Positions 1 through 54,924 of a DNA stretch of 54,924 nucleotides are shown piece by piece. The stretch comes from Candidatus Magnetocorallium paracelense (lineage in GTDB: Bacteria > Nitrospirota > Thermodesulfovibrionia > Thermodesulfovibrionales > Magnetobacteriaceae). The notes below the pieces were generated by a model. That model was not told the origin of the DNA. It searched no databases and saw nothing but the letters and a program-made list of their open reading frames with translations. The translations under genes were made by a program, and so were the position numbers. The stretch's first letter is position 1, and each line of letters opens with the position of its first letter. The DNA is taken from assembly GCA_029001845.1 (NCBI GenBank), contig JAREWP010000064.1, forward strand, positions 1 through 54,924, read 5' to 3'.

Positions 1-225
1 CTTCACGATTTCACTATTCCTTTTACCAATAATCAGGCAGAGCAGGATATTCGCATGATGAAAGTACGACAGAAAATCTCAGGTTGCTTTCGTACTTACA
101 ATGGTGCCCTCTATTTTGCCCGTATCCGCAGTTATATCTCTACTGTCAGAAAACACAGCCAGGATATTCTCTCTTCTATTTACTATGCCTTGCTCTCTAA
201 TCCCTTTATACCTTCATATACTTAA
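1..225 (+). CDS. IS66-family transposase, C-terminal fragment (cut by window start)
   Basis: Frame 1 is open from the first base to TAA at 223-225 and gives 74 residues. It contains NNQAEQDIRMMKVRQKISGC and, further on, FARIRSYISTVRK. Both are the conserved C-terminal signature of IS66 TnpC transposases, and the Glu of NQAEQD is the last residue of the DDE catalytic triad. The rest of the protein lies outside the window, so completeness cannot be judged. The right end of the element probably lies in the 100 bp after the stop. It marks the left side of an accessory segment that continues with a conflict-type primase-helicase and a toxin-antitoxin pair. Confidence 0.88.
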   Translation, partial: LHDFTIPFTNNQAEQDIRMMKVRQKISGCFRTYNGALYFARIRSYISTVRKHSQDILSSIYYALLSNPFIPSYT

Positions 226-335
226 TGTCACATATTTATACCTGAGTAGTTACAACGATTATAATTTTTCAAACAGCAGCTAAGCAATACATAAGGCGAA
301 GTCTTTTATATCAAGATTGTCGGAAGTTAAAATTC

Positions 336-2723
336 ATGTTTAAAGATCGAGAAACAATTCTTAATATCAGGTTAAAAATTAAAGAGAGAATTAAGGAAAT
401 AGATGAGGAACGAGCCAAATTACAAAATGATCTGGAATTTTTACAAAGAAGGCTTTTAGAATTTGATGAGCAGAAGGGTGAGAAAAAGAGATCGGTTTTA
501 TTAAAAGATTCTGATTTATTGCTTCAAGAGAAAATAAACCTTCTCAGAAAGTTATTCAGAGGCAGAGAAGATGTATATCCTAAGCTATGGGAAAGCAAAA
601 AAACCGGTAAAAAGGGCTATAGTCCTGTTTGTGAAAATGAATGGGTTACAGGTCTATGTAAAAAACCTAAAATAAAATGTGCCGGTTGTGAAAACCGCAT
701 ACTTGCTCCTCTAACCGATTATGTAATCAGGCAACATCTGGAAGGTAAAATTACAATAGGTATTTATCCTTTACTTACAGATGAAACATGTTATTTTTTA
801 GCTGCTGATTTTGATGGAGAAAACTGGGCTCAGGATGCTTTAGCTTTTCTAAAAACTGCTCACACTAATCATATTCCTGCTTATCTCGAACGCTCCCGAT
901 CAGGTAATGGAGGACATGTTTGGATTTTTTTCTCAGAGCCGGTGCAGGCAGTTTTTGCAAGACAAATGGGTAGTATTCTTATTGAAAAAACGATGGATCA
1001 AAGATACCGCTTGGACATGAGGAGCTATGATCGCCTTTTTCCGAATCAGGACACTCTTCCTAAAGGTGGATTTGGAAACTTAATAGCATTACCACTTCAA
1101 AAATTCCCAATAGAAAAGGACAACAGCTTGTTCATTGATGAAGAATGTAATCCATACCCGGATCAATGGACGTATTTGTCCAACATTGACAGATTATCGG
1201 AAAGAGAAATATTCTCATTTATAGAAAAATCTATAAAGAAGAACAAGGGAAAAGAGCCCGACAGTGTACATGATAATGTAAAACCGTGGGAAGAGGTTTT
1301 ATCACTAAAACACGCTTCCATTAAACTCACCTGTGAGCTTCCTGACAAGGTCACTATTGTATACGCAAATCGCTTATACTTAAAAAAGGAGAATTTACCT
1401 CCTCAGCTTTTAAGAGAAATCAAAAGACTTTCCTCTTTTCATAACCCTGAATTTTACAAAAAGCAAAGCATGCGTTTATCAACAGTAGGCATATCAAGAA
1501 TTGTTTGCTGTGCAGAAGAGTTAAATGAATATGTGACCATACCCAGGGGTTGTCTTGAAGATTTGATTGGCCTGCTAACGGAGAATAATATATCTTTAGA
1601 TATTCGAGAGGAACTCAATTCTAAATATGCAGACTTTAAATTTTATGGTGACCTTACTAATGAGCAGAAGGATTCTTTTAGTGAATTACTAAAGCATGAT
1701 ATAGGAATTTTAGTAGCTTCTCCCGGTATGGGTAAGACAGTTCTTGGCACATGTATGATCGCTGAACGAAAAACGAACACCCTTATTCTTGTTCATCGAA
1801 AAATGTTAATGGAACAATGGATCGAACAGATATCCTCTTTCCTCAATATCTCTGTAAAAGAGATAGGCAGAATCGGTGGAGGAAAGTACAAACCTAACAA
1901 AATCATAGACGTAGCAATGCTCCAGAGCTTAGAAAAAAAGGGAGAAATAGATACATTAATTAAAAACTATGGATATATCATTGTGGATGAATGTCATCAT
2001 ATCCCGGCTGTTTCATTTGAACGTGTTATGAATGAAGCAAATGCCAGATATATTACCGGATTGACTGCTACAATTGAGAGACGTGACGGGCATCATCCTA
2101 TAATTATGATGCAATGCGGTCCGATACGCTTTAAATCTGACTCTCATAAAAGTCAATCAGATCATTTTACCTGCAAGTTAATTTCAAGAGCGACGCACTT
2201 TGTGATGCTAATATCCGAAGGGGATAGTATCCATAAAATATGGCCTGAATTGATAAAGGATGACGAACGAAATCGAATGATCTTCAACGATGTCATGGAT
2301 GTACTTGCAGAAGGCAGGTGTCCTATTGTAATTACAGAAAGGATAGAGCATATCAATATTCTTCAAAATTTATTTGAAAGCACTGTTGACCGACTGATTA
2401 TTTTACATGGCAGGATGAAATCCAAGACCAGAGTGGACATGATGAGAAGACTTCAAGAGTCTTCCTTTTTAGAAAAGAGATTAGTCTTAGCAACCGGTTC
2501 TTATATAGGAGAAGGATTTGATGATCCGCGTTTGGATACTCTTTTTCTTACTATGCCTGTTTCATTCAAAGGAAGGATTATTCAATATGCAGGCAGATTG
2601 AACCGTACTTATTACGGAAAAAAAGAACTCAGAATATATGATTATGTCGATACAAGGGTACCGGTATTAGAAAGAATGTATATGAGAAGAACTAAAGCAT
2701 ACAAATCATTAGGTTTTAAATAA
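336..2723 (+). CDS. AEP primase-SF2 helicase fusion (TOTE conflict-system type)
   Basis: A 795-residue multidomain protein. Residues 1-55 are a charged predicted coiled coil. Residues about 95-125 carry a Cys cluster (two well-spaced Cys, then CAGC) likely to bind zinc. Next is an archaeo-eukaryotic primase palm with ADFDGE (D158, D160), SGNGGHVW (about 189-196, catalytic-type His) and RSYDRLFPNQD. The C-terminal half is a superfamily 2 helicase: Walker A SPGMGKT (about 461-467), DECHH (551-555), TGLTAT (about 574-579) and QYAGRLNR (about 750-757). This architecture is known from the so-called TOTE conflict systems, thought to act against or alongside mobile DNA. ATG follows CGGAAG by about 9 nt. 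Base composition is AT-rich, and the gene sits beside an IS66 end and a toxin-antitoxin pair, which suggests horizontal transfer. No partner nuclease is visible in the window. The substrate is unknown. Confidence 0.85.
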   Translation: MFKDRETILNIRLKIKERIKEIDEERAKLQNDLEFLQRRLLEFDEQKGEKKRSVLLKDSDLLLQEKINLLRKLFRGREDVYPKLWESKKTGKKGYSPVCENEWVTGLCKKPKIKCAGCENRILAPLTDYVIRQHLEGKITIGIYPLLTDETCYFLAADFDGENWAQDALAFLKTAHTNHIPAYLERSRSGNGGHVWIFFSEPVQAVFARQMGSILIEKTMDQRYRLDMRSYDRLFPNQDTLPKGGFGNLIALPLQKFPIEKDNSLFIDEECNPYPDQWTYLSNIDRLSEREIFSFIEKSIKKNKGKEPDSVHDNVKPWEEVLSLKHASIKLTCELPDKVTIVYANRLYLKKENLPPQLLREIKRLSSFHNPEFYKKQSMRLSTVGISRIVCCAEELNEYVTIPRGCLEDLIGLLTENNISLDIREELNSKYADFKFYGDLTNEQKDSFSELLKHDIGILVASPGMGKTVLGTCMIAERKTNTLILVHRKMLMEQWIEQISSFLNISVKEIGRIGGGKYKPNKIIDVAMLQSLEKKGEIDTLIKNYGYIIVDECHHIPAVSFERVMNEANARYITGLTATIERRDGHHPIIMMQCGPIRFKSDSHKSQSDHFTCKLISRATHFVMLISEGDSIHKIWPELIKDDERNRMIFNDVMDVLAEGRCPIVITERIEHINILQNLFESTVDRLIILHGRMKSKTRVDMMRRLQESSFLEKRLVLATGSYIGEGFDDPRLDTLFLTMPVSFKGRIIQYAGRLNRTYYGKKELRIYDYVDTRVPVLERMYMRRTKAYKSLGFK

Positions 2724-2778
2724 TTGATTGGAATTAATTAATATAGAAAAAAAATAAATAACCAACTTAATTTATTTA

Positions 2779-3081
2779 TTATCTTTTACTCCTTGTTTGC
2801 CAATGCTTTGGATGACGACTGCAATGCATTACAGCAAATATAATAACAGTTTCTCCCTCAGCTCGATAATATACTCCAAAAGGAAAACGATGAATCATGG
2901 CTCGACGTGTTTGCCTGTGAACTATCGGATACATTTTGCAATTGTCCGGAACTGTTTCAACAACACGTAAGAATTCATTGAGAAATTCTTCTCCGAGACC
3001 TTTGCGTTGCTTTTCATACCAGACAGCTGCATCCTCAATATCCGTCTCTGCTTCCGGTCGTATATGTACTCTTAGACTCAC
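2779..3081 (-). CDS. RelE/ParE-superfamily toxin
   Basis: A 100-residue basic protein. It has the ParE/RelE pattern of an N-terminal IRPEAETDIEDAAVWYE helix, a central RRAMIHRFPFGVYYR strand pair and a C-terminal hydrophobic strand ending CSRHPKHW. Family members poison gyrase (ParE) or cleave mRNA on ribosomes (RelE); the W-Y-E and FPFGVYYR signatures are closer to ParE-like proteins, but the target cannot be decided from sequence. It starts at GTG, and GTGA overlaps the stop of the upstream antitoxin by 4 nt, so the two are translationally coupled. Length is normal and no damage is seen. Confidence 0.85.
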   Translation of the reverse strand: MSLRVHIRPEAETDIEDAAVWYEKQRKGLGEEFLNEFLRVVETVPDNCKMYPIVHRQTRRAMIHRFPFGVYYRAEGETVIIFAVMHCSRHPKHWQTRSKR

Positions 3082-3287
3082 AACCGAACTCTTATATTTT
3101 CGACTACTTCACTAACTTCACGACCTATGTTTCGATCCAGTTCATAAGCATCCAAACGGCGATTAAGTTCAGCTTCTTGCTCATCTGTTAATGGTATAAT
3201 GGACTGATCAGCGGCGATGCTGTCCCAGATATCCTCAACTATTCGAATTCTTTCTCCTATCGAAAGATTGCCTATATTTGCAGCCAT
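3078..3287 (-). CDS. Addiction-module antitoxin (PF09720-like)
   Basis: A 69-residue acidic protein with the layout of the small 'addiction module' antitoxins: SIGERIRIVEDIWDSIA, then a loop, LTDEQEAELNRRLDAYE, and a short tail that would thread onto the toxin. It lies immediately upstream of, and overlaps by 4 nt, the ParE-like toxin gene, the usual antitoxin-first order. A clear Shine-Dalgarno AAGGAG stands 5 nt before the ATG. By analogy the pair should be autoregulated, but I see no convincing palindrome in the short leader. It probably stabilises the accessory segment. Confidence 0.82.
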   Translation of the reverse strand: MAANIGNLSIGERIRIVEDIWDSIAADQSIIPLTDEQEAELNRRLDAYELDRNIGREVSEVVENIRVRL

Positions 3288-3484
3288 AACAGCTCCTTTT
3301 CTAAAAGATGAATTAGAGACCTAACATATTCATATTTTTTAGTGTCTATCGGTATTTTATGTAATAGCAGCATATGTGTTTGCGTTCAGTTTTCTCTCTT
3401 TATTATTTTCAGTGCATCTATTGTTTCTTTGGTTTTATTCCTATTTATAATGCGGCCTTAATTCTGCAATCGGTAAGAATATAA

Positions 3485-4084
3485 AATTTCAAAAAGCGTC
3501 TTTGTATATGTAATGCGCGATACAGCCATCCCAGGAATTTGGCGATATTCAGATTATATCCGCGCCGCCACAATAAAAGTATACAATATCGCTTTCTTCA
3601 CGATCAAGTGGCTTTTGTAACAAGTTTTTAAGGAATCAATAAGAGAAACCGACAGCACAATCATACCATAAATTCTAACAACCCCACATATAAAGACTCG
3701 ACAGAACATTCACTGAGCCTACTATTTTACCAAAAACACCATAAGCGTGACCTTGCCGAACTACAATAACGCCTTGATAAAACAAAGAACAAGAATAAGC
3801 GAGAGCAGATAGTTAAAGAGATTTATTATCAGCAACAAATAATTAAAGTAATTGATTTCGTCGACCAGTATCAAGATAAGATATATGAATTTCTTCGCCA
3901 GTTCCATAAGCTTCTAAGCGAAGCACTCCTAAAGTTGCAAAGGATTTATCCAGCAGATTCATATCATTCGCTGAGGATGGCGCACTTGAATCTTATCTCG
4001 ATGAAGGAGATATTAAGGAAGGTCTTTGAGTTTCAGGAGTATTTGATAAAGGTTGAGAAGAAGACGATTAAAGAAGCTGCTTAG
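3485..4084 (+). pseudogene. Degraded ORF, possibly a transposase remnant
   Basis: One frame (codons starting 3485, 3488 and so on) stays recognisably coding across about 600 bp but is broken by TAA near 3629 and at 3767. It has no usable start and ends with TAG at 4082-4084. The last 105 codons after 3767 are uninterrupted and rich in helix-forming, charged residues, for example IVKEIYYQQQIIKVIDFVDQ, HSLRMAHLNLISMKEILRKV and FEFQEYLIKVEKK. I do not recognise the family with certainty. Just downstream (about 4166-4182) lies AAAGTTTTGGACACC, similar to ends of some insertion sequences, so a dead transposase is the best guess. It sits between a toxin-antitoxin pair and a tRNA 3' end. Confidence 0.5.
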
Positions 4085-4232
4085 TCGATGGATAGGGAGG
4101 GCCTCTTGTCAACGCTTTTAGTGACTAATGCACCTCACCATTATCCTGAGTCTGTTAGGCACGGGGTAAAAGTTTTGGACACCTTAAGGGATAGCCGCGG
4201 GGATAAAAGTGTCACAATTCTGTCACAATAAC

Positions 4233-4267
4233 AAAAAAGGGGAAGTATGCAGCTAATATACTTCCCC
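4233..4267 (-). terminator. Rho-independent terminator after tRNA-Ala
   Basis: GGGGAAGTAT (4239-4248) pairs perfectly with ATACTTCCCC (4258-4267) around a 9-nt loop. On the minus strand the stem is followed by a run of T (complement of 4233-4238). It lies 30 nt beyond the 3' end of the minus-strand tRNA, the expected place for its terminator. Confidence 0.8.
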
Positions 4268-4296
4268 TCTAACTCATTGATTTTAAAGGTTTTTTA

Positions 4297-4372
4297 TGGT
4301 GGACGGTAGGGGAATCGAACCCCCGACCCCCACGTTGCGAACGTGGTGCTCTCCCGGCTGAGCTAACCGCCC
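4297..4372 (-). tRNA. tRNA-Ala (anticodon CGC), CCA encoded
   Basis: On the minus strand the 76 nt fold into a standard cloverleaf. The acceptor is GGGCGGT/ACCGTCC, the D-arm starts at TTAGCTCAG, and the anticodon stem CCACG/CGTGG encloses loop TTCGCAA, giving anticodon CGC (reads GCG). The T-arm has GGTTCGATTC. The third acceptor pair is G3-U70, the main identity element of tRNA-Ala, which confirms the assignment. The 3' ACCA is encoded. The 3' end faces the accessory segment at lower coordinates, the usual orientation for an integrated element. Confidence 0.96.
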
Positions 4373-4431
4373 TTGTTTGAAGATTGTGTTGATTATGAAT
4401 GTTATGGAGATGTATTTTGGCTATTGAACGA

Positions 4432-5178
4432 TTATTGTAAAATCTCGTATTTTTTTCTGACCTCTTTTATGGTTCCACAGGTCAGATCGCCTTCCGGGCA
4501 CGATCCGATAAGGCATCCCGGCCCTGCAAGAGTGAAGATGGTGGGGGCCACCTTTTTGCATTGTCTGAGCATCTCGTCTGCAAGGGAGTGGATTTCCCAG
4601 TCCGACCTGTTGCAGCAGCGCTGATGAAAGAAGTGTAGTAATTCTCTGGCGTTCATTGTTACCATAATCCTTGTCTGAACGGCATTGGGCATAACGTAAT
4701 GTGCGTTTTTATCTGCTGTTTCGTTATTGAATCCCATATTTTCGAGTCTTTTTAACAGTTTATTGTAGGTTTTCATGGCATGAGACATAAACTCTTTATA
4801 CAGCTGCTCTGCTTCCCGATCCTCTGAAATAAGTGGTGGAGTAACATATTCATAAAAGAAGTCTTCCTCAATATCTCCTTTTATCTGACACCTCCGAGAT
4901 TGTTGATTGTACGAAGCCATTCTGTGTCTGATCAGTTGGTGTGAGCACTCCATTGAAATCCCTTCTATGGCGAATGTAAACGAAGCATGCTCGATCGGAG
5001 ACATATGTCCCATGTCGATCAGCTTTTTTATAAAACCTTCAATGTCACTCTTTTGTATTTTTTTACTCAGAGTGTTCAGATCGGAATGGTTATAACAAAG
5101 CCTGGCGGCCATCGCCACAACTTCTTCAGGATCATAGGTGTGCCTAAGTAAAATTACTCTCTCTTTTGTATTGGTCAT
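4432..5178 (-). CDS. thyX: Flavin-dependent thymidylate synthase ThyX
   Basis: A 248-residue protein that methylates dUMP to dTMP using methylene-THF and reduced FAD. The signature RHRMASYNQQSRR (residues 84-96) matches the ThyX motif RHRxxSxNxxSxR that binds dUMP and FAD. Further on, NAHYVMPNA and RELLHFFHQRC are the usual ThyX helix and C-terminal nucleotide-binding segments. AAGGG stands about 8 nt before the ATG. It is the last gene of the C1/folate run, next to panB, which also uses methylene-THF. ThyX yields THF rather than DHF, in keeping with no folA in this folate-rich stretch. A tRNA follows on the same strand. Confidence 0.97.
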   Translation of the reverse strand: MTNTKERVILLRHTYDPEEVVAMAARLCYNHSDLNTLSKKIQKSDIEGFIKKLIDMGHMSPIEHASFTFAIEGISMECSHQLIRHRMASYNQQSRRCQIKGDIEEDFFYEYVTPPLISEDREAEQLYKEFMSHAMKTYNKLLKRLENMGFNNETADKNAHYVMPNAVQTRIMVTMNARELLHFFHQRCCNRSDWEIHSLADEMLRQCKKVAPTIFTLAGPGCLIGSCPEGDLTCGTIKEVRKKYEILQ

Positions 5179-5270
5179 ATTAATACCCTTAATAAAAGCT
5201 CAAAATGGTCAGTTTGAGAATAGCTTTGTTATTCTAATTCTGACTATAGGACGCAGATCACAATGAACTA

Positions 5271-6071
5271 TTATTTAAAACTCTCTTTTTCAGAAGGAAA
5301 TACTCCCTGTTCCACTTCTTCCTTATATCTCTTTATTGCCTCAAGGGCGTTATCTTTTAAACTTGCATATCTCTTGGCGAATTTCGGCATAAATCTGTCA
5401 AAGAGACCAAGAAGATCGTGGAGCACAAGTATCTGGCCGTCACAATACATGCCGGCTCCTATACCAATCGTTGGGATTTCCAGTTCCTCTGTAATCTGTT
5501 TCGCCAAATCCATTGGTACGGCTTCCAGTACAATACAAAAGGCTCCGGCGTCTTCCATTCGGCGGGCCTCATCGAGCAGTTTTTTCCCTGCTTCCTCAGA
5601 TCTGCCTTGCACTTTGAATCCGCCCATTTTATAAATTGACTGAGGAGTCAGTCCTATGTGCGCCATGACAGGTATGTCGGCAGAGACAATGGCCTTTACC
5701 TGCTCGAGTATCTCAGTCCCTCCCTCTATTTTAATTCCCTGAACGCCTCCCTCTTTTAAAAACCTGCCGGCGTTCTTTACAGCTTCTGAAGGGGAAAGCT
5801 GATATGACATAAAAGGCATGTCGCCAATAACCATTGCATTATTGACAGCTCTGGATACCAGACCGGCATGATAAACCATCTCGTCCATTGTGACGGGAAG
5901 AGTATTTTCAAGACCCTGAACCACCATAGCCAGAGAATCGCCTACCAGAACGGCGTCGATACCTGCCTCGTCCACTATTTTACCAAATGTGAAATCATAA
6001 GCTGTCAGGAGAGAAAGTTTCTCTCCTTTTTGCTTTTTTTCAAAAAAAGTGTTGACTGTCACTCTCCCCAT
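5271..6071 (-). CDS. panB: 3-methyl-2-oxobutanoate hydroxymethyltransferase PanB
   Basis: A 266-residue TIM-barrel enzyme that adds a hydroxymethyl group from methylene-THF to ketoisovalerate, the first step to pantoate and coenzyme A. Conserved blocks include LTAYDFTFGKIVDEAGID near the N-terminus, VGDSLAMVVQG (metal-binding Asp), KIEGG, MAHIGLTPQS and IPTIGIGAG. Length fits the family (about 260-275). GAGG lies a few bases before the ATG. It is 43 nt downstream of metF and 92 nt upstream of thyX. The clustering joins three users or producers of methylene-THF. No panC is present in the window. Confidence 0.97.
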   Translation of the reverse strand: MGRVTVNTFFEKKQKGEKLSLLTAYDFTFGKIVDEAGIDAVLVGDSLAMVVQGLENTLPVTMDEMVYHAGLVSRAVNNAMVIGDMPFMSYQLSPSEAVKNAGRFLKEGGVQGIKIEGGTEILEQVKAIVSADIPVMAHIGLTPQSIYKMGGFKVQGRSEEAGKKLLDEARRMEDAGAFCIVLEAVPMDLAKQITEELEIPTIGIGAGMYCDGQILVLHDLLGLFDRFMPKFAKRYASLKDNALEAIKRYKEEVEQGVFPSEKESFK

Positions 6072-6114
6072 ATTACCTCACTTTTTAAGGCGGTTCCCTT
6101 ATGTCTCATTCCAG

Positions 6115-6993
6115 CTATAATCCTGCTTTTTCCATTATCAAGGGCACCTTATCTTCCATGCCTATCGCCATAATGTGAACACCGTCGCAAACCTTCTCTT
6201 CCTTTAACTGACGAATATGCCTGGCGCATATCTCCATACCTGTTTCCAGTCCTTTGCCCTTGCCTGCGGCTTTGACCTCATCTATAAGTTCCTGAGGTAC
6301 TTTGATTCCGGGGACGAAATTGTTCAGGAAGTTCGCCATCCCGGCGCTTTTTAACACAACAAATCCGGCTAGAACCTTTACAGGGAACTTTCTCGCAAAG
6401 CTCATAAATTCTTTAAATTTCTCGATATCGTAAATTGCCTGGGTTTGAAAAAAATTGGCCCCTGCTTTAACCTTTTTTTCGAATTTTATAAGCTGCGGCT
6501 CAAGAGGATTGGCCTCAGGTGTGACGACTGCTCCCTGAAAGAAATCAAGAGAACCCTGCATTTCGTTTCCGGACATATCCTTTCCATTATTCATTTGATC
6601 CACTACTTTTAACAATTGTACGGATTCGATATCGTAAACAGGTTTAGCCTCTTTGTGATCGCCGGCGCTTACATGGTCGCCTGTCATACAGAGGACATTT
6701 TTTATTCCAATTACATTTGCGCCCAGCAGATCGGACTGTATTCCTATTCTGTTTCTGTCTCTGCATGTCACTTGGAGGATTGGTTCAAGACCCTTTTCAA
6801 TTGCAATTTTACTGACAGCCATCGAACATATCCTCATCACTGCTGACTGATTATCCGTTACATTTACAGCGTCTAACTTACCTTTTAATATATCCATATG
6901 GTGAAGCATTTCTTTTATGTCAGTCCCCTTGGGCGGACCTACCTCTGCAGTTACAACGAACTTACCCGAATCGAGCGCTTCCTTGAATGTCAT
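6115..6993 (-). CDS. metF: Methylenetetrahydrofolate reductase, MetF
   Basis: A 292-residue flavoprotein of the MTHFR family that interconverts methylene-THF and methyl-THF. Visible motifs are TAEVGPPKG (catalytic Glu region), NVTDNQSAVMRICS, LQVTCRDRNRIGIQSDLLG, VLCMTGDH (FAD binding) and ANFFQTQAIYDIEKF. It has the short bacterial length, with no regulatory domain. GGAGGAGAG precedes the ATG. The adjacent upstream gene encodes the zinc/iron-sulfur partner MetV, the arrangement found in acetogens, where MetVF serves the methyl branch of the Wood-Ljungdahl pathway. It may therefore work in energy or carbon metabolism as well as methionine supply. Confidence 0.96.
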   Translation of the reverse strand: MTFKEALDSGKFVVTAEVGPPKGTDIKEMLHHMDILKGKLDAVNVTDNQSAVMRICSMAVSKIAIEKGLEPILQVTCRDRNRIGIQSDLLGANVIGIKNVLCMTGDHVSAGDHKEAKPVYDIESVQLLKVVDQMNNGKDMSGNEMQGSLDFFQGAVVTPEANPLEPQLIKFEKKVKAGANFFQTQAIYDIEKFKEFMSFARKFPVKVLAGFVVLKSAGMANFLNNFVPGIKVPQELIDEVKAAGKGKGLETGMEICARHIRQLKEEKVCDGVHIMAIGMEDKVPLIMEKAGL

Positions 6994-7091
6994 AATTTTA
7001 CTCTCCTCCGTTTATTTAAAATTGATTACTAATAATCCTTAGACCGGCAGCTTGTCCGGCTGAGTCGTTATTATTAATATTAATGTTGCCG

Positions 7092-7766
7092 TTATTTCGC
7101 TGCTTTCTCTTTGTCTTTATCCCGAGTGCTTATGATTCTGGGTTTCTGGCTGGCGGACCAATCCTTTGCTTCTATTGTTTCCTTCATTTCATCGAGGCTG
7201 TCCAGTTTTTTCTGCCTTTCATATATTTTTACCCACACGCATTTAATGTCCGAGCTTACTTCACAGTTACCGTCCGTCATTCCGCCGCAAGGTCCGTTTA
7301 AAAGTCCCTTTGGGCAGTTTGTAACAGGACAGATGCCGGCGGTTTTGTCAATAATACACTCGCCGCAAAGAGAACATCTCTCATCAAACATCTGAAATCG
7401 TGTCATATTGCCAAGGAACATACTGTCATTGGAGGGATACACAGCCTTGTCGTCAAAGAGCTCTACAGCAGCCTGTGTCCCGGCGCCGCAGGACATTGCA
7501 ACAACACAGTCAGCTTCGTCAAGGGCTTCTTTGTAGGCCTTTAACTCCTTTTTGGTGCCAAGCACCTGGCAACCGGTCTTTGGCACCATGGAACCTAACA
7601 CTTCTTTGCCATCCGCTTCCAGCATCTCTTTCATCTCCTGTATCGCTTCATCGCTTCCTGTACCACAAAGCGAGGCGCACTCGGAGCAGCCCATTAAAAA
7701 CATTTTTTTATGCTTTTTGACACTCTCTAAAAAGTCTTTACTATCCTTTTTCTTTGTAATGATCAT
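7092..7766 (-). CDS. metV: MetV-like partner of methylene-THF reductase
   Basis: A 224-residue cysteine-rich protein. The N-terminal half has MGCSECASLCGTGSDEA and a Rossmann-like segment with VVAMSCGAGTQAAVELF. The C-terminal half has a dense cluster (CSLCGECI, then ICPVTNCPKGLLNGPCGG and a later CEV..C) that should hold zinc or iron-sulfur sites. This matches the 'MTHFR C-terminal' protein MetV, which in acetogens binds MetF and feeds it electrons. It is directly upstream of metF on the same strand with a strong AGGAGGGG ribosome site. The gap to metF is 98 nt. The tail from about residue 195 is charged and probably flexible. Confidence 0.9.
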   Translation of the reverse strand: MIITKKKDSKDFLESVKKHKKMFLMGCSECASLCGTGSDEAIQEMKEMLEADGKEVLGSMVPKTGCQVLGTKKELKAYKEALDEADCVVAMSCGAGTQAAVELFDDKAVYPSNDSMFLGNMTRFQMFDERCSLCGECIIDKTAGICPVTNCPKGLLNGPCGGMTDGNCEVSSDIKCVWVKIYERQKKLDSLDEMKETIEAKDWSASQKPRIISTRDKDKEKAAK

Positions 7767-7960
7767 AAGTCCCCTCCTATGAAATTCGACGACAGGATTG
7801 CAGGATTTTTTTGTAAATAGCAGGTTTGGGAATCCCGATTATCTGTCTAATTCTCTTTTTTTCAGATGAACTGACTGTAAACAGGAGTCGGAATTGGAGG
7901 CAAGTTTAAAATAGAAACAACAGACCACCGATCCCAGACCCCTGTAAACTATTTCATTTA

Positions 7961-9304
7961 CTACTTCATTAGTGTTGGAAATATCGACTCCAGAGCGTCA
8001 ACAGCGTGTACCGGATGGCTGTCTGAAGATACTGCCCTTCCATAAAGCTTTTCTGCATTACCTTCCACCTCCGATGCGCCTGCGCCGGAATAGGACGACA
8101 GCAGTTCCGTAAAAACCGATTTTACGGTGTTTTTATTATCTTCAAGGGCTTTTCTGACTTTATCGATGTTTTGATAGAGCATTCCACGCCATCCCTGATG
8201 TACGAGCTTGGTTACTGTAGCAGGCCCCACGCCTCCGGTTTCCAGCGTATAGGCTGCCGCTTTTGAACGGGCGGCAGGATCGACATCTCCGTAAGGCTTT
8301 TTGCCGTCCTTTCTGAAAGATGTGGATGCATCTATAATCAAACACCCCTCTTTCAGCATGTCCGAGGTAAAAAAGAATTCCGTGTCACTATGCACTTTGT
8401 AAGGGTGAAAACCCATGCAGCCGAATACTATATCGGCCCGTTTCGAGAGTTCCGTGTAAACTTTTACCTGAGTTTCTTTATCCGATGAACCGCCGGTTCC
8501 CGTGCGAGTATGGAGAGGGCCGAGTACGGTTGCATCAAAACGTTTTAAAAGATTAAAGAGCGGTTCGCCTACAATCGCGCTTCTTCCTGCGACGAGCACT
8601 TCAAGACCTCCAAATGATGCGATTCCGTCCGGGCGCAGCTTGATTCCCTTTTCTCTGTGCAAATAAACACTGGCGAGATCTACCATTCCTCCCGGCGTGC
8701 AACAATCGTAATAACGCTCGGCGCCGAGAGACATCAGACCGAGAGTGACCTGATTCAGACCGTCACCGTCTTTTGGAAGATCGATTCTGTTACAAAGGGC
8801 TGTTGTGTCGATTTCCTGACCGGCTTTACCTCCAAAGGGAAGTTGAAACATCAATATGGAAATGGAACTGTCCTTGTTCCATTTGGCGAGCATTTCATAC
8901 ATCTCCGAGGTTGTAACAGTAGAAGGGAGTTCTTCCACTGCGCTGGACAGACCGGAGAGCTTTGTCGTCGCCGATTTCATTCCTACATAACTGCGCGAGG
9001 CTGCAACCTTGGGGTCGTCTTTGTCTCCTACCAATACGGTTAATACTTTATGCGCAGCAGGATCGACCTCTTTAAAGGCGGAGATTTCTTTTAAGAAATC
9101 AGAACGTTTGCTCAGTTCCGGGATAATAACGTCCTGGTATCCCTTGGGATATTTCTGCTCACCCTTTACAATACCCGATCCGTTAATAACGCTTGAGTAT
9201 TCGTCGTTTCTAAAGGGGCGAGAGATAATGTGTTTAAACTCGTCCTGATTGAATAACCAATGATTCAGACCGCCGATCCGATCGTTGTATTCTCTGTAAG
9301 CCAT
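7961..9304 (-). CDS. FolD-like methylene-THF dehydrogenase/cyclohydrolase, unusually long
   Basis: A 447-residue protein with the FolD motifs in the correct order. They are LVGDKDDPKVAASRSYVGMK (about 91-110, with catalytic Tyr106 and Lys110), FQLPFGG, DLPKDGDGLNQ, CCTPGG, VAGRSAIVGEPLFNLL (NADP fold), ADIVFGCMG and GGVGPATVTKL. FolD interconverts methylene-, methenyl- and formyl-THF. Bacterial FolD is about 285 residues. Here there is an extra N-terminal segment of about 55-80 residues, insertions, and a C-terminal extension of about 85 residues. The residues needed for chemistry are kept, so activity is likely. It stands at the head of the metV-metF group, after a strong terminator, with AAGGAG before the ATG. 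It may be a lineage-specific enzyme for the C1 pathway. Confidence 0.85.
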   Translation of the reverse strand: MAYREYNDRIGGLNHWLFNQDEFKHIISRPFRNDEYSSVINGSGIVKGEQKYPKGYQDVIIPELSKRSDFLKEISAFKEVDPAAHKVLTVLVGDKDDPKVAASRSYVGMKSATTKLSGLSSAVEELPSTVTTSEMYEMLAKWNKDSSISILMFQLPFGGKAGQEIDTTALCNRIDLPKDGDGLNQVTLGLMSLGAERYYDCCTPGGMVDLASVYLHREKGIKLRPDGIASFGGLEVLVAGRSAIVGEPLFNLLKRFDATVLGPLHTRTGTGGSSDKETQVKVYTELSKRADIVFGCMGFHPYKVHSDTEFFFTSDMLKEGCLIIDASTSFRKDGKKPYGDVDPAARSKAAAYTLETGGVGPATVTKLVHQGWRGMLYQNIDKVRKALEDNKNTVKSVFTELLSSYSGAGASEVEGNAEKLYGRAVSSDSHPVHAVDALESIFPTLMK

Positions 9305-9336
9305 ATTGTTCTCCTTGTAATTTGATTTAAAAAAAT

Positions 9337-9400
9337 AAAAAATGAATAATTGAAGGATTTGGGAATTGCAATTCCCAAATCCTTCAATTATTCATTTTTT
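9337..9400 (-). terminator. 64-bp perfect palindrome acting as terminator of folE
   Basis: Positions 9337-9368 and 9369-9400 are exact reverse complements (32-bp arms with no spacer, centred on TTGCAA). The right arm overlaps the last codons and TGA of folE. On the minus strand the stem ends in ATTTTTTATTTTTTT, so it should terminate transcription leaving folE. It separates the cysD-to-folE run from the FolD-like/metVF group. Confidence 0.75.
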
Positions 9401-9955
9401 TAATCCCATTAATCCCAGCATCTCCTCCCTCGTTGACTGGGTGGATCTGAAAATGCCTCTTACTGCTGATGTGACCGTTCTTGATCCCGGTTTTCTTATT
9501 CCCCTCATACTCAGGCACAGGTGTTCGGCGTCTATAACCACCATTGCTCCCTTTGGGTTAAGTTTCTCCATAATAAGATCGGCCAGTTGCGTAGTCAGTC
9601 TTTCCTGCACCTGTAACCGCCTTGCGAATATTTCCAGCGCCTTTGCAAGCTCGCCAATGCCGGCAATCCGTCCTTCGCCCGGGATATAGGCGATGTGGGC
9701 CTTACCGAAAAAGGGCAGCAAGTGGTGCTCACAAAACGAATAAAAATAGATATCCTTTAACAACACCATCTCGTCATGATTCTCTCCTTCGATGGGCTGC
9801 ATAATGTCTTTCGTTGAAGTGGAGATACCTGACAGGACATCTTCGAACATGTTCGCAACCCTTGAGGGAGTCTTTCCCAAACCGGGTCTGTCAGGATCTT
9901 CACCCAAACCCTCAAGTATCATTCTTACGCCTTTTTCGATTTTTTCTTTATCCAT
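9392..9955 (-). CDS. folE: GTP cyclohydrolase I
   Basis: A 187-residue enzyme making dihydroneopterin triphosphate from GTP, the first step of folate synthesis. Diagnostic segments are [14 protein letters not shown] near residue 25, [20 protein letters not shown] (zinc Cys and His), [15 protein letters not shown], and [18 protein letters not shown] with the second zinc Cys. Length is standard. The stop codon is embedded in a 64-bp palindrome that forms its terminator. It lies downstream of a 5-formyl-THF cyclo-ligase gene in the same minus-strand run, so pterin synthesis and folate salvage are expressed together. The leader has no clear Shine-Dalgarno. Confidence 0.97.
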
Positions 9956-9991
9956 TTTATATTTTTCGGAGCTGCCGGAGAATGAGGAGGA

Positions 9992-10567
9992 TCAGTTGCG
10001 TCTGTCTATCAGCTCACGGTCAGTAACTACCATGTCCATGGTAACATCGTGACGCTCTACAGGCACTCTTTCTATTATTTGTTCGCTATAGGCGATTGCT
10101 ATCAGCATCGGCGGCATCTCCAGATTGCTTAAAAGGAGGTCATAAAATCCTCCGCCGTATCCCAGTCTGTTACACTTCCTGTCAAAGGCCACTCCGGGCA
10201 TTATTATAATATCTGGAAAGTCCGGGTTTACTCTTCTCTCTTCCGATACCACCGGTTCAGGTATGTTCATAAACCCCGGAACCAATTCCGATATATTCAT
10301 AATATTATAGAGAAGCAACTTTCTGTTTTGTCTGTCCACCTTTGGAAGGATAACTTCTTTTCCTCTGTCTAAAGATTTGGATATCATCCCGAAAGTGTCG
10401 GGTTCGCTTTTAAATGAGGCAAAAAACATTATTCTATTTGCCTTTGTAAACTGTTTTAAAGAAAAAAGCCGGTTTTCAATAGAGCGGTCTCTTTTCTCTT
10501 TGCCTCTTTGCTCAATTGAATCGCGGGATTGTAGAACCTCTTTTCTGATTCTGGCTTTTTCGTTCAT
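9992..10567 (-). CDS. 5-formyltetrahydrofolate cyclo-ligase
   Basis: A 191-residue MTHFS/YgfA-type enzyme that uses ATP to turn 5-formyl-THF into methenyl-THF. The N-terminal KARIRKEVLQSRDSI, the FASFKSEPDTFGMI segment and especially PGVAFDRKCNRLGYGGGFYD (ATP and folate site) are family hallmarks. The length is normal. It starts 16 nt after the end of cooC on the same strand and is followed by folE, so it sits within one transcription unit devoted to C1 carriers. No strong Shine-Dalgarno is seen, and coupling to cooC termination is likely. Confidence 0.93.
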   Translation of the reverse strand: MNEKARIRKEVLQSRDSIEQRGKEKRDRSIENRLFSLKQFTKANRIMFFASFKSEPDTFGMISKSLDRGKEVILPKVDRQNRKLLLYNIMNISELVPGFMNIPEPVVSEERRVNPDFPDIIIMPGVAFDRKCNRLGYGGGFYDLLLSNLEMPPMLIAIAYSEQIIERVPVERHDVTMDMVVTDRELIDRRN

Positions 10568-10583
10568 AGGGGGAAAAGGATGA

Positions 10584-11378
10584 TCATCTGCCTGTTCCGC
10601 TTTGGGCTGCTATCTTTTCGATTTCGCCTTTTATAACTTTCACTTCGTCTATCGTTTTTTCAGCTTTTAAAAATGGAGGAATACCTTTGAGGTCGGCTTC
10701 TACAACATCATTACTGAAACCAATGGCCCCTATAAAATGCATATCGCCGATAGTGCTCTTTATAATATCGATATCTTCACTGCCTCTTGTTTTATTCGCA
10801 ACGACTAACACATTATCGATGCCTATGCCCTTCGCCATATCATTGACTGCCACGGCGGTCTGAAGACTCCTTTTGCCAGGTTCTACAACGACAATAAATG
10901 CATCCACAGAGGCTGATGTTCCCCTGGTGAGGTGCTCGATACCAGCTTCCATATCCGCTATAACAACATCGTCTCTTTCCAGGACAATGTGTCTTAATAA
11001 TCGTTTGAGAAAAACATTTTCAGGGCAATAACACCCTGATGTCGCCTCTTTATGTTTTCCCATTACCAGAAGCCTTACCCCGTTTTTCTCATGACTAAAG
11101 CTTTCCGGTATATCGTCTACCTTAGGGTTTAGTTTAAACACACCGCCCATTGATCCGGGAGTTGCGCCCGTCCTCTCTGCTATCAATTCCTTCATCTCCG
11201 AGACAGGCTTGATGGCTTTTGTCTCTTCATCGGTGAGACCGAAAGCAGCCGCAAGATTGGCGTCGGGATCAGCGTCTACTGCGATAACCTTTTTTCCGTC
11301 AAGGGAGTATAAGTGACTCAGAATAGAAGAGAGAGTCGTCTTGCCGACTCCTCCCTTTCCTGCAATCGCGATTTTCAT
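10584..11378 (-). CDS. cooC: CooC-like CO dehydrogenase maturation ATPase
   Basis: A 264-residue MinD/SIMIBI-type ATPase. The deviant P-loop GKGGVGKTT (7-15), AVDADPDANLAAAFG, and the Cys pair SGCYCPEN (C116, C118, which bind metal between two subunits in CooC) identify the CooC/AcsF group. These load nickel into CO dehydrogenase or acetyl-CoA synthase. ADMEAGIEHLTRGT and VVEPGKRSLQTA are also typical. No CODH genes lie in the window, but with metV, metF and a FolD-like gene in the same run the organism plausibly has a Wood-Ljungdahl pathway. The ATG has no clear Shine-Dalgarno. Confidence 0.88.
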   Translation of the reverse strand: MKIAIAGKGGVGKTTLSSILSHLYSLDGKKVIAVDADPDANLAAAFGLTDEETKAIKPVSEMKELIAERTGATPGSMGGVFKLNPKVDDIPESFSHEKNGVRLLVMGKHKEATSGCYCPENVFLKRLLRHIVLERDDVVIADMEAGIEHLTRGTSASVDAFIVVVEPGKRSLQTAVAVNDMAKGIGIDNVLVVANKTRGSEDIDIIKSTIGDMHFIGAIGFSNDVVEADLKGIPPFLKAEKTIDEVKVIKGEIEKIAAQSGTGR

Positions 11379-11434
11379 AGTGTTGAATTATATCATTTAT
11401 CAGGCGGGAGTGTCAAAACAAAGGTTATCACCAA

Positions 11435-12271
11435 TTACATCTCCACAACGCCCCGGAAAACCTCTACTGCAGGGCCGGTCATATATACATGGTTGTCTTC
11501 ATTCCATTGAATATGCAAATCACCGCCTTTTAGATGAATGGTGACATCCCTGTCTGTGAGCCCTTTAAGGGCTGAGGCGACGCATACGGCGGACGCTCCT
11601 GTGCCACAGGCAAGGGTCTCTTCCGCACCCCTCTCCCAAACACGGGTCTTAATCCCTTTTCTGTCGATAATCTCTATAAACTCGACATTGGTTCTTTTAG
11701 GGAAAAAGGGGTGTTTTTCGATAATTTTTCCATATTGTTCAACAGGAAATGCATCGACTTTGTCAACAACGATAACGGCATGGGGATTGCCCATGGAGAC
11801 GCAGGTTATCTCAAATGTTCTGTCCTCTATAATAAGCGGGAAATCCATTATCTTTCCTTCTTTCTCCACAGGGATATTCTTTCCTTCGAGCACCGGCTCT
11901 CCCATATCCACCTTTACCAGATCGCCGCTTCGCCGGGGTTTGATCTCTCCTGCAAGGGTTTCTATGTTTAACACCTCTTTATCAGAAAGTCCGCTGTCCC
12001 AGATATATTTCGCAAGACATCGGATTCCGTTACCGCACATCTCCACTTCCGAACCGTCGGAGTTGAATATCCTCATTCCGAAGTCCGACGTGCGGGAGTT
12101 GCAAAGAAGCAAAATCTGATCGGCGCCGATGCCGAAACGTCTGTCACAAAGTCGACCGGCAATTAGAGACCACTTCTTGTCATCGATTTCATCGAGTTCA
12201 TGTTGTTGAATGCAGTCTGTCAGTATAAAATCATTACCGAGACCGTGCATTTTTACGAATCGGGTTTTCAT
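11435..12271 (-). CDS. dapF: Diaminopimelate epimerase
   Basis: A 278-residue cofactor-free racemase that turns LL-DAP into meso-DAP for lysine and peptidoglycan. The two catalytic cysteines are visible in SEVEMCGNGIRCLAKY and in EETLACGTGASAVCVAS. The N-terminal KMHGLGNDFIL and the NPHAVIVVD segment are also conserved. Length is standard. It follows lysA by 38 nt on the same strand, so the last two steps of lysine synthesis are paired, and it precedes cooC. Confidence 0.97.
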   Translation of the reverse strand: MKTRFVKMHGLGNDFILTDCIQQHELDEIDDKKWSLIAGRLCDRRFGIGADQILLLCNSRTSDFGMRIFNSDGSEVEMCGNGIRCLAKYIWDSGLSDKEVLNIETLAGEIKPRRSGDLVKVDMGEPVLEGKNIPVEKEGKIMDFPLIIEDRTFEITCVSMGNPHAVIVVDKVDAFPVEQYGKIIEKHPFFPKRTNVEFIEIIDRKGIKTRVWERGAEETLACGTGASAVCVASALKGLTDRDVTIHLKGGDLHIQWNEDNHVYMTGPAVEVFRGVVEM

Positions 12272-12309
12272 AAAGATTTTCAGAATTGGGATAGGTACTA
12301 TTTGAGGCT

Positions 12310-13569
12310 TCAGGTAAGAAATTCCGGGATAATTTCGCCTTTCACGAGATCTTCGTAGGTTTCTCTCCTGTTTATCGGAAAATACTCGCTTCCCTTTACC
12401 AGAACCTCGGCTGCTCTCGGTCTGCTGTTGTAGTTGGAACTCATGGCGTACCCATAGGCGCCGGCGCTCATTACTGCCAGATAATCGCCTGCATCCAGTT
12501 TTTGAAGTTCTCTGTCTCTGGCAAGGAAATCGCCTGTCTCACAGATGGGGCCTACGACATCTGCGTAAATTCGCATATTGCTATCTCTTCTTATAACGGG
12601 AAAGATGTTGTGAAAAGCGTGATACAGAGTCGGCCTCATCAGATCGTTCATCCCTGCATCGGTTACGATGAAATCCTTTTCTTCCGTCTTTTTTGTGTAC
12701 AGAGCCTGAGACACCAGAATACCGGCGTTTCCAACCATGGATCTGCCCGGTTCGAGCACAATGGTTATGTCGCGGCCCTTTAACAGAGGTGTAAGGCTTT
12801 CCGCCAGTTCAGATGGATGAGGAGGATTCTCGTTCTCATATTTTATTCCGAGACCGCCGCCAATATCGAGATAGCTGATATTGATGCCCTTATCTTTCAG
12901 ATTGTCGATTAACACAAGGATTCTTTTAAGAGAATCGATAAATGGCTCAATTGTCGTGATCTGTGACCCTATATGTTTGTGAATTCCTACTATCTCGATG
13001 TTTTTCAACCCCTTTGCCAGGTCATAATACTCGACAGCTTTTTCAAAGGGTATGCCGAACTTGTTCTTCTTAAGGCCCGTGGAAATATACTCATGGGTTT
13101 TCGGATCGATATCGGGGTTAACTCGCAGCGCTACGGGAGCTTTGACGCCGAGCTTTTCGGCAATGTCGTTTATTGCTGTCATTTCCTGCTCAGACTCCAC
13201 GTTGAACATTAGTATCTTATGTTTTAACGCCGCTTCGATCTCGTTAGACTTCTTACCTACGCCGGCGTATACTATTTTATCGGGTGAAATACCGGCCCTT
13301 ACGGCGCGAAACAACTCCCCCCCTGAAACGATATCCGCTCCGCAACCTTCGTTGTAAAAAATTCTCAACAGCGCCGAATTGGAATTCGCTTTTAGTGCAA
13401 AACAGATTACATGGGGAAAATTGACAAATGCGTCTTTATAGGCCCTTATGTGTCTGGTAAGAGTTTTGTGGCTGTAGACAAAAAGAGGCGTGCCGTATTC
13501 TCTGGCCAGTGAGATTACGGGAACCTCCTCTGCGTAGAGTTCATCGTTTTTATAATCAAAAAAATGCAT
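12310..13569 (-). CDS. lysA: Diaminopimelate decarboxylase
   Basis: A 419-residue fold-III PLP enzyme that decarboxylates meso-DAP to lysine. FALKANSN holds the PLP Lys. GADIVSGGELFRAVRAG, RVNPDIDPKTHEYISTG, DIGGGLGI (phosphate loop), EPGRSMVGNAG and GPICETGDFLA (catalytic Cys) are all present. Its ATG overlaps the cysN stop in TAATG, so the two genes are translationally coupled, and dapF follows. Linking lysine synthesis to sulfate activation in one unit is uncommon. Confidence 0.97.
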   Translation of the reverse strand: MHFFDYKNDELYAEEVPVISLAREYGTPLFVYSHKTLTRHIRAYKDAFVNFPHVICFALKANSNSALLRIFYNEGCGADIVSGGELFRAVRAGISPDKIVYAGVGKKSNEIEAALKHKILMFNVESEQEMTAINDIAEKLGVKAPVALRVNPDIDPKTHEYISTGLKKNKFGIPFEKAVEYYDLAKGLKNIEIVGIHKHIGSQITTIEPFIDSLKRILVLIDNLKDKGINISYLDIGGGLGIKYENENPPHPSELAESLTPLLKGRDITIVLEPGRSMVGNAGILVSQALYTKKTEEKDFIVTDAGMNDLMRPTLYHAFHNIFPVIRRDSNMRIYADVVGPICETGDFLARDRELQKLDAGDYLAVMSAGAYGYAMSSNYNSRPRAAEVLVKGSEYFPINRRETYEDLVKGEIIPEFLT

Positions 13570-14804
13570 TACAGTATGATTCCTCCGGCAACGGGGTATC
13601 CCTCTCTTTCGAGCACAAAACGACCCATTTCCGGTATCTCGTTAAAAGAGTCCGTAACGATCGGTTTATCCAGTTCGATAAGCGATTCCGCCACTTGAGA
13701 GTCGCCTATAACTTCGGCATTCTCCCATACTTCCTCTGCATCAGCAGGATCGTAGGCTTTGTAAATTTTGGTTATCTTTCCCACCGTTTCCTGAGTAGTC
13801 GATCGGAAGATAATTTCCTCCCCCAGATTATAGGGATTACTGTCTATCCAAAAAATATTGGTCCGAATGGTTTTTACTATACCGGGTGTCAGTGTCCGAC
13901 TCTCTTCAGGAGGCGTTAATAAATCGCCTCTGGAAACACTTTTATCGAGATTGATTCCCACACACTCTTCGATTTCGGCGAAATCAATATTACGATCGGG
14001 GTATTTCTCTATAGAGAGAATCTTTGATCTTTTACCGGAGGGAAGGATCGACACTTCCTGTCCCTTTTTCATGCCGCCTGATTCCACCCTTCCCACAGCC
14101 AGGGGCTTGCCGTCAAGTTCATATACATCCTGTATAGGAAATCTCAGATCCTTTTCCTCCACTTCCAGTTCGTTAAAGCTGTCAAGAGCCTGAAGAACGT
14201 CAGGCCCGTTATACCAACGGGGTTCCTCCGATTTTGTCGCCACATTCACACCCTCTTTTGCGGATATGGGAATATTGTAATTCTGCCTGATAGACAAACT
14301 CTCCAGTAAATCCGTGATTTCAATGACGATTTTGTCGAATTTCTCTTTGTCGTAACCGATCAGATCCATCTTATTCACTACAACAATCAACTGTTTGATA
14401 CCGATAAGTCCTAAAATGTGGCAATGTCTCCTGGTCTGGTCCATGACTCCTTCCAAAGCGTCAATTATAAGAATGGCTGCCTCTGCATGGGAAGAGCCGG
14501 TAAACATATTTTTCAGAAACTCTTTGTGTCCGGGAGTGTCGATGATTACATACTGCCTTTTTTCGGTGCTGAAAAAGGTGTGGGCCGTGTCGATCGTAAT
14601 TCCCCGGCCCCTCTCCTCTTCAAGATGGTCCATTATAAAGGCGAACTGCATCTCTTCGCCCGTTTCCAGAGAAATTTTTCTGATCTCCTCCAGCTTTTCT
14701 TCAGGTAAAGAGTCTGTGTCGTAAAAGAGTCTGCCTATTAAAGTGCTCTTTCCGTGATCGACATGACCTGTAATCGCCACATAGAGGCTTGTACCTTGCG
14801 TCAT
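13569..14804 (-). CDS. cysN: Sulfate adenylyltransferase subunit 1 (GTPase)
   Basis: A 411-residue EF-Tu-like GTPase that drives APS formation by CysD. The P-loop is GHVDHGKST (13-21), G3 is DTPGHKEF, and G4 is VVNKMDLIGYD. RGITIDTAHTFFSTEKRQY is typical of CysN. It is shorter than E. coli CysN (475) but comparable to other CysN-like forms, and no fused APS kinase domain is present. It begins 3 nt after cysD and ends in the lysA start (TAATG). It supplies activated sulfate for assimilation or sulfation. Confidence 0.93.
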   Translation of the reverse strand: MTQGTSLYVAITGHVDHGKSTLIGRLFYDTDSLPEEKLEEIRKISLETGEEMQFAFIMDHLEEERGRGITIDTAHTFFSTEKRQYVIIDTPGHKEFLKNMFTGSSHAEAAILIIDALEGVMDQTRRHCHILGLIGIKQLIVVVNKMDLIGYDKEKFDKIVIEITDLLESLSIRQNYNIPISAKEGVNVATKSEEPRWYNGPDVLQALDSFNELEVEEKDLRFPIQDVYELDGKPLAVGRVESGGMKKGQEVSILPSGKRSKILSIEKYPDRNIDFAEIEECVGINLDKSVSRGDLLTPPEESRTLTPGIVKTIRTNIFWIDSNPYNLGEEIIFRSTTQETVGKITKIYKAYDPADAEEVWENAEVIGDSQVAESLIELDKPIVTDSFNEIPEMGRFVLEREGYPVAGGIIL

Positions 14805-14807
14805 AAT

Positions 14808-15611
14808 CTACATATACCCCAGTGCTCTCAATTTTTGCATAACATAGGCATCTTCTTTGTCCTGAGCTCTGCCTGCGCGCTCAGCCTCATGGGTGTGTTC
14901 GAGTTCATAGATCACTTCATCAATGTTTTGTGCTTCCGAGTCTACAGGGGTGCAGCAGGGAACGCAACCTATGCTTCTGAACCTCTTGCCCTCTTTTGAA
15001 AAGTACAATTCTGATGAGGGAATCTCTTCTTTTTTAACATAGCGCCAGATATCTTTTTCTGTCATATGGAGTATGGGATGTATTCGGAAATGGGTGTCTT
15101 CCTGAGCCATTGCGTTGTATTGATCCCACAGTTCGGCAGGCTGGTCTTTGTAATTCCACTTGAAATCCCGATCTCTTGGAGAGAAATATCTCTCCTTGGC
15201 CCGGATGCCGTGTTCGTCTCTCCTGATTCCCAAAAGGAGCGCCTTAAATCCCTCTTTCTCGATAACCTTTTTTAAAGCATTGGTCTTGAGTTCGGTGCAG
15301 CAGAGCAGTTTATCTTCTCTGTCCGGCCCCATGCCTTCGGTGATTTTCTCTTCATTCCTGCCTATGATAAGATCAAGCCCCCACTCCTTTGCATAATGGT
15401 CTCTGAAACGGTATATTTCAGGAAATTTATAACCTGTATCTATATGGATTACAGGAAAGGGTATTTCCCCGAAAAAGGCCTTTCTGCACAACCACAAAAG
15501 AGTTGTAGAGTCTTTACCTATGGACCATAAAAGGGCAATATTTTTAAATCGGTAATAGGCCTCTCGTATGATATAAATACTTTTATTTTCTAATTTTGAA
15601 AGATAATCCAT
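14808..15611 (-). CDS. cysD: Sulfate adenylyltransferase subunit 2
   Basis: A 267-residue PP-loop ATP pyrophosphatase that adenylates sulfate to APS with CysN. The PP-loop is ALLWSIGKDSTTLLWL (about 28-43). HIDTGYKFPEIYRFRD, CCTELKTNALKKV, GIRRDEHGIRAKERYFSPRD and the late RSIGCVPCCTPVDS are CysD signatures. It starts a tightly spaced cysD-cysN-lysA-dapF unit. The DNA just upstream (about 15612-15645) carries three short repeats of GATTGTCGATT. Family members are about 300 residues, and this one is slightly compact. Confidence 0.94.
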   Translation of the reverse strand: MDYLSKLENKSIYIIREAYYRFKNIALLWSIGKDSTTLLWLCRKAFFGEIPFPVIHIDTGYKFPEIYRFRDHYAKEWGLDLIIGRNEEKITEGMGPDREDKLLCCTELKTNALKKVIEKEGFKALLLGIRRDEHGIRAKERYFSPRDRDFKWNYKDQPAELWDQYNAMAQEDTHFRIHPILHMTEKDIWRYVKKEEIPSSELYFSKEGKRFRSIGCVPCCTPVDSEAQNIDEVIYELEHTHEAERAGRAQDKEDAYVMQKLRALGYM

Positions 15612-15734
15612 TTTGATTGTCGATTTATGATTGTCGATTGTCGATTTTTGTGAGCATCATGTAAAAAAGTATTACACACAGGTGGCGCGAGTAGACTTGT
15701 TTATCTATGCCGGTACGGACAAATAAGTCAGAAT

Positions 15735-16649
15735 CTAATCCTTCATGGCTTCGATCAATTCGCCGAGGATTCTGTCCGCATCATCGGTATTTACCTGACA
15801 GGTGCCGACTTTCTTGTGTCCGCCGCCTCCGTATTTTAACATCAACGAACCGACATTCGTTTTTGATGTTCTGTTAAATATGCTGTAGCCGCAGGTAAAA
15901 ACAATATTTTGCTTATTTAATCCCCATATTACCTGAATGGAAATGTTCTGGTCCGGATAGAGGCTGTACAGGAGAAAACGGTTTCCTGTGTATATCTCCT
16001 CCTGGTTTCTGAGATCGAGCACGATTACATTATTATGGATTGTAGTATTGTTCTTTACCATCTCCCTGAAAAGCCTGTCCTGTTCAAAATATCTCGATGT
16101 ACGCTCTTTCACATCATTTATTTCGAGTATCTCTTCGGCGGTTTTTTCCCGACAGTAATCTATCATATCCATCATCAGGGAGTAATTGCTGATTCTGTAA
16201 TCTTTGTATCTGCCAAGACCTGTTCTCGGGTCCATGATAAAAGAGAGGAGCACCCAGCCCGTTGGATTAAGCACTTCATCAGTCGTAAAGTCACCGCTGT
16301 CCGCCTTGTCAACGGCATTTATCAGATCATCGAGATGGTTGTTTTTCAACTTCTCGATACCGCCGTAATATTCGTAAATTACCCTGGCGGCGCTCTTAGC
16401 GGAAGGATCGCATTTTCCTCTGAATTCTACGAACTCTTTTCTTTCCTGTTCACTGGAATGGTGGTCGAACCACATTCCGCATCCCTTTACATAGGGAATG
16501 TTTGTAAGGATATCATTAGAGTCGACCTGAACGACACCATCCTGAATATCCTTAGGATGAACAAACTTGATATCGTCGATCATTCCTATTTCTTTAAGCG
16601 TGGCGGCGCATCCAAGGCCGTCAAAATCCGAACGAGTTAAAAGTCTCAT
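15735..16649 (-). CDS. DHH-family phosphoesterase
   Basis: A 304-residue DHH protein. Manganese-binding motifs are RSDFDGLGCAATLK near the N-terminus, WFDHHSSEQ around residue 80, and AVDKADSGDFT. The C-terminal DHHA1-type segment ends with GGGGHKKVGTCQV. Family members include nanoRNases, exopolyphosphatases and cyclic-dinucleotide phosphodiesterases. The sequence resembles proteins annotated 'exopolyphosphatase' in deltaproteobacteria, but the substrate is not decided by what is visible. It is separated from cysD by about 120 nt and is the most upstream gene of the minus-strand run. Confidence 0.87.
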   Translation of the reverse strand: MRLLTRSDFDGLGCAATLKEIGMIDDIKFVHPKDIQDGVVQVDSNDILTNIPYVKGCGMWFDHHSSEQERKEFVEFRGKCDPSAKSAARVIYEYYGGIEKLKNNHLDDLINAVDKADSGDFTTDEVLNPTGWVLLSFIMDPRTGLGRYKDYRISNYSLMMDMIDYCREKTAEEILEINDVKERTSRYFEQDRLFREMVKNNTTIHNNVIVLDLRNQEEIYTGNRFLLYSLYPDQNISIQVIWGLNKQNIVFTCGYSIFNRTSKTNVGSLMLKYGGGGHKKVGTCQVNTDDADRILGELIEAMKD

Positions 16650-16837
16650 AGCATACTCCTGTAAGGGGTCACTTGTTTTCGATTTTTTTGTTCTTCCCCA
16701 ACGTTTGTAAATACTTAAATATTAACTTTTAAAAATAGCACAAAACATACGAAAAACACAAGATTTTACTCGGGATTCTTGACATATGTAATTAATTTTA
16801 TCGACTATCTCACTTAAAATTAAATAATTTTTCTCCT

Positions 16838-16866
16838 TTGACTCTGAATAAAAAGAAAACTATTAT
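16838..16866 (+). promoter_or_regulatory. Predicted sigma-70 promoter
   Basis: TTGACT (16838-16843), a 17-nt spacer and TATTAT (16861-16866) match the -35/-10 consensus at 5 of 6 positions each, with ideal spacing. It stands about 98 nt upstream of the orphan gene at 16964 in an AT-rich intergenic region. Prediction only. Confidence 0.5.
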
Positions 16867-16963
16867 TGTATAATAGTATATATTAATACAGACGGCGCAT
16901 CATAAGTGTAGACTGAAGGCTGAAGACATTTCGGTAAGAATTACCCTCATTGGAGGTACGTAA

Positions 16964-18226
16964 ATGGGAAGCGATTCCGAACAAAACGGCAGAAATAAAA
17001 GAGCTTTTCACCCGGCTCCTCACAGTCTGAATCTCGATCAGATAAGATTGATTGCAGCAAGATCTCTGGCCATGATCGGAGCTGTGTCCAAATATGACAG
17101 TAAAGGCGCTGCCGTATTGAAAGAGGCCGTTCATGTACTGACCGACTTATCGAGCATTCCCCATATGATAAATAAAGCGGATCTGAAAATGCTTATAACG
17201 AATTATACGACTGAATGGGAAAAGTATCTTCCTGTTAAAAAAATATCTCATCTTGCGAAACAGACTGTTTACTCCGAGGCGGAGAGAGCGTTGAAAAGGG
17301 AGGTCATTAAAGTAAATGAGGAGAAATTCGACTACTTCTTCGGCGCCAAGGGAGTAAATAAAACGCTCGATAAAACAGAGCATATTCTAAACGATTTCAC
17401 ATCGGAATCCCTTAAACTTCTTTATGTACACAGCCTCTCGTTAAGAGGAAATATCGATCTTATTGGAAAACTGAGTACGATATTAAATTATCAACCTAAA
17501 AATGTGCAAAATCAGCTTGAAAAAAAGGAATTTGTAGTATTTGGAAAACATTTGACCGATGAGCAGGTTAAGAGAATTCATGCCTTGAAACATCCGGGGA
17601 TGTTTGTTGAAACCAAGGAGGATCAGGCCATATCCTTATTGTGGGACGACCAGCAAAAGGAGTGGAGCTTATATAAAAAAATAGGCATTTTTCAACATGT
17701 AGACGAAGTGATGAACCGATTTTTAGTTAACACAAAATGGCCTGAGGAGTTAGAGTTGGAAAAGGACGGAAAATTTTTACGGTATTACCCTTTTTTATCG
17801 GACGCCATAACTGATTCGAGGAAACTTGCAATGCCGGAATTAACAATGGATCAGATCATGAATCTCGATATGCTGTATGAGTATATCAGGACTCTGGGAA
17901 CCCTGGAAGTCGATAAACAGGTATACTATCCAAAAGATATTATTATTGCTGTAGACGACGCCCTTCACCAAAGAGTGGCAATGAAGAATTCTCCTCTTTT
18001 TCATTTAAAAGGAACATCTTACAAGCATTTATGGCAAAAAGTCGGGGAATTTATTGTCGCTGCCGACGGCAACGAGAAGAAACCCGTTTCAAAGCAGAGG
18101 CCAAATCTGACCGAACATATCGTTCTCGATAAAGAGATGGAAAAAGAAGAAGACCTTCCTCCTCTTGAGAGTATACTCCTGAGCGATGACATTGATGAGG
18201 ATTTAATAAACAATCTCAGGCTGTGA
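16964..18226 (+). CDS. Hypothetical protein, 420 residues, family not recognised
   Basis: I do not recognise this protein. It has no signal peptide or membrane segment and should be cytoplasmic. It looks mainly alpha-helical: residues 20-60 (LNLDQIRLIAARSLAMIGAV) and 85-150 form amphipathic helices, and the middle contains AISLLWDDQQKEWSLYKKIG. The C-terminal 40 residues are acidic and low in complexity, ending in DDIDEDLINNLRL. GGAGG 7 nt before the ATG and a good upstream promoter support expression as a single gene. It is divergent from the DHH gene and convergent with a membrane protein gene. Codon use resembles the surrounding core genes, so recent transfer is not suggested. Confidence 0.8.
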   Translation: MGSDSEQNGRNKRAFHPAPHSLNLDQIRLIAARSLAMIGAVSKYDSKGAAVLKEAVHVLTDLSSIPHMINKADLKMLITNYTTEWEKYLPVKKISHLAKQTVYSEAERALKREVIKVNEEKFDYFFGAKGVNKTLDKTEHILNDFTSESLKLLYVHSLSLRGNIDLIGKLSTILNYQPKNVQNQLEKKEFVVFGKHLTDEQVKRIHALKHPGMFVETKEDQAISLLWDDQQKEWSLYKKIGIFQHVDEVMNRFLVNTKWPEELELEKDGKFLRYYPFLSDAITDSRKLAMPELTMDQIMNLDMLYEYIRTLGTLEVDKQVYYPKDIIIAVDDALHQRVAMKNSPLFHLKGTSYKHLWQKVGEFIVAADGNEKKPVSKQRPNLTEHIVLDKEMEKEEDLPPLESILLSDDIDEDLINNLRL

Positions 18227-18276
18227 CATTACATCGCCAAGGCGGGATTCTGTAAATCCGGCTAAAACTGAAAAAC

Positions 18277-18324
18277 CAATCGCAAATTTAATATACTCAA
18301 AAAAATAATTTCTACTTGCGATTG
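18277..18324. terminator. Possible bidirectional terminator hairpin
   Basis: CAATCGCAA (18277-18285) is an exact inverted copy of TTGCGATTG (18316-18324) with an AT-rich 30-nt loop. It lies between convergent genes ending at 18226 (+) and 18369 (-). The loop is long and no clear T-run follows, so the call is weak. Confidence 0.3.
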
Positions 18325-18368
18325 TTATAGCAAAATTTGGTCAAATTACTGAGTTCTGGTCCTTGTGA

Positions 18369-19106
18369 CTATAGATCGAAGCTCCCTTCAAAGAGGTGCA
18401 GGAAAAGCAATGTTACGACAAGAGGTATTAAAACACTTCCCGCAGCGATGCCTATTAAAAATAATTTTTCCCTGAATGCAGGATTAAAGGAAATCTCTCC
18501 CTCTGTCCTGCTGACATCCTCATACAGGGTATAGGCCAAAATAAAAAGTACAGGCCCCCATAAAAACCTGCCCACAAGAGGTATCCCTTTTATAAACATT
18601 ACTATAATCATAATAATCAATACCCTCAGCGCAGCTTCCGGCCATATCCCCTTCACAAGAGACTTACTTTTCAAAAGGGCGTTCATTCCTCCTGTCCCCT
18701 CTGCCGCCAATACTCCCGGAGCAAGAAAAAACCATACAGTAAAGATCATGCCCGGTATAACCAGGGCGTAGGCAAAGGTTATCAAAACCGTCATCAACAG
18801 AGAAAGCCATAAATAAGAGTGAGTTTTTTGAAAAGATAACCCGATAGCTTTACATACACCGATATCTTTATTCACGATTAGAGTATGAAATGCTGCAAGG
18901 CTGCACCCTATTACCGGGATAGTAAGGAGAACCGACATAATGACGCCCTCTGTATAGGGGAAAAGAGCGAGGGAAACATTAAAAATCGAGATGACTGTGA
19001 TAACCGCCAATATCTCCACTACAATAAGAGCGACTATTCTTTTCTTGAAAAGGTTCCAGCCCCTTTTCAACATATCGTTTACCTTTGGAAGTTTTATTTT
19101 TTCCAT
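18369..19106 (-). CDS. Multi-pass membrane protein, about 6 TM segments
   Basis: A 245-residue integral membrane protein. After a short cytoplasmic start (KLPKVNDMLKRGWNLFKKR) come hydrophobic stretches near residues 25-45, 55-75, 105-130, 130-150, 165-190 and 215-240. The pattern of a poorly conserved helix bundle with a 'F..AF...I...I...C...G..F' second segment resembles DUF975/GPDPase-membrane-domain proteins, but I cannot assign it firmly. It lies downstream of the glycosyltransferase genes on the same strand, separated by a 122-bp repeat. No catalytic motif is visible. A role in membrane or envelope physiology is inferred only from topology. Confidence 0.75.
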   Translation of the reverse strand: MEKIKLPKVNDMLKRGWNLFKKRIVALIVVEILAVITVISIFNVSLALFPYTEGVIMSVLLTIPVIGCSLAAFHTLIVNKDIGVCKAIGLSFQKTHSYLWLSLLMTVLITFAYALVIPGMIFTVWFFLAPGVLAAEGTGGMNALLKSKSLVKGIWPEAALRVLIIMIIVMFIKGIPLVGRFLWGPVLFILAYTLYEDVSRTEGEISFNPAFREKLFLIGIAAGSVLIPLVVTLLFLHLFEGSFDL

Positions 19107-19114
19107 ATCAATGT

Positions 19115-19236
19115 CATTAACTTAAGGAGCAAAGCGACTTCCGCCTTCATCGGCTAAACTCAAAGGCTCCGCTTTGCTGCGCCTTTTCAAACATGACCCG
19201 CTTCAGTCGGAAGTCGCTTCACCCCTTAAGTTAATG
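19115..19236. repeat. MITE-like element, full copy (122 bp)
   Basis: The ends are inverted repeats: CATTAACTTAAGG then AAGCGACTTCCG at the left, and the reverse complement at the right, 26 of 29 positions matching. The interior is non-coding. The left part recurs at 24123 and the right part at 53355, so it belongs to a dispersed family. It sits between two genes of the same strand. Confidence 0.7.
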
Positions 19237-19261
19237 TTATTATTTTCCATAATACAAATAA

Positions 19262-21133
19262 TCATCTCCCCCCGGATAACGCCCTGTTCATGTTGTTACG
19301 CGCCTCAATGAAGTCAGGTTGCACTTCCAGAGCCCTGTTAAAATAGTAAATCGCTTTTGTCATTTCCCCTTGGGAGGCAAGAAGAGCTCCTATATTGTTA
19401 TATGTATTTGCGTCATCGGGCTTTAATCTGAGTGTCTCGAAGTAGTGATACAGAGCTTTGTCCGGCTCTCCCCTGACTGAAAAGACCAAAGCCAAATTGT
19501 ATTGAGTCTTTGCATTATTCGGGTCTCTTTTTTCTGCATCTTCCAGATATTGTAAAGCCTCGTCGAATCTGCCTTTTTTAACCAGCGCATCTCCAAGACT
19601 TGAAAGGGTTCTGTGTGCATCGGGTTTAAATTGGAGAGCTTTTTGAAAGTATTCTATTGCTTCCTCTGTCCTGTCGTATCTCATCAAAAGGGAGCCAAGG
19701 TTGCTGTACGCCTTCCAGTGTTTCGGATTTATTTTTGCAGACTCCCTGAAGTGATATTCCGCCTTGGCATAATTACCCTTTGTTGCAGCAGAGAACCCCA
19801 GGTTATTATGGGCCTTATAGCTGTTTTGGTTGATCCTCAGCATATGTGTAAAAAGTGTGTCGTCACTTTTCCAATGCACTATTTGATGCGCTGTCTTCAC
19901 TCCAAGTATTAATAGAAGCATAAAGCTTAGCAGCAAGAACACTTTATTCTTATTGGCTGCAAGAAAAGCAGATAAAGCAAGGGAAGGGCCCGCCACGGAA
20001 AGGTACATATATCTGTCTGCTACTGTCGATATGTTTTGGAACTCAAAGGGTATTATCCCGGAAACCGGAATCAGGGCGAGGATAAAAACAGAGGCAGCCG
20101 TCTTATAGACCGGGTCGATCCTTGTTGTCAGTATAAAGGCCGTAAACAGTGCCGGTAGTATCCATGTGAAATAAAGACTGCCCTGTTGCAGCAAAAACTC
20201 AGGCGTACGGCCGTAATCCGGAGCCAGATGGAAAGGAAGAATCAGTTTCAATAAATAAAAGGCCGCCGTATCTCCGGCTATAAATATCCTTGTCCATAAG
20301 GGTGGTATAAATGTTAAAAAGGAGTCAGGTTGCAGCGATTTGTTGATTACTATCGATGCCGCACCAACTAAGAGCATGGGTATTTGAAGAATTAATGAAA
20401 GATATATATTTGTTTTGAGAAGCCATTTATCGATTGCCATATATATTAAGGGTAATATGATTGCAACCGGTTTGGTCAACACAGCGGCAACAAAAGATAG
20501 CAGGCAAAAAATGTAGTGTCTCTTTTTTAATATTGAAAACCCGGCCGGTTTCGATTTATCTGCAACTGCTTCCAATAAGAGAAATTGGTGAATGGATATG
20601 AGTGAAAAAAAAGCACAGAGCAGATCCTTCATGCCTGTCGCCCAACACACCGGCTCTGCCTGTACCGGATGTAAAGCAAAGAGCGCCGCCCCTGCCCCAA
20701 GGGCCAGATTGATTTTTAGATCGGAGTCTCCGATATCAATGCCGGCTCTTGTGGTGACGATTCTGTTAAGTATGATATACACCATCATTGTATTTAAAAT
20801 GTGCAAGATTATATTTACTGTATGAAACAGCGCAGGATTGAGGCCGGACGTTCCTTCTATCGTAATAAAAGTCAGGGAAAGCCAGGACAGTATGGCCCAT
20901 ATTGTGTAAGTCAGGGGGATGTAGAGTTTTTCAAAAGGAGAGAGCCAGAAATGGAGCGTATTACCAAGACCGGGCGGGTTAAAGTATGGATTGTTGTAAA
21001 TGTTTATCCCGTCGTCCCATAAAAGGAAGTCAAAAAAGGCAGCCGGCCGGTAGAGAAGCAGTATTGCGGAGATGAGAATCGTTTTAATAAGAATGGGGCC
21101 GGTAAGAAATTGTTTGTCATTGATATTTTTCAA
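19262..21133 (-). CDS. TMTC-like membrane glycosyltransferase with TPR repeats
   Basis: A 623-residue protein with two parts. Residues 1-410 contain about 10-11 membrane helices. The first periplasmic loop carries LLWDDGINIYNNPYF, and the next WLSPFEKLYIPLTY, ALFHTVNIILHILN and FALHPVQAEPVCWATGMKD match the TMTC/DUF1736 type of GT-C glycosyltransferase. Residues about 430-620 hold about five TPR units (for example AHNNLGFSAATKGNYAKAEY, AYNNIG-like turns and EAIEYFQKALQFKPD). Eukaryotic homologues transfer mannose to protein O-sites. In bacteria the donor and target are unknown. It follows a GT39-like gene by 51 nt and an RfbH-like gene, so it probably belongs to a protein or surface glycosylation unit. 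Confidence 0.82.
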   Translation of the reverse strand: MKNINDKQFLTGPILIKTILISAILLLYRPAAFFDFLLWDDGINIYNNPYFNPPGLGNTLHFWLSPFEKLYIPLTYTIWAILSWLSLTFITIEGTSGLNPALFHTVNIILHILNTMMVYIILNRIVTTRAGIDIGDSDLKINLALGAGAALFALHPVQAEPVCWATGMKDLLCAFFSLISIHQFLLLEAVADKSKPAGFSILKKRHYIFCLLSFVAAVLTKPVAIILPLIYMAIDKWLLKTNIYLSLILQIPMLLVGAASIVINKSLQPDSFLTFIPPLWTRIFIAGDTAAFYLLKLILPFHLAPDYGRTPEFLLQQGSLYFTWILPALFTAFILTTRIDPVYKTAASVFILALIPVSGIIPFEFQNISTVADRYMYLSVAGPSLALSAFLAANKNKVFLLLSFMLLLILGVKTAHQIVHWKSDDTLFTHMLRINQNSYKAHNNLGFSAATKGNYAKAEYHFRESAKINPKHWKAYSNLGSLLMRYDRTEEAIEYFQKALQFKPDAHRTLSSLGDALVKKGRFDEALQYLEDAEKRDPNNAKTQYNLALVFSVRGEPDKALYHYFETLRLKPDDANTYNNIGALLASQGEMTKAIYYFNRALEVQPDFIEARNNMNRALSGGR

Positions 21134-21184
21134 ATACTCTTTTAATCCCTCGGGCTGATAGTGAATTGTTTATTGCATTTTTTT

Positions 21185-22828
21185 CTAAGCCCCTGGCGGT
21201 TTTTTCTTGCCGTCGCCTCTCTTTATATGTTCCATTATATATAATCTGACGTTATCGTCAAACCCCTCCGGCTGCTCGAAGTATCTGTAGTTAAGTTCCG
21301 GTCTGCTTAAATCGATCCCGGGAACGGAAAAAACATATTCCCGATATTCCTCTCTCTTTGGTAATAACTTATTTGCGAGATTTTTTGTATGATCCAGGGA
21401 TGTATACTTACCAAACAAAACGATCCAATCCGGTTCGACATCCATTGAATAGGTATATTCGGGAAGATCGAAACCGGTTGCAAGAAGATTCTGATTGTGT
21501 TCGCTAATGACGTTACAGAAAAGCACTTTGTCACCTATATAAAATTGGAGTGTCGCCAGCATATCGTTGGGTATTACGAATATCAATTCGTCCTCAAATG
21601 TAAGACGTTCCTCAATGAATGTAGCCGCTACCTTAACGGTGTTATAAAAGGGGTGTGTTATTTCAACGACATATTTATAAAGATAGGATTTGAAAGGGGT
21701 AAATGTAAAGATATTCGTCGTTATTGTAAGGCAGAGAAGTATGCCGGCAAGCCATTTTTTAAAATTACAGACTCTCTCTATCACGAATGCCTGAACAAGG
21801 AGAAACATAGGGAGTACTGCCGTTACATAGCGAATATCGGAAATCTTGTTGCTGCTCAACTGAGGGGTAAGCACAGATAACGTCACTGTGAAGAATAAAA
21901 GGAGCGTTAAAATCGCAAGCTCTTTTTTTATCGTTTCATATTTATCTTTTTTGCCCCGGACTCTGTCCATAATCCAATAGAGAAGTAATAATATGAGTAT
22001 TCCCACGGGAATGACCTGTGTCGAATTATAGTCTTTAAAATAAATCCAGATGATTCTTAAAAAATCGTCCGGATGAATATTTCTCAACACATAAGGATTT
22101 CCGGGGCCGTCATATTGCAACCAGAACATAAAGGCCAGGTACAGAGGAGCCGTTATTATCATTGGTTTCAGAAAAAAATGGAGAGTTTTCTTAGGGTCCA
22201 CAAAAATAAAAAAGGCAAAAGCCATTCCACCAAGAGCTGTTACGGCCAGGAGATGGTTTGACAACAAAAAAAGAAAAAAAATCAAAGAGGCGGCCAGTAC
22301 ATGATTCCGCTTCCTGTTATATTTCGTATATAAATAACATGCCATTGGCAGTAACAGCGTTACGAGTGCATAGTATCTGCACTGCCTGGCAAATAGGATG
22401 TATGACACCGATGTGGCTATTAGTGCGAGATTAATAATGGCAAGCCTTCTGTTATTGAAAAACCTGCAAACAAAGAGGTATTGCACGGCCATTGCCGCCA
22501 AAGCCAAGAAGATAAATAAAGCTCTGGCGCCAAAACTTGTCTCGCCAAATATAGTCATTGAGGCCGCTGCTACGTAAAACTGAAGCCACGGCATCATGGC
22601 GTTTATGCCCCTTTCGTTCAGAAAAAGACCGTCCCGATGCTCGTGTAAATTCCGGCCGTCAAATCCGACGGGCAGGCCGAATTTCAGAATGTTTTGCGCA
22701 TAAACGCCTGTCTCTGCTTCATCGCCCCAGAGGTAGTAGTTCCCTGCGTTATAGAAAAACAAAACTGTAGCAGTGACAAATATGAGAATTATAATAATTA
22801 TCTGACTTATGGAAATTTTTTGTTCCAT
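21185..22828 (-). CDS. GT39/ArnT-like membrane glycosyltransferase
   Basis: A 547-residue protein with about 11 membrane helices. The first periplasmic loop carries LWGDEAETGVYAQNILKFG, whose Asp-Glu is the catalytic acidic pair of GT-C (GT39/GT83, PMT/ArnT) transferases, and later ARALFIFLALAAM. The C-terminal 130 residues form a soluble periplasmic domain with VEPDWIVLFGKYTS. Such enzymes move a sugar from a polyprenyl phosphate to protein or lipid. Its ATG abuts the stop of the RfbH-like gene (22829), so they are co-translated, and the TPR glycosyltransferase follows. Sugar and acceptor are not known. Confidence 0.85.
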   Translation of the reverse strand: MEQKISISQIIIIILIFVTATVLFFYNAGNYYLWGDEAETGVYAQNILKFGLPVGFDGRNLHEHRDGLFLNERGINAMMPWLQFYVAAASMTIFGETSFGARALFIFLALAAMAVQYLFVCRFFNNRRLAIINLALIATSVSYILFARQCRYYALVTLLLPMACYLYTKYNRKRNHVLAASLIFFLFLLSNHLLAVTALGGMAFAFFIFVDPKKTLHFFLKPMIITAPLYLAFMFWLQYDGPGNPYVLRNIHPDDFLRIIWIYFKDYNSTQVIPVGILILLLLYWIMDRVRGKKDKYETIKKELAILTLLLFFTVTLSVLTPQLSSNKISDIRYVTAVLPMFLLVQAFVIERVCNFKKWLAGILLCLTITTNIFTFTPFKSYLYKYVVEITHPFYNTVKVAATFIEERLTFEDELIFVIPNDMLATLQFYIGDKVLFCNVISEHNQNLLATGFDLPEYTYSMDVEPDWIVLFGKYTSLDHTKNLANKLLPKREEYREYVFSVPGIDLSRPELNYRYFEQPEGFDDNVRLYIMEHIKRGDGKKKPPGA

Positions 22829-24040
22829 TTATTCTTTTTCTTTGAGAAAGGCATCTGTTGTCTCGACTATATACTCGCATTCTATGTCGCCGAGGTCCTG
22901 ATGGACTCCTATGTGTATACCGTTATCTCCGATAAATTCGGCCTCCGGGAAGCTTCCGTATTCATAGCCCAGAAATTCGTATCCTTTGCACTGCGTGGGC
23001 ATGGAAGAAAAGAGATTCCTCGTATCGATACCGTTTTTTTCAAAATGTTCAACCAACTCTTCCCTTGTAAACCCTGCGCCTTCATTTACTATGATTGGAA
23101 GGGCATGGGGGCCTATCTCCTCATAAGGTTCCTTGTCTATCGTTGTTATGCGAGGTTCGAATTTCCTGATCTCGTCCATTAAAAAATAAAGATTCTTTCT
23201 TCTTTTGGCAAGAATATCTTCATACATCTCAAGGGCTCCAAGCCCTATTGCCGCCTCCATTTCATTCATTTTGGAAGAGAAACCGATTCGTTCGAATATG
23301 AATCTTATATCGGCGTTATTGCCATATGTAAACCTCTTTGCGCAGTATGCCGATGCTGTATTTAAAACACAGCTTTCGCACTTACAGGCCCTGCCGTGAC
23401 TGCGAAGAGAACGCAATATCTCGGCGAACTCGGAGTTATTGGTTGTAATGATTCCGCCTTCCCCGGTGGTGATAATATGGGCGATATAGAGGCTGTAGGC
23501 CGCCATGGCGCCCAACGCACCAACGTTTTTTCCTTTATAAACTGCGCCGTGAGCTTCTGCTGCATCCTCTATTACGCAGAGATTATATTTTTGGGCAACT
23601 GTATTTATTGCATCCATATCCGCAGGTTTCCCCATAAGATGGACAGGCATAATTCCCCTGGTTCTATCGGTAATCGCCTCTTCTATCTTCGAAGGATCAA
23701 TATTTAAAGTATTCCTCTCTATATCTACAAAAACAGGGGTGAATCCGGCCTGAAGAACTGAATTTCCTGTTGCAACGAATGACAATGAAGGTACGATTAT
23801 CTCCTCTCCTCGGACAGCGCCATAGTCAAATAAAACAGCCAGGGCCAGGGCGTCGGCGTCCGTCCCGGTGCTGACGGCGACAGCCTCGTTTACGCCTACC
23901 AGTTCGGCAAAGCGTTTTTCGAACTCCCTCACATATTTCCCGGAAGAAATTCTGTTGGAGTCGAGTATTTTATTAATCAGTTTTCTGGATTTTTCGGTTA
24001 TTGCAATAGTACCGAAGGGTATCCTCATTTTATCGGACAT
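22829..24040 (-). CDS. DegT/AHBA-family protein of the RfbH/E1 type (PMP/iron-sulfur sugar 3-dehydratase-like)
   Basis: A 403-residue fold-I PLP-family protein. D159 in VIEDAAEAHGA would bind the cofactor ring nitrogen. At the usual Schiff-base Lys position there is His188 in SLYIAHIITTGEGG, as in ColD and in RfbH/E1 (SFYPAHHITMGEGG type). Next comes a cysteine cluster GRACKCESC...YCAKRF (C219, C221, C224, C233), corresponding to the [2Fe-2S] site of E1/RfbH. These features point to a 3-dehydratase of a CDP-hexose (3,6-dideoxysugar route) rather than an aminotransferase. The reductase partner (E3) is not in the window. It heads the glycosyltransferase unit. The assignment to the exact substrate is inference. 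Confidence 0.82.
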   Translation of the reverse strand: MSDKMRIPFGTIAITEKSRKLINKILDSNRISSGKYVREFEKRFAELVGVNEAVAVSTGTDADALALAVLFDYGAVRGEEIIVPSLSFVATGNSVLQAGFTPVFVDIERNTLNIDPSKIEEAITDRTRGIMPVHLMGKPADMDAINTVAQKYNLCVIEDAAEAHGAVYKGKNVGALGAMAAYSLYIAHIITTGEGGIITTNNSEFAEILRSLRSHGRACKCESCVLNTASAYCAKRFTYGNNADIRFIFERIGFSSKMNEMEAAIGLGALEMYEDILAKRRKNLYFLMDEIRKFEPRITTIDKEPYEEIGPHALPIIVNEGAGFTREELVEHFEKNGIDTRNLFSSMPTQCKGYEFLGYEYGSFPEAEFIGDNGIHIGVHQDLGDIECEYIVETTDAFLKEKE

Positions 24041-24122
24041 CTTTTTTTACTCCTCATTCAGATTCGATTTTTAACTGTTTACAGTGGTCAGGGATCGGCA
24101 TTTGGCGTCATATTTCTCCTTG

Positions 24123-24186
24123 TCATTAACTTAAGGAGCAAAGCACCTTCCGCCTTCACCGGCTAAACTCGAAGGCGCCGCTTTTT
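24123..24186. repeat. MITE-like element, truncated copy
   Basis: About 62 bp starting CATTAACTTAAGGAGCAAAG match the left half of the 122-bp element at 19115 with few differences. Similarity stops abruptly at about 24186 and the right terminal repeat is missing. Confidence 0.7.
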
Positions 24187-24308
24187 CCATCGAATAGTTT
24201 TTATCATATTTTCAATAGTTTCTGCAACAACTCCGCTTCTCCCGGCATATCTGCATGAAAAAAATGAGAATTCTTTACTTTTCCAAAGCTTCAAGGGAAC
24301 GTTTGCTC

Positions 24309-24353
24309 ATCTTTTACCATTTAATGTAAAGCTTACCATTAAAATGGTAAGAT
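24309..24353. promoter_or_regulatory. Imperfect inverted repeat upstream of the alcohol dehydrogenase gene
   Basis: ATCTTTTACCATTT (24309-24322) faces AAAATGGTAAGAT (24341-24353), with one further TTACCATT between them. It lies about 55 nt upstream of the gene at 24407 and could be an operator. A similar CATTAAAAATGGTAAGATA occurs near 52979, so a repeat remnant is possible instead. Confidence 0.3.
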
Positions 24354-24406
24354 AGACTCAACAGCCCTACCAATCGTGAAACCCTTTAAGACGTTTCGTT
24401 GAATTT

Positions 24407-25369
24407 ATGAAAGCTGTTTATTTTGATGGTGAATTAAGAGTGTGCGAGAGGCCGAAGCCTTTGCCAGGTGAAGGCGAGGTTTTGGTTAAAGTCTCGGCAG
24501 CGGGTATCTGTAATACCGATTTAGAGATAATCGGGGGATACATACCTGATTTTAAGGGAATTTTGGGACATGAGTTTTTTGGTTATATAGAGGAGAGCGA
24601 CGATACGTTTTTAAGGGGAAAGAGAGTCACGGCAGAGATAAATATCCCCTGTCTGACATGTGATATGTGCATGAATGGCGGCAAAAAGCACTGTAAAGAG
24701 AGAAAAGCATTGGGAATACGAAACAGAGACGGAGCCATGGCGGAATATATTACCGTTCCCATTGGAAATATTCACCTTATACCTGAATCCGTCTCGGACA
24801 AACAGGCGGTCTTTATAGAGCCCCTGGCTGCGGCCCTGGAGGTGACACGTTTTATACCGACTGATAAGGAAAAATCGGTGCTTATCATTGGAGACGGCAA
24901 GCTTGCACTACTCATTACCATGGCAGTCTCAGCTATCACCGAAAATGTAACAGTCGTTGGAAAGTATCCGGACAAACTCGCTTTTCTTAATTACCTGCCC
25001 CTTACTGCAACTCTACTTAAGTCCTTTAGAAAAGAATTTTTTGATGTTGTCATAGAAGCGTCCGGAAGTCCCTCCGGTTTTGAACTGGCTCTTTCATGCG
25101 TCAAACCTGGAGGCATCTGCGTTTTGAAAAGTACATATAAAGACAATGTATCCTTTAATCCGTCAAATATAGTGAGAAATGAATTTAAAATTGTCGGTTC
25201 CAGGTGCGGAGATTTTAAAAGAGCTATAGATTTTATTTTACTGCAAAACCCGCCTTTGGAAAGTCTCATCTCCGGGGAGTTCGCTATTAAAGATGCTATA
25301 GAAGCGTTTAGATATGCATCGGAGGCGAGAGTGTTGAAGGTGGTTCTTTCGATGAAAGATTTCAGATAA
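24407..25369 (+). CDS. Zinc-dependent medium-chain alcohol dehydrogenase
   Basis: A 320-residue MDR protein. Catalytic-zinc ligands are C35 (AAGICNTDLE) and H55-E56 (GILGHEFFGY). The structural-zinc set is C82, C85, C88 and C96 (CLTCDMCMNGGKKHC). A Rossmann segment follows EPLAAALE with VLIIGDGKLALLI. The third glycine position of the usual GxGxxG is replaced (GDGKLA), so cofactor binding may be weaker or atypical. It is slightly shorter than the family norm (about 340). It is divergent from the RfbH-like gene, so a sugar or polyol substrate is possible but not shown. Confidence 0.85.
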   Translation: MKAVYFDGELRVCERPKPLPGEGEVLVKVSAAGICNTDLEIIGGYIPDFKGILGHEFFGYIEESDDTFLRGKRVTAEINIPCLTCDMCMNGGKKHCKERKALGIRNRDGAMAEYITVPIGNIHLIPESVSDKQAVFIEPLAAALEVTRFIPTDKEKSVLIIGDGKLALLITMAVSAITENVTVVGKYPDKLAFLNYLPLTATLLKSFRKEFFDVVIEASGSPSGFELALSCVKPGGICVLKSTYKDNVSFNPSNIVRNEFKIVGSRCGDFKRAIDFILLQNPPLESLISGEFAIKDAIEAFRYASEARVLKVVLSMKDFR

Positions 25370-25584
25370 CTTGGGTGCGTTGGCCAATAAAAAGTTAAAG
25401 TTTTGTTGATAAATTCGTTCGTAAAAGGGCCTGTATTTATGCTTTGTCTGCTGCCTTATGCCTTAAACCTTGTTCGGTCTCTGCTTACGGGATCAGGAAT
25501 TGAATAATTTTGGAATTTTTTTTTTAATTTCATATATCCCTATTGAAATTAAATTAATCAATCAGTTAATATTATCCTTCAAAA

Positions 25585-25601
25585 AAGGGGGTAAAAAAAT
25601 C
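25585..25601 (+). promoter_or_regulatory. Ribosome binding site and rare ATC start of thrS
   Basis: AAGGGGG (25585-25591) is followed after 7 nt by ATC (25599-25601), which begins the conserved TGS domain. No ATG, GTG or TTG occurs in frame within reach: the nearest are TTGs at 25500 and 25470, which would add a run of non-coding-looking, hydrophobic residues. Confidence 0.6.
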
Positions 25602-27497
25602 AAAATCATCGTAGACGGTAGTTCGGAAGAGCTGGACATTAAAGGCATTTCAAAGAGATTAAAAGATATTGGAGCTGTAAGTCTAAAAACCGAACACCAT
25701 TATATCGATATAGATATGCTTGGAACATTACCCTCGGACTCCGAAATAACCCCTGTGACGACTAACTCTGCAGAGGGTTTGGAAATTTATCGTCACAGTA
25801 CTTCCCATATACTTGCCCATGCTGTAAAGTCCCTTTATCCTGAAGCCAAGATATCTATAGGTCCGGCAACGGAAGACGGTTTCTACTATGATTTTGACGT
25901 GGAAACACCTTTTACCGCGGAAGATATTCGCAAAATCGAAAAAAAGATGAAGCAGATTATTAAAAAGAATAATCCCTTTGTCAGAAAAACCATAAAAAGA
26001 AGCGAAGCGATCGAGCTTTTTAAAGAAATGGGTGAGGACTACAAAGTGGAGCTCCTTGATGAGTTACCTGACGATGAGGTAAGCCTTTATGAGGAGGGTG
26101 AATTTGTCGATCTGTGCAGAGGCCCTCATGTACGCTCTACAGGCGTTATCAAGGCATTTAAGCTTTTGAGAACGGCAGGCGCCTATTGGAGGGGAGACGA
26201 AAATAATAAAATGCTCCAAAGGATTTACGGCGCTTCATTCCCTTCCGATAAAGAGCTTGAAGATTATTTGAACTTTCTTGAAGAGGTGAAAAAGCGAGAT
26301 CACAGGAGGCTTGGAAAGGAGCTGGATCTGTTCAGCATAAACGACGAAATCGGCTCCGGTCTTATTATGTGGCATCCTGAGGGCGCTTTGATCAGGAAGA
26401 CGATTGAAGACTTTTGGCAGGATGAACATCTTAAGGCTGACTATAATATTCTCTATTCCCCTCATATAGCAAAACTCAATCTGTGGGAGAAGAGCGGCCA
26501 TTGGGACTTCTACAGAGAAAACATGTACTCTCCCATGGATATAGACGGAATGGATTATGAAATCAAACCCATGAACTGCCCTTTTCACATTTCTGTATAT
26601 AAAAGCAGGATAAGGAGTTACAAAGACCTTCCTGTAAGATATGCCGAACTCGGTACGGTTTACAGATACGAAAGATCCGGAGTACTTCACGGGCTCCTGC
26701 GAGTCAGAGGCTTTACACAGGATGACGCCCACATTTTTTGTCGAGTCGATCAGATAGAAGATGAGATATCGAAAGTTATAGACTTTACTGTTTTTGTTTT
26801 AAAAACCTTTGGTTTCGATAACTATGACATTTACCTCTCCACAAGACCGGAAAAGTATGTCGGCAGTCAGGAGAATTGGGATATTTCCACTGAAGCATTG
26901 AGAAATGCATTGACGGCAAAGGGGCTTGCCTTTGAAATCGATCCGGGAGAAGGCGTATTTTACGGTCCCAAAATCGATATAAAGGTGAAAGACTCTTTGG
27001 GCAGGCCCTGGCAGTGCAGCACTATTCAGGTAGACTTTAACAATCCCGAACGCTTCGCTATTTCTTACAGAGGGAGTGACGATAAAGAGCATATGCCTAT
27101 TATGATACACAGAGCGTTAATGGGTTCGCTGGAAAGATTTTTCGGCATACTTATTGAGCACTATGCCGGCGCCTTCCCGTTATGGCTTGCTCCGGTTCAG
27201 TTATCCCTTCTTACCGTTTCGGAAAGACACAGCGATTACGTGGAAAAACTGAAAAACTTTTTTAAGAGCGCCGGGATCAGAGCGGAGACAGATGTAAGCA
27301 ATGAGAAAATAGGATATAAGATCAGACAAACTTCCATGAGAAAGATACCCTATTCAGTCGTCGCGGGAGACAAAGAAGTTGAATCGAAAGTTCTCTCTTT
27401 AAGAAAACGAAATGGCGATACTGTCGGCCCTTTCGGAAAAGAGGAGCTGTTGAAAATTTTACAAAAGGAGATAGAGGAAAAAGCGCTTTATAAATAA
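25599..27497 (+). CDS. thrS: Threonyl-tRNA synthetase
   Basis: A 632-residue class II synthetase from the proposed ATC start, close to the family norm of about 640. Order: TGS domain (IIVDGSSEELDIKG), then an editing domain with HSTSHILAHAV and LCRGPHV (zinc-type His and Cys). Next is the catalytic core with motif 1 region WHPEGALIRK, MNCPFHISVYKS, motif 2 RYAELGTVYRYERSG, RGFTQDDAHIFC, and motif 3 MIHRALMGSLERF. The anticodon-binding domain ends the protein. It charges tRNA-Thr and edits Ser. It is followed by infC, rpmI and rplT, the classical translation operon. The start codon is odd: ATC after a strong Shine-Dalgarno. Upstream TTG starts at 25470/25500 are the alternative. Confidence 0.95.
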   Translation: MKIIVDGSSEELDIKGISKRLKDIGAVSLKTEHHYIDIDMLGTLPSDSEITPVTTNSAEGLEIYRHSTSHILAHAVKSLYPEAKISIGPATEDGFYYDFDVETPFTAEDIRKIEKKMKQIIKKNNPFVRKTIKRSEAIELFKEMGEDYKVELLDELPDDEVSLYEEGEFVDLCRGPHVRSTGVIKAFKLLRTAGAYWRGDENNKMLQRIYGASFPSDKELEDYLNFLEEVKKRDHRRLGKELDLFSINDEIGSGLIMWHPEGALIRKTIEDFWQDEHLKADYNILYSPHIAKLNLWEKSGHWDFYRENMYSPMDIDGMDYEIKPMNCPFHISVYKSRIRSYKDLPVRYAELGTVYRYERSGVLHGLLRVRGFTQDDAHIFCRVDQIEDEISKVIDFTVFVLKTFGFDNYDIYLSTRPEKYVGSQENWDISTEALRNALTAKGLAFEIDPGEGVFYGPKIDIKVKDSLGRPWQCSTIQVDFNNPERFAISYRGSDDKEHMPIMIHRALMGSLERFFGILIEHYAGAFPLWLAPVQLSLLTVSERHSDYVEKLKNFFKSAGIRAETDVSNEKIGYKIRQTSMRKIPYSVVAGDKEVESKVLSLRKRNGDTVGPFGKEELLKILQKEIEEKALYK

Positions 27498-27517
27498 TGC
27501 ATGTAATTATTATAGAC

Positions 27518-27533
27518 AGGAGGTGATGTTATA
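27518..27533 (+). promoter_or_regulatory. Strong Shine-Dalgarno with rare ATA start of infC
   Basis: AGGAGGTGAT (27518-27527), fully complementary to the 16S anti-Shine-Dalgarno, is followed by ATA at 27531-27533 (7 nt after GGAGG). The codons after ATA read INKRIN..., the conserved N-terminus of IF3. In E. coli infC starts at AUU, and IF3 represses its own synthesis through that rare codon; the same control is likely here. Confidence 0.75.
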
Positions 27534-28037
27534 AATAAAAGAATCAATATAAACCACCAGATAAGAGTGCCGCAGGTCAGATTAATCGACGTTGACGGAG
27601 CTCAGCTTGGAATAGTGCCTATACAGGAAGCACTCACTGCGTCAAAGGGAAGGGGGCTCGATCTTGTCGAAGTCGCGCCGGGCGCAAAGCCGCCTGTATG
27701 TAAAATTATGGACTATGGTAAATATAAATACCAGTTAAGTAAAAAGCACAGCCACAAAAAGACAATCGAGGTAAAGGAAGTAAAAATCAGACCCCGTATA
27801 TCGGAGCACGATCTTGATAGAAAGATAGGGCAAATGTTAAAATTTCTCTCTGAAGGAAATAAAACCAAGATATCGATGTTTTTTCGGGGAAGAGAAAGGG
27901 CCAGACCCGAGCAGGGTATGATGGTTTTTGACAAAATCGTTGAAAGGCTGGAAACGGAAGACGACGGGAAATCGAACATAGAGTTACGACCCAAACTGGA
28001 CGGAAGAAGTATAACCATGGTCGTGGCGCCAAAATAG
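27531..28037 (+). CDS. infC: Translation initiation factor IF-3
   Basis: A 168-residue protein from the proposed ATA start, normal for IF3. The N-terminal domain has IRVPQVRLIDVDGAQLGIV and KPPVCKIMDYGKYKYQ. The C-terminal domain has VKIRPRISEHDLDRKI, KTKISMFFRGRERARPEQGM and the end RSITMVVAPK. IF3 binds the 30S subunit, keeps subunits apart and rejects non-AUG starts. A GTG at 27567 would remove 12 conserved residues and has no Shine-Dalgarno, so ATA at 27531 is preferred. It lies between thrS and rpmI. Confidence 0.96.
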   Translation: MNKRININHQIRVPQVRLIDVDGAQLGIVPIQEALTASKGRGLDLVEVAPGAKPPVCKIMDYGKYKYQLSKKHSHKKTIEVKEVKIRPRISEHDLDRKIGQMLKFLSEGNKTKISMFFRGRERARPEQGMMVFDKIVERLETEDDGKSNIELRPKLDGRSITMVVAPK

Positions 28038-28108
28038 ACACGGCGCTCGATGAATAGCATAGAAGCAGGTTATACATCAATACCATTTGACGTGATATTT
28101 TACTCATG

Positions 28109-28156
28109 CAAAGACACGGAGACACAAAGTTTTTTCCTTGTGTCTCCGTGTCTTTG
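28109..28156. repeat. Inverted repeat between infC and rpmI
   Basis: CAAAGACACGGAGACACAA (28109-28127) pairs with TTGTGTCTCCGTGTCTTTG (28138-28156), about 19 bp around a short T-rich loop. No T-run follows. A related GTGTCTTTGTGTGAGA recurs after rplT. It may attenuate or stabilise the mRNA, or be a REP-like repeat. Confidence 0.6.
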
Positions 28157-28214
28157 TGTGAGAATAAAGTATCCGGCAAAGCAGTACTTACAAATTTGTA
28201 AACAGGAGGTCTAA

Positions 28215-28412
28215 ATGCCCAAATTAAAGACCCACAGAGGAGCGGCCAAGAGATTCAGCAAAACAGGTAAAGGAAAGATAAAGAGAAACAGAGCTTATAA
28301 GAGTCATATTATGACAGGCAAGCCATCGAAACGGACACGGAGGCTGAGAACGTCTACGCTGGTATCAAAAAGTGAACAAAAAAACATCGAAAAGCTCATC
28401 CCTTATCTTTAA
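28215..28412 (+). CDS. rpmI: 50S ribosomal protein L35
   Basis: A 65-residue basic protein with the L35 pattern: [20 protein letters not shown] at the start, [20 protein letters not shown] in the middle and KLIPYL at the end. An AGGAGGT ribosome site is 6 nt before the ATG. It stands between infC and rplT as in most bacteria, though separated from infC by a 178-nt gap holding a strong inverted repeat. Confidence 0.97.
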
Positions 28413-28517
28413 GGTTTAATTAATAAAGTTTTGTGTTGATTCATTAAATAGCTTTTAAAAATATAACACAAAGGTGAAAAGATATAATACAATAGCAAAC
28501 GAGCAGGGGGAATTGAA

Positions 28518-28880
28518 ATGCCAAGAGTAAAAGGTGGTTACAAAACCAGAAGAAGAAGAAAAAAGCTCCTTAAAAAGGCAAAGGGCTATTACGGAGGCAG
28601 GAGCAAGTTATTTAGAACAGCATCTCAGGCTGTGGATCACGCACTGAGTCACGCCTACTCTGACAGAAGAAAAAAGAAGAGAGATTTCAGGAGATTGTGG
28701 ATTATCCGTATTAATGCCGCACTCAGGTCTTTGGGGGTTTCTTACAGTCAGTTTATGAACGCTCTCAAAAAGGCTGAGATAAAGCTTAACAGAAAAATGC
28801 TCGCCGATCTTGCTTACAACGACATGAAGGCCTTTACAGACCTGACGAACACTGTAAAAGCGCATATGCAACCCTCTTAA
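28518..28880 (+). CDS. rplT: 50S ribosomal protein L20
   Basis: A 120-residue basic protein with the L20 signatures: [53 protein letters not shown] and [10 protein letters not shown]20 is an early assembly protein and, in other bacteria, a translational repressor of its operon. I see no obvious pseudoknot site here. AGCAGGGGG precedes the ATG. It is the last gene of the thrS-infC-rpmI-rplT group and is followed by a hairpin with a T-run. Confidence 0.97.
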
Positions 28881-28923
28881 TATTTCTAAATACAACAGAG
28901 ATACTACAGATACTGTATAGAAT

Positions 28924-28982
28924 ATCTCACATAAAGAGCAGGAAAAAGAATTTAAACGTTGTGTCTTTGTGTGAGATTTTTT
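28924..28982 (+). terminator. Terminator of the thrS-rplT operon
   Basis: ATCTCACATAAAGA (28924-28937) pairs with TCTTTGTGTGAGAT (28964-28977) with one mismatch, followed by TTTTTT. The loop is long (26 nt). It lies between rplT (+) and a convergent MoeB-like gene (-). Confidence 0.55.
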
Positions 28983-28999
28983 GCAGGAATCGCTATCTG

Positions 29000-29800
29000 T
29001 CAGCTACTACAATAATTGGCTTCGTAATCCTGAAGTTCTTTAATGGAGGGGTTGTCGCCGCAGACCGGGCATTCGGGGTTCTTCCGAACCTTGACCTTTC
29101 TGAATGTTGTCTTTAGTGCGTCATATATCAGTAGCGTCTCTTTAAGCACATCTCCCTTGCCTAAGATCAATTTCAGCGTTTCCATCGCCTGAAGACCGCC
29201 GATAATTCCGGGTAACACTCCCAGCACGCCGGCTTCCTGGCATGAAGGTACGAGCCCCGGAGGAGGCATCTCTTCAAAGAGGCATCTGTAGCAATGGCCG
29301 TCGCCCGGCAATACAGTGGTTACATGACCTTCAAAACGGAGAATCGCTCCGCTTACCAAGGGTTTTTTTGCAATAACGCAGGCGTCATTGACCAGGTATC
29401 TGGTGGGAAAATTATCGCTTCCGTCTATTACGATATCATAATCTGCAATAAGGTCCAGTATATTATCCTTTGATAATCTGAATTTAAGAGGAACGATGTT
29501 GACATCGGGATTCAGTGCTCCAAAAGTCGCCTGCGCCGATTCGACTTTTGGCATGCCAATGGTGTTTGTACTGTGCGCAATCTGACGTTGCAGGTTGCTC
29601 AACTCGACATCGTCATTGTCTATCATAGCTAACGTACCGACGCCGGCGGCAGTGAGATAATAACCGACCGGGCAGCCGAGGCCTCCGGCGCCAATCATAA
29701 ACACCTTGGCCTTTGCTATCTTTTCCTGTCCTTTTCCGCCGACTTCGGGAAGAATGATATGGCGGCTGTAACGCATTATCTGATCTTCGGTGAAATCCAT
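29000..29800 (-). CDS. MoeB/ThiF/HesA-family sulfur-carrier adenylyltransferase
   Basis: A 266-residue E1-like enzyme that adenylates the C-terminal Gly-Gly of small sulfur carriers (MoaD, ThiS and similar). RYSRHIILPEVGGKGQEKI, VFMIGAGGLGCPVGYYL (nucleotide binding), IDNDDVELSNLQRQ and DGSDNFPTRYLVND are diagnostic. Two CxxC pairs (CYRC and CPVC) bind structural zinc. PSCQEAGVLGVLPGIIGG holds the conserved Cys. It follows a TusA-like gene and hom. In Wolinella a ThiF-like protein next to methionine genes serves thiocarboxylate-dependent homocysteine synthesis, so a similar role is possible. No carrier protein gene is visible nearby, so a role in molybdopterin or thiamin synthesis cannot be excluded. 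Confidence 0.9.
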   Translation of the reverse strand: MDFTEDQIMRYSRHIILPEVGGKGQEKIAKAKVFMIGAGGLGCPVGYYLTAAGVGTLAMIDNDDVELSNLQRQIAHSTNTIGMPKVESAQATFGALNPDVNIVPLKFRLSKDNILDLIADYDIVIDGSDNFPTRYLVNDACVIAKKPLVSGAILRFEGHVTTVLPGDGHCYRCLFEEMPPPGLVPSCQEAGVLGVLPGIIGGLQAMETLKLILGKGDVLKETLLIYDALKTTFRKVKVRKNPECPVCGDNPSIKELQDYEANYCSS

Positions 29801-29840
29801 TTATTCTCCTCTTCTATATATGTGAATTATCTTCGGAATA

Positions 29841-30086
29841 TTAATCCTTCTCTTTCTTTATCAGCAATACCCAGTCAGTATCGTTTATATTCTCTACCTT
29901 TAACACCTTATGACCATGGGCTTCCATTGATTTGGGAATGCTATTGGACGCCTCTTTGTAATCTAGCAGTATTTCCAGAACCTGACCTTTCTCCATACCC
30001 TCAATGGCGAGCTTGGATTTAACGAATGTGTAAGGGCACTTCAGCCCCTTTATGTCTATTTTTTTATCAGATACGATCTCTTCCAT
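29841..30086 (-). CDS. TusA-family sulfur-transfer protein
   Basis: An 81-residue protein with IDIKGLKCPYTFVKSKLA, where C17-P18 is the persulfide-bearing CP motif of TusA/SirA proteins. It ends in the usual beta strand (DWVLLIKKEKD). I chose the ATG at 30084-30086, directly after the hom stop; an in-frame TTG at 30104 overlaps hom and would add six residues. It lies between hom and the MoeB-like gene, so it may pass persulfide sulfur to a carrier charged by that enzyme. Members of this family also act in tRNA thiolation and in selenium and sulfur oxidation pathways. Confidence 0.88.
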   Translation of the reverse strand: MEEIVSDKKIDIKGLKCPYTFVKSKLAIEGMEKGQVLEILLDYKEASNSIPKSMEAHGHKVLKVENINDTDWVLLIKKEKD

Positions 30087-30087
30087 T

Positions 30088-31404
30088 TTATTCCATTCCC
30101 TCAACTCGTATAATCATTGTTTTTTCAGGCACTACCGGAAGGCTGTCAATTGTTTCGACTGCGTCCATCACATCTTTTTCACGTGCCTTATGTGACAGAA
30201 CCACCAGAGGGACAGCTTCTCCTTCCCTTCTCTCTTTTTGTATTACGGCGCTAATACCGATATTATGGTCGCCCAGAACGCCGGAAATCTTTGAAAGTAC
30301 GCCCGGTTGGTCAAGGGCCGTAAATCTGAAATAATACATGGACTCGACATTGTTCATATCCCTGATTTTAAAATTCGATCCTCCATCGGACCCGAATATG
30401 GGAGAAACAAAACGGTCCGTTGACTCGCACAGCGATCTCTGCCTGGCGATGTCGATGATATCGCTTACCACTGCGCTGCCGGTAGGCATATCGCCGGCTC
30501 CTTTTCCGTAATAAAGAGATTCTCCAACGGAATCTCCTATAACGTAAACAGCGTTAAATACGCCGTTTACCTTTGAAATAAGGCTATTGTCAGGCACCAT
30601 TGTCGGGTGTACTCTCATCTCGATCTCGCCGTCGATCGCTTTCGCCATGGCAAGAGGTTTGACTTTATAACCCAGTTCCTGCGCAAATCCGATGTCCTGA
30701 GCCGTAATCGAGGTAATTCCTTCTCTGTAGATTTTTTCATATGAAAGCGGAATTCCATAGGCAAGAGAGATCAGTAATGTCAGCTTATGCGTTGCGTCCT
30801 GCCCTTCTATATCGAAAGTGGGGTCGGCTTCTGCGTAGCCCAGTTTCTGAGCTTCTGCAAGGGCCTCGTCAAAGCCTTTGTTTTCCCGACTCATCTTTGA
30901 CAGAATATAGTTGGATGTACCGTTTATAATTCCGTATATTGCCTGAATATTATTAGCGGCAAGTCCCTCTCGTAAGGTCTTTATAATTGGAATACCCCCT
31001 GCCACCGCAGCTTCGAAGGAAAGTATTCTTCCTTTTTTCCCGGCCTCTTCAAAAAGAGACGCTCCCTTTTCCGCCAGTAACGCCTTATTGGCCGTGACAA
31101 CATCTTTACCCTTTCTAAGGGCTTCAAGCATGAGTCCTCTGGCAGGTTCGATTCCCCCGATCAGTTCCACTACAATATCTATCTCGGCATCATCAACGAT
31201 TTCATTTGCATTCGCTGTAAGAGTCCCGGGAGGGAGCTCGATACCTCTGTTTGTGTTGATATCCAGGTCCGCTATTCTTTTAAGGTTCAGGACGATGCCG
31301 GCCCTCTTCTCGATCAGCTCCTTCTCCTCAGTTAATATTCTGGCAGTTCCGCTGCCTACGGTTCCAAAGCCTATAATGCCGATATTAACTTTTTTTAAAC
31401 TCAT
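30088..31404 (-). CDS. hom: Homoserine dehydrogenase with ACT domain
   Basis: A 438-residue enzyme reducing aspartate semialdehyde to homoserine for threonine and methionine. The NAD(P) site is VNIGIIGFGTVGSGTARIL. VELIGGIEPARGLMLEALRK, TANKALLAEKG, AAVAGGIPIIKTLREGL and GIINGTSNYILSKM are the catalytic blocks. The C-terminal 85 residues form an ACT domain (YYFRFTALDQPGVLSKISGV), usually the threonine sensor. It lies 4 nt after the aminotransferase gene and 1 nt before the TusA-like gene, so the set is one unit. Confidence 0.97.
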   Translation of the reverse strand: MSLKKVNIGIIGFGTVGSGTARILTEEKELIEKRAGIVLNLKRIADLDINTNRGIELPPGTLTANANEIVDDAEIDIVVELIGGIEPARGLMLEALRKGKDVVTANKALLAEKGASLFEEAGKKGRILSFEAAVAGGIPIIKTLREGLAANNIQAIYGIINGTSNYILSKMSRENKGFDEALAEAQKLGYAEADPTFDIEGQDATHKLTLLISLAYGIPLSYEKIYREGITSITAQDIGFAQELGYKVKPLAMAKAIDGEIEMRVHPTMVPDNSLISKVNGVFNAVYVIGDSVGESLYYGKGAGDMPTGSAVVSDIIDIARQRSLCESTDRFVSPIFGSDGGSNFKIRDMNNVESMYYFRFTALDQPGVLSKISGVLGDHNIGISAVIQKERREGEAVPLVVLSHKAREKDVMDAVETIDSLPVVPEKTMIIRVEGME

Positions 31405-31408
31405 CCCT

Positions 31409-32581
31409 TTACCCTTTGAAAAATTTTTTTATACCCTTTGTCGCCTGACGTATCCTGTGCTCGTTTTCGACAAGGGCGAATCTGACATATTCGTCTCCTC
31501 CCTCTCCAAAACCTATACCCGGAGATACAGCGACCTTTGAATCTCTTAAAAGGGTCTTTGCAAATTCCAGCGATCCCAGGGATTTATATTGATCCGGTAT
31601 TTCAGCCCATACAAACATGGTCGCTTTTGGAGGAGCAATATCCCAACCGGCTCTGTGTAGTCCTTCTATCAATACATCTCTCCTGCTTTCGTAAATTCCG
31701 GTTATATCTTTCACGCATTCCTGCTCGCCCCTTAAAGCAATAATCGAAGCGATCTGGATGGGTTGAAACATTCCGTAGTCAAGATAACTCTTAATCTTGG
31801 TTAATGCCGCAACGATCTCTTTATTTCCGTTGCAGAAGCCCACTCTCCACCCTGCCATGGAATAACTTTTTGTCATGGAAAACAACTCGACGCCTATATC
31901 TTTCGCGCCTTTTGCCTGTAGGAAGCTGGGAGCTTTATAGTCGTCAAAAAGCAAATCGGCATATGCGAAATCGTGAATAACGATGAGATTGTTTTCTTTG
32001 GCGAAATGAACCACTTTTTCAAAGAAATCTATATTCACCACTTCGGTCGTAGGGTTGTGAGGGAAGTTGATGATCAAAATTCTCGGTCTTGGCCAGGTAT
32101 TTTTGCAAGCCTTTTCCATCTCCATAAAAAAGTCTATCCCCGGACCGATCGGTATGCTTCGTACTTCTCCTCCGGCGATGACGACACTGTATGGATGGAT
32201 GGGATAGGCAGGTGTCGGGGTCATCGCCACGCTTCCCGGCTCCATGATGGCAAGTATAAGATGACTCAGCCCCTCTTTTGATCCTATTGTAACTACAGTT
32301 TCCGTATCGGGGTCCAGCGAAACGTCATACCTCCTTTCATACCATTCGCAAATCGCCATTCTTAATTGAGTAATACCTTTTGATGCGGAATATCTGTGGT
32401 TTTTGGGAATGCCGGCAGCTTCCCTGAGTTTTTCTACGATATGTTCAGGCGTAGGTAAATCGGGATTGCCCATTCCAAGGTCAATAATATCGTCACCGGC
32501 GCGTCTGGCTTCATATTTGAGATTGTTGACAATGGAAAATACATAAGGTGGTAGTCTTTTAATACGATTAAATTCAAACAT
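31409..32581 (-). CDS. Class I/II aminotransferase (AlaC/DapL-like)
   Basis: A 390-residue fold-I PLP enzyme. [58 protein letters not shown] and [15 protein letters not shown] (PLP Lys in SMTKS) are close to the AlaC/YfdZ alanine aminotransferase group; related proteins act as LL-DAP or aspartate aminotransferases. The tail is short. It is the first gene of an aminotransferase-hom-tusA-moeB unit. With hom next door, an aspartate or methionine-related substrate is possible, but the alanine/glutamate assignment is the default for this subgroup. Confidence 0.9.
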
Positions 32582-32723
32582 GCGCTATTATACTACACCT
32601 GTCATATGTTTAAGCAAGTGTTTCCCCGTAATTCTCGCCTGCATTTGATTAGAATCGGGGGAAAAGGAATGCCGAAAAATGGTATACTTATTATGTTATT
32701 AAAAATTACTAAGGAGGTTAATT

Positions 32724-33083
32724 TTGGAATATTCGGACTACATCGTTTTTGTCCTTTCTATTGTAGTAGTAACAATTGTGAATCCCTTACTTTTCGGCAG
32801 GCACAGATCTAAAATAACATGGTGGGATTATACATTTCCCTATCTTGGCATTCCCGTATGGTACATTCTTAAAATTCTGGATGTGGGAGAGGGGATCAGC
32901 AAGACCAATTTTATTATCGAGATGTTTATAATATTACTCTTTTCCATTTCTGTTCCGTGGATCAGATTCATTGTCTCCTTTGCAGGAGGCAGAGTGTTCG
33001 CCTGGTTTTCGCTTCTCCTTACGCTTTCCCCCGTTGCAGCTGCAGTGTTTCTTAGAATGGTAATGCCATTGTTGCCTGAGTAA
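32724..33083 (+). CDS. Small membrane protein, 119 residues
   Basis: AAGGAGGT at 32711-32718 sets the start at TTG 32724. The protein has hydrophobic stretches at about residues 8-24, 35-50, 63-83 and 90-113, so three or four membrane helices, with a polar RHRSKITWWDY loop between the first two. No family is recognised. It stands alone between the divergent aminotransferase gene and a convergent two-component regulator gene, and a strong hairpin follows its stop. The function cannot be guessed from the sequence. Confidence 0.75.
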   Translation: MEYSDYIVFVLSIVVVTIVNPLLFGRHRSKITWWDYTFPYLGIPVWYILKILDVGEGISKTNFIIEMFIILLFSISVPWIRFIVSFAGGRVFAWFSLLLTLSPVAAAVFLRMVMPLLPE

Positions 33084-33088
33084 GCAGG

Positions 33089-33143
33089 CAAGTTCATGGG
33101 GGCCGGTCAATCTGTTGACTCCCCCATCCTTCAAACGAACTTT
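33089..33143 (+). terminator. Terminator after the small membrane protein gene
   Basis: ATGGGGG (33096-33102) pairs with CCCCCAT (33121-33127), with GGTCAA/TTGAC pairing inside the loop and AAGTTC/GAACTT outside, then TTTT. It begins a few bases after the stop at 33083. Confidence 0.7.
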
Positions 33144-33357
33144 TAATCCAAAAAACAGCATTTAGCTGTCAGCTTTTTAATTGCAACACTTTATGGTTCA
33201 AAACACATTCAACCATAAGGGGAAGCTTATTATTAGCATAACATCAGTACTTTCTTTGGCTGAAGGCTGACTGCTGACAGCTGTTTTAGTTTATAACTAT
33301 TTAGGCCCTTAAGGAGCCTGAATCGACAATTTTTTGTCGATCTTGCATATTTCACTG

Positions 33358-34728
33358 TCATTTCATTAAACCATACTTTTTAAGTTTCAGATGAAGGGTT
33401 CTTCTCGTTATACCAAGCCGTCTGGCTGTTTCGCTTTTGTTTCCTTCCGACAACTCAAGGGTTTTGATTATTGCAGATTTTTCCATATCTTCAAGTGTTG
33501 ATTCTTCCGATTGAGAGACAGACTTCGATATATCCGTCTCTGTTATTGTCTCTGCGCCATGGAGAAAAGAGAAGTCTCTTTCGTCTATATAATCATAACG
33601 GGACATGATCACAGCCCTTTCCATAACATTGGAAAGCTCGCGTACATTACCATGCCAGTCATATCTGAGCAGACTGTCCATTCCCCTTGGCGTGAATCCC
33701 TTTATGTGCTTATTGTTCTTTTCGCTGAAAACACCCAGAAAGTGTTGGGAAAGTAGGGGGATATCTTCCTTTCTCTCCCTTAACGGAGGCATGCGAAGAT
33801 TTACCACATTGAGCCTGTAATATAAATCCTCACGAAAACGTCCCTCTTCTATTTCTCTTAACAGGTCTTTATTCGTCGCTGCAATGACCCTCACATTCAC
33901 ATCTGTTACTCCCTCTCCTCCTACAGGTGTAATCTCTCTCTCCTGGAGAACCCTTAGAAGTTTCACCTGCATGGAAAGGGGCGTTTCACTCACCTCGTCA
34001 AGGAATATGCTGCCGCCCTCGGCCTCCTGAAATTTTCCGTCCCTCCTTTTGTAGGCTCCTGTAAAGGCGCCCTTTTCATGACCGAATAATTCTGATTCCA
34101 GGAGAGTCTCCGTAATGGCGGCGCAGTTCATTTTAATAAAAGGCCCTTCCTTTCTGGAACTGTTATAGTGAATGGCCCCTGCAATCAACTCCTTACCTGT
34201 CCCTGATTCACCTGTAATCAATACAGTCGCCTCAGAGGGCGCTACCTGACTGACCGTTTCAAGGAGGGATACCATGGCCTTACTGCGACCTATCATCTTC
34301 CCGCTGTTAAAAGTGCTTTCCAGTCTCTCCTTTAAGACTCGGTTTTCCTCTTTTAAATTTGTATGATCCATAGCTCTTTCAATTGTCAGTTTTAGTTCGT
34401 CAAAATCCAGAGGTTTTGTGAGATAGTCGTAGGCCCCCCTTTTCAAAGCATCCACGGCAGTATCCACAGAAGAGTAGGCAGTCATAATAATTATGGGAAT
34501 AGCGGGATTGTAATTCCTGATCTCCGCTAACGCCTCTATTCCCGATACCCTGACCATGCGAATATCCATTAATATAAGGTCAAATGGTGATTTGTAAGCC
34601 ATTTCTATGGCCTCTTCGCCGTCATCCGCTTCAAAGACATTATATCCCCATCCGCCAATCAGTGTTTTCAGCATCGTACGATGGCTGTTGTCGTCGTCAA
34701 CAACGAGAATTGTCTTTTTATTTATCAT
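33358..34728 (-). CDS. Sigma-54-dependent response regulator (ZraR/AtoC type)
   Basis: A 456-residue NtrC-family activator. Receiver domain: VVDDDNS and phospho-acceptor D55 in LILMDIRM. AAA+ domain: Walker A GESGTGKEL, the sigma-54 contact loop GAFTGA, DEVSETPLSMQVKLLRVLQE, and the sensor segment. The C-terminal Fis-type helix-turn-helix has KSETARRLGITRRTLHLKL. It lies 14 nt after the histidine kinase gene. The neighbouring divergent gene encodes a ZraP-like protein with a sigma-54 promoter, the expected target. Confidence 0.96.
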   Translation of the reverse strand: MINKKTILVVDDDNSHRTMLKTLIGGWGYNVFEADDGEEAIEMAYKSPFDLILMDIRMVRVSGIEALAEIRNYNPAIPIIIMTAYSSVDTAVDALKRGAYDYLTKPLDFDELKLTIERAMDHTNLKEENRVLKERLESTFNSGKMIGRSKAMVSLLETVSQVAPSEATVLITGESGTGKELIAGAIHYNSSRKEGPFIKMNCAAITETLLESELFGHEKGAFTGAYKRRDGKFQEAEGGSIFLDEVSETPLSMQVKLLRVLQEREITPVGGEGVTDVNVRVIAATNKDLLREIEEGRFREDLYYRLNVVNLRMPPLRERKEDIPLLSQHFLGVFSEKNNKHIKGFTPRGMDSLLRYDWHGNVRELSNVMERAVIMSRYDYIDERDFSFLHGAETITETDISKSVSQSEESTLEDMEKSAIIKTLELSEGNKSETARRLGITRRTLHLKLKKYGLMK

Positions 34729-34742
34729 TCTGCTTACGTCGT

Positions 34743-36494
34743 TCAGGCATCGGGAAGAGTTATTCTTACAGTCGTCCCGTTACCGTTATTTCCAGTAACT
34801 TCTATTTCGCCGCCATGACTTTCCATGATCTTACGTACAATGGCAAGACCGAGACCGGTTCCGGTTTTTTTGGTAGTAAAATAGGGATCGAATATATGGG
34901 GAAGGTCTTCATCACTAATCCCGCTCCCTGTGTCCGATATCTCGACAACAAAAAGTCGGCTCTTTTCATCTTTATGTACAGAGATGGATAATATGCCGCT
35001 TCTTTCCATCGATTCTATGGCGTTTAGATAGAGATTTAACAGTACTTGCCTGATCCTGTCCGTATCGATTGACGCCTCATTTGTAGATAGTCCCTCAATA
35101 TCTATCTTGATATCTTTTGCTTTAATATCGGCCTCAACGAGCCTTAATGTATCCTCGATTAAGGGCGGGAGAGACGTTTTGGTCCTCTTCAACTCCATCG
35201 GTCGAGCAAACTCCAAAAGCTGGCTTATGACTCTGTTTAAACGTTCCACTTCGTGAATCATGATTTCCGCTGTTTTTTTATCCTCAGGAATCTCCTTGTA
35301 CCTCTCTTTAAAGTATGTGGCGAAACCTTTTATGGAACTGAGGGGGTTTCTTATCTCATGGGCTACTCCTGCGGCAAGCCTGCCTATGGAGGCCATTCGT
35401 CTGTTTGTTTCTATCTCCTTTTGAAGGCTTCTGATCTCCGACAGATCTCTGAAAATAACCAGATACCCCATAGAGTCACCGTTTTCACTCTTCAAATTGG
35501 CTGCTATCATGTCAAGGGGGACCTTGTTATCCCTGTCCCCTGCATACTCTATCTCCCTGGTGAACACTCTGTCTTCATTTCTGAGTTTTTCCAACACTTC
35601 CACTGCATCGTCGGGCAGTATGTCGGTTATCTCTCTGTCTGACGCCTCATCTGCAGAAATACCGAGGATCGATTCGGCAGTCTCATTAGAGGTAAATATT
35701 TTCCCCCTGTTGTCTATTGCAAGAAGTCCTACCGGCATACTCTCGATCAGTTTGTCTGAAAGGGCTTTAACCCTTGTCAGAGAGGTCTTTGTTGTTTTAT
35801 AGGCATGGGCCAGAAAAAGCAGTAATACACCGGCAAGACCAATGAGCAGGAGTACAAAGGCCATTATAATGGAATGGCGCATCTCCTCGGCCCTTGCCTC
35901 CTCTATCGGCCCCATATCGAGACCAACAAATATAAGCTGCCTCTTTATAGCAAAATCCTCTCCTTCTTTAAAAAAGGGATTGTTTCCGAACCTGAACATC
36001 ATTCCGCGAAAGCCGCGATGCCCGGGAATACGTTCGGGAGATGGGGAGAAATGGCGGTAAACCTCGAATGTCCTTTTCCCCAAAGGATTTAAAACCTCGC
36101 GCCAGGCGATTTTTTTAGATTCATAAAAACCTTCCATATCGATGCCTGCAACATACACCTTCCCGATCATGGAAGGTTCGCTGTGCGCAAGTATTTCTCC
36201 CTTCATATTAGTGATGATGATATAAGCGATGTCAGATTGTTGAGCCGTCTCGCTTAAAAGTCGTTGAAGTTTAAAGTCCACCCCCTTTAATCCCATCATC
36301 CCTCTCCATCCTGTTCTGGCCCCTGCCTCAAAAGATCTGATCAGGGCTGCTCCCTTTTCTACAAGGAGTTTTGTCGTATTTTTTTTTTGTTTGTAAATAT
36401 TCTCGATCGTTATAAAAAGAAATATGGGAAACAGAATTAATACAGCCCCCAAAACCGCCCACGGCGGAATACTTATCCAGTTTTTCTTTTGCAT
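34743..36494 (-). CDS. Membrane sensor histidine kinase (ZraS-like)
   Basis: A 583-residue kinase when started at ATG 36492-36494 (MQKKNWISIPPW); an upstream start at 36557 would add 21 unlikely residues. Topology: TM1 about 10-35, a periplasmic sensor of about 170 residues with a single-Cache look (AYIIITNMKGEILAHSE), TM2 about 205-230, a PAS domain (LIESMPVGLLAIDNRGKIF), HisKA with VAHEIRNPLSSIKG, and HATPase with NLYLNAIESM, DTGSGI and TGTGLGLAIV. It presumably phosphorylates the downstream regulator. Envelope or metal stress is the likely signal given the ZraP-like neighbour. Confidence 0.94.
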   Translation of the reverse strand: MQKKNWISIPPWAVLGAVLILFPIFLFITIENIYKQKKNTTKLLVEKGAALIRSFEAGARTGWRGMMGLKGVDFKLQRLLSETAQQSDIAYIIITNMKGEILAHSEPSMIGKVYVAGIDMEGFYESKKIAWREVLNPLGKRTFEVYRHFSPSPERIPGHRGFRGMMFRFGNNPFFKEGEDFAIKRQLIFVGLDMGPIEEARAEEMRHSIIMAFVLLLIGLAGVLLLFLAHAYKTTKTSLTRVKALSDKLIESMPVGLLAIDNRGKIFTSNETAESILGISADEASDREITDILPDDAVEVLEKLRNEDRVFTREIEYAGDRDNKVPLDMIAANLKSENGDSMGYLVIFRDLSEIRSLQKEIETNRRMASIGRLAAGVAHEIRNPLSSIKGFATYFKERYKEIPEDKKTAEIMIHEVERLNRVISQLLEFARPMELKRTKTSLPPLIEDTLRLVEADIKAKDIKIDIEGLSTNEASIDTDRIRQVLLNLYLNAIESMERSGILSISVHKDEKSRLFVVEISDTGSGISDEDLPHIFDPYFTTKKTGTGLGLAIVRKIMESHGGEIEVTGNNGNGTTVRITLPDA

Positions 36495-36789
36495 GGCATA
36501 GATTATATAGCAATTTATATTCCTTTTTGTTTTTACCTGCTTCAAAATGTAGTGCATAACTTCTCTGCATACATTTTATCCAACTGCATACATCCGGTGT
36601 ATACATATTATCCACTTTCCCGCTTCACTATGCAAGAGTTAATTTACTGACGTACTGCCAACAATAAAGGTGTGACCGATAATCGACATTTACCTGTTCG
36701 TTGTAAGAGCCTTTATTTTCAGGCTTTCTAAAAACAAAAGTTAATAGTGACGTAAAGACGAAAACAAAAATCGCTTTTTTAAAAATTTA

Positions 36790-36805
36790 TGGCATGAACT
36801 TTGAT
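36790..36805 (+). promoter_or_regulatory. Sigma-54 promoter of the ZraP-like gene
   Basis: TGGCATGAACTTTGAT matches the -24/-12 consensus TGGCACG-N4-TTGCA with correct GG-to-G(C) spacing (C at -12 replaced by A). It lies about 50 nt upstream of the start at 36855. Two TGACGTA repeats (about 36648 and 36748) upstream could be activator sites. Confidence 0.72.
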
Positions 36806-36854
36806 ATATATGAGTTATACAAAAATTTAAAAATAAAACACAGGAGGTAACAAA

Positions 36855-37346
36855 ATGAAAAAGTTAGCAGCACTTTTAGGAATCGCATTCATCTTAACGG
36901 CTTCCACCTATCCGGCATTCGCCTTTGGCAAAGGCATGTGGGGTGGCGGTCACCATATGATGGGGGGCGGCCCTTGCAGCAATATGCAGGGAATCGATCT
37001 GAACACAACCTTAACAGAGGAACAAAAAGAGAGCCTTGCCAGATTAAAAAAAGAATTTTATGACGCTACCGCAGATATGAGAAACGAAGTTGCAAACAAA
37101 AAGGTCGATCTCAGAACCCTTATGAGAGCGCCTGCGCCTGACAAAGAGAGAGTAATGGCTTTACAGAAAGAAATTCATCGCATCAAGGGTAAAATTGCGG
37201 AAAAGAGAATGGAATATATTCTGGAAACCCGTAAGGTAGCGCCTGAGAGCAATTTACAGGCAGGTATGGGTTGCGGCATGGGAGGTCGCGGTATGGGACA
37301 TGGCTTTGGAGGCGGCGGTTTCGGACAGGGCAACTGTAATTATTAA
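36855..37346 (+). CDS. ZraP/CpxP-like periplasmic metal-binding protein
   Basis: A 163-residue exported protein. The signal peptide runs to about residue 23 (cleavage after YPAFA). After it comes a Gly/His/Met-rich stretch with WGGGHHMMGGGPC, then an LTxxQ-type helical hairpin (TLTEEQKESLARLKKEFYDA and KERVMALQKEIHRIKGKIAE). The C-terminal tail is again Gly/Met/Cys-rich (GMGCGMGGRGMGHGFGGGG). This is the Spy/CpxP/ZraP layout of periplasmic chaperones that bind zinc. AGGAGGT precedes the ATG. A sigma-54 promoter and the divergent kinase/regulator pair make it the output gene of a ZraSRP-like system. Confidence 0.9.
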   Translation: MKKLAALLGIAFILTASTYPAFAFGKGMWGGGHHMMGGGPCSNMQGIDLNTTLTEEQKESLARLKKEFYDATADMRNEVANKKVDLRTLMRAPAPDKERVMALQKEIHRIKGKIAEKRMEYILETRKVAPESNLQAGMGCGMGGRGMGHGFGGGGFGQGNCNY

Positions 37347-37397
37347 AAAAATTACACTTAAATTTTTAGATAAATTAAACAAAGATAAAAAAACACT

Positions 37398-37467
37398 CAT
37401 TCAAAACACTCCTTTCATCCTCCTCATTAAAACGCCTCTCCCCAAACAGGGAGAGGCGTACTCCTTA
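37398..37467. repeat. 70-bp repeat, copy 1, with terminator-like hairpin
   Basis: The 70 bp differ at only three positions from 41058-41127. Within it ACGCCTCTCCC (37431-37441) pairs with GGGAGAGGCGT around CAAACA, a hairpin that may also end transcription of the ZraP-like gene. The two copies are in direct orientation and flank the transposase/TIR genes. Confidence 0.85.
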
Positions 37468-37863
37468 ATTTCCCTCTATACTGTACTTGTGTGAAGTTAT
37501 GCTTTTTTTACTTTATGGAATGGTAAGGTGAATCGATATCGGCAGCGTATACCAATATAAGTGAAAAAATGGGAAAAGGGAATATAGAGAGATGACTAAT
37601 GCAAGTCATCTTTTCTCATAAATTTTCTTGATAAAGCTAATAGTTTGTCCCAGCTAATTTCTTAGAGGATCATTTTTGGCTTTAAAAATGACACTTTAAG
37701 GCAGTAAATCAGCAAGTTTTTTATCATAAGCTCTCGTTTTTAAAGGATTTTTTTGGTCCGACCCCCTTGTGTAATATAGATTTTATGCCGTATCTGTCGG
37801 ATTTTTATTTTTGGTTCTATATTCTGTAATTGCACCTCTTCATGCTCATAAAATTTTTCATTA
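37468..37863. other. Gene-free AT-rich stretch
   Basis: No coding frame, RNA gene or strong hairpin is seen. Near 37755 GGTCCGACCCCCTTGTG resembles GGTACGACCCCCTTATC near 38502, a short repeat that brackets the antidote/killer remnant. Confidence 0.4.
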
Positions 37864-38160
37864 TTAACGACTAATTTCATGGACTGAAAGTCTCAAACCC
37901 ATATTTTTTAATAGAGACACAAAAGTATATAATTGAAGATTTTCTTTTTCAGAAAGTATTTTGTATAAAGCTTCTGTATCTATATTCGATTTTTTTGAGA
38001 GTTCTGATATTCCTATAGCCTCTGCCACGTTTCGAAGTGCTAATAAAAATTCTTCTTTATTTCCTTCTTCAAGCGCAACTTCTAAGTATGCAGCAGCTTC
38101 TGCAGGATTTTTTAAATCCTTAATCAAATTCTTATGATAATCTATAGAACGTTTACCCAT
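37864..38160 (-). CDS. Addiction-module antidote protein (HigA-like, partner of Gp49-like killer)
   Basis: A 98-residue protein from ATG 38158-38160 (MGKRSIDYHKNL). It matches the 'putative addiction module antidote' family: NPAEAAAYLEVALEEGNKEE, LALRNVAEAIGISELSKKSN and a helix-turn-helix LSEKENLQLYTFVSLLKNMG. GGAGG is 7 nt before the ATG, inside the end of the toxin frame. A longer start at 38241 overlaps the toxin and is unlikely. The partner toxin upstream (38162-38389) lacks its N-terminus, so this antidote seems to be an orphan. Confidence 0.85.
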   Translation of the reverse strand: MGKRSIDYHKNLIKDLKNPAEAAAYLEVALEEGNKEEFLLALRNVAEAIGISELSKKSNIDTEALYKILSEKENLQLYTFVSLLKNMGLRLSVHEISR

Positions 38161-38161
38161 A

Positions 38162-38389
38162 TTAATCCTCCTGTAGATAGTCTTTCCAGTATTTTTTAGC
38201 CTGCTCAATATCCTGTTGTTGGTTTTTTTTAGTTCCTCCACAGAGTAAAAGAACTATGTTTTTGTCTACTTGTCCAAAGTAAATTCTGTAACCGGGTCCA
38301 AAGTCGAGACGGAGTTCGTAAACTCCCTCTCCAACAGATTTACAGTCTCCAATCGCATTCCCTCTACTTTCTATCGTTAATGGAATTTG
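38162..38389 (-). pseudogene. Truncated addiction-module killer (HigB/Gp49-like) toxin
   Basis: The open frame of 75 residues carries the C-terminal three quarters of the killer family: IGDCKSVGEGVYELRLDFG, PGYRIYFGQVDKNIVLLLCG, QDIEQAKKYWKDYLQED. Full members (about 100 residues) begin with a further 25-30 residues. Here an in-frame TAA (38390-38392) stands just upstream and no ATG, GTG or TTG start is available. Killer-before-antidote order is normal for this family, and the antidote follows at 38160. Loss of the N-terminus should inactivate the toxin. Confidence 0.8.
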
Positions 38390-38478
38390 TTAGATCATGA
38401 TTTATGCTTTATTATTAAAACTATCGATCTTTTTTTATAGACTTCTTCGGTTAAGTCCATAAGGCGCGCTAATAGTTT

Positions 38479-38502
38479 GCCTGTCCCCACCAATTCCCTT
38501 TG
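38479..38502 (-). repeat. GGGGACAGG motif, copy 1
   Basis: The minus strand reads GGGAATTGGTGGGGACAGGC. It lies downstream of the RAYT transposase gene and is followed by the short repeat CCAAAGGG side shared with 37755. Confidence 0.6.
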
Positions 38503-38557
38503 GTACGACCCCCTTATCTACACTATACAATATTGCAGGGAAGTTATAAAGGCGCCC

Positions 38558-39484
38558 CTATGACTCCTTAAGCAGATTTTTAAGAGAATAAATATTGTCA
38601 AGCCCCTGTATCTCCCTTGGACTCTTCTCTCTCTGACCGTTAAAATAACTTTTGAATTCCAGATAGTATTTATTTACAAACCCCTTCGTTCCTATTATCC
38701 CGCTGTCACTGAAATATCGTGTTTTATATCTTAGTCTGTCTTTTATAGTCAGTCGATATCCCTTGTCCCTCTCTGCCGCTGCTACGGCTTTGTCAATGGG
38801 TTTTCCTTTCTTCGTCTCTATTGCTCCCTTTTCATACACATACTCACGATAACTCCTGATTCTTTCCTCCTTCGACATCTCACCATACCCGCTCAATCCG
38901 AAATCCGTTGAAAGAAAATCATCTCTGTTACCGCTCTGGATATGATAACCAAGACTGCTCCACCTGTACTCCTCCGGTCTTTCTACGATCCCCGCCCTCA
39001 CGGGATTCAAATCTATATAAGCAAGACAATTCACCAGCGTATCACCGCTCTCCACTATCACACTCTTAAATCGATCTCCCCAAAAATAACCGCTCCTGTT
39101 ATGCTCTTTGTTATAATATCTCGAAAACCTCTGCTTGATATCCTTCACATACTCAGACAAATTCGACAACCTAGCCCGATAAAAAGGCATCTGCCCGGAA
39201 GTTAACAACCTCTCCTCCCCCTTATAATACCTCTTCATCCTCGCTCTTATATCGTCATCATCAAAACCATCTCCGTCCTTCATCTTCACAAGCAGATGCA
39301 TATGATTGCCCATAACACAAAACCCGTACACCTCCGTAAAATACACCGAACTCATCCACTTAATCAGCTCCGTTAAATACTCCTTTTCAACATCACCAAG
39401 AACAAACCCCTCAAGAGCAGTCTTCGTAATAACATGATAAACAACCTCTTCTCCCTTCACAACCATTCGAGCAATACGCGCCAT
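38558..39484 (-). CDS. REP-associated tyrosine transposase (RAYT, Y1_Tnp)
   Basis: A 308-residue HUH-type single-strand transposase. The N-terminus has RMVVKGEEVVYHVITKT. The metal-binding HUH pair is H61 and H63 in VMGNHMHLLVK. The Tyr-bearing helix is SEYVKDIKQRFSRYYNKEH, followed by SGYFWGDRFKSVIVE and AYIDLNPVRAGIVERPEEY, all family hallmarks. An extension from about residue 200 (extra basic helices) is common in this subgroup. RAYTs move or maintain short palindromic REP sequences. Degenerate copies of one motif occur around this gene and its neighbours, which fits such a role. AGGAGA precedes the ATG. Confidence 0.92.
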   Translation of the reverse strand: MARIARMVVKGEEVVYHVITKTALEGFVLGDVEKEYLTELIKWMSSVYFTEVYGFCVMGNHMHLLVKMKDGDGFDDDDIRARMKRYYKGEERLLTSGQMPFYRARLSNLSEYVKDIKQRFSRYYNKEHNRSGYFWGDRFKSVIVESGDTLVNCLAYIDLNPVRAGIVERPEEYRWSSLGYHIQSGNRDDFLSTDFGLSGYGEMSKEERIRSYREYVYEKGAIETKKGKPIDKAVAAAERDKGYRLTIKDRLRYKTRYFSDSGIIGTKGFVNKYYLEFKSYFNGQREKSPREIQGLDNIYSLKNLLKES

Positions 39485-39573
39485 TTTATTATCTCCTAAT
39501 TCTTTTATATAAACATTTAAAATGTCAGGATTTATGATCCAATGCAGTATCTTACAACACTTTAGCTTCTTAA

Positions 39574-39610
39574 ATCAATAAATAACCTGTCCCCATCAAT
39601 TCCCCTTTTT
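39574..39610 (-). repeat. GGGGACAGG motif, copy 2
   Basis: The minus strand reads GGGGAATTGATGGGGACAGG then TTATTTATTGATTT. The stop codon TGA of the TIR gene lies inside the motif, so the gene and motif are fused. Confidence 0.75.
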
Positions 39611-40360
39611 GCTTTCTATAAACTTTTTTCTATCGTCGTCCTTAACAATTGGTCCGAACATAGGAGCAGCGTCATAAACATTTCGGTAATAAATGAGGTC
39701 ATACTCAAATTTTCCAACACCACTTACAGGAAAAGACCGTGCATATAACGTGATAACAATCTCGGAATTAAATCGATTTACTTGACTCTGAACCAGATCG
39801 TACAAAGCTCTGATCTGTTTAAAAAACGCTCCTTGCTCTTTTGCTTCTGATACAATCCATTCTTTGGGAAGTAATTCGAACTGTATGTCGTCCTTGTTTT
39901 CTTTTTTATGTTTGGCGAAATTATACATAGGTGAGCTGTGTTCGATAATTTTTATCAGTTGGTTAAATCCGTCATGTTTCCAATAATCCAAGCATTGAAT
40001 CTCTCGAAGTTTAACTCCAAATTGTGGAATTTGTAAATCTGGAATTTCACAGTCGTCAAGTCGTAATAATATCAGATAAATGCTCTCCGTTGGCCTTTCC
40101 GCATATGAGTTTAGGGCCAGTCTTAATTCTTTTTGAATAAAGCCCTGCTTTTTTACAGAATTCTCTGACAAACAAGCAATAAATATGTCACTCTGCTGAA
40201 TGACTTTAGGTATCTCAACTTGCCAGTTTTGACCTGCTATAAGATCATTCTCATCCAACCAAGGGGAAAAACCCACTTCGCTAAGTTTTTGATAGATTTC
40301 ATGTACTATTACTTTGTCTTCTGATGCGTGAGCAAGAAAAATTTTAAAAGATTTATTCAT
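39596..40360 (-). CDS. TIR-domain protein, probable defence effector
   Basis: A 254-residue protein. Residues 5-135 form a TIR_2 domain: KIFLAHASEDKVIVHEIYQK, GFSPWLDENDLIAGQNWQ, IFIACLSENSVKKQGFIQKE with E78 as the likely NADase Glu. Bacterial TIRs often cleave NAD+ or make signalling nucleotides during phage response. Residues about 150-250 (LPKEWIVSEAKEQGAFFKQI, ITLYARSFPVSGVGKFEYDL) form a second, unrecognised alpha/beta part that may sense the trigger. It seems to be a stand-alone gene between two copies of the GGGGACAGG motif. Its last two codons and stop come from the motif. Confidence 0.88.
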   Translation of the reverse strand: MNKSFKIFLAHASEDKVIVHEIYQKLSEVGFSPWLDENDLIAGQNWQVEIPKVIQQSDIFIACLSENSVKKQGFIQKELRLALNSYAERPTESIYLILLRLDDCEIPDLQIPQFGVKLREIQCLDYWKHDGFNQLIKIIEHSSPMYNFAKHKKENKDDIQFELLPKEWIVSEAKEQGAFFKQIRALYDLVQSQVNRFNSEIVITLYARSFPVSGVGKFEYDLIYYRNVYDAAPMFGPIVKDDDRKKFIESKKGN

Positions 40361-40493
40361 AACAATGTAAACCTCTTAAATCTATTTATCGTTATCAATA
40401 TTAGATGGCACATTCGAGGAATTCATCGTAACCCCATTCACATCCGTATGCAATGACGGGTTAGCAGTTTTTGATTTGAATTGAATTCCAATA

Positions 40494-40522
40494 AAATGAC
40501 CTGTCCGCATGAATTCCCCTTA
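40494..40522 (-). repeat. GGGGACAGG motif, copy 3
   Basis: The minus strand reads GGGGAATTCATGCGGACAGG then TCATTTTATTGG. It lies 15 nt downstream of the 147-residue ORF. Confidence 0.65.
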
Positions 40523-40536
40523 AAAATTATATCTTT

Positions 40537-40980
40537 TCATCTGCTAGGAACTATAGTTGATTTGTTGACATACGTGAAGTGAAATCGGCGTATAATTGGC
40601 CATACCCGAGGATGATCTTCAGATGGCATATAGAATCCATTTCTCGATGGAATTCTTGTATACTCAGGCAAACTATCAGAATCCCACCGCCAATCCTGAG
40701 AGGTTTTCAGAATATCAGATTCTTCTTTTAGTTCATATAAAAGTTGTTGATCAAGCGCCATCCATACACATTGTTTGTGAATGGACAATACGATTAAGCT
40801 ACCAACCAAGAATCGCAAGCGATCAGGATCAGCAATGTAATAAATACCCCATTTATTTGAACCGTATGTATTTGTCTCGATCAATGATTCCAAAAGAACC
40901 GATAAGCAAAGTTTTCTGACTTCTGCCTCGGGTAGAAGTGAATTTATAACATTCTCTATGTCGTAAATGTCGTTTTTCAA
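40537..40980 (-). CDS. Hypothetical protein, 147 residues
   Basis: I do not recognise this protein. It begins with an acidic helix (NDIYDIENVINSLLPEAEVR) and a Leu-rich helix (LCLSVLLESLIETNTYG). Then come WGIYYIADPDRLRFLVGSLIV, with a pattern suggesting beta strands, and a C-terminal part rich in aromatic and Arg residues (VWPIIRRFHFTYVNKSTIVP). No signal peptide. It is a single gene between two copies of the GGGGACAGG motif and follows the putative nuclease gene, so it shares the accessory context. Codon use is AT-rich like its neighbours. Confidence 0.65.
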   Translation of the reverse strand: MKNDIYDIENVINSLLPEAEVRKLCLSVLLESLIETNTYGSNKWGIYYIADPDRLRFLVGSLIVLSIHKQCVWMALDQQLLYELKEESDILKTSQDWRWDSDSLPEYTRIPSRNGFYMPSEDHPRVWPIIRRFHFTYVNKSTIVPSR

Positions 40981-41010
40981 TGTTTACGTCTTTATTATTT
41001 CAGTGTGTTT

Positions 41011-41057
41011 AAAATCAATAATTTAACCTGTCCCCCTACCTTTAATTCTTAATTCCC
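41011..41057 (-). repeat. GGGGACAGG motif, copy 4
   Basis: The minus strand reads GGTAGGGGGACAGGTTAAAT then TATTGATTTT, preceded by GGGGAATTAAGAATTAAA. It lies between the 147-residue ORF and the 70-bp repeat. Confidence 0.65.
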
Positions 41058-41127
41058 CATTCAAAACACTCCTTTCATCCTCCTCATTAAAACGCTTCTC
41101 CCCAAACAGGGAAAGGCGTGCTCCTTA
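41058..41127. repeat. 70-bp repeat, copy 2
   Basis: Matches 37398-37467 at 67 of 70 positions. Two of the changes fall in the hairpin arms (CTTCTCCC / GGGAAAGG), which weakens the stem. Confidence 0.85.
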
Positions 41128-41174
41128 CTGTGAATCTTATTACCTATTTACTATTATTCCTCCTTTATTTCGGT

Positions 41175-42050
41175 TTAGCCATTACTAAAACCTATTCTTA
41201 CTGAAAAATCTACTGCTAATAAATTATGATTTCCACTATCAGGTTCCATAGTATTTTTTGCGATTTTAATTATTTTCTCTCTTCTATCACCAATAAATCC
41301 CGGAATAAGAAGTTCACCAAACCAATACCAAAGTGGAATACAATTTGAGATTATATCCTGTAATCTGGCTCTTCGCCCTCCATTATCATTTGTTTCAACT
41401 GCTAATGCTGGCACAACAATAATACCGGTTGATTCAGCTTTTTGCTGAGAAGATAAAAATGGTATATTTAATGTATCAAAACCAAATGATCCAAAATTCC
41501 ATATCGGTGAACTACACCCTGGGGCGCCTTTTGAAAAAGCTATTGGTTCAATGGTACTGTAGGTTTCAACGAATGAAGGAGGAATAAATACAAAATAAAA
41601 AGAACTTGGGGTGATATCTAACAGTAGACTACTTTGCTTTATTTCTGAATTACCGACCTTATGGTAAAAATCATCTACATAACCTTGCTCTGTTACTTTT
41701 TTGCACTGAATCAAAGTGGCATAAGTTGCTTTATAAGATTTACCTTTTTCATAGACTTGCCGATTGATTATTAAGCCAATATCAGCGCCTGTTTTATACT
41801 CTTTCGTAGATTTTCTGATCTGTGTATCAAGATATATTCTATAATCTCTAAGTAATTGAATTGATCCACCCCATACATTTTCTATTGATGAAGTATCAAG
41901 AGAATCAACTAACAATTCGGTCAACGCTCTCTCATCGATTGACTGGCTCATTCTTAGCCTATTTTCCAGCTTACGTCCAATATTTCCTGATAATGTAAGG
42001 CACGGTTTAAAAAAAAGTTCTTTTATTTCATCTTTTAGCCATACATCCAT
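41175..42050 (-). CDS. Candidate PD-(D/E)XK restriction-type nuclease
   Basis: A 291-residue protein. An N-terminal helical region has DERALTELLVDSL (E45). Then comes KTGADIGLIINRQ (D90) and, after a hairpin, ATLIQCKKVT with Q115-C-K117. The spacing E-x44-D-x24-QxK is compatible with the metal site of an Mrr-like PD-(D/E)XK nuclease, and no other fold explains the GADIGL...QCKK pair well. The C-terminal half (residues 140-290) contains PSSFYFVFIPPSF and CIPLWYWFGELLIPG and is not recognised. No methylase or ATPase partner is adjacent. It belongs to the single-gene accessory row. The nuclease call is an inference from motif spacing. Confidence 0.6.
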   Translation of the reverse strand: MDVWLKDEIKELFFKPCLTLSGNIGRKLENRLRMSQSIDERALTELLVDSLDTSSIENVWGGSIQLLRDYRIYLDTQIRKSTKEYKTGADIGLIINRQVYEKGKSYKATYATLIQCKKVTEQGYVDDFYHKVGNSEIKQSSLLLDITPSSFYFVFIPPSFVETYSTIEPIAFSKGAPGCSSPIWNFGSFGFDTLNIPFLSSQQKAESTGIIVVPALAVETNDNGGRRARLQDIISNCIPLWYWFGELLIPGFIGDRREKIIKIAKNTMEPDSGNHNLLAVDFSVRIGFSNG

Positions 42051-42175
42051 TATTCATTCCTCCTACTTATTTCTATTCAGTCCGCTACAATGGAGCGTTA
42101 TGCTCTTATAACCTTGGATTCTATTAAAGTACCCTAACCTATGAATAATTGAGTTTGGATTCACCAAATGTATAA

Positions 42176-42212
42176 AGTCAAAAAATTAATCTGTCTCCCT
42201 AAACTCCTTTTG
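42176..42212 (-). repeat. GGGGACAGG motif, copy 5 (degenerate)
   Basis: The minus strand reads AGGAGTTTAGGGAGACAGAT then TAATTTTTTGAC. Three degenerate copies stand in the 340-bp gap between the nuclease and membrane-protein genes. Confidence 0.45.
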
Positions 42213-42262
42213 GCATTTAGCTTTTTAATGGGAGTCCCTTTTATCTTAATCTAATTGAGAAA

Positions 42263-42292
42263 TTATTTCTCCTGTACCCCTACCAATCCCCT
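42263..42292 (-). repeat. GGGGACAGG motif, copy 6 (degenerate)
   Basis: The minus strand reads GGGGATTGGTAGGGGTACAG then GAGAAATAA. It differs from the consensus by a T in GGGGTACAGG. Confidence 0.45.
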
Positions 42293-42341
42293 CTTGTCAT
42301 CCATTTTATGTTGTAATTTATTGATCCCTTATCCTTCCCAT

Positions 42342-42374
42342 ATAATCAATAAATTGACCTTTAAATTCCCCTAT
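42342..42374 (-). repeat. GGGGACAGG motif, copy 7 (partial)
   Basis: The minus strand reads GGGGAATTTAAAGGTCAATT then TATTGATTAT. The outer parts match the consensus but the GGGGAC core is reduced to AAAG. Confidence 0.4.
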
Positions 42375-42389
42375 TTTGGATTAATAGAA

Positions 42390-42665
42390 TTATGAGTTTT
42401 TATTTTTTCCAAACAAATAACCCAATATCATTGTAATTATTGGTGTTGTAATTTTCCATAACTCAGTAACTTCTAGTTTTTCGGGTGGATAAGCTGTTCC
42501 ATAGATACTTACTGCAAGTAAAACGACAATTGATACACCCGCTATGTTGGATGGAGCATTTATTTCATTACCAAATAACTTTCCTAACCAACCCGCATCA
42601 AGGTCAAGCTTCTTTTCCTCTAATGATGTATATTTTTCTTTGTTATTTCCAATATTGATAGCCAT
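42390..42665 (-). CDS. Small two-helix membrane protein, partner of zinc ribbon
   Basis: A 91-residue protein from ATG 42663-42665 (MAINIGNNKEKY); a start at 42710 would overlap the upstream gene and add 15 residues. The first 40 residues are soluble (LDLDAGWLGKLFGNEI). Hydrophobic helices follow at about 44-57 (IAGVSIVVLLAVSIYG) and 70-86 (ITTPIITMILGYLFG). The start is 1 nt after the stop of the zinc-ribbon gene, so they are co-translated. Small membrane proteins paired with zinc ribbons recur in accessory regions, possibly as toxic effectors, but no function is established here. Confidence 0.7.
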   Translation of the reverse strand: MAINIGNNKEKYTSLEEKKLDLDAGWLGKLFGNEINAPSNIAGVSIVVLLAVSIYGTAYPPEKLEVTELWKITTPIITMILGYLFGKNKNS

Positions 42666-42666
42666 T

Positions 42667-42927
42667 CTACTTCTCCTCAGACTCCAATAATCCAAGGGGA
42701 GCAAGAGCATGGGTACTTAGTACGCCACACTTTGAACATGCAATTATCGCTGACGGTATAGCTGAACCTCCAACAGAAAGAACATTTGGGTTTTGATTTA
42801 TAGGTACTATTGTAGTTGATACAAAATCAAAGTTTTCAGATCCACATCTATGACATGGTAAGTTCACATCGTTTTCTTTCAATTTGTTTATAATATCTGA
42901 TGGTTTTATATTTTTTAGATTCAACAT
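42667..42927 (-). CDS. Small zinc-ribbon protein
   Basis: An 86-residue protein with LPCHRCGSENF (C25, C28) and IIACSKCGVLSTHALAPLGL (C64, C67), a two-CxxC zinc ribbon. The N-terminal KNIKPSDIINKLKEND is helical. The phrase SVGGSAIPSAIIACSKCG is similar to a family of small hypothetical proteins I recall from many bacteria, always uncharacterised. The downstream membrane protein is coupled to it (1 nt apart). Its role is unknown; a sensor or regulator for the membrane partner is a guess. Confidence 0.72.
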   Translation of the reverse strand: MLNLKNIKPSDIINKLKENDVNLPCHRCGSENFDFVSTTIVPINQNPNVLSVGGSAIPSAIIACSKCGVLSTHALAPLGLLESEEK

Positions 42928-43871
42928 ATTACTCCATGACTAGCGCTTACCTGAGAAAGTAATCTATATTATAATTGGAGATAATGCACTGTAAATTAAC
43001 AATTTTTTACTAAAAGATAACATATAATACTTTGTTAATTAGATACTATATAAAATTTGCTATGGATGCTTCCATGTTTTTATTTCTATTTAATATAGTG
43101 CCTGCTGATTTGATAAGGCTCCCTAATTCCTAATTTAGTTTCGTAATTTTATCTATTGTCAATTGTATAATTTTACATAAAATAATCCTAACTTCCTTAT
43201 ACATCTCAGTGCACAAGATTCCTTGTTACTTCTATTTCGATTAGTGAGATAATGCGTGGTGTAAAACAATATCTTTTTATCACTTTATTGATACTATAAT
43301 CACCTTAACATAAATCAAAACAATAAGTCATTAGAATTCTTATTCACAAATTTTGGAAGTAATTACACGGACCATTGTATGGCAAGGCTTTGAGATGAAT
43401 AAAGATTTTTTTAAGGATAGAAAAATGGTACCTACTTAGGTGTATAGACTGATGGCTGAAGACTGTTAGGTAAAACATGTGTTATCGATAAAATGTTGAG
43501 TTATTTTGCTCAATACTCACAGGTCATTTGATTTTTTGCTTCAGCCTTCAGTTTTTAGCTTGAGTAGTTACGAAAAATGTTAATGATGCTGCTTTTTTGA
43601 CTTTTTGGGAGTGTTTTTTCGATTTATAGCGAGTTTTTAGCAGGGAGGGTTTTGGGAATTATTAAAAACAAATGGATGATGTTTGAGATAATATTACTTT
43701 ATCTCTTCTTGCTTTCATATCCTGCCTTGTGGGTAGGCTAAAAGGCGGTTTTTTTGGTATATTATTTATTCAATTTTAATAAAATGAGGAGCACCAAAAC
43801 TACATTCTGAGCAGAGTCCGGACTGTTACCAATTACCTTAATTTTACATTAATGCATAAAGATATCTGATT
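42928..43871. other. AT-rich intergenic region without genes
   Basis: About 940 bp with no credible coding frame on either strand. It contains GACTGATGGCTGAAGAC (about 43448) and CTTCAGCCTTCAGTTTTTAG (about 43541), which form a rough inverted pair and resemble GACTGAAGGCTGAAGAC near 16910 and a similar element near 33258. TGAGTAGTTAC at about 43562 also occurs just after the IS66 stop (about 243). No tRNA or array is seen. Confidence 0.5.
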
Positions 43872-44693
43872 ATGAAAAAAAACAAGGGTTTTTATTTCCT
43901 CTTTATATTATCTATCTTTTCTGTTTTTTTCTTCATTTGTGATGATTTACCGGCGCAAACCGAATTCGATTATCGACACTACGAACGCATTCTCTCTACC
44001 TATGTCCATGAAGGCGCCACGATTAATGGCGTTACTCTCAGTTCGATAGATTATAAAGGACTTTATAAAGAATATGAAAAGGCGTCATCCGATTACTCGC
44101 TACATTTAAAACTTCTTAAGAGCTTTGATCCCGATACTTTTGGAACAGATGAAGAGAAGATAGCTTTTTGGATAAATGTTTATAATACGGGCGCCATAAA
44201 AATGATCCTTGATCACTATCCCGTAGAGAGCATAAGGGCCAGGAAAATCAATTTTTTTAAAAATCCCTGGGGTAAGGAAATCATCGAAGTAAACGGCAGA
44301 CTTTACAGTCTTGGGGAAATAGAGCATAAAATACTATTACAAAAATTTAAAGAGAAGTCCATCCATTTCGGGATTGTATGCGCCTCGGTAAGCTGCCCCG
44401 ATCTGTCGCGAGAAGTTTACAGAGGGGACTCCCTCTATGCTCATTTGGAAAGGCAGGGAAGAGCTTTTTTTCGGAATAATAAAAAAGGTATCTCCATTGA
44501 CAGAGCCGGAGGTATTGTCCATATATCAAAAATATTTAAATTCGATTCAAAGAGCTTTGGGAGAGGATCGGAAGATATCATCCCCTTTATACTGCCCTAT
44601 ATTACGAATAACGACGACAGGGAATATCTCAAAACAGGAGAATATAACATAGAATTTATGGACTATGACTGGGATTTAAACGGACTGCAATAA
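43872..44693 (+). CDS. DUF547-domain exported protein
   Basis: A 273-residue protein with an N-terminal signal segment (about residues 7-28, ending DDLPAQ). The DUF547 domain shows FWINVYNTGAIKMILDHYPV, KNPWGKEIIEVNGRLYSLGE, IEHKILL and IHFGIVCASVSCPDLSREVY, the usual block with two Cys. DUF547 is widespread but has no settled function. The next gene, 6 nt on, encodes a TVP38 membrane protein, followed by a MerA-like reductase. These three often occur together in deltaproteobacteria and cyanobacteria, which suggests one membrane-associated redox or transport process. Confidence 0.9.
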   Translation: MKKNKGFYFLFILSIFSVFFFICDDLPAQTEFDYRHYERILSTYVHEGATINGVTLSSIDYKGLYKEYEKASSDYSLHLKLLKSFDPDTFGTDEEKIAFWINVYNTGAIKMILDHYPVESIRARKINFFKNPWGKEIIEVNGRLYSLGEIEHKILLQKFKEKSIHFGIVCASVSCPDLSREVYRGDSLYAHLERQGRAFFRNNKKGISIDRAGGIVHISKIFKFDSKSFGRGSEDIIPFILPYITNNDDREYLKTGEYNIEFMDYDWDLNGLQ

Positions 44694-44699
44694 AAAAGC

Positions 44700-45401
44700 A
44701 TGAACAAAGCAGTGCTAAAAAAAATAGTTCTCCTGGCTGTGATTATCGCTGTAATTGCCATTTTCAGGTTATTCGACTTGGGGCAATATCTGACTCTTTC
44801 CTATGTTAAGGAATCTCAAGCCGGGTTTATGGCTCTTTATGAAGAGCACAAAATTGTTGTAATATCGTTATATATGGCGATTTATATAGTTGTCACAGCA
44901 CTCTCTTTGCCGGGTGCTACAGTGCTGACACTGGCCGGCGGCGGGATATTCGGGCTTTTGGCCGGTTTTGTAATTGTCTCTTTTGCAAGCACAACAGGCG
45001 CCGCAATTGCCTGCGTGGTATCCAGATATCTGCTCAGTGGCTGGGTGCAAAACAAATTTTCCGATAAACTGAGGGCAATCAATGAGGGTGTAGAGAAGGA
45101 GGGGGCTTTTTATCTTTTTACAATGCGTCTGATTCCTGCATTTCCTTTTTTTGTAATCAATCTGGTTATGGGGCTTACGAAAATGCCGATTTTCACATTT
45201 TATTGGGTGTCTCAATTAGGAATGATTCCGGGTACGATAGTGTATGTAAATGCCGGGAAGGAGCTGAGTAAAATAGAGTCGCTTTCCGGGATTCTCTCCC
45301 CGGGGCTTATTATCTCCTTTGCTCTCCTCGGTCTTTTTCCTATTGTGACAAAAAAGCTGATGGCCCTTTATAAAAGAAGGTTCCACGGTAATTACGATTG
45401 A
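44700..45401 (+). CDS. TVP38/TMEM64-family membrane protein
   Basis: A 233-residue protein with about six membrane helices. The family core is visible: LSLPGATVLTLAGGGIFGLL, GAAIACVVSRYLLSG, FYLFTMRLIPAFPFFVINLV and GMIPGTIVYVNAGKELSKI. This is the SNARE-associated/DedA-like 'VTT' fold of lipid scramblase or transporter-like proteins. It starts 6 nt after the DUF547 stop. The family often neighbours flavin disulfide reductases, as here. Substrate unknown. Confidence 0.93.
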   Translation: MNKAVLKKIVLLAVIIAVIAIFRLFDLGQYLTLSYVKESQAGFMALYEEHKIVVISLYMAIYIVVTALSLPGATVLTLAGGGIFGLLAGFVIVSFASTTGAAIACVVSRYLLSGWVQNKFSDKLRAINEGVEKEGAFYLFTMRLIPAFPFFVINLVMGLTKMPIFTFYWVSQLGMIPGTIVYVNAGKELSKIESLSGILSPGLIISFALLGLFPIVTKKLMALYKRRFHGNYD

Positions 45402-45488
45402 CCCTTTTTTTAGGAATAAACGTCCATGGCCCTCTGGTTCATCATAAAGCATGAAAATATTTTAATTGTAATAGGAGCACATTATATT

Positions 45489-45569
45489 TTAACCACGAAG
45501 GTCGCGAAGAGCACGAAGTTTTTAAAGAAATTCTTTTTTCTTCGTTCACTTCGTGATCTTCGTGGTTAA
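45489..45569. repeat. Large inverted repeat between TVP38 and the MerA-like gene
   Basis: TTAACCACGAAGGTCGCGAA at the left faces TTCGTGATCTTCGTGGTTAA at the right, with about 20-bp arms and an AT-rich loop. Such ACCACGAAG palindromes are common in environmental bacterial genomes. It may also act as a terminator. Confidence 0.7.
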
Positions 45570-45664
45570 ATTGAGTCCTTTCGAGTCTATTTTCGGAGCT
45601 AATCGAAAAATTCGCATTAATCTGCATAAAAAACTGCATCTGAAAATTTTTTACAGGAGGGTAC

Positions 45665-47122
45665 ATGGCTGATTATGAATACGATATTGGCATCATAGGA
45701 GGGGGAGCCGCCGGTTTAACCATAGCAGCAGGGGCGGCTCAACTTGGCGCTAAGACCGTTCTAATCGAAAAAGAGAAAAAGCTGGGCGGAGACTGTCTCC
45801 ATTACGGCTGTGTTCCAAGCAAAACCCTTATTGCTTCCGCCCGTGTTTATCAACAAATAAAAAACTCGTACCATTACGGACTTCCCCGTATTGAACTCCC
45901 TCCTGTCAATTATAAAGATGTAACCGCCAGAATACAGTCGGTAATCGATATTATACAGAAGCATGACTCGGAGGAGAGGTTTTGCAAACTGGGAGCAAAG
46001 ATTGAATTCGGTGATGCGGAATTTACAGACGAACACAGCGTTACGACAGGAGATAAAAGATTTACTGCAAAATCATGGGTTATCGCCACGGGGTCCTCAG
46101 CCATGATTCCTCCTATAAAAGGGCTGGATAAAACGCCTTTTATAACAAATAAAGAAATATTCTCCCTAGAAAAACTTCCTGAATCCATGATTATTTTAGG
46201 CGCCGGTCCCATAGGAATAGAGATGGCCCAGTCATTCAACAGGCTCGGTTCTAAAGTCATGGTTATCGATCTTGAAGACCGCATTCTGAATAAAGAGGAC
46301 AGAGACATGTCCGATGAAGTTATGGCGGTTTTAAAAGAGGAAGGCGTTGACTTTCGCCTTAATTCATCGGTTATCGGAGTTAACGATACGGATAAGGGAA
46401 GAGAAGTGGCAATCAGAACCGGGGAAGAGACTGTCATCACACTAAGGGCCGAAACGATACTCCTGGCCTTGGGAAGAGCCGCCAATATCGATGGTCTGGC
46501 CCTTGAAAAGGTCGGCGTGGAGTTTACAAAAAGGGGTATTAAAGTAGACAAACGTTTGAGAACCAATATTAAACATATTTACGCTGCCGGAGATGTAAAC
46601 GGAGGATTTCAATTTACCCACAGCGCCGGTTATGAAGGAGGGATTGTCGTTACAAATGCCATTTTTCGCCTTCCCAGAAAGGTGAATTATACGCACTTGC
46701 CCTGGTGTACATACACAGACCCGGAACTTGCCGTTATCGGAATGAACGAATCGATGGCCAAAAGGCAGGGGATCAACTACACTGTATGGACAGAGGAATT
46801 CAAGGGAAACGACAGGAGTCTGGCGGAAGGTGAAAAAAGGGGCATGATCAAGATGTTGTTGGATGAGAAAGAAAAACCTCTTGGCGTACAGATTCTCGGG
46901 CCTCACGCCGGAGATTTGATCGGTGAATGGGTGGCTGTTTTAAATGGAAAGGTTAAAATTTCGACATTGGCCTCGGCCATTCATCCTTACCCGACTTTTG
47001 GTGAGATAAACAAGAGAGTTGCAGGGACTTTTCTTTCTGAAAAAATTTTTTCAGAGAAGGTGAAAAAAGGCCTGAAGATGTTTTTTAATCTCAAAGGCAG
47101 AGCATGTGATACAGAGTGTTAA
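45665..47122 (+). CDS. MerA-like pyridine nucleotide-disulfide oxidoreductase
   Basis: A 485-residue flavoprotein. FAD site GIIGGGAAGLTIAAGAAQLG, redox-active GGDCLHYGCVPSK (C44, C49), NAD site IILGAGPIGIEMAQSFNRLG, ATGSSAMIPPI, YAAGDVNGGFQFTHSA and the dimerisation end HPYPTFGEINKRVAG. It lacks the N-terminal heavy-metal domain of classical MerA, but its extreme C-terminus is RACDTEC (C481, C485), which recalls the C-terminal Cys pair of mercuric reductase. Dihydrolipoyl dehydrogenase is the alternative. It follows DUF547 and TVP38 genes and probably acts with them. AGGAGGG precedes the ATG. Confidence 0.88.
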   Translation: MADYEYDIGIIGGGAAGLTIAAGAAQLGAKTVLIEKEKKLGGDCLHYGCVPSKTLIASARVYQQIKNSYHYGLPRIELPPVNYKDVTARIQSVIDIIQKHDSEERFCKLGAKIEFGDAEFTDEHSVTTGDKRFTAKSWVIATGSSAMIPPIKGLDKTPFITNKEIFSLEKLPESMIILGAGPIGIEMAQSFNRLGSKVMVIDLEDRILNKEDRDMSDEVMAVLKEEGVDFRLNSSVIGVNDTDKGREVAIRTGEETVITLRAETILLALGRAANIDGLALEKVGVEFTKRGIKVDKRLRTNIKHIYAAGDVNGGFQFTHSAGYEGGIVVTNAIFRLPRKVNYTHLPWCTYTDPELAVIGMNESMAKRQGINYTVWTEEFKGNDRSLAEGEKRGMIKMLLDEKEKPLGVQILGPHAGDLIGEWVAVLNGKVKISTLASAIHPYPTFGEINKRVAGTFLSEKIFSEKVKKGLKMFFNLKGRACDTEC

Positions 47123-47988
47123 GAAGTCAAAAAGGGGACACAGCCCGGTACAATATGTACCTCTACCGGTGTATCACCGAAGTCTTCTCCGTCTATTTCC
47201 ACAGGGACAGGCTCATTTGAATCTATTCGAAAACTGTTGCCTCGTGCATAAATAATATCTTTTAATGAAGATAAAGGGCCTCTAAATGCCTTAAAAGCGT
47301 AATAAGCCATATCCCTAATACGAGCCTTTGGAAAAAGAGAGGCGTCGAAATGGCCGGAAGTGCAATCTGCAAGATCTGTAATGCTCAAGAACCCGGCGTA
47401 GTTCCGAATATTGCTTATAACGACCAATTCACATTTCATTGCTTCCTTGTGGTCAACGGAAACTCTCAGAGCAGGCGCCCTATAGCTTAAAATTGTCCTT
47501 ACTATAGGAATTGCATAGGCATGAAAGCCCAATAGTCCCATGCGGCTTTTTGTTACAGAGCGTATCACCATTGCGTCGAACCCGCTGCTTATCAGAGAGA
47601 GAAAACGCCTGCCATTGGCTATTCCCATATCGAGACGTCTTACGGCGCCCTTTAAAACAATTTCTTTCAATAAATGGGGAGAGGTTGTAAGCTTCAGTTC
47701 CCTTGCCAAAATATTGGCAGTACCTGAAGGAAGCTGCACGATAGGAATAGAAGAGGGGTCGTGCAATCCGTTTATCACTTCATTTAATGTACCATCTCCG
47801 CCGGCCACAACAATGCAGCCGGTCTCATTGCCTAATGACGCAGCCCTTCTCTCGGCATCACCTTTGGCTTCGGTAATAAAGAGTTCGCACCCAATTCCCT
47901 CTTTGGATAACAAGGCGGACAAAACCCTTGCTCTTTGAAAAGCCTTGCCTCTTCCGGCAACGGGATTTGAGATTATCCGGACATTCAT
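47119..47988 (-). CDS. Diacylglycerol/sphingosine kinase-family (YegS/DagK-like) lipid kinase
   Basis: A 289-residue protein with the family signature NPVAGRGKAFQRA, CIVVAGGDGTLNEVINGL (ATP site), VQLPSGTANILARELKL and a C-terminal beta-sandwich ending PVEIDGEDFGDTPVEV. It should phosphorylate a lipid alcohol such as diacylglycerol, or act on a lipid carrier. It is convergent with the MerA-like gene, and the two stop codons share the palindrome TTAA (47119-47122), so no spacer separates them. Confidence 0.93.
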   Translation of the reverse strand: MNVRIISNPVAGRGKAFQRARVLSALLSKEGIGCELFITEAKGDAERRAASLGNETGCIVVAGGDGTLNEVINGLHDPSSIPIVQLPSGTANILARELKLTTSPHLLKEIVLKGAVRRLDMGIANGRRFLSLISSGFDAMVIRSVTKSRMGLLGFHAYAIPIVRTILSYRAPALRVSVDHKEAMKCELVVISNIRNYAGFLSITDLADCTSGHFDASLFPKARIRDMAYYAFKAFRGPLSSLKDIIYARGNSFRIDSNEPVPVEIDGEDFGDTPVEVHIVPGCVPFLTS

Positions 47989-48143
47989 TAAAAAAAATTC
48001 ATGTATTTTAGAATATTCATTATTTCGCAGTGTTGAACCAAAATTTACGGGGCCCTTAATCTTTTAATATACACAGAAGATTAAAAAATGATATCATAAA
48101 GCGCACCAAAAAGGTAATCAAATCAAAAAGGAGAGTTTTTGCA

Positions 48144-48893
48144 ATGTATGGAAAAGTAAATTTTCTAACCTTGTTTATCTTACTTTCGGCTCTGTTATCC
48201 GCCTCTTGTTACCAGGAAGTCGTTCATAAACCGAGCGAGCCAAAGGAAGCCCTTATCTATGCCGCCCAACTTGTAGAGGAAGAGGAGTATGAAGAAGCCA
48301 GAGAAATGCTTATTGCCGTTAAAAACAGAGACACCACAAAGGAATACTCCACTGTTGCGCAAATTAAAATAGCGGAGTCATTTTATAAAGAGGGAGAAAT
48401 CGAACTGGCCGTGGAGGAGTATAAAAGGTTTTTAAGGTTATATCCTGACAACAAATACGCCACCTATGCCCAGTATCAGATTGCAATGACCTGGTTTTAT
48501 CAAATAGAAGGTGCCGACAGAGGATACAGGGCTGCAGCAAAGGCGATGAGGGAGTTTAAAAGACTTAATCGTATGTTTCCGAGGAATCCCTACAGAGATA
48601 TTATTCCCTTGAGAATCGAGAAGTGCAGGAATATTCTTGCCGCCCATGAACATTACGTAGCAGAGTTTTATTATAAGAAAAAATCCTACAACGCCGCCCT
48701 TGGAAGGTTGAATACGATTATGAGTGATTATGAAGATTATAAAGCTATGACAGACGTTCATTTCCTTACTGCAATGTCTTATAAAGGTTTGGATATGCGC
48801 GACAAGGCTATGGAGTTTTTTGAAAAGACACTGGAATCGGCCACTGATCCGAAGTTGATAAAAAAGGTTAAAAAGGAGAGAAGGTTTAAATAG
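48144..48893 (+). CDS. BamD-like outer-membrane assembly lipoprotein
   Basis: A 249-residue lipoprotein. The signal peptide ends with LLSASC, so Cys23 or so is the lipidated residue. TPR-like pairs follow: AAQLVEEEEYEEAREMLIAV, AESFYKEGEIELAVEEYKRF, KYATYAQYQIAMTWF, VAEFYYKKKSYNAALGRLN and FLTAMSYKGLDMRDKAMEFF. This is the YfiO/BamD arrangement, a part of the BAM complex that inserts outer-membrane proteins. It supports a Gram-negative host. AAAGGAGAG precedes the ATG. The precorrin-2 dehydrogenase gene starts 2 nt after it. Confidence 0.9.
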   Translation: MYGKVNFLTLFILLSALLSASCYQEVVHKPSEPKEALIYAAQLVEEEEYEEAREMLIAVKNRDTTKEYSTVAQIKIAESFYKEGEIELAVEEYKRFLRLYPDNKYATYAQYQIAMTWFYQIEGADRGYRAAAKAMREFKRLNRMFPRNPYRDIIPLRIEKCRNILAAHEHYVAEFYYKKKSYNAALGRLNTIMSDYEDYKAMTDVHFLTAMSYKGLDMRDKAMEFFEKTLESATDPKLIKKVKKERRFK

Positions 48894-48895
48894 AA

Positions 48896-49528
48896 TTGAC
48901 TTATTATCCCGTTTTTTTGAATCTGAAAGGGAAAAAATGTATTGTTGTCGGAGGAGGTGTCGTTGCAGAGAGAAAGGTCTTAAAGCTCCTTAAGGCAGAG
49001 GCATCTCTTGTTGTCATCAGTCCCGATTTGACAACGCAACTAAAATCCCTGAAGAAAAATGACGCTTTTGTCCATATTAACAGAGAATTTATTGAAGACG
49101 ATCTTCACGGCGCTTTTCTGGTGATTGCAGCGACATCGGACGAGGAGATAAACAAAAAAGTATTTGAAAATTCTCCGACTCTGGTCAACATCGTAGACAG
49201 GCCGTCTTTATGTAATTTTATTGTGCCATCATCAATTCACAGAGGCGATCTGACTTTGGCTGTTTCAACATCCGGCGCCAGTCCTGCATTATCCAAGACG
49301 ATAAGAGAAGAACTGGAAGAGATTTATACAAACGATTTCAGCGAGTATCTTTCTTTTTTAAAGGATTTGAGAAAAAGGGTATTATCCCTTGTTTCGGACA
49401 AAGGCATAAGGAAACGTTTTTTAAAGGCTGTCGCCTCCAAAGATTTGATAGATAAGCTGAGAGAGAGAGGATTAAAGCATTTAAAAGAGAACATTAACGA
49501 CGAACTCAACAGGATTCTTAAGAATTAA
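48896..49528 (+). CDS. Precorrin-2 dehydrogenase/sirohydrochlorin ferrochelatase
   Basis: A 210-residue CysG-N/MET8-like protein for siroheme synthesis: YYPVFLNLKGKKCIVVGGGV (NAD site), VAERKVLKLLKAEA, VIAATSDEEINKKV, NIVDRPSLCNFIVPSSIHRG and LAVSTSGASPALSKTIREEL. It uses TTG as start, 2 nt after the lipoprotein stop, with AAGGAGAGAAGG about 12-23 nt upstream. It supplies siroheme (for sulfite or nitrite reductase) or the d1/cobalamin branch. Sulfate activation genes at 13.6-15.6 kb fit a sulfite reductase in the genome. Confidence 0.93.
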   Translation: MTYYPVFLNLKGKKCIVVGGGVVAERKVLKLLKAEASLVVISPDLTTQLKSLKKNDAFVHINREFIEDDLHGAFLVIAATSDEEINKKVFENSPTLVNIVDRPSLCNFIVPSSIHRGDLTLAVSTSGASPALSKTIREELEEIYTNDFSEYLSFLKDLRKRVLSLVSDKGIRKRFLKAVASKDLIDKLRERGLKHLKENINDELNRILKN

Positions 49529-49562
49529 TTTTGTAACTCTCAGGGATTTAGGTTAAAGACTT

Positions 49563-50045
49563 ATGAGTGAATTGACGCATTTTGATTCAGACGGTTCCGC
49601 CAGGATGGTTGATGTAACCAAAAAGGATGCAACTGAAAGAGTAGCTGTCGCCAAAGGAGTCGTTACGATGAAACCCGAGACACTGAGGCTGATAGGAGAC
49701 AAGAAAATCGCCAAAGGTGATGTCTTGGGAGTCGCCAGAGTAGCCGGAATAATGGGCGCCAAAAACACTCCATTCCTGATTCCCATGTGCCACCCCCTGA
49801 ATATAACCTCTGTTAGTGTGAATTTTAAGATAGATGAAGAGAATTCAAAGGTTGAGATAGAATCCCGCGTTAAAATATTTGGTAAAACCGGCGTAGAGAT
49901 GGAGGCGTTAACTGCCGTATCGACTGCTGCGCTTACAATTTACGATATGTGTAAATCCGTAGATAAAGAAATAGTGATCGGAGATATCTGTTTGCTGGAA
50001 AAAAGCGGAGGGAAAAGCGGTTTATTCAAAAGCAAACATCCATGA
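49563..50045 (+). CDS. moaC: Cyclic pyranopterin monophosphate synthase
   Basis: A 160-residue enzyme of molybdenum cofactor synthesis, acting after Moa[55 protein letters not shown] and [20 protein letters not shown] (with the catalytic Lys of the KTGVEMEA block) are family signatures. Normal length. It follows the precorrin-2 dehydrogenase by 35 nt in the same direction. Other moa genes are absent from the window, but a MoeB-like gene is at 29 kb. Confidence 0.97.
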
Positions 50046-50438
50046 TCCCGCGAATCGTCACAAAACCTGAAAATTATTAAACAATATTGGTAGGGGCGAA
50101 CCTGTGTGTTCGCCCCGGCCGGTGAGCGATTATTCCGGTGCGTTTGTTCGTTCGCCACCGCTTGGGCAGACACGCAGGTCTGCTTCTATATTTTTTGTGG
50201 TTGTCCATTTTCGGAGCAATATAAATTACATCTCTACTCTTTCAGTTGCGATTTATCCCGAAAATAACCGGCATCGTGCCGGAAGCAGCAGCAATGTCCC
50301 GCCAAAACAAGCTGAAACTCGTAAACTCAAACACCACGAGATGCTATCTCTTACAATAAAAATTGGGTTAGAATATCAGTACTTAATCACGGTGGAAATA
50401 TCAAAACAACACTCAATATTTAAAAGGAGTTTTCAACT
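50046..50438. repeat. Gene-free region with paired palindromes
   Basis: GGGGCGAAC (50093-50101) / GTTCGCCCC (50108-50116) and GCAGAC (50166-50171) / GTCTGC (50178-50183) form two hairpins, a combination frequent in environmental genomes. No real gene is seen: the 112-residue frame at 50104 runs through the repeats. Confidence 0.65.
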
Positions 50439-51869
50439 ATGAAGGTTTTACTTATAGATCCGCCGGGGATAGATGGTTTTCCCATAGGCAGGGTGCTGGG
50501 GAGTTTCGGCGTCAATAAGGCGGACCAGTCCTGGCCTCCCTATGACCTTCAGATTCTTGCCGGTTATTGTAAAAAAAATGGCCACCTGCCCAAAATAGTC
50601 GATGCCAATAATCTGGGATTGTCCCTTAATGATATTAAGAGAGAGATCGCTGCTTTTAAACCTGACTGGCTGGTGTATCTTACGTGCTTTCAGTCTTTTA
50701 ATCTGGATGTTGAAGTTGCAAGAACAGCCAAGGAGACAGACTCTTCAATAAGGACCGCCTGCATATCGCTCTCAATGCTTAGTGTAGACAAACCGGGCGA
50801 TAAGCTCAGAGATTTTCCTTATTTGGATTATATCCCCTGGGGAGAAGGCGAGCTCTCTGTTATGCAACTTATTGACAGCAAAAATCCGGCCGATATTGAA
50901 GGTCTTTGTTTCAGGAAAGAAAACGGCGAAATTGTTTTAAACGGTACAACGAAGAAGAGCCTGAACCTTGATGAATTCGGCATTCCGGTGCAGGAAGGAA
51001 TGCCATTTCATATTTATAAGTGCCCCCTTGCAATGAGAACGCCGATGGCAATTGTAAGCTGCTCAAGAGGATGTATAAATCAGTGCGTTCACTGTCAGGC
51101 CGGAGCCTTTCATAAGTCATTGAGATACAGGTCCGTTGAGTCCGTATTGGAAGAGCTGAGAATTCTAAAATCCCTGGGCATTAGGGAAATTAAATTTTAC
51201 GACTGCTCACTACCATCTAAAAGAGATTTTATCATGCCTCTGACAAAGGCGATGATAGAGGAGAATTTCGGTTTCACCTGGCACTGCAACGCAAGAGCCG
51301 ACAGGCTTGATGAGGAAATTCTCGAGTTAATGAAGCGATCGGGGTGTCATACAATCAGTATCGGCTCCGAAAGCGCTGTCCCTGAAATTTTAAAGGGTAT
51401 GCACAAGAACGAAACAGTGGAGGAGATAGAAGAGAAAGTCAGGCTCGTAAAGAAGAAGGGAATGAGGGTGCTTATGTATCTTACCTTTGGCCTTGAGGGA
51501 GAGACCGAGGAGACGATGAAACAATCCTACAAATTTGTGGAGAAGTTAAAGCCCGATTATGCTACCTTCGGTATTGCAGTACCTGCGCCGGGCACTCCCT
51601 TTTATGATTCTCTGAATAAAAATGGGTTTCTCACAAACAAAACTCTCCACCTTCAGGACCCGATGGCGCTTCCCGGATTTAATTACCCGAATCTGTCAGG
51701 GGAACGGATACTTTCGTTTACCAGACAGGCGTACAGAAAATACTATTTTTCTCCAAACTATATACTGAGAAGGATACTCTCCATAAAGTCCCTTTATGAG
51801 GCCAAATCTTCTGCATTAAACGCTCTGGCCATGATTAGGCGATATGTCTTTGGCGGACTTTCGGGCTGA
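50439..51869 (+). CDS. B12-binding radical SAM protein
   Basis: A 476-residue protein. The N-terminal about 150 residues form a cobalamin-binding Rossmann-like domain (KVLLIDPPGIDGFP, PDWLVYLTCFQSFNLDVEVA, YIPWGEGE). The radical SAM core has C212-x3-C216-x2-C219 (GCINQCVHCQ), REIKFYDCSLPSKRDF, TWHCNARADRLDEEILELMK and GSESAVPEILKGM. Such enzymes methylate or rearrange unactivated carbons in lipid, cofactor or natural-product pathways. AAAGGAG precedes the ATG. It is a single gene between repeat regions. The substrate is not evident; hopanoid or BchE/oxygen-independent cyclase relatives are possible. Confidence 0.93.
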   Translation: MKVLLIDPPGIDGFPIGRVLGSFGVNKADQSWPPYDLQILAGYCKKNGHLPKIVDANNLGLSLNDIKREIAAFKPDWLVYLTCFQSFNLDVEVARTAKETDSSIRTACISLSMLSVDKPGDKLRDFPYLDYIPWGEGELSVMQLIDSKNPADIEGLCFRKENGEIVLNGTTKKSLNLDEFGIPVQEGMPFHIYKCPLAMRTPMAIVSCSRGCINQCVHCQAGAFHKSLRYRSVESVLEELRILKSLGIREIKFYDCSLPSKRDFIMPLTKAMIEENFGFTWHCNARADRLDEEILELMKRSGCHTISIGSESAVPEILKGMHKNETVEEIEEKVRLVKKKGMRVLMYLTFGLEGETEETMKQSYKFVEKLKPDYATFGIAVPAPGTPFYDSLNKNGFLTNKTLHLQDPMALPGFNYPNLSGERILSFTRQAYRKYYFSPNYILRRILSIKSLYEAKSSALNALAMIRRYVFGGLSG

Positions 51870-52102
51870 ATCGGTTCCGGAGCGGGGAAAACATGAGGAG
51901 TATGGTTCTTTTTTTGGCTGATATGATTCAATCTAAAATCTAAGCCGACAATTTGTCATTAAAAACGGATAAGGCATAAAGCAACAGGCATATGGAAAAA
52001 GTATTGTGACCTTTTTGCGGTCTAATCCAATATTTCTTTCACCGGGCCAATCTCGCCGCTTTCAAGACGTATTTTGATTCCATGAGGGTGGGTGGGAGAC
52101 TT

Positions 52103-52294
52103 CTATTGTTGATTTATTCGCTTAAGGCTGTCATAAATATCGTTTGCCCGTATATTCCCTTTGATTCCCATTTCACGAAATATATCTATAACCTCTGAGG
52201 ATGATAATTTTAGTAGAAAAGAAGCCTCCCTGAGAGTAAGTTTACCACTCTCATATGATTTTCCTATATAATATTCAAATCCGATCCTTGCCAA
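52103..52294 (-). CDS. UPF0175-type antitoxin, N-terminally truncated
   Basis: A 63-residue frame starting at TTG. EYYIGKSYESGKLTLREASF and LLKLSSSEVIDIFREMGIKG match the C-terminal half of UPF0175 antitoxins (helix, then helix-turn-helix-like end). The usual N-terminal ribbon of about 30 residues is missing. The frame overlaps the end of a PIN-domain fragment in another frame. It is probably the surviving part of a broken toxin-antitoxin locus and may be non-functional. Confidence 0.6.
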   Translation of the reverse strand: MARIGFEYYIGKSYESGKLTLREASFLLKLSSSEVIDIFREMGIKGNIRANDIYDSLKRINQQ

Positions 52295-52395
52295 TTTCCT
52301 TGAGGAATAGTAACATTAAAATTTTTGACTATAAGTTCCTTTAATCCTGATTTGGAAATCTTTATAAGACAGTCTGAATCCATTAATACCCTCAT
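52264..52395 (-). pseudogene. N-terminal fragment of a PIN-domain toxin
   Basis: A 43-residue frame from ATG 52393-52395 begins MRVLMDSDCLIKISKSGLKE and continues to a strand ending VTIP, the N-terminal pattern of PIN-like RNase toxins with the first catalytic Asp (DSD). After residue 32 the similarity stops and the frame runs out of phase into the UPF0175 remnant. The rest of the PIN domain is deleted. Confidence 0.6.
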
Positions 52396-52421
52396 GTAAC
52401 CTATTGTAATTCATAGGTTAC
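52396..52421 (-). promoter_or_regulatory. Operator-like palindrome upstream of the PIN fragment
   Basis: GTAACCTAT (52396-52404) and ATAGGTTAC (52413-52421) are exact inverted repeats with an 8-nt spacer, touching the ATG of the PIN fragment. This is the size and place of an autoregulatory toxin-antitoxin operator that has outlived its genes. Confidence 0.6.
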
Positions 52422-52553
52422 ACCAAAGTCAAAGTAATATTTTTCATACTATATATTTTAGTCCTTACTCTGCTACGCCTGCGCCTAAAACGGCTTGCCT
52501 CCTTGTCTAAGCACTTGCTTTTACACCCTCGGCACTCGACCTGATTGTCAGAT

Positions 52554-52600
52554 TTAGTCGCTTATAAGTAAAATAGTGCGTAAAAAAGCACCAATATTTT
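52554..52600. repeat. 47-bp dispersed repeat, copy A
   Basis: TTAGTCGCTTATAA followed by a diverged stretch ending AAAAAAGC..CAA.ATTTT. The copy at 53297-53343 shares the first 14 bases exactly and about three quarters of the 47 bp. Confidence 0.55.
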
Positions 52601-52698
52601 GAATGTCACAGTTTTAACTTTTATTTATAAGGCTTTTAAGCATTTAGAAATATGCTCTGACTTTTCAGGTTAAGCTGTAAAAGCAGCGTTTTTTTACT

Positions 52699-52816
52699 CC
52701 CTCTCCCCCTTTGAAGGGGGAGAGGGTTGGGGTGAGGGGGTACGGTATGGTACTCGATAGGGTAACGCTTCTCCACCGTCACCCCTCACCAATCCTCTCC
52801 TCTCAAGGGGAGAGGA
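52699..52816. repeat. Composite palindromic repeat (CCCTCTCC type)
   Basis: CCCTCTCCCCCTT / AAGGGGGAGAGGG is a first hairpin followed by TTGGGGTGAGGGGG. About 50 bp on, the arrangement recurs inverted (CACCCCTCACCAATCCTCTC and CAAGGGGAGAGGAT). This is a frequent kind of dispersed non-coding repeat in environmental bacteria. Confidence 0.75.
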
Positions 52817-53296
52817 TACTTGAAGGGAATTTCTTCGAAATTCCCCTAACCTCTTTGGTGACCGCTACGCCGAGTCGGGTATCATAATCAGGACCACAAG
52901 AAGCTGCTTATTATGAAAAGAAGAATATATTGAATAGGTAGGATATAGGAAACAGGAATTAATAGATTGTCAATTCTCATTAAAAATGGTAAGATAAACA
53001 GAAACCAAATACTCACTATTACTTTTTGACTAAAATTACGCTTGACGCCATTATTAAAACAGTATTCAGTATACCAGACATTTCCTCGCTGATTGTTGGC
53101 GCTAGAAGCAGATCAACTTTTGTCAGAGTATTGGGATTTATCTTTTGGGTCTTTATACTTGTAGGCGTGATTGTGTTGGCGATAAGGTGAATTTCCTAAT
53201 CCACCGCAATTATGGAAAATGGAATTCATATTTTAAACTTATCCCTTGCGCCTGTCGCCTTATGTCTTAAATCATGCTTGGTAACTATTTGACGTG

Positions 53297-53343
53297 TTAG
53301 TCGCTTATAAATGTAACTGTACGCAAAAAAGCCACAACATTTT
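53297..53343. repeat. 47-bp dispersed repeat, copy B
   Basis: Same 14-base start TTAGTCGCTTATAA as at 52554 and a similar A-rich end. It directly precedes the MITE fragment at 53355. Confidence 0.55.
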
Positions 53344-53354
53344 TATATCTCACA

Positions 53355-53387
53355 CAGTCGGAAGTCGCTACACACTTTAAGTTAATG
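53355..53387. repeat. MITE-like element, right-end fragment
   Basis: CAGTCGGAAGTCGCTACACA and then CTTTAAGTTAATG match the right terminal repeat of the element at 19115-19236 with few changes. The interior and left end are absent. Confidence 0.65.
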
Positions 53388-53418
53388 GTATTGAACATTG
53401 GAATACAATAAAACAAAG

Positions 53419-53529
53419 CGTCATTCCCGCAATCCCTTAGGCGGGAATCCAGAGATCGAAGAAAGAAATTGTGTAATTAACGGTGTTAAAAAACGCCGGA
53501 TTCCCGCTTAAGGGACTGCGGGAATGACG
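53419..53529. repeat. MITE-like inverted repeat with 32-bp arms
   Basis: CGTCATTCCCGCAATCCCTT (start of 53419-53450) is repeated inverted at 53498-53529 with two mismatches over 32 bp. The spacer is 47 bp and non-coding. Elements with TCATTCCCGC ends are common in proteobacterial genomes. Confidence 0.75.
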
Positions 53530-53624
53530 ATATCATGGTTTTGAAACTATCAATGATTGGGACGTGAGCATCCAGATGGAAATAATCTCTGTTTAAATCT
53601 GAAATCAATGGAGGAACATACTGT

Positions 53625-54716
53625 ATGACAGACAATAATAGTGGACGAGTTGCCATTCTTTATTCCGGAGATTATGAGACAAGGCGAAACGCTACGCCCG
53701 AAAGCAACAACCGTTTAGCGGCGGTGTTCCAGGAGTTAGCCAACCTGGGAGTGTATGCCGAGCCGGCTGTTTATAACGACGACTTTTGTGAGGAAGTTCG
53801 TGGGCAGTTGATGGGTGTAAATGTAGTGCTGGTGTGGATGAATCCGATTCAGGACGGACGTGACAGGACGATTCTGGATTCCATTCTTCGTGAAGTTGCC
53901 GCTGCGGGCGTTTATGTCAGCGCCCATCCCGATGTTATCCTGAAGATGGGCACTAAGGAAGTCCTTTATCGGACACGTGAGATGGAATGGGGATGCCATA
54001 CGCATATGTATTCTACCATAGAACAGTTTCGCCAAGAGCTGCCAATAAGGCTGGCTTCAGGTAAGGCCCGTGTTCTCAAGCAATACCGTGGCAACGGCGG
54101 AGACGGCGTATGGAAGGTCGAGTTATCGCGAGATGTTTCTTTACAGCAACCTGAAAGTACTGTGCGCGTACGCCATGCCAAGCGGGGGTGTATTGAAGAA
54201 GAGGTTTCGTTAGATGATTTTTTAGGCAGATGTGAGCCCTATTTTATCGGGGATGGCAGGATGATTGACCAGGCCTACCAGGAGCGTTTGCCTGAAGGTA
54301 TGATACGCTGTTATCTGGTGCACGATAAAATCGCAGGATTCGGACATCAGGCGGTCAATGCGCTCTACCCGGCGCCTCCCGGCGCCGCGCCTGCTGAAGC
54401 TCCTCAGCCCGGCCCTCGATTGTATCATCCTCCTACAATGCCGAAATTTCAGGTGTTAAAGAAAAAAGTGGAGCAGACGTGGGTTCCGTCAATGCAGCAG
54501 ATACTGGACATTGACGCCAAGAGCCTGCCGATACTCTGGGATTGCGATTTTCTGTTCGGGCCGAAGAGTGCATCAGGTGAGGACACTTATGTACTTTGCG
54601 AGATCAATGTCAGCAGCGTAGCACCATTTCCGGAATCTGCGCCGCCATACATTGCCAAAGCGACCCTTGCCCTGCCTTTTACCCTCATTTTAAGCTGGAC
54701 TTTTCATAATGTTTAG
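53625..54716 (+). CDS. Cj0069-family protein (ATP-grasp-like), altered C-terminus
   Basis: A 363-residue protein of the Cj0069 family: RVAILYSGDYETRRNATPES, AEPAVYNDDFCEEVRGQLMG, VVLVWMNPIQDGRDRTILD, SAHPDVILKMGTKEVLYRTR and RVLKQYRGNGGDGVWKVE are all conserved. The overall layout is ATP-grasp-like, with unknown substrate. The final segment after NVSSVAPFPESAPPYIAKAT reads LALPFTLILSWTFHNV, which does not look like the family and ends exactly where an insertion sequence appears to begin. GC content is higher than in the neighbours, suggesting transfer. GGAGGA precedes the ATG by about 13 nt. Confidence 0.85.
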   Translation: MTDNNSGRVAILYSGDYETRRNATPESNNRLAAVFQELANLGVYAEPAVYNDDFCEEVRGQLMGVNVVLVWMNPIQDGRDRTILDSILREVAAAGVYVSAHPDVILKMGTKEVLYRTREMEWGCHTHMYSTIEQFRQELPIRLASGKARVLKQYRGNGGDGVWKVELSRDVSLQQPESTVRVRHAKRGCIEEEVSLDDFLGRCEPYFIGDGRMIDQAYQERLPEGMIRCYLVHDKIAGFGHQAVNALYPAPPGAAPAEAPQPGPRLYHPPTMPKFQVLKKKVEQTWVPSMQQILDIDAKSLPILWDCDFLFGPKSASGEDTYVLCEINVSSVAPFPESAPPYIAKATLALPFTLILSWTFHNV

Positions 54717-54733
54717 TATTACACTAAGACATT

Positions 54734-54924
54734 ATGGAAAAACAAAATCAAATCAAACGAACAATTTCACAGTCAGAGGCACTTGAGGATATCAGTAATA
54801 TGCTCAATACAAACAAAAACATAACCAGAACAGAATTGGCGGATAAAGTTTGCGAAAGGTACAGTTTTACAGATCCTCTGGGCGTCAAACAGCGGGCGGG
54901 GTGTCTGAAAGCCCTGCGCGAGCT
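54734..54924 (+). CDS. Transposase N-terminus (IS4-type or DUF4338-like), cut by window end
   Basis: Open from ATG 54734 to the last base, 63 codons: a basic start (MEKQNQIKRTISQSEA) and then ITRTELADKVCERYSFTDPL and GCLKALREL. This is the N-terminal DNA-binding region seen in large IS4-type transposases and related DUF4338/DruA proteins. Which of the two cannot be settled without the catalytic part. The sequence just before it (CATAATG...ACATTATG, 54705-54736) forms an imperfect inverted repeat. Confidence 0.65.
   Translation, partial: MEKQNQIKRTISQSEALEDISNMLNTNKNITRTELADKVCERYSFTDPLGVKQRAGCLKALRE

Follow-up and report, generated by a model that had tools for sequence, protein, structure and literature searches.

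Given the position of a primase-helicase gene only 82 bp past the end of an IS66 insertion sequence in Candidatus Magnetocorallium paracelense, we questioned what kind of protein the gene encodes, whether it belongs to its mobile neighbour, and what its carriers might gain from it. The window (the whole stretch of DNA analysed, 54,924 nucleotides) is the entire contig C78 of a 6.0-Mb, 99.6%-complete genome in 103 contigs. The features on which the argument draws are as follows.

1 to 253, forward strand: right end of an IS66-family insertion sequence, the transposase C-terminus followed by the terminal repeat ATTTATACCTGAGTAGTTAC (Pfam DDE_Tnp_IS66, NCBIfam IS66)
254 to 261, no strand: 8-bp target-site duplication AACGATTA, with its partner copy beside an IS66 left end on contig C96
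336 to 2,723, forward strand: AEP primase-polymerase / XPB-like helicase fusion protein, 795 aa, a single ATG open reading frame
348 to 488, forward strand: long N-terminal helix of the predicted model (residues 5-51), poorly conserved (0.13-0.25 in the homologue alignment)
528 to 1,211, forward strand: AEP domain (residues 65-292) with zinc cluster C99/C108/C115/C118, D158-D160 and H194 (Pfam AEP-TOTE and CAPP Prim-Pol structures)
1,341 to 2,720, forward strand: XPB/UvsW-like unit, comprising an N-terminal region (residues ~336-435) and two RecA-like lobes (profiles, alignment and structure match)
2,779 to 3,081, reverse strand: ParE/RelE-type toxin of a toxin-antitoxin pair (Pfam ParE_toxin, E = 3e-8)
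3,078 to 3,287, reverse strand: antitoxin of the pair, Unstab_antitox / TIGR02574 (Pfam and NCBIfam)
4,297 to 4,372, reverse strand: tRNA-Ala (CGC), the first chromosomal gene past the decayed stretch, with its 3' end towards it (ARAGORN, Rfam)

As judged from its sequence, the open reading frame at 336-2,723 is an intact gene for a predicted primase-polymerase joined to a DNA motor. From N- to C-terminus, the 795-aa product is composed of a helix, a cysteine cluster within an AEP primase-polymerase domain, and an XPB/UvsW-like SF2 helicase; domains, folds and catalytic residues were all computed here. A profile search matched Pfam AEP-TOTE (PF22548) at residues 65-292 (E = 9e-99, 330 bits against a cut-off of 27), and matches to ResIII (444-582, 1.6e-22) and Helicase_C (653-757, 1.2e-5) placed the SF2 helicase at approximately 440-760. 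Both AEP catalytic motifs, D-x-D and s-x-H, are present (D158-F-D160 and H194), as are the helicase motifs, namely a Walker A GKT (466-468), a DEAH-type box (DECHH, 551-555) and QYAGRLNR (750-757). In a conservation alignment of the window protein with 100 homologues, the cysteines, the AEP motifs, GKT and the DE of DECHH were kept in 96-101 of the 101 sequences, that is, they are almost invariant. The window protein deviates at 8 of 176 near-invariant columns (the median row deviates at 2), and its motif VI has N756 instead of H, a deviation found also in its closest relative (L043).

An AlphaFold2 model built from 30 homologues (mean pLDDT 83) consists of the helix (5-51), an AEP fold (~60-304) and an XPB/UvsW-like unit (~335-795); its pTM of 0.67 does not allow the AEP and motor halves to be positioned relative to each other. 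The AEP half (60-304) superposes on the Marinitoga CAPP Prim-Pol crystal structures 7nqd/7nqf (Z ~25, rmsd 2.6, 33% identity, VIA-align). Residues 335-795 match XPB (Z 24-25) and T4 UvsW (Z 22) in VIA-align and Foldseek searches, and the XPB-like match extends to the region ahead of the first RecA lobe. In the model, the two predicted RecA-like lobes and the preceding domain thereby align with both XPB/Rad25 and T4 UvsW over ~335-795 (Z 22-25), whereas identity is 16-20% and the window motor is fused to a primase and has no nuclease partner such as Bax1. The motor also scores below the NCBIfam XPB cut-offs (74.9 of 610 bits for NF045503, 39 of 328.7 bits for TIGR00603), and resembles XPB/Rad25 in fold only, without equivalog membership. 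A sequence-only reading of this DNA had described a cysteine cluster, an AEP palm with intact DFD and His motifs, and a full SF2 helicase in one gene, all of which the Pfam profiles and the conservation in ~100 homologues bear out. It had placed the AEP palm at residues 125-300; these residues do adopt the AEP fold in the predicted structure, rather than a different one, but the domain starts at ~65 and not at 125 because the cysteine cluster belongs to it.

Proteins of related build have been described. The best PADLOC matches of the window protein are CRISPR-associated PrimPol models, and a 2021 report (PMC8211822) described helicase-fused CRISPR-associated Prim-Pols, together with relatives outside CRISPR loci that reside in mobile elements. 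Like the CAPP-helicases of that report (type 3, class CAPP_A), the window protein has a Prim-Pol of CAPP_A fold followed by a helicase, in a mobile-element context; unlike them, its gene has no recognised CRISPR array or cas gene beside it. The ORFs that flank it in the window and on C96 (the contig rejoined to it below) include no recognised cas gene, and the CRISPR locus sits on a different contig, C44. The closest described proteins are the non-CRISPR 'CAPP-helicases'. The PrimPol-PV1 supergroup (PMC5862659) shares the fusion of AEP to helicases and carriage by integrated elements; the defining features of this supergroup are a motif of its own and partners that include PriCT, MCM, VirE or DUF3987. 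The earlier characterisation of such proteins as predicted conflict-system components that are poorly studied therefore needs qualifying, as they are not wholly undescribed (PMC8211822; RefSeq names the E. coli homologues after the TOTE AEP domain), and the open-licence papers searched yielded no functional assay of a full-length member with the helicase fused.

A second AEP-TOTE protein is encoded in the C44 locus of the same genome (L190, 215-7362), where repeats GTTTCAATCCCGTATAAATCCGGTC flank Cas1-like and Cas2-like genes (named by eye). Further genes of this locus encode the 509-aa PrimPol (AEP-TOTE and PF22709, Mu_Gam-Sipho_Gp157-TOTE), a separate 465-aa reverse transcriptase, and an unknown 321-aa product. 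The locus looks like an RT-plus-PrimPol spacer-acquisition module.

The acronym TOTE stands for TPR, OB, TBP and Effector (PMC12458937). The window protein carries the domain named AEP-TOTE in Pfam (PF22548), and its E. coli homologues appear in RefSeq under NCBI's 'TOTE conflict system archaeo-eukaryotic primase domain-containing protein'; unlike in a TOTE system, the name-giving components are not adjacent in the window. TBP (PF00352) was absent from the 99.6%-complete genome in a profile search for which archaeal controls were positive, no TPR or OB (cold-shock) gene was recognised adjoining the gene in the window or on C96, and TPR, OB and TBP were not among the commonest neighbour families of ~100 homologues. 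Because the TBP test fails and no partner is adjacent, we do not file the locus as a TOTE system: it shares the AEP domain of such systems, with no demonstrable TOTE system around it. Of the earlier label 'TOTE-type', the domain thus stands and the TPR-OB-TBP system is not supported. A complete TOTE conflict system, with this protein as its effector and with TPR, OB and TBP components encoded at other loci of the genome, could be argued from the Pfam name of its AEP domain and from the TOTE-named PF22709 of the PrimPol in the CRISPR locus, but the missing TBP and the lack of recognised TPR or OB genes, both adjacent to it and among the commonest neighbours of homologues, make this very unlikely.

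We assessed how the gene relates to the adjacent insertion sequence. The IS66 transposase C-terminus is encoded by bases 1-222, and other genomic matches to the IS66 stretch mostly stop at approximately base 253, with unrelated flanks past that point. The octamer AACGATTA recurs beside one IS66 left end only, that on C96. The genome yielded eight left ends of this IS. For six of eight right ends, an identical 8-mer singles out exactly one left end as the partner. Mapping of the IS66 end, together with the paired 8-bp duplication, therefore indicates that the IS inserted 82 bp ahead of the gene and split the gene's locus, and IS66 is an incidental neighbour. The view of the gene as an IS66 passenger, to which the 82-bp distance lends some appeal, was rejected: the IS ends at 253 with an exact 8-bp duplication, the gene starts at 336, and the other copies share nothing past the IS end, so that we give this explanation almost no credence.

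Many contig ends in this genome lie at IS66 copies and are rejoinable by their 8-bp duplications, with six joins unambiguous. The IS66-ended contigs are C19, C42, C48, C53, C55, C62, C65 and C96 with C24, C29, C45, C70, C75, C76, C78 and C79.

What lies upstream of position 1, flagged beforehand as worth inspecting, can be read through the C96 join. The nearest recognisable gene to the IS66 left end on C96 is a tyrosine recombinase (integrase) broken by frameshifts and stops, followed by chromosomal-looking genes. On the other side of the AEP-helicase gene, the order past the toxin-antitoxin pair is ~1 kb of debris, tRNA-Ala, and thyX. The IS66 transposase and toxin-antitoxin pair named in the sequence-only reading are both present by Pfam and NCBIfam, and its remark that no nuclease partner is visible extends to the rejoined locus, as no nuclease gene was recognised adjoining on either side in the window or on C96. 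Because of the broken recombinase on C96 and the downstream debris, we read the gene as having survived intact within mobile DNA that has decayed. We considered and rejected the integration of an entire island at the tRNA-Ala, as the 3' end of this tRNA has no repeat on C96. An empty site was sought in eight relatives and none was demonstrable (the C96 core gene was found in none of the eight, thyX in four), and in the relatives with thyX no tRNA adjoined it.

The genome holds only one full copy of the AEP-helicase gene, and the nearest named homologues of its product come from Nitrospirota assemblies. Across the phylum, a match was found in 55 of 295 genomes, many of them partial or confined to the helicase half, and same-family relatives mostly lack the gene. 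Matches occurred in 277 plasmid records, and in 91 of these they span 80% of the protein or more. Among 5,426 complete E. coli genomes, 868 carry a stretch of DNA that nearly matches the homologue from that species. A phage origin was rejected, since no phage record reached 80% coverage of the protein and, among the matches listed, mainly the helicase half was covered.

This distribution bears on the idea of a host benefit in DNA-damage tolerance, whereby a PrimPol plus UvsW/RadD-like accessory would re-prime past lesions as a mobile fitness gene. XPB, UvsW and RadD are repair or recombination motors, and PrimPols re-prime and bypass lesions (PMC5295015). However, a housekeeping repair gene would not usually be so patchily distributed, so often truncated and missing from most close relatives, and the commonest neighbours show no repair-operon link. 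We consider such a role decidedly unlikely.

Homologues occur in mobile rather than exclusively core contexts, as the earlier reading had expected: as cargo of Tn3-family and RIT elements, and in integrated elements. On Escherichia albertii plasmid pESA134_1, a resolvase, the AEP-helicase and a Tn3 transposase lie in this order within a 6,142-bp Tn3-family element, the 38-bp ends of which match at 37 positions. Two copies of the Tn3-family element, 100% identical and in opposite orientation, are located at 4569-10710 and 13820-19961 of L202. On Roseobacter-group plasmids, the AEP-helicase adjoins the three tyrosine recombinases of a RIT element, and terminal inverted repeats of ~150-180 bp enclose them. 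Two plasmids of one cell carry copies of this element (6,291-6,292 bp) that have different flanks and are 100% or 99.98% identical, a pattern seen in two genera, Pukyongiella and Sagittula. The RIT elements of ~6.29 kb are located as follows.

L219 and L220, 6225-12515
L221 and L222, 6337-12628
also in L145, L223 and L224

Published RIT elements are ~3.5 kb long, and their description gives only a short repeat (PMC3414803); given the length of ~6.29 kb here, these elements therefore represent a four-gene RIT form. Between the two genera, the AEP-helicase and ritC are nearly identical and ritA is 77% identical, which suggests reassortment. An Enterobacter relative of the Tn3 element has no annotated AEP-helicase and a broken transposase; it looks like a deletion derivative and is thus no proof of dispensability.

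Separate, distant and well-supported clades of a 110-row tree hold the Tn3-borne and the RIT-borne proteins, and the gene was therefore captured at least twice. Relatives of the gene are delimited cargo of unrelated transposons, a property established for these relatives. Judged against open-licence papers, delimited transposon cargo of this kind may be new. As with mobility, selection was computed in the relatives: dN/dS was 0.07-0.09 for comparisons of RIT-borne copies, 0.12 for those of Tn3-borne copies and 0.20 for those within E. coli, and the protein is therefore under purifying selection. The dN/dS between the window gene and its nearest relative is uninformative, synonymous sites being saturated.

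In E. coli, the AEP-helicase closes a block of HTH, DUF3987/YfjI and inovirus-type Gp2 genes, and the carrier elements are integrated beside tRNA-Thr or tyrT-derived sRNA genes. A replication-like block of this sort would fit a protein that serves the mobile element's own DNA synthesis (of a Tn3 cointegrate, RIT intermediate or integrated satellite) by priming or restarting it, rather than one serving in defence. Tn3 elements replicate during transposition, and the inspected plasmids with the RIT subtype carry the AEP-helicase directly beside the recombinase trio. However, a RIT element of the published ~3.5 kb has no room for such cargo (PMC3414803), an adjoining transposase was not recognised for most chromosomal homologues, and the window shows neither a recognisable origin nor a replication partner. 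We consider element replication as the protein's role unlikely, though less so than damage tolerance.

The neighbours of homologues were examined for a partner. AbiEii was the commonest family among 147 directly adjoining genes scanned (nine cases), ahead of ResIII/SNF2 helicases, AAA_14, Fic, YhcG and AlbA; among 101 fifth neighbours scanned, it was not listed among the families common to at least two. Neighbours often belong to toxin-antitoxin and defence-type families (Pfam; PADLOC). When neighbours were clustered across ~100 loci, AbiE was the most frequent (22 loci), and lay within 1.2 kb at 14 loci versus 10.6 expected, only mildly closer than chance. The same distance test, which is uncorrected, includes some related loci and uses ORFs called by a simple longest-first rule, gave 8 versus 3.5 for HigBA, 5 versus 2.1 for SNF2 and 5 versus 2.1 for AlbA. 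Enrichment of neighbours is hence weak and at most suggestive, above chance only for small sets such as HigBA, SNF2 and AlbA, partly in related genomes. A fixed operon partner was rejected, as none emerged from the clustering, and gene context therefore does not name the protein's target.

Some individual arrangements were also noted. An SNF2-type helicase of 800-900 aa is encoded near the AEP-helicase in L045, L100, L123, L131 and others, and is only 6 bp away in L123. In four related genomes of one family (L135-L138), a small HTH-antitoxin-like gene stops 2 bp ahead of the AEP-helicase, which points to co-transcription or to regulation through a repressor of antitoxin type. In L043 (JADFXO010000054.1, 5,000-16,661), a stretch of several kb, with a ParB-like/methyltransferase gene and the AEP-helicase start, is present twice, and IS66 tnpA/tnpB-like ORFs lie close behind its second, broken copy.

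Our main reading, to which we assign a probability of roughly 0.5, is that the protein acts on its own as a primase-polymerase/translocase, opening and re-priming DNA, and that its gene, a member of the AEP-TOTE (non-CRISPR CAPP-helicase) family, moves horizontally. The XPB/UvsW-like motor would load on double-stranded or branched DNA, such as a stalled fork, R-loop or D-loop, and open or regress it using ATP hydrolysis. The adjoining zinc-supported AEP domain would then make a primer de novo on the exposed strand and extend it with dNTPs. Solved relatives show each activity separately, for the XPB/UvsW-like motor and for the AEP; for the window protein, we infer motor and priming activities alike, as well as their coupling and the resulting benefit. 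That benefit would lie in DNA synthesis being reset or restarted during conflict between host and mobile element, and transposons, integrated elements and plasmids would take up the gene as cargo owing to this gain.

Independent capture by transposons, combined with selection on the protein, implies that the carrier gains something, and leaves defence, element replication and repair as candidate forms of that gain. Defence or conflict is the likeliest use of the protein. A more specific version, which we put forward tentatively and consider possible rather than probable, treats the gene as a one-gene, partner-free module. Unrelated transposons of at least two types (Tn3 family and RIT), as well as integrated satellites, would each have acquired it independently, and it would work as a portable device for immunity or replication takeover by priming DNA on the genomes of rival elements.

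This large family has members in many bacteria accessible to laboratory work, among them the 868 of 5,426 E. coli genomes noted above. The mapped 6.1-kb Tn3 and 6.3-kb RIT elements are small natural units, with which the choice between defence, repair and element replication becomes directly testable.

Follow-up and report, generated by a model that had tools for sequence, protein, structure and literature searches.

A divergent, lengthened FolD in the slot of the ordinary enzyme within a one-carbon operon of Nitrospirota

We describe a FolD that is half as long again as the usual enzyme and that stands, in one genome of Nitrospirota, at the place of a one-carbon (C1) operon where related genomes carry an ordinary folD. 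The gene lies in what we call the window, i.e., the whole stretch of 54,924 nucleotides analyzed here (Table 1). We think it very probable that this divergent bifunctional FolD replaced the ordinary one at its own operon slot, most likely by horizontal transfer. Our analysis confirms the long FolD as a variant of a familiar enzyme, and a sharply delimited one.

Table 1. Coordinates of the long folD, its parts, and the neighboring features in the window
Feature	Coordinates	Strand	Basis
Long folD (including stop codon)	7961..9304	-	ORF, Pfam matches, alignment with 19 full-length relatives
N-terminal extension, residues 1-34	9203..9304	-	not covered by the matches to solved FolDs; conservation in the clade
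FolD core, residues 35-380, with clade-specific insertions	8165..9202	-	alignment and predicted structure
C-terminal extension, residues 381-447	7964..8164	-	predicted model and alignment
metV (PF12225)	7092..7766	-	Pfam
metF (PF02219)	6115..6993	-	Pfam
panB-like gene	5271..6071	-	ORF; same gene after metF in relatives; groups with family f1
folE, GTP cyclohydrolase I	9392..9955	-	family models
fthC, 5-formyl-THF cyclo-ligase	9992..10567	-	family models
CooC-like ATPase	10584..11378	-	P-loop ATPase families; groups with family f1 copies
64-nt palindrome	9337..9400	.	

Results

The long FolD and known enzymes

The first-pass annotation placed here a FolD-like enzyme about 160 residues too long, and both the location and the excess are borne out. 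The ORF encodes 447 residues, starts with ATG just downstream of a ribosome-binding-like AAGGAGA (AGGAG-type), and exceeds E. coli FolD (288 aa) by 159 residues. An origin of this length in a frame or assembly artefact was ruled out by full-length relatives, 77-84% identical, in 19 other records. The protein belongs to the FolD superfamily by its domains, since PF00763 (3.9e-12, 46.9 bits against 32.8) and PF02882 (6.9e-16, 58.4 bits against 27) both exceed the curated Pfam cut-offs. It falls outside the canonical FolD of NCBIfam by score and by length (447 aa versus about 280-300): 30 models match, the 25 listed are all FolD models and all score far below their cut-offs, and the best score among these listed matches is 103.2 bits against a cut-off of 401.

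The bifunctional FolD of the E. coli type (~285 aa) shares with the long form both Pfam domains, the YxxxK motif, the Gln, the Asp, the GxS loop, the GGVGPxT motif, the predicted fold, and, in relatives, the operon slot. The long form differs from it by an identity of only about 30%, by extensions of 34 residues at the N terminus and ~67 at the C terminus, by several internal insertions, and by staying under every NCBIfam FolD cut-off among the matches listed. Among solved structures, our sequence searches identified ordinary FolDs and human MTHFD enzymes as relatives and returned nothing bearing these extensions. The best structural match to the predicted model is the dehydrogenase/cyclohydrolase domain of human MTHFD1 (1a4i, 9iuo; Z 33.8, rmsd 1.8, 285 residues aligned), which has the same catalytic residues; the long FolD is 28% identical to it, lacks a fused formate-THF ligase domain, and has different extensions. 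Human MTHFD2 and MTHFD2L match the fold with Z about 32 and 29-31% identity over the aligned part, and their alignments end at model residues 377-380, leaving the C-terminal extension unmatched. Yeast MTD1 (1edz), an NAD-dependent dehydrogenase not known to have cyclohydrolase activity, shows the same fold (Z 26.9) and a weak sequence match (6e-4).

The long form was not found on plasmids, where 0 records covered 80% of the query, and viral contigs yielded no relative of the long clade. Titles and abstract openings in the literature describe no long FolD, a weak result given that "FolD" collides with "fold"; passages from PMC7325909, PMC10278575, and PMC2702500 hold nothing bearing on FolD length.

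Catalytic and cofactor residues

All the catalytic FolD motifs had been reported as kept, and alignment with E. coli FolD agrees: Y106, K110, Q154, D179/D181, G240-R241-S242, and G357-P361 fall on its catalytic and cofactor motifs, so that the Tyr, Lys, Gln, and Asp expected of a FolD are found as Y106, K110, Q154, and D181. Across the clade, Gln and Asp occur in 23/23 long rows, Tyr and Lys in 22/23, the remaining row being a gap in a partial sequence. As described in PMC3338484 and PMC6443876, the Lys of ordinary FolD is the general acid-base of the cyclohydrolase step, the Gln positions that Lys, and the Asp binds the pterin; the long FolD has all three. Its cofactor loop reads GRS and H-T-R-T, and the His is followed by Thr in each of the 23 long rows, and by either Thr or Ser in the ordinary rows from Nitrospirota. 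These loop residues are compatible with, rather than proof of, the use of NADP.

Predicted structure and the extensions

The AlphaFold model (mean pLDDT 86.7, pTM 0.89) rests on an alignment of 32 rows, i.e., 20 near-identical long rows and, for depth, 12 FolDs from viral contigs (80 loci found, 23 compared, 12 kept). A first model from the 20 near-identical rows (pLDDT 60.7) and its Foldseek list were set aside as support for their low confidence. Residues 35-380 of the retained model have the FolD fold, matching solved FolDs with Z up to 33.8. This delimits an N-terminal extension of about 34 residues, strongly conserved in the clade (IGG-NHWLF, HIISRPFR), and a C-terminal part beginning where the fold ends at residue 380. 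The latter is helical (380-389, 391-406, 410-425, and 431-446), is predicted with pLDDT mostly over 90 across residues 381-447, and carries a conserved SHPVHAVDALE. Structure prediction thus upholds the N-terminal extension, the insertions, and the C-terminal extension of the first-pass annotation, but shortens the last from 85 residues to about 67. In the alignment of the 20 long rows (447 columns, window included), the extensions are conserved together with the core. VIA-align barely tested the parts of the model outside residues 35-383, and hence we make no claim of a new fold for the C-terminal part. The N-terminal segment and the C-terminal helices probably have a structural or oligomeric role.

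A distinct clade with a patchy distribution

We found relatives of the long FolD at 22 loci by scanning genome contigs (best-segment identity of 77 to 86%). The scan used exact short peptides and therefore detects near relatives only, with Desulfobacterota and other large phyla outside its coverage; more distant long forms may exist elsewhere. Nineteen of these loci encode full-length proteins of 446-449 aa, 77-84% identical to that of the window, and were aligned; the partial L017, L023, and L024 were left out of the alignment and kept in the tree. The tree has 82 rows and sets the 23 long ones apart by a branch supported at 100/100, which bears out the earlier suggestion of a distinct FolD branch. 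The branch between the long clade and ordinary FolD is a long one (1.88 to either side of the root as drawn), and with six reference rows only the rooting against other bacterial FolDs is weak. The long FolD of the window is placed among rows of another family and of other phyla (96/94).

Among the genomes of the class analyzed, the long form occurs in 22/230: 21 belong to family f15, and the remaining one is the genome of the window, the only carrier among the 19 genomes of its own family, f1. Outside the class, it was found in 2/9 genomes of one small phylum and 1/4 of another. As a separate observation, the window's genome measures 6.0 Mb and the 18 other genomes of family f1 1.9-4.2 Mb.

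The long and the ordinary form exclude each other. By a count of PF02882 genes, the 56 distinct genomes divide into 25 with the long form, 27 with the ordinary one, none with both, and four with neither (G323, G423, G424, and G377, the last with a degenerate paralog only); the association is strong (Fisher 4e-12), kinship not being corrected for. The set comprises 46 genomes left from a first set after removal of ten duplicates with identical match coordinates, and 10 further ones. Two ordinary counts rest on incomplete genes, a contig-end fragment in G325 and a gene broken in two in G207. In the survey of the class, G483 shares its coordinates with G395 and was taken as the same record. Most assemblies are drafts and single absences are uncertain; the either-or pattern over 56 genomes is not easily explained by gaps.

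A degenerate normal-length paralog

In 17/25 long-form genomes, no PF02882 match other than the long form itself exceeds the cut-off. The other eight, the window's included, also have a normal-length paralog, which in the window's genome lies on contig C30 (L118:4131-5066). The first-pass annotation raised the possibility of a normal-length folD accompanying an inactive long one. A normal-length FolD-like gene does exist, but the catalytic loss is its own and not that of the long FolD. L118 keeps the cofactor domain and the Asp and has lost the Lys and the Gln. In the 19 paralog rows aligned (L108-L126), the catalytic Lys is replaced throughout (18 Thr, 1 Ile), as is the Gln (17 Leu, 1 Phe, 1 Ile), while both are kept in 34/34 ordinary Nitrospirota rows. 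Furthermore, the paralog reads GKS where FolD has GRS (19 rows) and carries an insertion before PCTP (three rows compared). These genes form their own clade (100/100), occur alongside either FolD, and the neighborhood of L118 is not shared with the 18 other paralog loci. The paralog may be, judging from these substitutions, a dehydrogenase-only or repurposed enzyme, and it is likely mis-annotated as a bifunctional FolD. Because it has lost the catalytic residues, the window's genome has a single intact FolD, the long one.

The operon slot

The window holds a run of genes on the minus strand, in the order cooC, fthC, folE, long folD, metV, metF, panB, and thyX. The names cooC, panB, and thyX were assigned from the sequences themselves: no family model used gives the first, and the second is not a family call. 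Among the ordinary-FolD loci of family f1, 10/11 have cooC-fthC-folE-folD-metV, 8 of them with metF farther along within the stretch used, and the eleventh has fthC-folD. Hence, the window keeps the order of its family with the long folD in place of the ordinary one. Family f15 mostly shows cooC-fthC-long folD-folE-metV-metF-panB. The window did not simply receive the f15 cluster, because there the long folD precedes folE. The cooC and panB of the window group with family f1 (99, SH-aLRT), and the trees of folE, metV, metF, and fthC give no supported placement of its copies. The GC content of the long folD (0.478) is close to that of its neighbors (0.417-0.470), and thus there is no compositional sign of recent transfer.

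A perfect palindrome of 64 nt without spacer separates folE from the long folD and overlaps the folE stop codon. It resembles a terminator in its folding, the inner portion having an energy of -28.7 kcal/mol (z -6.4). It is single copy in the genome, and exact palindromes with arms over 16 nt were absent from 18 relatives' loci scanned. It may be a terminator, a junction scar, or an assembly effect. The long folD had been described as heading a metV-metF group; this is not simply so, as it is preceded on its strand by cooC, fthC, and folE, but given the terminator-like palindrome it could head a transcript. Elsewhere in the window, two more strong inverted repeats occur at 53419-53529 (32-nt arms, 94% complementary) and 28098-28167 (30-nt arms, 87%).

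One-carbon context

Fhs was found in 54/56 genomes, including all 25 with the long form (partial in one), and CdhC in 51/56, in long- and ordinary-FolD genomes alike; two long-form genomes, G395 and G413, miss CdhC. The proposed tie to the Wood-Ljungdahl pathway is therefore right in that the gene sits in a Wood-Ljungdahl-type C1 group, but a special tie of the long form to CODH/ACS was ruled out, CdhC being equally common with the ordinary form. FchA, the monofunctional cyclohydrolase (PF04961), was absent from the window's genome and from all 25 long-form genomes, and present in 1/56 overall, a genome without the long form. Since Fhs, MetVF, and ACS are present, and FchA and the ordinary FolD absent, we see no candidate other than the long FolD for the conversion of 10-formyl-THF to methylene-THF.

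The C1 context is not universal. Five of the 22 long loci (L006, L008, L013, L020, and L022) have none of the C1 genes searched, as the first-pass annotation had allowed for; three of these stretches (L008, L013, and L022) end early on one side, and all five genomes still have Fhs.

Discussion

The long FolD would act as both methylene-THF dehydrogenase and methenyl-THF cyclohydrolase, carrying 10-formyl-THF to methylene-THF and so serving the methyl branch of the Wood-Ljungdahl pathway. We infer the two activities, the cofactor, the direction of the reaction, and the transfer of the gene. The long folD would have arrived, most likely horizontally, from f15, the other family of Nitrospirota in which it occurs, and the ordinary folD would have been displaced in situ within the C1 operon. 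It is possible that more than folD alone was transferred, as the trees of folE, metV, and metF leave room for this.

The history could be different if the long form were an ancient FolD paralog that descended vertically within the class and that most lineages then lost or exchanged for the ordinary enzyme, so that the copy in the window would involve no transfer. The unremarkable GC of the gene agrees with this, as does its 77-84% identity to relatives, similar to the 66-84% of MetF over its matched stretches. We nevertheless find it unlikely, since carriers are so few (one genome in the family of the window, about a tenth of the class), relatives hold an ordinary folD in the same slot, and gene order differs in the other family. 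Transfer followed by displacement remains our preferred account. As for function, the work might be shared, the long FolD providing one activity (e.g., the cyclohydrolase) and the normal-length paralog the dehydrogenase step. The residues of L118 are those expected of a dehydrogenase-only enzyme. However, most long-FolD genomes lack a second PF02882 gene above the cut-off, and the paralog also accompanies the ordinary FolD, i.e., it is independent of the FolD type used, which makes such sharing very improbable.

What the extensions do can be viewed in two further ways. The first-pass annotation imagined the protein docking to MetV/MetF; the extensions would then be a module that channels methylene-THF, and their strong conservation and the presence of metV within the locus stretch in 12/22 long loci could be read in this sense. 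Yet an ordinary FolD of ~285 aa, free of extensions, fills the same slot beside metV-metF, and several long copies lie away from metVF within their locus stretch (e.g., L006, L013, and L020); the idea is unsupported on these points and we hold it to be highly unlikely. A more speculative thought, which we would call doubtful, is that the conserved N-terminal and C-terminal helical regions form a new functional module, acting in quaternary structure, in coupling to a partner or a different electron carrier, or in control. If true, this module would be a reason for organisms with the Wood-Ljungdahl methyl branch to drop the ordinary enzyme whenever the long form arrives.

If a bifunctional long FolD did replace the ordinary one, as we favor, an enzyme central to one-carbon metabolism can give way, at an unchanged operon position, to a relative that is only ~30% identical and longer by half. 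In genome annotation and pathway models, the FolD of these organisms should be taken to be the long form and not the degenerate normal-length paralog. Finally, the strict either-or pattern lends itself to a clean comparison aimed at the contribution of the extensions.
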